Shown one piece after another: positions 1 through 17,232 of a stretch of DNA of 17,232 nt (position 1 is its first letter; each line of letters begins with the position of its first letter). The notes under the pieces were generated by a model. That model was given only the letters and a program-made list of their open reading frames with translations, was not told the origin of the DNA and ran no database searches. A program made the translations under genes and the position numbers. Source of the DNA: Myxococcales bacterium. Lineage in GTDB: Bacteria > Myxococcota > Polyangia > Fen-1088. The stretch lies in NCBI GenBank assembly GCA_003155465.1, contig PMCR01000562.1, positions 1-17,232 on the forward strand, read 5' to 3'.

Positions 1-2553
1 ATCTACGCCGCGGACACCTCGCTGCGCTTCATTCAGCTTTTTGCCAATGGCCAGATGCTGAACGAAGCGCGCTGGCCGAATGCGGATCCAGATGACCTGG
101 TCCACATGTCTCTCGCCAAGGCTGGCCCGAACACGACAGAGACAACCTTGGAAGGACCGACCCTGCCTGCTGGCGATTGGACCGGCGCCTATGTATTCAG
201 CATTCCGGGCCAGCGCTGGAAGAGTTACACGCGCAAGATCGAAGGCTACGATCAAGTCAAGAAGGTGGCGTCGTGGAGCCTTCCCATGCGCGAGACGCCG
301 GCGGAGCCGGCCCTCGCGCCCCGCGCCCGCGACACCTACTACGTATTCGGATCGCTGCTGGCGCTCGACTCGGCCGGCGAGTGGTTCCAGGATCCAGCGA
401 CTGGCAAGGTGTACCTGTGGGCTCCCGGCTCCGTGGATCCCGGCACGCTCAAGATCGAGGTCAAGCAACGCGACTATGGTTTCAACCTCGGGGCGCGCTC
501 GTACATCGACATCACGGGCGTGCGGCTCTTCGCAACGTCTATCCGGATGCTCGGGGCTTCCCATTGCGTGGTCGACGGGGTCCACGCCCGTTACGTGAGC
601 CACCTGCGCGAGACCAACGGCTACGCGACCGGCTGGGCCGGTGGGACGTGGACACCGACCAGTACCGGGATCGTTGTCAAGATCAGCAATAGCGGCAGTT
701 CCCCGCTGTACGTCAACATTGGGGGACCGAACGGTGGTACCGACGCCAGCCAGCGATGGTGCGTGCCTCTCACGACGTTCGACAAACCTGTCTTCATCCC
801 CTGGGAGAGATTCAACACCGCCTGCTCCAACAATTCCGGCACGTACTATGATAGGCAGCCACTAGTGAATGTTGCGGTGTCTGTACCCGGTAGCAACACG
901 CTAGCAACGCCCTTCAACTTCTGCATCAGGGGCATGGCCACAAAACTGGATGGCACCGGTGATTCCGCCATCGAGAGCCCTGCTTGGGCTATCATGGCCG
1001 GGGGATACGTGGCCACCTCCGACTGGCAAGGGGTTGCTTGGACTTTATCAGGAGGAACCGGGACAACCATGACTCCCGCGGATTTCACGACACTTGCCGA
1101 GGGTGGCTCACTCTGCGCATCGGGTTCGGTGGCCGCAACCTCGGACTACAGTGGATATGCCATGGTCGGTATCATGCTAGACGACACCAGGCACGCCAGC
1201 GCGGCCCCTGATCTCGGCGGCGACTTCAACGAATGGAAGAACGGCAGCATCGTATTCGCCGCTGCCGAGGGGATTGTCGCCGCGGGCAACGACAACAAGA
1301 TCACCAACAATGTTGTCCACGACACGAACTACATGGCGGTAGGAGGCGGCGGAATCGCGACCCAAGGCTACACTTTCCTGCCCGCTCGGAATGAGATTAG
1401 TGGCAACACGCTCAATCGCACCGGGTGCATGGGCATCAGTCTCAGCGGCACTACGGCCGCACGTGTGTTGCATAACCGCGTGTCGCAGGCGATGCAGATT
1501 CTCGACGACGGCGGACTCATTTATTCGTGGGGAACGACGGCAGGAGGCTCCGAGGTAGCGTACAACGATGTGTTCGACAACCAGGCCATCTACGGGACCG
1601 GAATCTACCTCGACGAGGGCACGAGCGGCTTCATCGTCCACCACAATCTGGTGCGAAACACCTCATGGTGCGGCGTCAGCTTCAAGGATGTGAACCAGTT
1701 CTTCAACAACACCATTTTGGGAACGCCCATGGGGGCAGCCTCGGAATACAAGAACCAGCATGCAGACGTCTGGGAGGATCTAAGCACGGCGGTCTTCTCG
1801 AACAACCTCATCGAGCAGCGGCCAGGCCTGTTTCTCACGGTCGTTCAGAAGCAGACCACCGATTTTGCCGACTACCAGACGATCATTCCAGTGACCAAGG
1901 ACTGGCAGAAAGTCAGCGTAGCTTTCTCGTCCCTCACCCAGCCCAATTGGGGCCTGCGCGAAAGCCTCGACCTGACCAACGTCACCGGACTCGGCTGGAC
2001 CGTGGGAACCCTGGGCGCCTACGAGATCGACATCGACGACGTCTGGCTGGAGGGAACGACGCCGAAACTGGTCGACGATTTCGACGCTGGCTCGACCAAT
2101 CGCCTCGGTGGCGCGTGGTCGGGCAACGGCGGCAGCGGCTCGACGGCCGCCGAGAGCACTGTTGCTGGCTACACCGGGAACGCCGTGGCCCTGACGGGAA
2201 CCAACATCAGAGAGGGAGTTGCCGGACTGGGCACTTTCCTGTCGTCAGGCGCGGGACCGACCGATGTCTCCGCCTACACCGGCATCTCCTTCCGCATCCG
2301 CGGCACGGCCACTCTCACATTGTCGAATGGAACTGCGACCACGACGCCCGCGCAGGCGCACAACCTCGAATGCCCAGTCGATGCCAACGGCGTGCCCACC
2401 AGTAGCTGCCCCGTCGATCAGGGTGGCCTCTTTTCGCCCTACACCGACGGATTCGCCGGCACCGCGCCCGACGTCGGCGCCTTCGAGTCCGGCGTCGCGC
2501 CATGGACGGCAGGCTCCACCACCGTCGAACCATCGGCCTTGTGTCCGGAGTAG
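1..2553 (+). CDS. Large right-handed beta-helix surface protein, copy 1 (5' end outside window)
   Basis: The frame is open from base 1; the ATG at 55 is internal, because the paralogue downstream aligns across it. By that alignment about 720 bases of gene, including any signal peptide, lie upstream of the window. Visible architecture: the first ~215 codons are beta-helix; module A is at ~646-1190 with Cys pairs (RWC, TAC, FNFC, LCASG); beta-helix repeats resume at ~1213-1820 (NGSIVFAAAEGIVAAGN, HNRVSQAMQ, FNNTILG, FSNNLIEQ); module B is at ~1828-2328 (DWQKVSVAF, IDIDDVWLEG, then LVDDFDAG, FRIRG); the C-terminal cap ends in APDVGAFESG. Such proteins are usually exported and bind or cleave polysaccharide; no catalytic lyase residues could be assigned. 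It lies 30 bases before its paralogue on the same strand, so co-transcription is likely. In module A the codons (AGG, CTA, TCA, GGA) look less GC-biased than in copy 2. Confidence 0.85.
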   Translation: MYAADTSLRFIQLFANGQMLNEARWPNADPDDLVHMSLAKAGPNTTETTLEGPTLPAGDWTGAYVFSIPGQRWKSYTRKIEGYDQVKKVASWSLPMRETPAEPALAPRARDTYYVFGSLLALDSAGEWFQDPATGKVYLWAPGSVDPGTLKIEVKQRDYGFNLGARSYIDITGVRLFATSIRMLGASHCVVDGVHARYVSHLRETNGYATGWAGGTWTPTSTGIVVKISNSGSSPLYVNIGGPNGGTDASQRWCVPLTTFDKPVFIPWERFNTACSNNSGTYYDRQPLVNVAVSVPGSNTLATPFNFCIRGMATKLDGTGDSAIESPAWAIMAGGYVATSDWQGVAWTLSGGTGTTMTPADFTTLAEGGSLCASGSVAATSDYSGYAMVGIMLDDTRHASAAPDLGGDFNEWKNGSIVFAAAEGIVAAGNDNKITNNVVHDTNYMAVGGGGIATQGYTFLPARNEISGNTLNRTGCMGISLSGTTAARVLHNRVSQAMQILDDGGLIYSWGTTAGGSEVAYNDVFDNQAIYGTGIYLDEGTSGFIVHHNLVRNTSWCGVSFKDVNQFFNNTILGTPMGAASEYKNQHADVWEDLSTAVFSNNLIEQRPGLFLTVVQKQTTDFADYQTIIPVTKDWQKVSVAFSSLTQPNWGLRESLDLTNVTGLGWTVGTLGAYEIDIDDVWLEGTTPKLVDDFDAGSTNRLGGAWSGNGGSGSTAAESTVAGYTGNAVALTGTNIREGVAGLGTFLSSGAGPTDVSAYTGISFRIRGTATLTLSNGTATTTPAQAHNLECPVDANGVPTSSCPVDQGGLFSPYTDGFAGTAPDVGAFESGVAPWTAGSTTVEPSALCPE

Positions 2554-2583
2554 GCCACCAATGGCCCAAGATTGGAGGACTCG

Positions 2584-5500
2584 ATGAAGACTTCGTACAT
2601 GATTTGCAGGAGCTTGCGGGGCTGGTGTGATGTGTGGTTCGTCGGACTTCTGGCAGCACTGGCGCTTGCCTCGTGCTCTTCGTCGCCAGTGAAACCACCT
2701 TCAGATGCCGCTGGCACCGGCGGCGCTGGGCCTGGCACAGGCGGCGCTGGCGGGAGCCATGGGACGGGAGGTGCCACGACCGTGGATGCCGCTTTGCCGA
2801 TTGAGGCCGGCGTGGCATCTGACGTCGCGCTTGGTGCGAGAGATGTGGCGTCTTCAAACACTGGCGATTCTTTGCCGGATCTGCCGGTCCCTTCGGATTT
2901 CGCAATTCGAATCGATCATCCCGACGTGACGGCAGACTCGCCTGCTCCCCTGGATGCCTCGGTCGATCAAGCAGTCAGTGGTCTGGATGCCCAGGCTGCG
3001 GGAATTGCCGACGCAGGTTCCGAGGCGCGTCCGTACATGGGGCCGGCGACCTTCTACATCGCGACCACCGGCTCGGACCAGGCGGAAGGGACGCTGGGCG
3101 CGCCCTTCCGTACGATCCAGCGCTGCGCGGCTTGGGCCCAGCCAGGGGATAGCTGCATGATTCGCGCCGGCACATACCGCGAAACCGTGACGCCCGCGCG
3201 CTCGGGAACCAGCGCCGCGCACATCAGCTTCGAGGCGTATCAGGGCGAGTGCGTGACCGTGAACGGCGCCGACGTTTTGACTGCGACCTGGAAGCCATAC
3301 CAGGGATCGATCTACGTTGCTGACACCTCGTTGCGCTTCATCCAGCTTTTCGCGGGCGGCAAGATGCTGAACGAGGCGCGCTGGCCGAACGCCGATCCGG
3401 CCGATCTGGTCCACATGCCGCTGGCCCAGGCCGGCCAAGCCACTACAGAAACAAGCCTGGAAGGCCCGACCCTGCCTGCTGGCGACTGGACCGGCGCCTA
3501 TGTATTCAGCATTCCTGGCCAGCGCTGGGTGAGCTACACGCGCAAGATTGAGAGCTACGATCAAGTCAAGAAGCTGGCGACTTGGAGCCTTCCCATGCGC
3601 GAGTCGCCGGCGATTCCAGAACTCGCGCCCCGCGCGCGGGATACCTACTACGTCTTTGGATCGCTCCTGGCGCTCGACTCGGCGGGCGAGTGGTTCCAGG
3701 ATCCGACGACTGGCAAGGTGTACCTGTGGGCGCCAGGCTCAGTGGACCCCAGCACGCTCAAAATCGAGGTCAAGCAGCGCGACTATGGCTTCAACCTCGG
3801 GGCGCGTTCGTACATCGACATCACGGGCGTGCGGCTCTTCGCAACCTCGATCCGCATGCTCGGGGCTTCCCATTGCGTGGTCGACGGGGTCCATGCCCGG
3901 TACATCAGCCACCTGCGCGAGACCAACGGCTACGTCACCGGTCGAACCGACGGGGCGTCGACCTGGACGCCGACCGAGGCCGGGCTGGTCGTCAACCTGA
4001 GCAATCCTGGCGGCTCGAAGCTGATGGTGAACCTTCAGGCCAAGGCCAGCGATGGCGGAACGTCGCCTTTCTGGTGTTTCCAGCCGACGTCGTTCGGCTC
4101 TCCGATGTTCATTCCTTGGGAGAAGTTCAACAGCAAGTGCCGGGACAACTCGGGGGCTTTCTACGCGCGAGAACCGCTCCACGCCATCTGGGTGAGCGTA
4201 CCCGGCGGTCTGGGCGACGTCCCCTTCGACTTCTGCCTCCTCGGCATCGCAACCAAGCTCGATACCGGCGACGCCTCGGTGGAAAGCCCGCTCTGGGCGG
4301 TTCGCGGTGGAAAGCACGCGGCCACCGCGACCTGGGAGGGCTACTTCTCGTCGGGGGCCAGTCCCGGCTCGACGTTGACGCTCTCGGCGCTCTCCACCGT
4401 CGGCACGAGCAATACGGCTTGCGCCTCGGGCACGATCAAGGGGACCGCGGACTACAGTGGCTACGCCGGCTTCGGCTTCAACCTGGCCGAGCGCAACCAG
4501 TCCAGCACGGCGCCCGCTCCCGACGGCGACTTCGACGAGTGGAAGAATGGCAGCATCGCCTTCGCCGCCACGGAGGCCATCGTCGCCGCTGGCAACGACG
4601 CCAAGATCAGCAACATCGTCGTGCACGACACGGGCTACATGGCCGCAGGCAACGGCGGCATCTCGATGGAAAACTGGTTCCTTCCCCCCGCGCGCAACGA
4701 AATCAGCGACAACACGGTCAGCCGCACCGGCCGCATGGGGATCGCCAACTACGGGGACGTCGCCGCCCGCATCCTCCGCAACCGGGTGAGCCAGGCGATG
4801 CAGATCATCGATGACGGCGGGCTCATCTACTCACCCTACACCAACGCCACCAGCGCCGAGATCGCCTACAACCATCTCTCGGACATCCCGTGCATCTACG
4901 GCACCGGTATCTACCTCGACGACGGCGCAAGCGGCTACACCGTCCACCACAACTTCATCCACGACGTCTCGTGGTGGGGAGTGTCGCTCAAGAATCCGAA
5001 CCGCTTCTTCAACAACACCATCCTGCGCACCGCGCTCGGCGCGGGTTCGATCTACAAGGAGGGCAACACGACGTGGGTCGATCTGTCGAGCGCGGTGTTC
5101 TCGAACAACCTCATCGAGCAGCGCCCCGGTGTCACGTTCAGCCTGCTGCAGAAGCAAACCACCGACTACGCCGACTACCAGATCATCGTTCCCGTGACGT
5201 CCGAGTGGCAGAAGGTAGTGCTTCCCTTTGCGTCGCTGCGCCAACCCAACTACGGACTCCGTACAACCTTGGACCTCACGAACCCAACCAGCCTCGCCTG
5301 GACCGTCGGCACTCTGGGCGCCTATCAAATCGACCTCGACGATGTTTGGCTGGAGGGGATCACACCCAGGTTGCTCGACGACTTCGACGGAACGGCAACC
5401 AACCAACTTGGCGGTTCGTGGTTCCCGAACTGTGGCAACGGCTCGACCTGCGCCAGAAGCTTGACCTCCGGATACGCGGGCAACGCCTTTGGCTTGACCG

Positions 5501-5859
5501 GTACTGCCGTCAAGGAAGGGTTCGCGGGCATCGCTACCTTTTTGTCCGCGACCAGCGGGAACGTCGCCGATCTCTCCGCCTACAGCGGAATCTCCTTCCG
5601 CATCCGGGGCACGGCCACTCTCACATTGTCGAATGGAACTGCGACCACGACGCCCGCGCAGGCGCACAACCTCGAATGCCCAGTCGACGCCAATGGCCTG
5701 CCCACCAGTAGCTGCCCCGTCGATCAAGGTGGACTCTTCTCGCCCTACACCGACGGATTCACCGGCACCGCGCCCGACGTCGGCGCCTTTGAATCCGGCG
5801 TCACGCCATGGACGGCAGGCTCGACCACCGTCGAGCCATCGGCCTTGTGTCCGGAGTAG
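2584..5859 (+). CDS. Large beta-helix lipoprotein with two inserted CBM-like modules, copy 2
   Basis: This 1091-residue protein probably sits on the outside of the cell. ATG 2584 is chosen because GGAGG (2574-2578) lies 5 bases upstream; an in-frame TTG at 2572 overlaps that ribosome site. Residues 1-31 form a lipoprotein signal (hydrophobic GLLAALALAS, lipobox LASC with Cys31). A Gly/Thr/Ala-rich linker (~40-65) and an Asp/Pro/Val-rich stretch reach to ~155. The beta-helix begins at ~156 (FYIATTGSDQ, TIQRCAAWAQPGDSC), in DUF1565/pectate-lyase-like style. Module A occupies ~460-639, beta-helix repeats ~649-849, module B ~850-1017, and the helix cap with TAPDVGAFESG the C-terminus. In both modules the half normally second comes first (see findings). 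No catalytic residues were recognised, so it may be a polysaccharide lyase, an adhesin or a glycan-binding protein. The fold call is strong, the activity unknown. Confidence 0.88.
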   Translation: MKTSYMICRSLRGWCDVWFVGLLAALALASCSSSPVKPPSDAAGTGGAGPGTGGAGGSHGTGGATTVDAALPIEAGVASDVALGARDVASSNTGDSLPDLPVPSDFAIRIDHPDVTADSPAPLDASVDQAVSGLDAQAAGIADAGSEARPYMGPATFYIATTGSDQAEGTLGAPFRTIQRCAAWAQPGDSCMIRAGTYRETVTPARSGTSAAHISFEAYQGECVTVNGADVLTATWKPYQGSIYVADTSLRFIQLFAGGKMLNEARWPNADPADLVHMPLAQAGQATTETSLEGPTLPAGDWTGAYVFSIPGQRWVSYTRKIESYDQVKKLATWSLPMRESPAIPELAPRARDTYYVFGSLLALDSAGEWFQDPTTGKVYLWAPGSVDPSTLKIEVKQRDYGFNLGARSYIDITGVRLFATSIRMLGASHCVVDGVHARYISHLRETNGYVTGRTDGASTWTPTEAGLVVNLSNPGGSKLMVNLQAKASDGGTSPFWCFQPTSFGSPMFIPWEKFNSKCRDNSGAFYAREPLHAIWVSVPGGLGDVPFDFCLLGIATKLDTGDASVESPLWAVRGGKHAATATWEGYFSSGASPGSTLTLSALSTVGTSNTACASGTIKGTADYSGYAGFGFNLAERNQSSTAPAPDGDFDEWKNGSIAFAATEAIVAAGNDAKISNIVVHDTGYMAAGNGGISMENWFLPPARNEISDNTVSRTGRMGIANYGDVAARILRNRVSQAMQIIDDGGLIYSPYTNATSAEIAYNHLSDIPCIYGTGIYLDDGASGYTVHHNFIHDVSWWGVSLKNPNRFFNNTILRTALGAGSIYKEGNTTWVDLSSAVFSNNLIEQRPGVTFSLLQKQTTDYADYQIIVPVTSEWQKVVLPFASLRQPNYGLRTTLDLTNPTSLAWTVGTLGAYQIDLDDVWLEGITPRLLDDFDGTATNQLGGSWFPNCGNGSTCARSLTSGYAGNAFGLTGTAVKEGFAGIATFLSATSGNVADLSAYSGISFRIRGTATLTLSNGTATTTPAQAHNLECPVDANGLPTSSCPVDQGGLFSPYTDGFTGTAPDVGAFESGVTPWTAGSTTVEPSALCPE

Positions 5860-5921
5860 GCTGAGCCGGTGCACCCATCACGTGAGGATGCTCAAAGTCG
5901 CAGGGCAACCGTAGATAGTTC

Positions 5922-5944
5922 AGCGCGATAGGCCACAGCGCGCT
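5922..5944. terminator. Possible terminator hairpin after the beta-helix gene
   Basis: AGCGCG (5922-5927) and CGCGCT (5939-5944) form a perfect 6-bp stem with an 11-base loop, about 60 bases after the beta-helix stop. There is no T-run after it, so an intrinsic terminator is only possible. The rest of 5860-6037 holds no convincing gene. Confidence 0.25.
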
Positions 5945-5963
5945 ACCGCCGGCTCGGGTCGGC

Positions 5964-5982
5964 AGGCCAATGGATTGGGCCT
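5964..5982. promoter_or_regulatory. Near-palindrome upstream of the ECF sigma gene, possible operator
   Basis: AGGCCAAT, then GG, then ATTGGGCCT: two 8-base arms with one extra G on the right, and a perfect core CCAAT-GG-ATTGG at 5967-5978. It lies ~55 bases before the preferred start of the sigma factor gene, a suitable place for a regulator site. No matching regulator is known from the window. Confidence 0.25.
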
Positions 5983-6037
5983 AGCCTGGATGCAGCGCAA
6001 CGCGTCGGTCCCGGCTTTGCACACGCAAGGGACTGCC

Positions 6038-6757
6038 ATGCAACCAACCACGGATTTCGCCAAGTTAGCGGACCTGGCAGCAAGACCGCCACAGTCGAGC
6101 GTGGCGGCTCGGTCTTCGGTGGGCGGTTTGGCGCGTCGGAAGATGCTTGCGGTGGTGGACGAAACACCACGCGATGACGCATCTGTTCTGGCAGAGCAGG
6201 CACAGGCTGGCGATGCCCAGGCGCTGCGGCCGCTCCTCGAACAGATCCGGCCGCGAGCCCTGGCCATTGCGATGAAGGTGTTGCGCAACCGCGACGACGC
6301 CGAGGATGCCGTGCAAGACGCGATGTTGAAGGTGTGGCGCAACCTGCACCGCTTCGAAGGCCGCGCGTCCTTCACCACCTGGATCCATCGCATCGTGATG
6401 AACGCAAGCCTCGATCTTCTTCGCAAGCGCTCTGGCCGGGCCGAGGGCATGGCGGCTGACGAGCGTGGTGACGATTGCCAACCAAAGCTTGAGCCGGCCC
6501 ACGACCAGACTCCCGAGCGCGAACTGGGGATCGCCCAGATGCAGCTTCTGGTGCGGGCTGCGGTGGCCCGGTTGGCGCCAGTGCACCGGCAGGCCATCAC
6601 CCTGCGCGAATTTGAGGACTGCGCCTACGACGAAATCGCCGAAGTCGCGGCTTGTCCCATCGGCACCGTCATGTCACGCCTGCATCACGCCCGGCAGCGG
6701 GTTGCCGAGGACTTGCGAGCAGCCGCAGATTTCGAAGTCGAGCTCTGGGCCGCGTAG
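6038..6757 (+). CDS. ECF-type RNA polymerase sigma factor
   Basis: A sigma-70 family factor of the extracytoplasmic-function group, which directs RNA polymerase to a set of stress or envelope promoters. ATG 6038 gives 239 residues and has AAGGGA (6027-6032) 5 bases upstream; in-frame TTG 5975 and ATG 5990 lack such a site. Region 2 spans ~50-130 (DDAEDAVQDAMLKVWRNL, then FEGRASFTTWIHRIVMNASLD), region 4 spans ~166-228 (APVHRQAITLREFEDCAYDEIA, then GTVMSRLHHARQRV, the recognition helix). The ~45-residue N-terminal extension before region 2 is longer than usual. No anti-sigma gene follows: the next gene is convergent, with one base between the two stop codons. How its activity is controlled is therefore unclear; upstream lies a near-palindrome. 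Confidence 0.92.
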   Translation: MQPTTDFAKLADLAARPPQSSVAARSSVGGLARRKMLAVVDETPRDDASVLAEQAQAGDAQALRPLLEQIRPRALAIAMKVLRNRDDAEDAVQDAMLKVWRNLHRFEGRASFTTWIHRIVMNASLDLLRKRSGRAEGMAADERGDDCQPKLEPAHDQTPERELGIAQMQLLVRAAVARLAPVHRQAITLREFEDCAYDEIAEVAACPIGTVMSRLHHARQRVAEDLRAAADFEVELWAA

Positions 6758-6758
6758 C

Positions 6759-7682
6759 CTACTTCACCAGGCTGCGCACCAAGTCCAGCAACGGCGCGCT
6801 GCCGGGACGCGCGGGTGTGGAGGCAAGGTCGAGCTTGCGCAGCATCCAGCGCACGGTCCAAGCGGTCGCAGCCCCGGGCGCCAGATTGACAAAGGCGCCC
6901 TGGTTCTCGACCTCGACGTAGGTGTGGCTGCCATTGGCATAGATTTCTATCTCAGCCTCGCCCGGAGCGGCTTGCACAGGCAGGGTGTTGACAAAGGATT
7001 TCACTAGCAAGAGATCGCCATCCACATGCGCGATCCAGCCTTCGCCGCCATCAGCGAAGAGTTTCTGATCCGCGGTGATGGCGGCGGCGTCATAGGGGAA
7101 CCAGGCCACGCCCTTCACCATGGTTGGGTTCAGCAGGTCCTGCGGCCCTTTTCGCGGCCCACCCTCGCCCATGGGGAAAAAGGTCAGTCCGCCAGTCGCC
7201 ACGCGCGTGATCTCCCAGGGCGCCACCTGGCGTGGCTTGCTGCCGCGATTGGCAATGCTGTACACGACAGTCACCACGCCCGCCTGGCCGTCAGCGGAGA
7301 ACTTCTTCTCCACCGCAAGACCCAGGCCGGCTGCGCTGGCGCCCGACAGGGAGAGCACGGCCCCGGCGAGGCTGGCCGCATAGGGCGATGAATCGATTTC
7401 AGGCGGAGGTGGCCAGTTCCAGTCGCTCTGCGGGCTGGACCAGAAGGTCGACCCGAAGTTGGCCGGGTCCACCGCCGGGCCAGTCAGGATGTTGCGACCC
7501 GCAAGGGCGAACGTGACGACACGGCCGCCCTGCTTGGCGTCCACCGCGAACTTCGTGTCGCCGAAATGGAAGGAGAAGACACTTCCATCTGCGACCGGCA
7601 TGACAGAGTTGGCTTTCACAATGCTTCCTTTGCTTTCATCTGTCTGGCACGCCCGGGTCCACAAGGCAAGCCACCCGATCAC
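6759..7682 (-). CDS. Galactose-mutarotase-like (DUF4380-like) protein, probably exported
   Basis: A 307-residue protein if GTG 7682 is used. The conserved core resembles DUF4380 proteins of the aldose-1-epimerase/galactose-mutarotase superfamily: QGGRVVTFALAGRNIL at ~51-66, then FGSTFWSSPQSDWNWPPPPE at ~76-95, followed by beta-rich sequence. These beta-sandwich proteins bind sugars; a catalytic role is not shown. The start is uncertain. From GTG 7682 the N-terminus is a short hydrophobic stretch ending in RAC-QTDESKGS, which resembles a weak lipoprotein signal. GTG 7619 (286 residues, SD-like AAGGAAG at 7624-7630, minus strand) would make it cytoplasmic. It is divergent from the outer-membrane protein gene (36 bases apart) and convergent with the sigma factor gene. 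Confidence 0.7.
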   Translation of the reverse strand: MIGWLALWTRACQTDESKGSIVKANSVMPVADGSVFSFHFGDTKFAVDAKQGGRVVTFALAGRNILTGPAVDPANFGSTFWSSPQSDWNWPPPPEIDSSPYAASLAGAVLSLSGASAAGLGLAVEKKFSADGQAGVVTVVYSIANRGSKPRQVAPWEITRVATGGLTFFPMGEGGPRKGPQDLLNPTMVKGVAWFPYDAAAITADQKLFADGGEGWIAHVDGDLLLVKSFVNTLPVQAAPGEAEIEIYANGSHTYVEVENQGAFVNLAPGAATAWTVRWMLRKLDLASTPARPGSAPLLDLVRSLVK

Positions 7683-7691
7683 TGACCGCAG

Positions 7692-7703
7692 TATTACGTA
7701 GTA
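7692..7703. promoter_or_regulatory. AT-rich near-palindrome in the divergent 36-base gap
   Basis: TATTACGTAGTA is palindromic at 10 of 12 positions and stands out in a GC-rich setting. It sits between the divergent mutarotase-like and FadL-like genes, 15 bases before the latter's GTG, so a regulator could touch both promoters. No clear -35/-10 pair was found. Confidence 0.25.
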
Positions 7704-7718
7704 GAGTCGCCGCTAGTC

Positions 7719-8954
7719 GTGGCTCAACGTGTTCTCGCGCTCTTCCTGCTTGTCGCTGCACCAGCGTCCGCGCAGGCATCGGGTTTCGTCCTCTATGAAC
7801 AATCCGCCTCGGCTCTCGGGCGGGGTGCGGCAGTATCGGCCAGCACCGATGAGCCGGCCGCCGCTTTCTACAATCCGGCCGCGCTGGTTTTTGTCGCCGG
7901 TTGGCGTGTGTCGGCCTCTGGCATGCTGGTTCGCTTCGGTAGCCGCTTCTCTCCGTCGCCGGGCGGTGCCGACACCGACAGCCTGGGCCGGTCGTATCTG
8001 GTGCCGGCGCTGTACGCCCACGTGGCGGTGGCCGAACGTGTGCGTCTGGCCCTGGCAATGAACGTTCCCTTCGCCCTGGCGGTAGCCTGGCCGGCTGACT
8101 GGGCCGGCGCGCGCTTCGCCACCGCGTGCAAGCTGTGGGCGCTCTCCTTCAATCCCAGCCTGGCGTATCGCCTGACCGATCGGCTGTCGGTTGCCGCCGG
8201 GCTCAGCGCCGTGCGCGGGTCGGTGGCGCTCACCACCGGCCTGCCGGCGGCGGTGGGAACCGGCATCGTCGATCTGCAGGGCAGCGCCTGGGGGGTGGGC
8301 GCGAACCTCGCCCTGCTCCTGCGCCTGCTTCCCGATCGATTGCACGTCAGCGCCACCTACCGCAGCCGGGTGCGCCTGGCTCTGTCCGGGCGCGCGCAGT
8401 TCTCGCCCGAGAACCCCTCCACCGGGGCGATCAATCAGGGCGCGCGCTCGACCGTCACCTGGCCCGACATCATCGTCGTCGGTGTGATGCTGCGGCCGCT
8501 GCCGGCGCTGGAGCTTGGCGCCGAGGCCGGTCCGACCCTGTGGAGCACTTTCGATCGGCTGGCCATCGACTTCGAGCAGCCCAGCATGCGTGTGGCGCCC
8601 ATCGAGCGCGGCCGGCGCAACCCGTGGAGCGCCCGCCTGGGCGGGCAGTGGTGGACGCTGCGACAGACCCTGGCCCTGCGCGCGGGGTTGACCTTCGACC
8701 AGTCGAGCGCCGCGCCGGCCAGCCTGGCTCCGTCGGGGCCTGATTCGGAGCGGCTGGGTTTCTGCCTGGGCGCGGGCTATCGCCTGGGACGCGTGAACCT
8801 GGACCTGGGTTACATGTTCGCGCACTTTCTCGACTCCACCGCCGCGCCCCCTCCGGTACGTGCCGACGGCTACGACCCCGCGCAGAGCCCGGCCGGCGTG
8901 TACCGCTCGTCCGCCCACCAGCTTGCCCTGACCGTATCAGTGCGCAGCCAGTAG
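7719..8954 (+). CDS. FadL/OmpP1-family outer-membrane channel protein
   Basis: 411 residues; a predicted outer-membrane beta-barrel of the family that moves hydrophobic compounds such as long-chain fatty acids or aromatics. The GTG start gives a clean signal peptide (VLALFLLVAAPASA, cleavage near residue 18-20). The mature N-terminus has the family hallmark: SGFVLYEQSASALGRGAAVS at 21-40, then YNPAAL at 51-56. Later come alternating amphipathic strands (LALAMNVPFALAV, FNPSLAYRLTDRLSVAAGL, LHVSATYRSRVRLALSG, WSARLGGQWW) and a C-terminal strand with aromatic residues. No Shine-Dalgarno site is obvious. The following lipoprotein gene begins 34 bases after its stop on the same strand, so the two may be an operon. 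The substrate cannot be told. Confidence 0.85.
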   Translation: MAQRVLALFLLVAAPASAQASGFVLYEQSASALGRGAAVSASTDEPAAAFYNPAALVFVAGWRVSASGMLVRFGSRFSPSPGGADTDSLGRSYLVPALYAHVAVAERVRLALAMNVPFALAVAWPADWAGARFATACKLWALSFNPSLAYRLTDRLSVAAGLSAVRGSVALTTGLPAAVGTGIVDLQGSAWGVGANLALLLRLLPDRLHVSATYRSRVRLALSGRAQFSPENPSTGAINQGARSTVTWPDIIVVGVMLRPLPALELGAEAGPTLWSTFDRLAIDFEQPSMRVAPIERGRRNPWSARLGGQWWTLRQTLALRAGLTFDQSSAAPASLAPSGPDSERLGFCLGAGYRLGRVNLDLGYMFAHFLDSTAAPPPVRADGYDPAQSPAGVYRSSAHQLALTVSVRSQ

Positions 8955-8988
8955 CGCGCGGTCGCCGGATTGGTCATGCTTGGAAGCC

Positions 8989-10113
8989 ATGTGCAGAATT
9001 CTGTCTCCCTGGTTGCCCGGTGCTCTGGTCCTGGTCACCCTGCAGTTCGGCTGCAGCAACGGCGGCGAAGCTGCGTGGGACGGAACCGGCCCGTCCGTCA
9101 AGGTGATGACCCGCAACGTCTACCTGGGCGGAGAGTTCGACGTTCTCCTCGGGGCGCAGACCGTGGACCAGATCCCCGCCCGGGTGGACACCTTCTGGAA
9201 GAACGTCCAGTCGAATGATTTTCCTGCCCGCGCGGCCCTGATCGCGGACGAGGTGGCGGCCGAGATGCCCGACATCGTGGCCTTTCAGGAGTTGGAACTG
9301 TTTCGCATGCAGGTGCCCAACGATTTCGACCCCAAGGCGGCGCCCAATGCCGCCGACACCGCGCCCAACGGCGATATGCTGGCCATCCTTACGGCCGCGC
9401 TAGCCGCCCACGGGCTCGACTACGGCGAGCCAGTGGCGGTGGCCGCGCACACCGACACAGAGATGCCAGGCACCGATGCCAGCAGCGGGGCGACCTACGA
9501 CCTACGCCTGACCGACCGAGACGCGGTGTTCGCACGACCGGGGCTCACGGTCAACAATGTGCGCACGGCCGATTTCCCCACCTTCATCTCGCTGCCCGTC
9601 CCGCTCGGCAGCCTGACCAACGCGATCGTGGTCAAGCTCAAGCGCGGCTACCTGGCAATGGACGTACGGGCCGGCGATGTGCCCTTCACCTTCGCGGCCA
9701 CGCACCTGGAAGTGGGTGGCCAGGCCAGCGCCTATCAGGAGGGCGAAGCCCGGGACCTGGTGACTGCGCTTGAACCGGTGACCGGCCCGCTGGTGTTGGT
9801 GGGCGACTTCAACAGCGACGCCAACGCAACCACCACGCAGAGCTACTCCATCGTGGCCAAATCCTTCACCGACGCCTGGTCACAGGTGAATCCCGCGGAC
9901 AAGGGGCCGACCTGCTGTACCGACCTCGCCAGCCCGGCTCCCGCGCCCGACGAGCGCATCGATCTGGTTTTCTATCGCGGCTATGTTCACCCGCAGGCGG
10001 CCGAGCGCACCGGGACTGATTCCGCCCTGCGCACGGCCAGCGGCCTGCTGCCCTCTGATCACCAAGGCGTCGCCGCCACGCTCACCGTCGGTTTTTGGGC
10101 TCCGGGGGAGTGA
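8989..10113 (+). CDS. Predicted lipoprotein, endonuclease/exonuclease/phosphatase (EEP) family
   Basis: 374 residues from ATG 8989; an in-frame TTG lies at 8980, and GGAAG (8982-8986) is close to the ATG. The N-terminus (LSPWLPGALVLVTLQFGC) looks like a lipoprotein signal with Cys22, although the -3 residue (Gln) is atypical. All EEP hallmarks are present: RNVYLGG (42-48), metal-ligand Glu101 in DIVAFQE, DRDAVFARP (177-184), ATHLE with His239, GDFNSD (272-277), RIDLVF with Asp325 and SDHQG with catalytic His358. Members hydrolyse phosphodiester bonds (DNA, lipid head groups or phosphoinositides); the substrate is unresolved. It follows the FadL-like gene. Its last 32 bases overlap tail to tail with the minus-strand HAD-GT2 gene. 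Confidence 0.85.
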   Translation: MCRILSPWLPGALVLVTLQFGCSNGGEAAWDGTGPSVKVMTRNVYLGGEFDVLLGAQTVDQIPARVDTFWKNVQSNDFPARAALIADEVAAEMPDIVAFQELELFRMQVPNDFDPKAAPNAADTAPNGDMLAILTAALAAHGLDYGEPVAVAAHTDTEMPGTDASSGATYDLRLTDRDAVFARPGLTVNNVRTADFPTFISLPVPLGSLTNAIVVKLKRGYLAMDVRAGDVPFTFAATHLEVGGQASAYQEGEARDLVTALEPVTGPLVLVGDFNSDANATTTQSYSIVAKSFTDAWSQVNPADKGPTCCTDLASPAPAPDERIDLVFYRGYVHPQAAERTGTDSALRTASGLLPSDHQGVAATLTVGFWAPGE

Positions 10114-11476
10114 GGGAGCGAACCCGGTAGCGGGCAATCTCGCCGAACACGCGCACGATCCGTCGCAGGGCCACTTCGCGACTCTGTCCCACCTCGCGCA
10201 CGAATGGGCGGATGGTGACCGCGGCAAAACGACTGCCCGCCTGGCGCATTCGCTCCAGCAACTCGAAACTGAACACGAAGGTCTCGCTGCGCACGGTGCG
10301 AAGGTCGATGGTTTCGAGCCAGCGCCGGTGAAACATGTATGAGCCGGCATAGTGCACGCGCATTCCTCCCAGTCCCCGCACCAAGAAACTGAAGACGAGC
10401 GACATCAGACGACGCGATTCGCCCGAGGGCGGAGTGACGTAGGTGCTGATTGCGGTGGTCTCGGGCGTGGCCCAGGGCAGGAAAGCCAGCAGCGACTGCG
10501 GCCGGACCTGGCGATCGGCCGGGAGAAACGCGATGTATTCGCAACGGGCCGCGCCGTATCCGCTACGCAGGGCCGCGCCCATGCCCAGGTTGCGGGCGTG
10601 GCGCACGACCCGCACGTCGCCCTCGCTGGCCGCCTCGGCCCGGGCCGCGGTGGCATCGCCGGAGCCGTCGTCCACCACGATGATCTCGTAGCCGGAGAGC
10701 CACAGGCGGCCGACGCGCCGGCAGTCGCGCACAGCGGCTGCGATGGATGCCTCCTCATTCCAGGCCAGCAGCACCATGGACAGGGTGTGTGGACTTTGCG
10801 GGGCAGAAATCAGCTCCGCGGCCTCGCTCACCTCGGTGACCACGAAATCCGCCCCAGCCGCTTCCAGGCGCGGCACCTCGGCCATGGAATGCGCGTAGCC
10901 GATGGCAACGACCAGGGGAGCGGGTGCGGCCTGACCGGCGGCCAGGGTCGCGCCCATGTCGGCGGCGTGATGGCCGACCAGAAACATGCGCTCGGCGCCG
11001 GCTGCCTCGGGCGCTGCGAGAATGTTCTGCACGGGCGTCGCGGCCGGCGTGATTGAGGTCGCGCCTGTGCGTGCTTGGATGGAATAGAAGCGCGCCGAAT
11101 CGATTCCGACAGCGTGCAGCGCGGCCAGGGTGCAGGTGTGACCGTGCTTGGTGCAAAGGGCGACTGGCACGCCGGACAGACGCTCCAGCAGACCGCGTGC
11201 CCCGGGATGGATCGAGCAGGCCGGGGCACAGCGGGCCTCCTCTTGGTCAATGACCGCCCACAAGCGAGCCGCGAGGCGGGCACCTGCCTCGGCATCGCGC
11301 GCGCCAAATTTCACGCAGGCCGATTCAATGCCGGCGATCAGGTCATCGCCAACCATGCCCAAACCCGCGGGGACCAAGATTGCGTCGACCTCGCGGCGCA
11401 CGCGCGCGTTGTCCAAGTGAAGGTCCACAAGGACGCCGTCCAGGTCCAAAATCGCGACGACAGCCGGCCCGGTCAT
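10082..11476 (-). CDS. HAD-like phosphatase domain fused to GT2 glycosyltransferase
   Basis: 464 residues in one frame. Residues ~5-225 are a HAD fold: motif I ILDLDGVLVD with D11 and D13, a Thr-Lys-type motif II (LCTKHGH, ~107-113), and motif IV FLVGHHAADMGA, where His169 replaces the expected first Asp while D173 is kept; the usual motif III Lys is missing near 143-150 (TPAATPVQ). Residues ~231-464 are a GT-A family 2 transferase like dolichol-phosphate-mannose synthase: LSMVLLAWNEEASI (232-245), IIVVDDGSGDAT (265-276), NLGMGAALRSGYGAA (296-310), FLPADRQ (317-323). It probably transfers sugar from a nucleotide sugar to a lipid or protein acceptor, with the HAD domain altered or regulatory. 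ATG 11476 is used; the RBS is weak. It is divergent from the carbamoyltransferase gene. Confidence 0.8.
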   Translation of the reverse strand: MTGPAVVAILDLDGVLVDLHLDNARVRREVDAILVPAGLGMVGDDLIAGIESACVKFGARDAEAGARLAARLWAVIDQEEARCAPACSIHPGARGLLERLSGVPVALCTKHGHTCTLAALHAVGIDSARFYSIQARTGATSITPAATPVQNILAAPEAAGAERMFLVGHHAADMGATLAAGQAAPAPLVVAIGYAHSMAEVPRLEAAGADFVVTEVSEAAELISAPQSPHTLSMVLLAWNEEASIAAAVRDCRRVGRLWLSGYEIIVVDDGSGDATAARAEAASEGDVRVVRHARNLGMGAALRSGYGAARCEYIAFLPADRQVRPQSLLAFLPWATPETTAISTYVTPPSGESRRLMSLVFSFLVRGLGGMRVHYAGSYMFHRRWLETIDLRTVRSETFVFSFELLERMRQAGSRFAAVTIRPFVREVGQSREVALRRIVRVFGEIARYRVRSLTPPEPKNRR

Positions 11477-11645
11477 TATCCGGGCTCGTCCAGGGAGACG
11501 TCGTCGTCCCAGTATGGCGACACGGAGAGGATTCTACTCCCGTCAGAAAGGCGGGCGCCACACCGGAGTTCCATCCGTGGGATCTTGAATCGCCGGCAAT
11601 TCCAGCACCATATCGGCCTCCTCACCCTCATGTTATCGTGACGGG
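11477..11645. promoter_or_regulatory. Divergent promoter region between HAD-GT2 and carbamoyltransferase
   Basis: This 169-base gap separates divergent genes, so it should hold both promoters. Weak candidates: on the minus strand a -10-like TAGAAT (complement of 11531-11536), 55 bases from the ATG and without a good -35; on the plus strand TTGAAT (11585-11590) with CATATC (11609-11614) 18 bases later. No operator was recognised and no gene is seen here. Confidence 0.35.
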
Positions 11646-13379
11646 ATGCTGGTGCTGGGCATCAACCACTCGAATGACGCCGCTGCTTGCATTGTCCGCG
11701 ACGGCGAGATCCTGGGCGGGGCACAGGAGGAACGCTTCTCGCGCATCAAGCACGATGCGAGCTTCCCCACCCGCGCGGTGGATTTCTGCCTCAAGCGCGC
11801 GGGGGCCAAGCTGGAAGACGTGGACGCGGTGGGTTTCTTCTGGAACCCCGGCATCCACGCGCAAACCTTCAACCGGCGCATGAGCGGCCAGTTCCGGAAC
11901 CACCTCGAGTACCTGTACAACGTCCCCAACCACCTTCTGCGGGCGTGGCCCGACGATCGCGTGCTCGGGCTGGAACAGAGCATCCGCATGCAGAGCGGGC
12001 GCAAGCTGACCATCCACTACATTACCCACCACCTGACGCACGCCGCGTCCGCGCTCTTCGGCTCGCCTTTCGAAGAGGCCGCCCTGCTCACCGTCGACGG
12101 CTACGGCGAGCGCGCCTCGACCCACATCGCAGTGGGGCGCGGCCTGGATATCGAAACCCTGCACACCATTGAGTTCCCGCACTCGGTTGGCTCGCTCTAC
12201 GCCGCGTTCACCGAATACCTGGGCTTCAAGGCCAACTCCGACGAGGGCAAGGTGATGGGCCTGGGGGCCTACGGCCAACCCAGCTACGCGAACGCCGTGC
12301 GCGAGATGATCTGGCCCACCGACGACGGCTACCGGATGGATCTAAGCTACTTCGCGTACTTCCACGAGTCGCCGCGCCGGGTGAGCGATCGGCTGATCGC
12401 GCGCCTGGGACCGCCGCGGGTGCCCGAGTCGGCGCTCAACCAGCGCCACTACGACCTGGCCGCCAGCCTGCAACTGGTGACCGAGGAGATCCTGCTGCAC
12501 CTGGTGGCGCTGACCAAGAAGATGACCGGCATGCGCAACCTGGCCATGGCGGGCGGGGTGGCGCTCAACTGCGTGGCCAACGGCCGCATGGTCAACGAGT
12601 CGGGTTTCGAACGCTACTTCTTCCAGCCCGCGGCCAGCGATGCCGGCACATCTCTCGGCGCCGCGCTGTGGGTAACCCACGGCATCCACCGGTTGCCGCG
12701 CAAGATGGTCGAGGCGGTGGACACCCTGGGCGTCGAGTTCTCGGCCGCCGAGATCAAGCGCGAACTGGACAAGGCCGCGCTCGACTATGTCGAACTCAAG
12801 GACGCGCCTGCGGTCGCTGCACGGCTGGTGTCCGAGGGCCACATCATCGGCTGGTTCCAGGGCCGCGCCGAGTTCGGACCGCGCGCGCTCGGCAATCGCA
12901 GCATCGTGGCCGATCCGCGCAAGGCCGAGATGAAGGACATCCTCAACAAGCGGGTGAAGTTTCGCGAGCCCTTCCGGCCCTTCGCGCCCAGCGTGCTGGC
13001 CGAGCGCACCGGCGAGCTGTTCACTCCGGGCAAGGAATCGCCGTTCATGCTGCGCGCGTACCGCACGCGCGACGACAAGCGCGACGTGGTGCCCGCCATC
13101 ACCCACGAGGACGGCACCGCCCGCGTGCAGACCGTCACCCGCACCTCGAACCCGCTCTATCACCGGCTGATCGAAGAGTTCGGCAAGATCACCGGCGTGC
13201 CGTGCGTGCTCAACACCTCGTTCAACATCCGTGGTGAGCCCATCGTCAACACCGTGGCAGATGCGCTGAAGTGCTTCTTCACCACGGACATGGACGCCTT
13301 GTTCCTGGGCCCCTACGCGCTGGCGCGCAAGGCGCCCATGATGGCGCGACTGCGCGAGCAGAGCGTCTCGCCCGGATGA
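11646..13379 (+). CDS. NodU/CmcH-family O-carbamoyltransferase
   Basis: 577 residues, typical length for the family. These enzymes move a carbamoyl group from carbamoyl phosphate, through an adenylated intermediate, onto a hydroxyl of a sugar or natural product. Motifs: LGINHSNDAAACIV at 4-17; HHLTHAASALFGSPF at 128-142 with the metal/active-site His128, His129 and His132; TVDGYGE (149-155); SDEGKVMGLGAYGQP (198-212); AGGVALNCVANG (302-313); SDAGTSLGAA (331-340). The C-terminal YrdC-like half starts with WFQGRAEFGPRALGNRSI (403-420) and ends with LNTSFNIRGEPIV. ATG 11646 is the first start; the ribosome site is weak. Its stop overlaps the next gene's start (ATGA at 13376-13379), so the two are translationally coupled. 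The acceptor is unknown. Confidence 0.93.
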   Translation: MLVLGINHSNDAAACIVRDGEILGGAQEERFSRIKHDASFPTRAVDFCLKRAGAKLEDVDAVGFFWNPGIHAQTFNRRMSGQFRNHLEYLYNVPNHLLRAWPDDRVLGLEQSIRMQSGRKLTIHYITHHLTHAASALFGSPFEEAALLTVDGYGERASTHIAVGRGLDIETLHTIEFPHSVGSLYAAFTEYLGFKANSDEGKVMGLGAYGQPSYANAVREMIWPTDDGYRMDLSYFAYFHESPRRVSDRLIARLGPPRVPESALNQRHYDLAASLQLVTEEILLHLVALTKKMTGMRNLAMAGGVALNCVANGRMVNESGFERYFFQPAASDAGTSLGAALWVTHGIHRLPRKMVEAVDTLGVEFSAAEIKRELDKAALDYVELKDAPAVAARLVSEGHIIGWFQGRAEFGPRALGNRSIVADPRKAEMKDILNKRVKFREPFRPFAPSVLAERTGELFTPGKESPFMLRAYRTRDDKRDVVPAITHEDGTARVQTVTRTSNPLYHRLIEEFGKITGVPCVLNTSFNIRGEPIVNTVADALKCFFTTDMDALFLGPYALARKAPMMARLREQSVSPG

Positions 13380-14824
13380 ACGGCACCGGCCCAATCGCCG
13401 CGACCGGATTCGCCGCAAGGCTCTCCCCAGCGCGCATCGCGCTGCTGTGTGCGGTCGCCGCCCTGGCGGTCAGCCTGCCCACGATGCGCAACGGTTTCGC
13501 CATCGACGACATCGCCGTGTTCGTCGAGCAGCCATCCACGCACAGCCTGCGCAACATTCCGCAGTTCTTCGGCCGCGGCTGGGGCATGGGAACCACGAAC
13601 CAGCAGAGCCTGGCCATGAATACGCGCTACTACCGGCCGCTCCCCACCACGCTGGGCGCGCTGGAGTATGCCGTCTTCGGGCTGCGCCCCGCCGGATTCC
13701 ATCTCACCAGCGCGCTCCTGCACGCCACCACCGCGGCGCTCGCGTGCCTGCTGCTGTGGCAAGTGACCGCGGGAAACGCGCTGGCCAGCTTGCTGGGAGG
13801 GCTGCTGTTCGCAATCCATCCGGTGCAGAGCGAGGCCTTCTGCGCCGCCTGCTACCAGACCACGCTTCTGGCCGGCCTCTTCAGCACCCTGGCCCTGGTC
13901 TGGTTCGGCCGCGTGCTGCAGCGGGGGCCACGGATCGGGCCGCTGGTGGTCATCGGGGTATCGCTGTTGTTCGGGCTGATGTCCAAGGAGGACTCCTTCG
14001 TGGTCCCGCTGCTGGCCCTGGCGTGGGCCCTGATTCTGCGCCCGGCCGGGTGGCGTCGCGCCCTGTTGTTTTCCATCCTTGCCATGGGGATCTCCTGCGC
14101 GGTTGTGCTGGCCCTGCGCAGCGCCTTCCTCACGCCCTCCAAGCTGGTCTACTTTCCCCCTGACAGACCTGTCTGGGTCGTGCTGACCATGGTGCGGATT
14201 GCGGCGCTCTACCTTGAACTCCTGCTGATGCCACTGCGCCTGTGTCCGTTCTACGACTGGTTCATCATCGGCTACGAGACCGGTCCATCGTGGGATGTCG
14301 CGGTCGGCGCCACGATTCTCGGGCTTTGCCTGGCGCTCGTGGTAGTCGGGGTCAAGCGCTTCCCCGTGGTGGCGCTCGGCATTCTCTGGGTGCTGCTGGC
14401 TCTGGCCCCGGTCAGTCAGGTCATTCCCATCATCGTGGTCGCTGCCGAACGTTTCCTCTACATCCCGATGCTGGGCGTGGCTCTGATCGCGGGCCTGCTC
14501 CTGCAGCTTGGTCTTGCGCATGCGCGTGCGGCCGGCCAGGCCAGGCTGGCGGCGGTCGCAGTCGCGGTGGTGCTGCTTGGGTGCGCAACCCGGACCCTGG
14601 CGCGCGTGCCCGACTGGCGCAATGACGAAACCGTGAACCGGGCCACCGCCCAGGCTTTCCCCGAAACGCCCACGCCGCTTCTTAACCTCGCGGCGTACTA
14701 TCAGAAAGTGGAGGGGAACACGGCCAAGGCTCTCCAGGCGCTGGCCGATGCCGAAAAGCGATCCCCCGGCTGGAAACCGGCCATCGAGCGCGCCGCCCAG
14801 TTGCGCTCGGGAATGTCGAGATAG
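13376..14824 (+). CDS. TMTC-like multi-membrane glycosyltransferase with short TPR-like tail
   Basis: 482 residues from ATG 13376, which overlaps the upstream stop; a start at 13271 lies deep in the carbamoyltransferase gene and is unlikely. About ten or more hydrophobic helices alternate with short loops. Signature features of the TMTC/GT-C family (lipid-linked mannosyltransferases): the acidic DD pair 44-45 in FAIDDIAVF, YRPL (86-89) and FHLTSALLH, AIHPVQSEA (146-154), SKED (203-206), LYLELLLMPLRL, and LAPVSQVI followed by AAERFLYIP (356-364). The C-terminus (~430-480) holds one TPR-like pair of helices (LNLAAYYQKVEGNTAKALQA). It probably attaches a sugar to a surface protein or glycan, working with the coupled carbamoyltransferase; donor and acceptor cannot be told. 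Confidence 0.8.
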   Translation: MNGTGPIAATGFAARLSPARIALLCAVAALAVSLPTMRNGFAIDDIAVFVEQPSTHSLRNIPQFFGRGWGMGTTNQQSLAMNTRYYRPLPTTLGALEYAVFGLRPAGFHLTSALLHATTAALACLLLWQVTAGNALASLLGGLLFAIHPVQSEAFCAACYQTTLLAGLFSTLALVWFGRVLQRGPRIGPLVVIGVSLLFGLMSKEDSFVVPLLALAWALILRPAGWRRALLFSILAMGISCAVVLALRSAFLTPSKLVYFPPDRPVWVVLTMVRIAALYLELLLMPLRLCPFYDWFIIGYETGPSWDVAVGATILGLCLALVVVGVKRFPVVALGILWVLLALAPVSQVIPIIVVAAERFLYIPMLGVALIAGLLLQLGLAHARAAGQARLAAVAVAVVLLGCATRTLARVPDWRNDETVNRATAQAFPETPTPLLNLAAYYQKVEGNTAKALQALADAEKRSPGWKPAIERAAQLRSGMSR

Positions 14825-14881
14825 GACAGGTGACGACATTGCACAAGCTGCTGCACCAACCCCCAGGCCGGACCCGTTTAC

Positions 14882-14923
14882 CCCGGGAGATCCAAGTACC
14901 CGCAGCAAGGGCCTGATCCCGGG
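14882..14923. terminator. Possible bidirectional terminator hairpin
   Basis: CCCGGGAGATC (14882-14892) pairs with GATCCCGGG (14915-14923): about 10 base pairs with one bulged A and a 22-base loop. It lies between the convergent TMTC-like and M15 peptidase genes, where a shared terminator would be expected. There is no T-run on either side. Confidence 0.3.
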
Positions 14924-14949
14924 ATGAGGCAGCGGCCGGTCGCCGCGTT

Positions 14950-15720
14950 CTACGATCCGTGCCAGTACCGGATCGGCCCGGTATCGCTGTGGACGAAGTG
15001 CGCGTGGGGGTAGAAGCCGACCCCGCCCAGGCGCAGCGAGCGCACGAAACCGAGGAGCTTCTCGGTGGGCACCCCGCGGATGCGGAAATCGACGGCGTTG
15101 CCTTGGGTGTGCTGGCTCTCACGCGCCACCTGGTGACCTTTCTTGCGCAAGATCAGGTTGTACTTGGGCGAACGGTAGCCCGACACGACGTCGACCCGCG
15201 GGGCGCGGAAGTGCAGCGCTGCCGAGACCAGCACATCGGCAAGCTCCGGGTCCACGTTGGTCGCCTGGTTGGTGAAGTGGTCACGCAGAAACGTTCGGAA
15301 TCGACCCAGGTAGGGCTGGCCGGGAATGAAGGTCATCAATTCGCGCGTCCATTGGTTGTGCAGCGTGGTCAGCGGCTGCACACGAGTGCCCACCGGCGGC
15401 TGGGGGCCCGCCAGCTTCTCGGCCGCCTGCGCGCACGGTTGGCGCAGCGGTGGCTTCTTGCCGGCGCGACAGGTGTGCGGCGGGCGCAGTTGCTCCTCGG
15501 TGACGTGGACGTCGGGACGATGGGCCTTCTCAGCCAGCCAAAGCTCCTTCTTGCCCCGTTCGCGCAAGGGCGGCACTAGGTGCAAGGCCCTCTCATCGGT
15601 GACCGGGACCAGTGTCTCGGCGACCAGCGCTTCGAGCACATGATCTGCAGGTCCCGCGGGATCCGCCGCTGGCGCCGCGGGGAGCAGCGTGCCGAGAAGG
15701 AGCCCCACCCAAGGAACCAT
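14950..15720 (-). CDS. Exported M15/DUF882-type murein peptidase (YcbK/MepK-like)
   Basis: 256 residues. ATG at 15718-15720 (minus) is chosen because it gives a signal peptide (MVPWVGLLLGTLLPAAPAADP); the frame stays open further upstream without a matching start. The catalytic domain is in the C-terminal ~100 residues: DVVSGYRSPKYNLILRK, then SQHTQGNAVDFRIRGV with the zinc ligands His and Asp, and GFYPHAHFVHSDTGPIRYW with the third His. This is the YcbK pattern of enzymes that cut cross-links in peptidoglycan. Between signal and catalytic domain lie ~125 residues with two Cys (HTCRAGKK, RQPCAQ) of unknown role. It is divergent from serA and convergent with the TMTC-like gene. Confidence 0.88.
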   Translation of the reverse strand: MVPWVGLLLGTLLPAAPAADPAGPADHVLEALVAETLVPVTDERALHLVPPLRERGKKELWLAEKAHRPDVHVTEEQLRPPHTCRAGKKPPLRQPCAQAAEKLAGPQPPVGTRVQPLTTLHNQWTRELMTFIPGQPYLGRFRTFLRDHFTNQATNVDPELADVLVSAALHFRAPRVDVVSGYRSPKYNLILRKKGHQVARESQHTQGNAVDFRIRGVPTEKLLGFVRSLRLGGVGFYPHAHFVHSDTGPIRYWHGS

Positions 15721-15826
15721 AGATGAACATGGTAGCGGGCGCGGCCCTGCGGCGCCAGGAATGACAGGAATGAGAGCGCGCGAATGACCACTTGCGCCAA
15801 TTGCATCGGCGTACCTCTTGGGGGCT

Positions 15827-15880
15827 GGACGCACTGGTGCTTATCGGAGAGGATACGTCCGCCACGGCGGGTGAACCGCC
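15827..15880 (+). promoter_or_regulatory. Hairpin-bearing leader upstream of serA
   Basis: In the 5' leader, GGACG (15827-15831) pairs with CGTCC (15856-15860) around an inner TATC/GATA stem (15842-15845 with 15852-15855), and GGCGG (15866-15870) pairs with CCGCC (15876-15880) around GTGAA, ending 8 bases before the ribosome site. It may affect serA translation, but it matches no riboswitch consensus I know. The whole 175-base gap should also hold promoters for serA and the divergent peptidase gene. Confidence 0.3.
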
Positions 15881-15901
15881 AGTCACAGAGGGAGCATGAC
15901 C

Positions 15902-17071
15902 ATGTTCAAGATCCAGACCCTGAACAAGATTGCCATGATCGGCCTAGAGGGATTCCCGCGCGAGCAGTATGAGATCGCTTCGGAGATCCTGAATCCTGAC
16001 GCCATCCTGGTGCGGAGCGCAGACATGCACAGCATGCAGTTGCCCGCCTCGGTGAAGGCCATCGGTCGCGCCGGTGCCGGCGTGAACAACATCCCCGTCG
16101 ACCAATGTTCCAAGCGCGGCATCGTGGTGTTCAACACCCCGGGGGCCAACGCCAATGGAGTCAAGGAACTGGTTCTGGCCGGCCTGCTGCTCGCCTCGCG
16201 CCGGATCGTGCCGGGCATCGAATGGGTAAGGACCCTCAAGGGCAAAGGCAAAGAGGTGGGGGCGTTGGTGGAGAAGGGCAAGAACGACTTCGTGGGGCCC
16301 GAGATCAAAGGCAAGAAACTGGGGGTCATCGGGCTGGGCGCCATCGGCGTGATGGTGGCCAACGACGCGTTGGCGCTGGGCATGGAGGTGGCAGGCTACG
16401 ACCCGTACATCTCCGTCGAGGCGGCCTGGGGTCTGGCGCGTACGGTTCGCCGTGCCACCAGCCTGGACATGTTGCTGGCCCAATCGGACTACATCACGCT
16501 GCACGTCCCGCTTGCGGACCAGACCAAGGGCATGCTCAATCGCGACAAGTTCGCCTTGATGAAGAAGGGCGTGCGCATCGTCAACCTGGCGCGCGGCGGA
16601 TTGGTCAAGAATGCGGACCTCATCGAGGCCATGAAAGCCGGGACGGTGACCTGCTATGTGACCGACTTCCCCGATGATGACCTGCTGGACTTGCCCAACG
16701 TGATCCCCATTCCCCACCTGGGTGCATCCACGCCCGAGGCCGAGGACAACTGCGCCGTCATGGCGGTCGAGCAGGTGCGCGATTTCCTGGAAAGCGGCAA
16801 CCTCAAGAACTCGGTCAATTTCCCGACGTGCGCCCTGCCGGTCAGGGGCCGCAATCGGATCGTGGTGGCCAACGCGAACGTGCCCAACATGGTGGGCCAG
16901 ATCACGACGGTGCTGGCCGCCGACAAGATCAACATCGCCGACATGATGAACAAGAGCGCGGGCGATCTGGCCTACAACATCATTGACATCGACGGTGTCG
17001 TGGCCGAGCCGCAGGTGGAAAAGTTACGTAAGATCGAGGGCGTGATCACGGCGCGGCTGATCGCGAAGTAG
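15902..17071 (+). CDS. serA: D-3-phosphoglycerate dehydrogenase
   Basis: 389 residues; NAD-dependent oxidation of 3-phosphoglycerate, the first step of serine synthesis, in the cytoplasm. ATG 15902 has AGGGAG (15889-15894) 7 bases upstream; ATG 15896 is too close. N-terminal half: VRSADMHSMQLP (37-48), GRAGAGVNNIPVD (55-67), FNTPGANANGVKELVLAGLL (77-96). NAD fold: GVIGLGAIG (141-149) with Asp167 in GYDPY. Catalytic Arg231 in NLARGG and His272 in IPHLGAST; the region of the usual Glu reads DFPDDDLL (255-262), as in the short SerA type. A C-terminal ACT-like domain begins at ~318 (VVANANVPNMVGQITTVLA), suggesting feedback by serine. Overall it matches the ~390-residue type of SerA. Confidence 0.95.
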   Translation: MFKIQTLNKIAMIGLEGFPREQYEIASEILNPDAILVRSADMHSMQLPASVKAIGRAGAGVNNIPVDQCSKRGIVVFNTPGANANGVKELVLAGLLLASRRIVPGIEWVRTLKGKGKEVGALVEKGKNDFVGPEIKGKKLGVIGLGAIGVMVANDALALGMEVAGYDPYISVEAAWGLARTVRRATSLDMLLAQSDYITLHVPLADQTKGMLNRDKFALMKKGVRIVNLARGGLVKNADLIEAMKAGTVTCYVTDFPDDDLLDLPNVIPIPHLGASTPEAEDNCAVMAVEQVRDFLESGNLKNSVNFPTCALPVRGRNRIVVANANVPNMVGQITTVLAADKINIADMMNKSAGDLAYNIIDIDGVVAEPQVEKLRKIEGVITARLIAK

Positions 17072-17097
17072 ATTCCATGATCGCATAGGCGAAGGCG

Positions 17098-17120
17098 GGC
17101 TCCCCCTTCGGGGGCTTCGG
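17098..17120 (+). terminator. Hairpin after serA, possible terminator
   Basis: CCCCC (17102-17106) and GGGGG (17110-17114) form a strong hairpin with a short TTC loop (or TTCG), about 30 bases after the serA stop. An outer GAAG/CTTC pair (17091-17094 with 17115-17118) may extend it. There is no clear T-run, so a Rho-independent terminator is likely but not certain. The remaining ~110 bases to the window end are GC-rich and hold nothing recognised. Confidence 0.4.
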
Positions 17121-17232
17121 GACGGACAACCCACCCCGCCCGCCCCGCGCTTCGCGCGCCCTCGTCGCCCACCGGAGCCAGAGCGCGGGTTGGATGGTCT
17201 GCCGCGGCGTACATTTTTCGCTCCACCGTCCC

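Follow-up and report, generated by a model that had tools for sequence, protein, structure and literature searches.

The window analysed here, the whole 17,232-nucleotide stretch of contig PMCR01000562.1 from a Myxococcales bacterium, encodes a lipoprotein-like beta-helix protein in which the two halves of a CBM11/CIA30-like segment appear in reverse order. The question raised by this locus is whether that segment, termed module B, is a circularly permuted beta-sandwich domain built into the beta-helix, or whether the unusual order of its halves has another explanation.

Host gene and layout of module B

Module B lies in ORF2, for which the ATG at 2584 was favoured as the start over the less likely listed TTG at 2572. 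Residues are numbered as in P0001, where residue r starts at window base 2587 + 3(r-1) and the ATG at 2584 is uncounted. The features of the gene and of its neighbour are as follows.

2584..5859, + strand: ORF2, lipoprotein-like host protein with a GH141-like right-handed beta-helix; GGAGG precedes the ATG at 2584
4813..4815, + strand: Asp743, candidate catalytic Asp of the GH141 pair, invariant in alignment A1 (46 rows)
4918..4920, + strand: Asp778, candidate for the other GH141 catalytic Asp residue, invariant in alignment A1 (46 rows)
5131..5634, + strand: module B, a CBM11/CIA30-type beta-sandwich, probably circularly permuted, that precedes the last beta-helix coil as an insert (P0001 residues 849-1016)
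5131..5355, + strand: half of module B that is C-terminal in ordinary modules (VTFSLLQ...WQKVVLPF...IDLDDVWLE; residues 849-923)
5356..5370, + strand: GITPR, short join from the old C-terminus to the old N-terminus (residues 924-928), at the peak of the rotation scan
5371..5634, + strand: half of module B that is N-terminal in ordinary modules (LLDDFDG...LGGSW...ISFRIRGTATLTLSN; residues 929-1016)
1..2553, + strand: ORF1, tandem paralogue of ORF2 with the same architecture including both modules; its 5' end lies beyond the window, and it is contained in P0007
1828..2328, + strand: module B of ORF1 (via P0007), in the same permuted order

The host part of ORF2 is a right-handed beta-helix like that of BT_1002, as expected of GH141. 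GH141 enzymes have a catalytic pair of Asp residues according to passages of PMC5593877, and Asp743 and Asp778 may be the equivalent residues; the two are 35 residues apart, compared with 41 in BT1002 and 37 in Xyn141E.

The motifs of module B follow one another as a W..V.LPF...IDLDDV half, GITPR, and a LLDDFDG...LGGSW...ISFRIRG half, so that the chain order of CBM11/CIA30-type modules, N-half then C-half, is inverted. The initial annotation had reported this reversed order at 5131..5634, and its reading frame, motifs and coordinates were all borne out; its residue range of 850-1017 is the same as 849-1016 once the ATG at 2584 is counted.

Swapping and rotating the halves of module B

The module B sequences of the window, P0025, P0019 and P0014 were compared with Pfam in their native order and with their halves swapped. 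For the window sequence, the CBM_11 score rose from 17.5 bits in native order to 22.9 bits after the swap, both short of the cut-off of 27. The native match covered the second half only (80-161 on 13-90, E 4.5e-3), whereas the swapped match, although below the cut-off, extended over 3-163 on 13-177 of 182 (E 9.7e-5). The CIA30 score of the same sequence increased from 20.4 to 24.9 bits and passed the cut-off of 24 only when swapped. Matches also improved for P0025 (CIA30, 23.3 to 31.4 bits) and for P0019, which had no native match and reached 17.1 bits with CBM_11 after the swap. The exception among the four was P0014, for which neither order gave a CBM11 or CIA30 match in Pfam and both orders gave SGBP_B_XBD at 14.4 bits.

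Comparison with PDB structures 2lro and 1v0a (listed as endoglucanase H), which we take to be the CBM11 of Clostridium thermocellum, gave the same picture. Native module B gave two partial alignments in inverted order, 77-158 on 5-75 and 20-61 on 107-154, with a total of 22 bits (E 1.5e-3), and swapped module B aligned as a single piece, 3-151 on 8-153, with 29.5 bits (E 7.8e-6). As had been anticipated in the initial annotation, swapping the halves therefore gave the better full-length CBM11/CIA30 match. A profile of seven module B sequences improved from 26.7 bits in native order to 35.8 bits (E 6.8e-8) when swapped, and other PDB entries, such as CIA30, matched the swapped profile only at E 0.11-0.14. 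Similarity to CBM11/CIA30 over the whole module was found only after the half swap.

A 34-row alignment of module B was rotated in steps of four (42 rotations), each rotation being compared with 21 ordinary modules. These consisted of 18 ORF segments matched N-half first by family half-profiles, picked at a stage when no ORF outside the family had matched in reverse order, and three modules chosen by eye (P0028, P0038). The score climbed smoothly from 114.5 over 75 columns in native order to one peak of 203.9 over 162 columns (E 7.7e-33 for one comparison), which was reached when the module started at P0001 residue 925, within GITPR. The maximum score of 100 column shuffles, with 12 rotations each against the 42 of the real scan, was 19.8. 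As a control, each ordinary module was rotated in steps of 10 and compared with the other 20; 19 of the 21 were best unrotated, and the remaining two gained at most 1.6 by a 10-residue shift. A single peak on rotation, with ordinary modules peaking unrotated, is the mark of a circular permutation, and this is what module B displayed.

It might be argued that the likeness to CBM11/CIA30 is due to chance or to a general beta-sandwich resemblance and that weak alignments produce the apparent swap, since single-sequence matches were weak (E 1e-3 to 1e-5) and P0014 had none at all. However, the comparison of the rotated profile with ordinary modules scored far above the shuffles, and the gain was smooth with its single peak at the proposed junction, which leaves this explanation a negligible chance.

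Predicted fold and opening point

Module B alone was predicted as one domain, a beta-sandwich of eleven strands (pLDDT 95.4, pTM 0.89); the compact single fold foreseen in the initial annotation was obtained rather than two small domains. The sequential structure search with Foldseek returned no match to the module B model at E <= 0.001, and no CBM11 was among the matches listed by VIA. Such results would be expected of a permuted chain, although they do not in themselves prove a permutation.

The predicted fold also bears on the possibility that the halves of module B do not form one domain, each pairing elsewhere, either in a strand-exchange dimer or between module B and the second insert of the protein (module A, see below), so that the ordinary topology would be restored across chain breaks. 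Modules A and B both run from C-half to N-half, and sequence alone would permit such an exchange. Against this, module B by itself was predicted confidently as a single domain, and 22 complete module B relatives (P0014-P0036 minus P0032) lack a module A that could serve as the partner, which makes exchange pairing very unlikely.

In the alignment of module B with CBM11, the join TLTLSN/VTFSLL of module B aligned with an apparent hairpin tip in CBM11 (SVDGSAN). The new ends of module B would accordingly be neighbours at a hairpin tip and, being neighbours, would therefore be fit for insertion in a loop of the host.

Spread of the permuted order

The family was defined as the top of the best 120 of 141 matches, from 7994 candidates scored. 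The C-half came first in all 34 distinct complete members, including both genes of the window (ORF2, and P0007, which contains ORF1); P0032 is incomplete and was left out, and P0001 and P0002 are the same protein. Because the half-profiles were built from these same proteins, their scores within the family are high by construction and the order is the informative part of this count. Since all 34 members share the order, module B was classified as a permuted derivative and not as a plain CBM11/CIA30 member. That the permuted order is common to all the family members examined had not been seen in the initial annotation.

Outside the family, 209 loci were collected by searches with an ordinary-order profile, a native-order profile and other queries; in many genomes the first-look candidates were scored in part only. 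Both halves were found in 41 ORFs, which formed 34 clusters from several phyla, all 34 with the N-half first. P0038 had the ordinary order, and P0028 combined an internal permuted module B with a similar C-terminal module that was best unrotated.

The native-order profile, which favours permuted modules, was searched against samples of 377, 318 and 324 genomes, drawn from the phyla to which the source genomes of loci L033, L037 and L060 belong, and no outside permuted module from these searches held up. Most matches covered one half, and of the few longer ones some ran across a stop codon (e.g. L117 and L122). L192, a longer span without a stop codon, was considered as a permuted candidate and rejected; the start of its N-half precedes the C-half, and it was therefore read as an ordinary module followed by another module. 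The match of L196, also without a stop codon, was too weak to tell the order, and L197, again without a stop codon, ends at the match and has a C-half followed by an apparent other module. With the half-profiles, no arrangement of C-half then N-half was found in the outside ORFs, L192, L196 and L197 included. A scan of viral contigs gave no match, and module B of P0025, used on its own as a protein query, retrieved only itself. A scan of genome contigs detected at least 80 distant beta-helix loci; the close family was not among the matches listed.

These results address the proviso of the initial annotation that the present order might be the normal arrangement in relatives. This is so inside the beta-helix family only; outside it, in the PDB CBM11 and in the 34 ORF clusters, the ordinary order prevails. 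An ancestral status of the present order, with the ordinary CBM11/CIA30 order derived from it, would agree with its occurrence in every complete family member, but the PDB CBM11 (E 6.8e-8) and ORF clusters of several phyla have the ordinary order, and among the sequences examined the present one occurs only in a single branch of one enzyme family. We regard such a polarity as extremely improbable.

A second insert, module A

The same protein contains another insert, module A, which appears to be permuted as well, with another opening point, which had not been noticed in the initial annotation. Its features are as follows.

3937..4524, + strand: module A, second insert, CBM11-like, apparently permuted (P0001 residues 451-646)
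3958..4266, + strand: half of module A that is C-terminal in ordinary modules (AGLVVNLSN...MFIPWEKF...VPFDFCLLGIATK)
4267..4506, + strand: half of module A that is N-terminal in ordinary modules (W..GYFSS...GSTLTL...CASGTIKG...YAGFGFNLAE)
628..1218, + strand: module A of ORF1

The only Pfam entry found for native module A was Big_3_5 (E 0.31), and rotated module A gave none. Against the first 21 ordinary modules, module A scored 30.0 over 53 columns in native order and 38.4 over 146 columns when started at residues 559-583. At least one of 100 shuffles gained as much (8.55, against 8.4 for module A), and no shuffle scored above 29.2 (14 rotations each). A second set of 32 ordinary modules, some of them common to the first set, was collected with the module of locus L112 as the query. 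Against this set the score rose from 37.4 over 53 columns to 49.3 over 152 columns on rotation (E 4.5e-7 for one comparison), with a maximum score of 23.4 and a maximum gain of 5.9 among 100 shuffles. The rotational behaviour of a circular permutation was thus displayed by module A in the second set and more weakly in the first.

Taken alone, the halves of module A matched the ordinary profile weakly and in rotated order, the first half at 97-195 (1% probability) and the second at 40-87 (21%). When the two halves were searched separately, no ORF outside the family matched both, even with an E threshold of 20. Two Cys positions common to module A and the ordinary module L112 were considered as a sign of kinship and were not used as evidence because only 1 of the 32 ordinary modules, L112 itself, has them.

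Module A opens between YAGFGFNLAE and AGLVVNLSN, and module B opens after GISFRIRGTATLTL, one strand later; the strand AGLVVNLSN comes first in module A, and its counterpart GISFRIRG comes last in module B. Module A is likely to be a later-gained module of the same broad kind, permuted and opened one strand earlier than module B.

Insertion sites and order of gains

In relatives such as P0037, the ..NNL.. coil leads directly to the last coil, with no module B insert. Both flanks of the module B site were recognised in 154 beta-helix sequences, of which 118 have fewer than 60 residues there (3-59, median 23); in the other 36 the stretch exceeds 120 residues. The latter are 35 family rows (34 distinct proteins) and L034, a Calditrichaeota ORF with another domain at this site.

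A tree of the beta-helix was built from 42 rows, leaving out P0002, P0032, P0034 and P0084; it was rooted at the midpoint and has some long branches. A branch (100/98) separates all carriers of module B from the other rows, and carriers of module A, which is present in P0001-P0013 and absent from P0014-P0036, are nested among the carriers of B (100/100). With the empty-site rows taken as outside, the order of events is therefore an empty site, then module B, then module A. On this tree the permuted module B was gained once, and all carriers examined have it from a common origin.

This order bears on whether one permutation or two took place. A single permutation would suffice if an already permuted module B had later been copied to a second beta-helix site to give module A: the two modules align in native order over 110-112 columns, their rotations are nearly equal, and module A arose within a clade that already carried module B. 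However, the score between A and B was only 30.3, and an alignment of just 48 columns from one half gave the same value; rotated module A scored better against the 32 ordinary modules (49.3), and the opening points differ by one strand. Copying of B is thus an unlikely origin of A, yet one to be taken seriously. Since module A scores higher with ordinary modules than with module B, two separate permutations are somewhat likelier than one, and we put at even odds the full scenario in which a single lineage of the enzyme acquired a CBM11-type module on two occasions and at separate sites, permuted both times and with different opening points.

Proposed origin and role of the modules

We conclude, with a probability of about 0.92, that module B is a CBM11/CIA30-type beta-sandwich with its old ends connected by approximately five residues (GITPR), that its chain was opened at an internal hairpin tip, and that it is built through these new, adjacent ends into the last turns of a GH141-like beta-helix. 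The proposal from which this study started, that a module was opened, its old ends joined and the product inserted into the beta-helix, is supported by the swap tests, by the rotation scan and by the site being mostly empty in relatives.

The permuted order may have arisen when the module was duplicated and the outer halves were then lost; alternatively, a re-ligated piece may have been its source. CBM11-type modules are carbohydrate-binding accessory domains in other enzymes, and by analogy module B is most likely a carbohydrate-binding accessory domain on a putative polysaccharide-degrading enzyme, to whose beta-helix its hairpin ends would fix it rigidly. That it holds polysaccharide close to the enzyme seems a reasonable expectation, if a less firm one than the permutation itself.

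Permutation is coupled here to domain insertion, probably twice in one protein. If two permuted captures did take place, insertion in this beta-helix either demands permuted ends for reasons of geometry or follows a permuting route, for example by way of a tandem duplicate or a circular intermediate. With relatives from before and after each gain, and with an empty site, the question of why an inserted domain is permuted becomes testable. The locus also points to a blind spot, as the native order gave only sub-threshold partial matches in Pfam and nothing significant in Foldseek; both modules escape routine annotation, and accessory domains of carbohydrate-active enzymes may therefore be under-counted.

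Comparison with known systems

Both halves of module B match CBM11 (PDB 1v0a/2lro; Pfam PF03425), over the full length once swapped; unlike CBM11, module B has the reversed half order and sits inside a beta-helix. With CIA30 (Pfam PF08547), swapped module B passes the cut-off (24.9 against 24, and 31.4 for P0025), whereas the native order stays below it. The ORF2 host has 20% identity to the GH141 beta-helix enzyme BT_1002 (PDB 5mqp), and its GH141_M match is below the cut-off.

A circular permutation between two calcium-dependent CBM families was described by Montanier in 2010, in a paper cited in PMC4725902. The pair is reportedly CBM36 and CBM60; it is a precedent for permutation between families of binding modules, although those families are other than that of module B. 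Passages of PMC11515920 describe the HABAS insertions in RNA polymerase as inserted domains in topologies related by circular permutation, likewise inserted and permuted, but of another fold and in another host than module B. Inserted domains with permuted topologies in RNA polymerase appear also in passages of PMC13114784, and PMC12667903 states that permutants are missed by tools for structure search. Among titles, abstract openings and some passages of the literature, most subscription papers lying outside this coverage, neither a permuted CBM11-type module nor a GH141-like enzyme with one was encountered. Permuted binding modules and permuted inserted domains were already known, and the permuted CBM11-type module in a GH141-like enzyme is a new case.

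Gene context

The window carries two tandem paralogues that have a common architecture:

1-2553: ORF1, the upstream paralogue, whose 5' end lies beyond the window
2572-5859: ORF2, the GH141-like beta-helix protein that hosts module B

The paralogue pair has approximately 71% identity, as calculated between ORF2 and P0007, the protein that contains ORF1. The ORF at window positions 5975-6757, which adjoins these enzyme genes, resembles by eye an ECF-type RNA polymerase sigma factor.

Permuted and ordinary modules

The native-order profile, in which the C-half of module B comes first, was matched over positions 33-105 by L196 and over 22-159 by L197, two loci from another phylum; the L196 match is weak and L197 is cut at the match. 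A second permuted case is conceivable here. The relative P0028 carries both a permuted module within the helix (residues 535-702) and a similar C-terminal module (about 945-1097), the latter of which scored best unrotated.

Module A (window 3937-4524), located in the same protein as module B, also looks permuted in comparison with ordinary CBM11-like modules, and its opening point differs. Two Cys positions of module A (in CASG and FDFC) are common to the ordinary module L112/L156 (CTSG and DLCID), the only one of 32 ordinary modules in which this Cys pair was present.

An extra domain is inserted near the module B position of the beta-helix in L034, a 900 aa ORF of a Calditrichaeota relative; judged by eye, this domain resembles a CBM4/9 module in the ordinary order.
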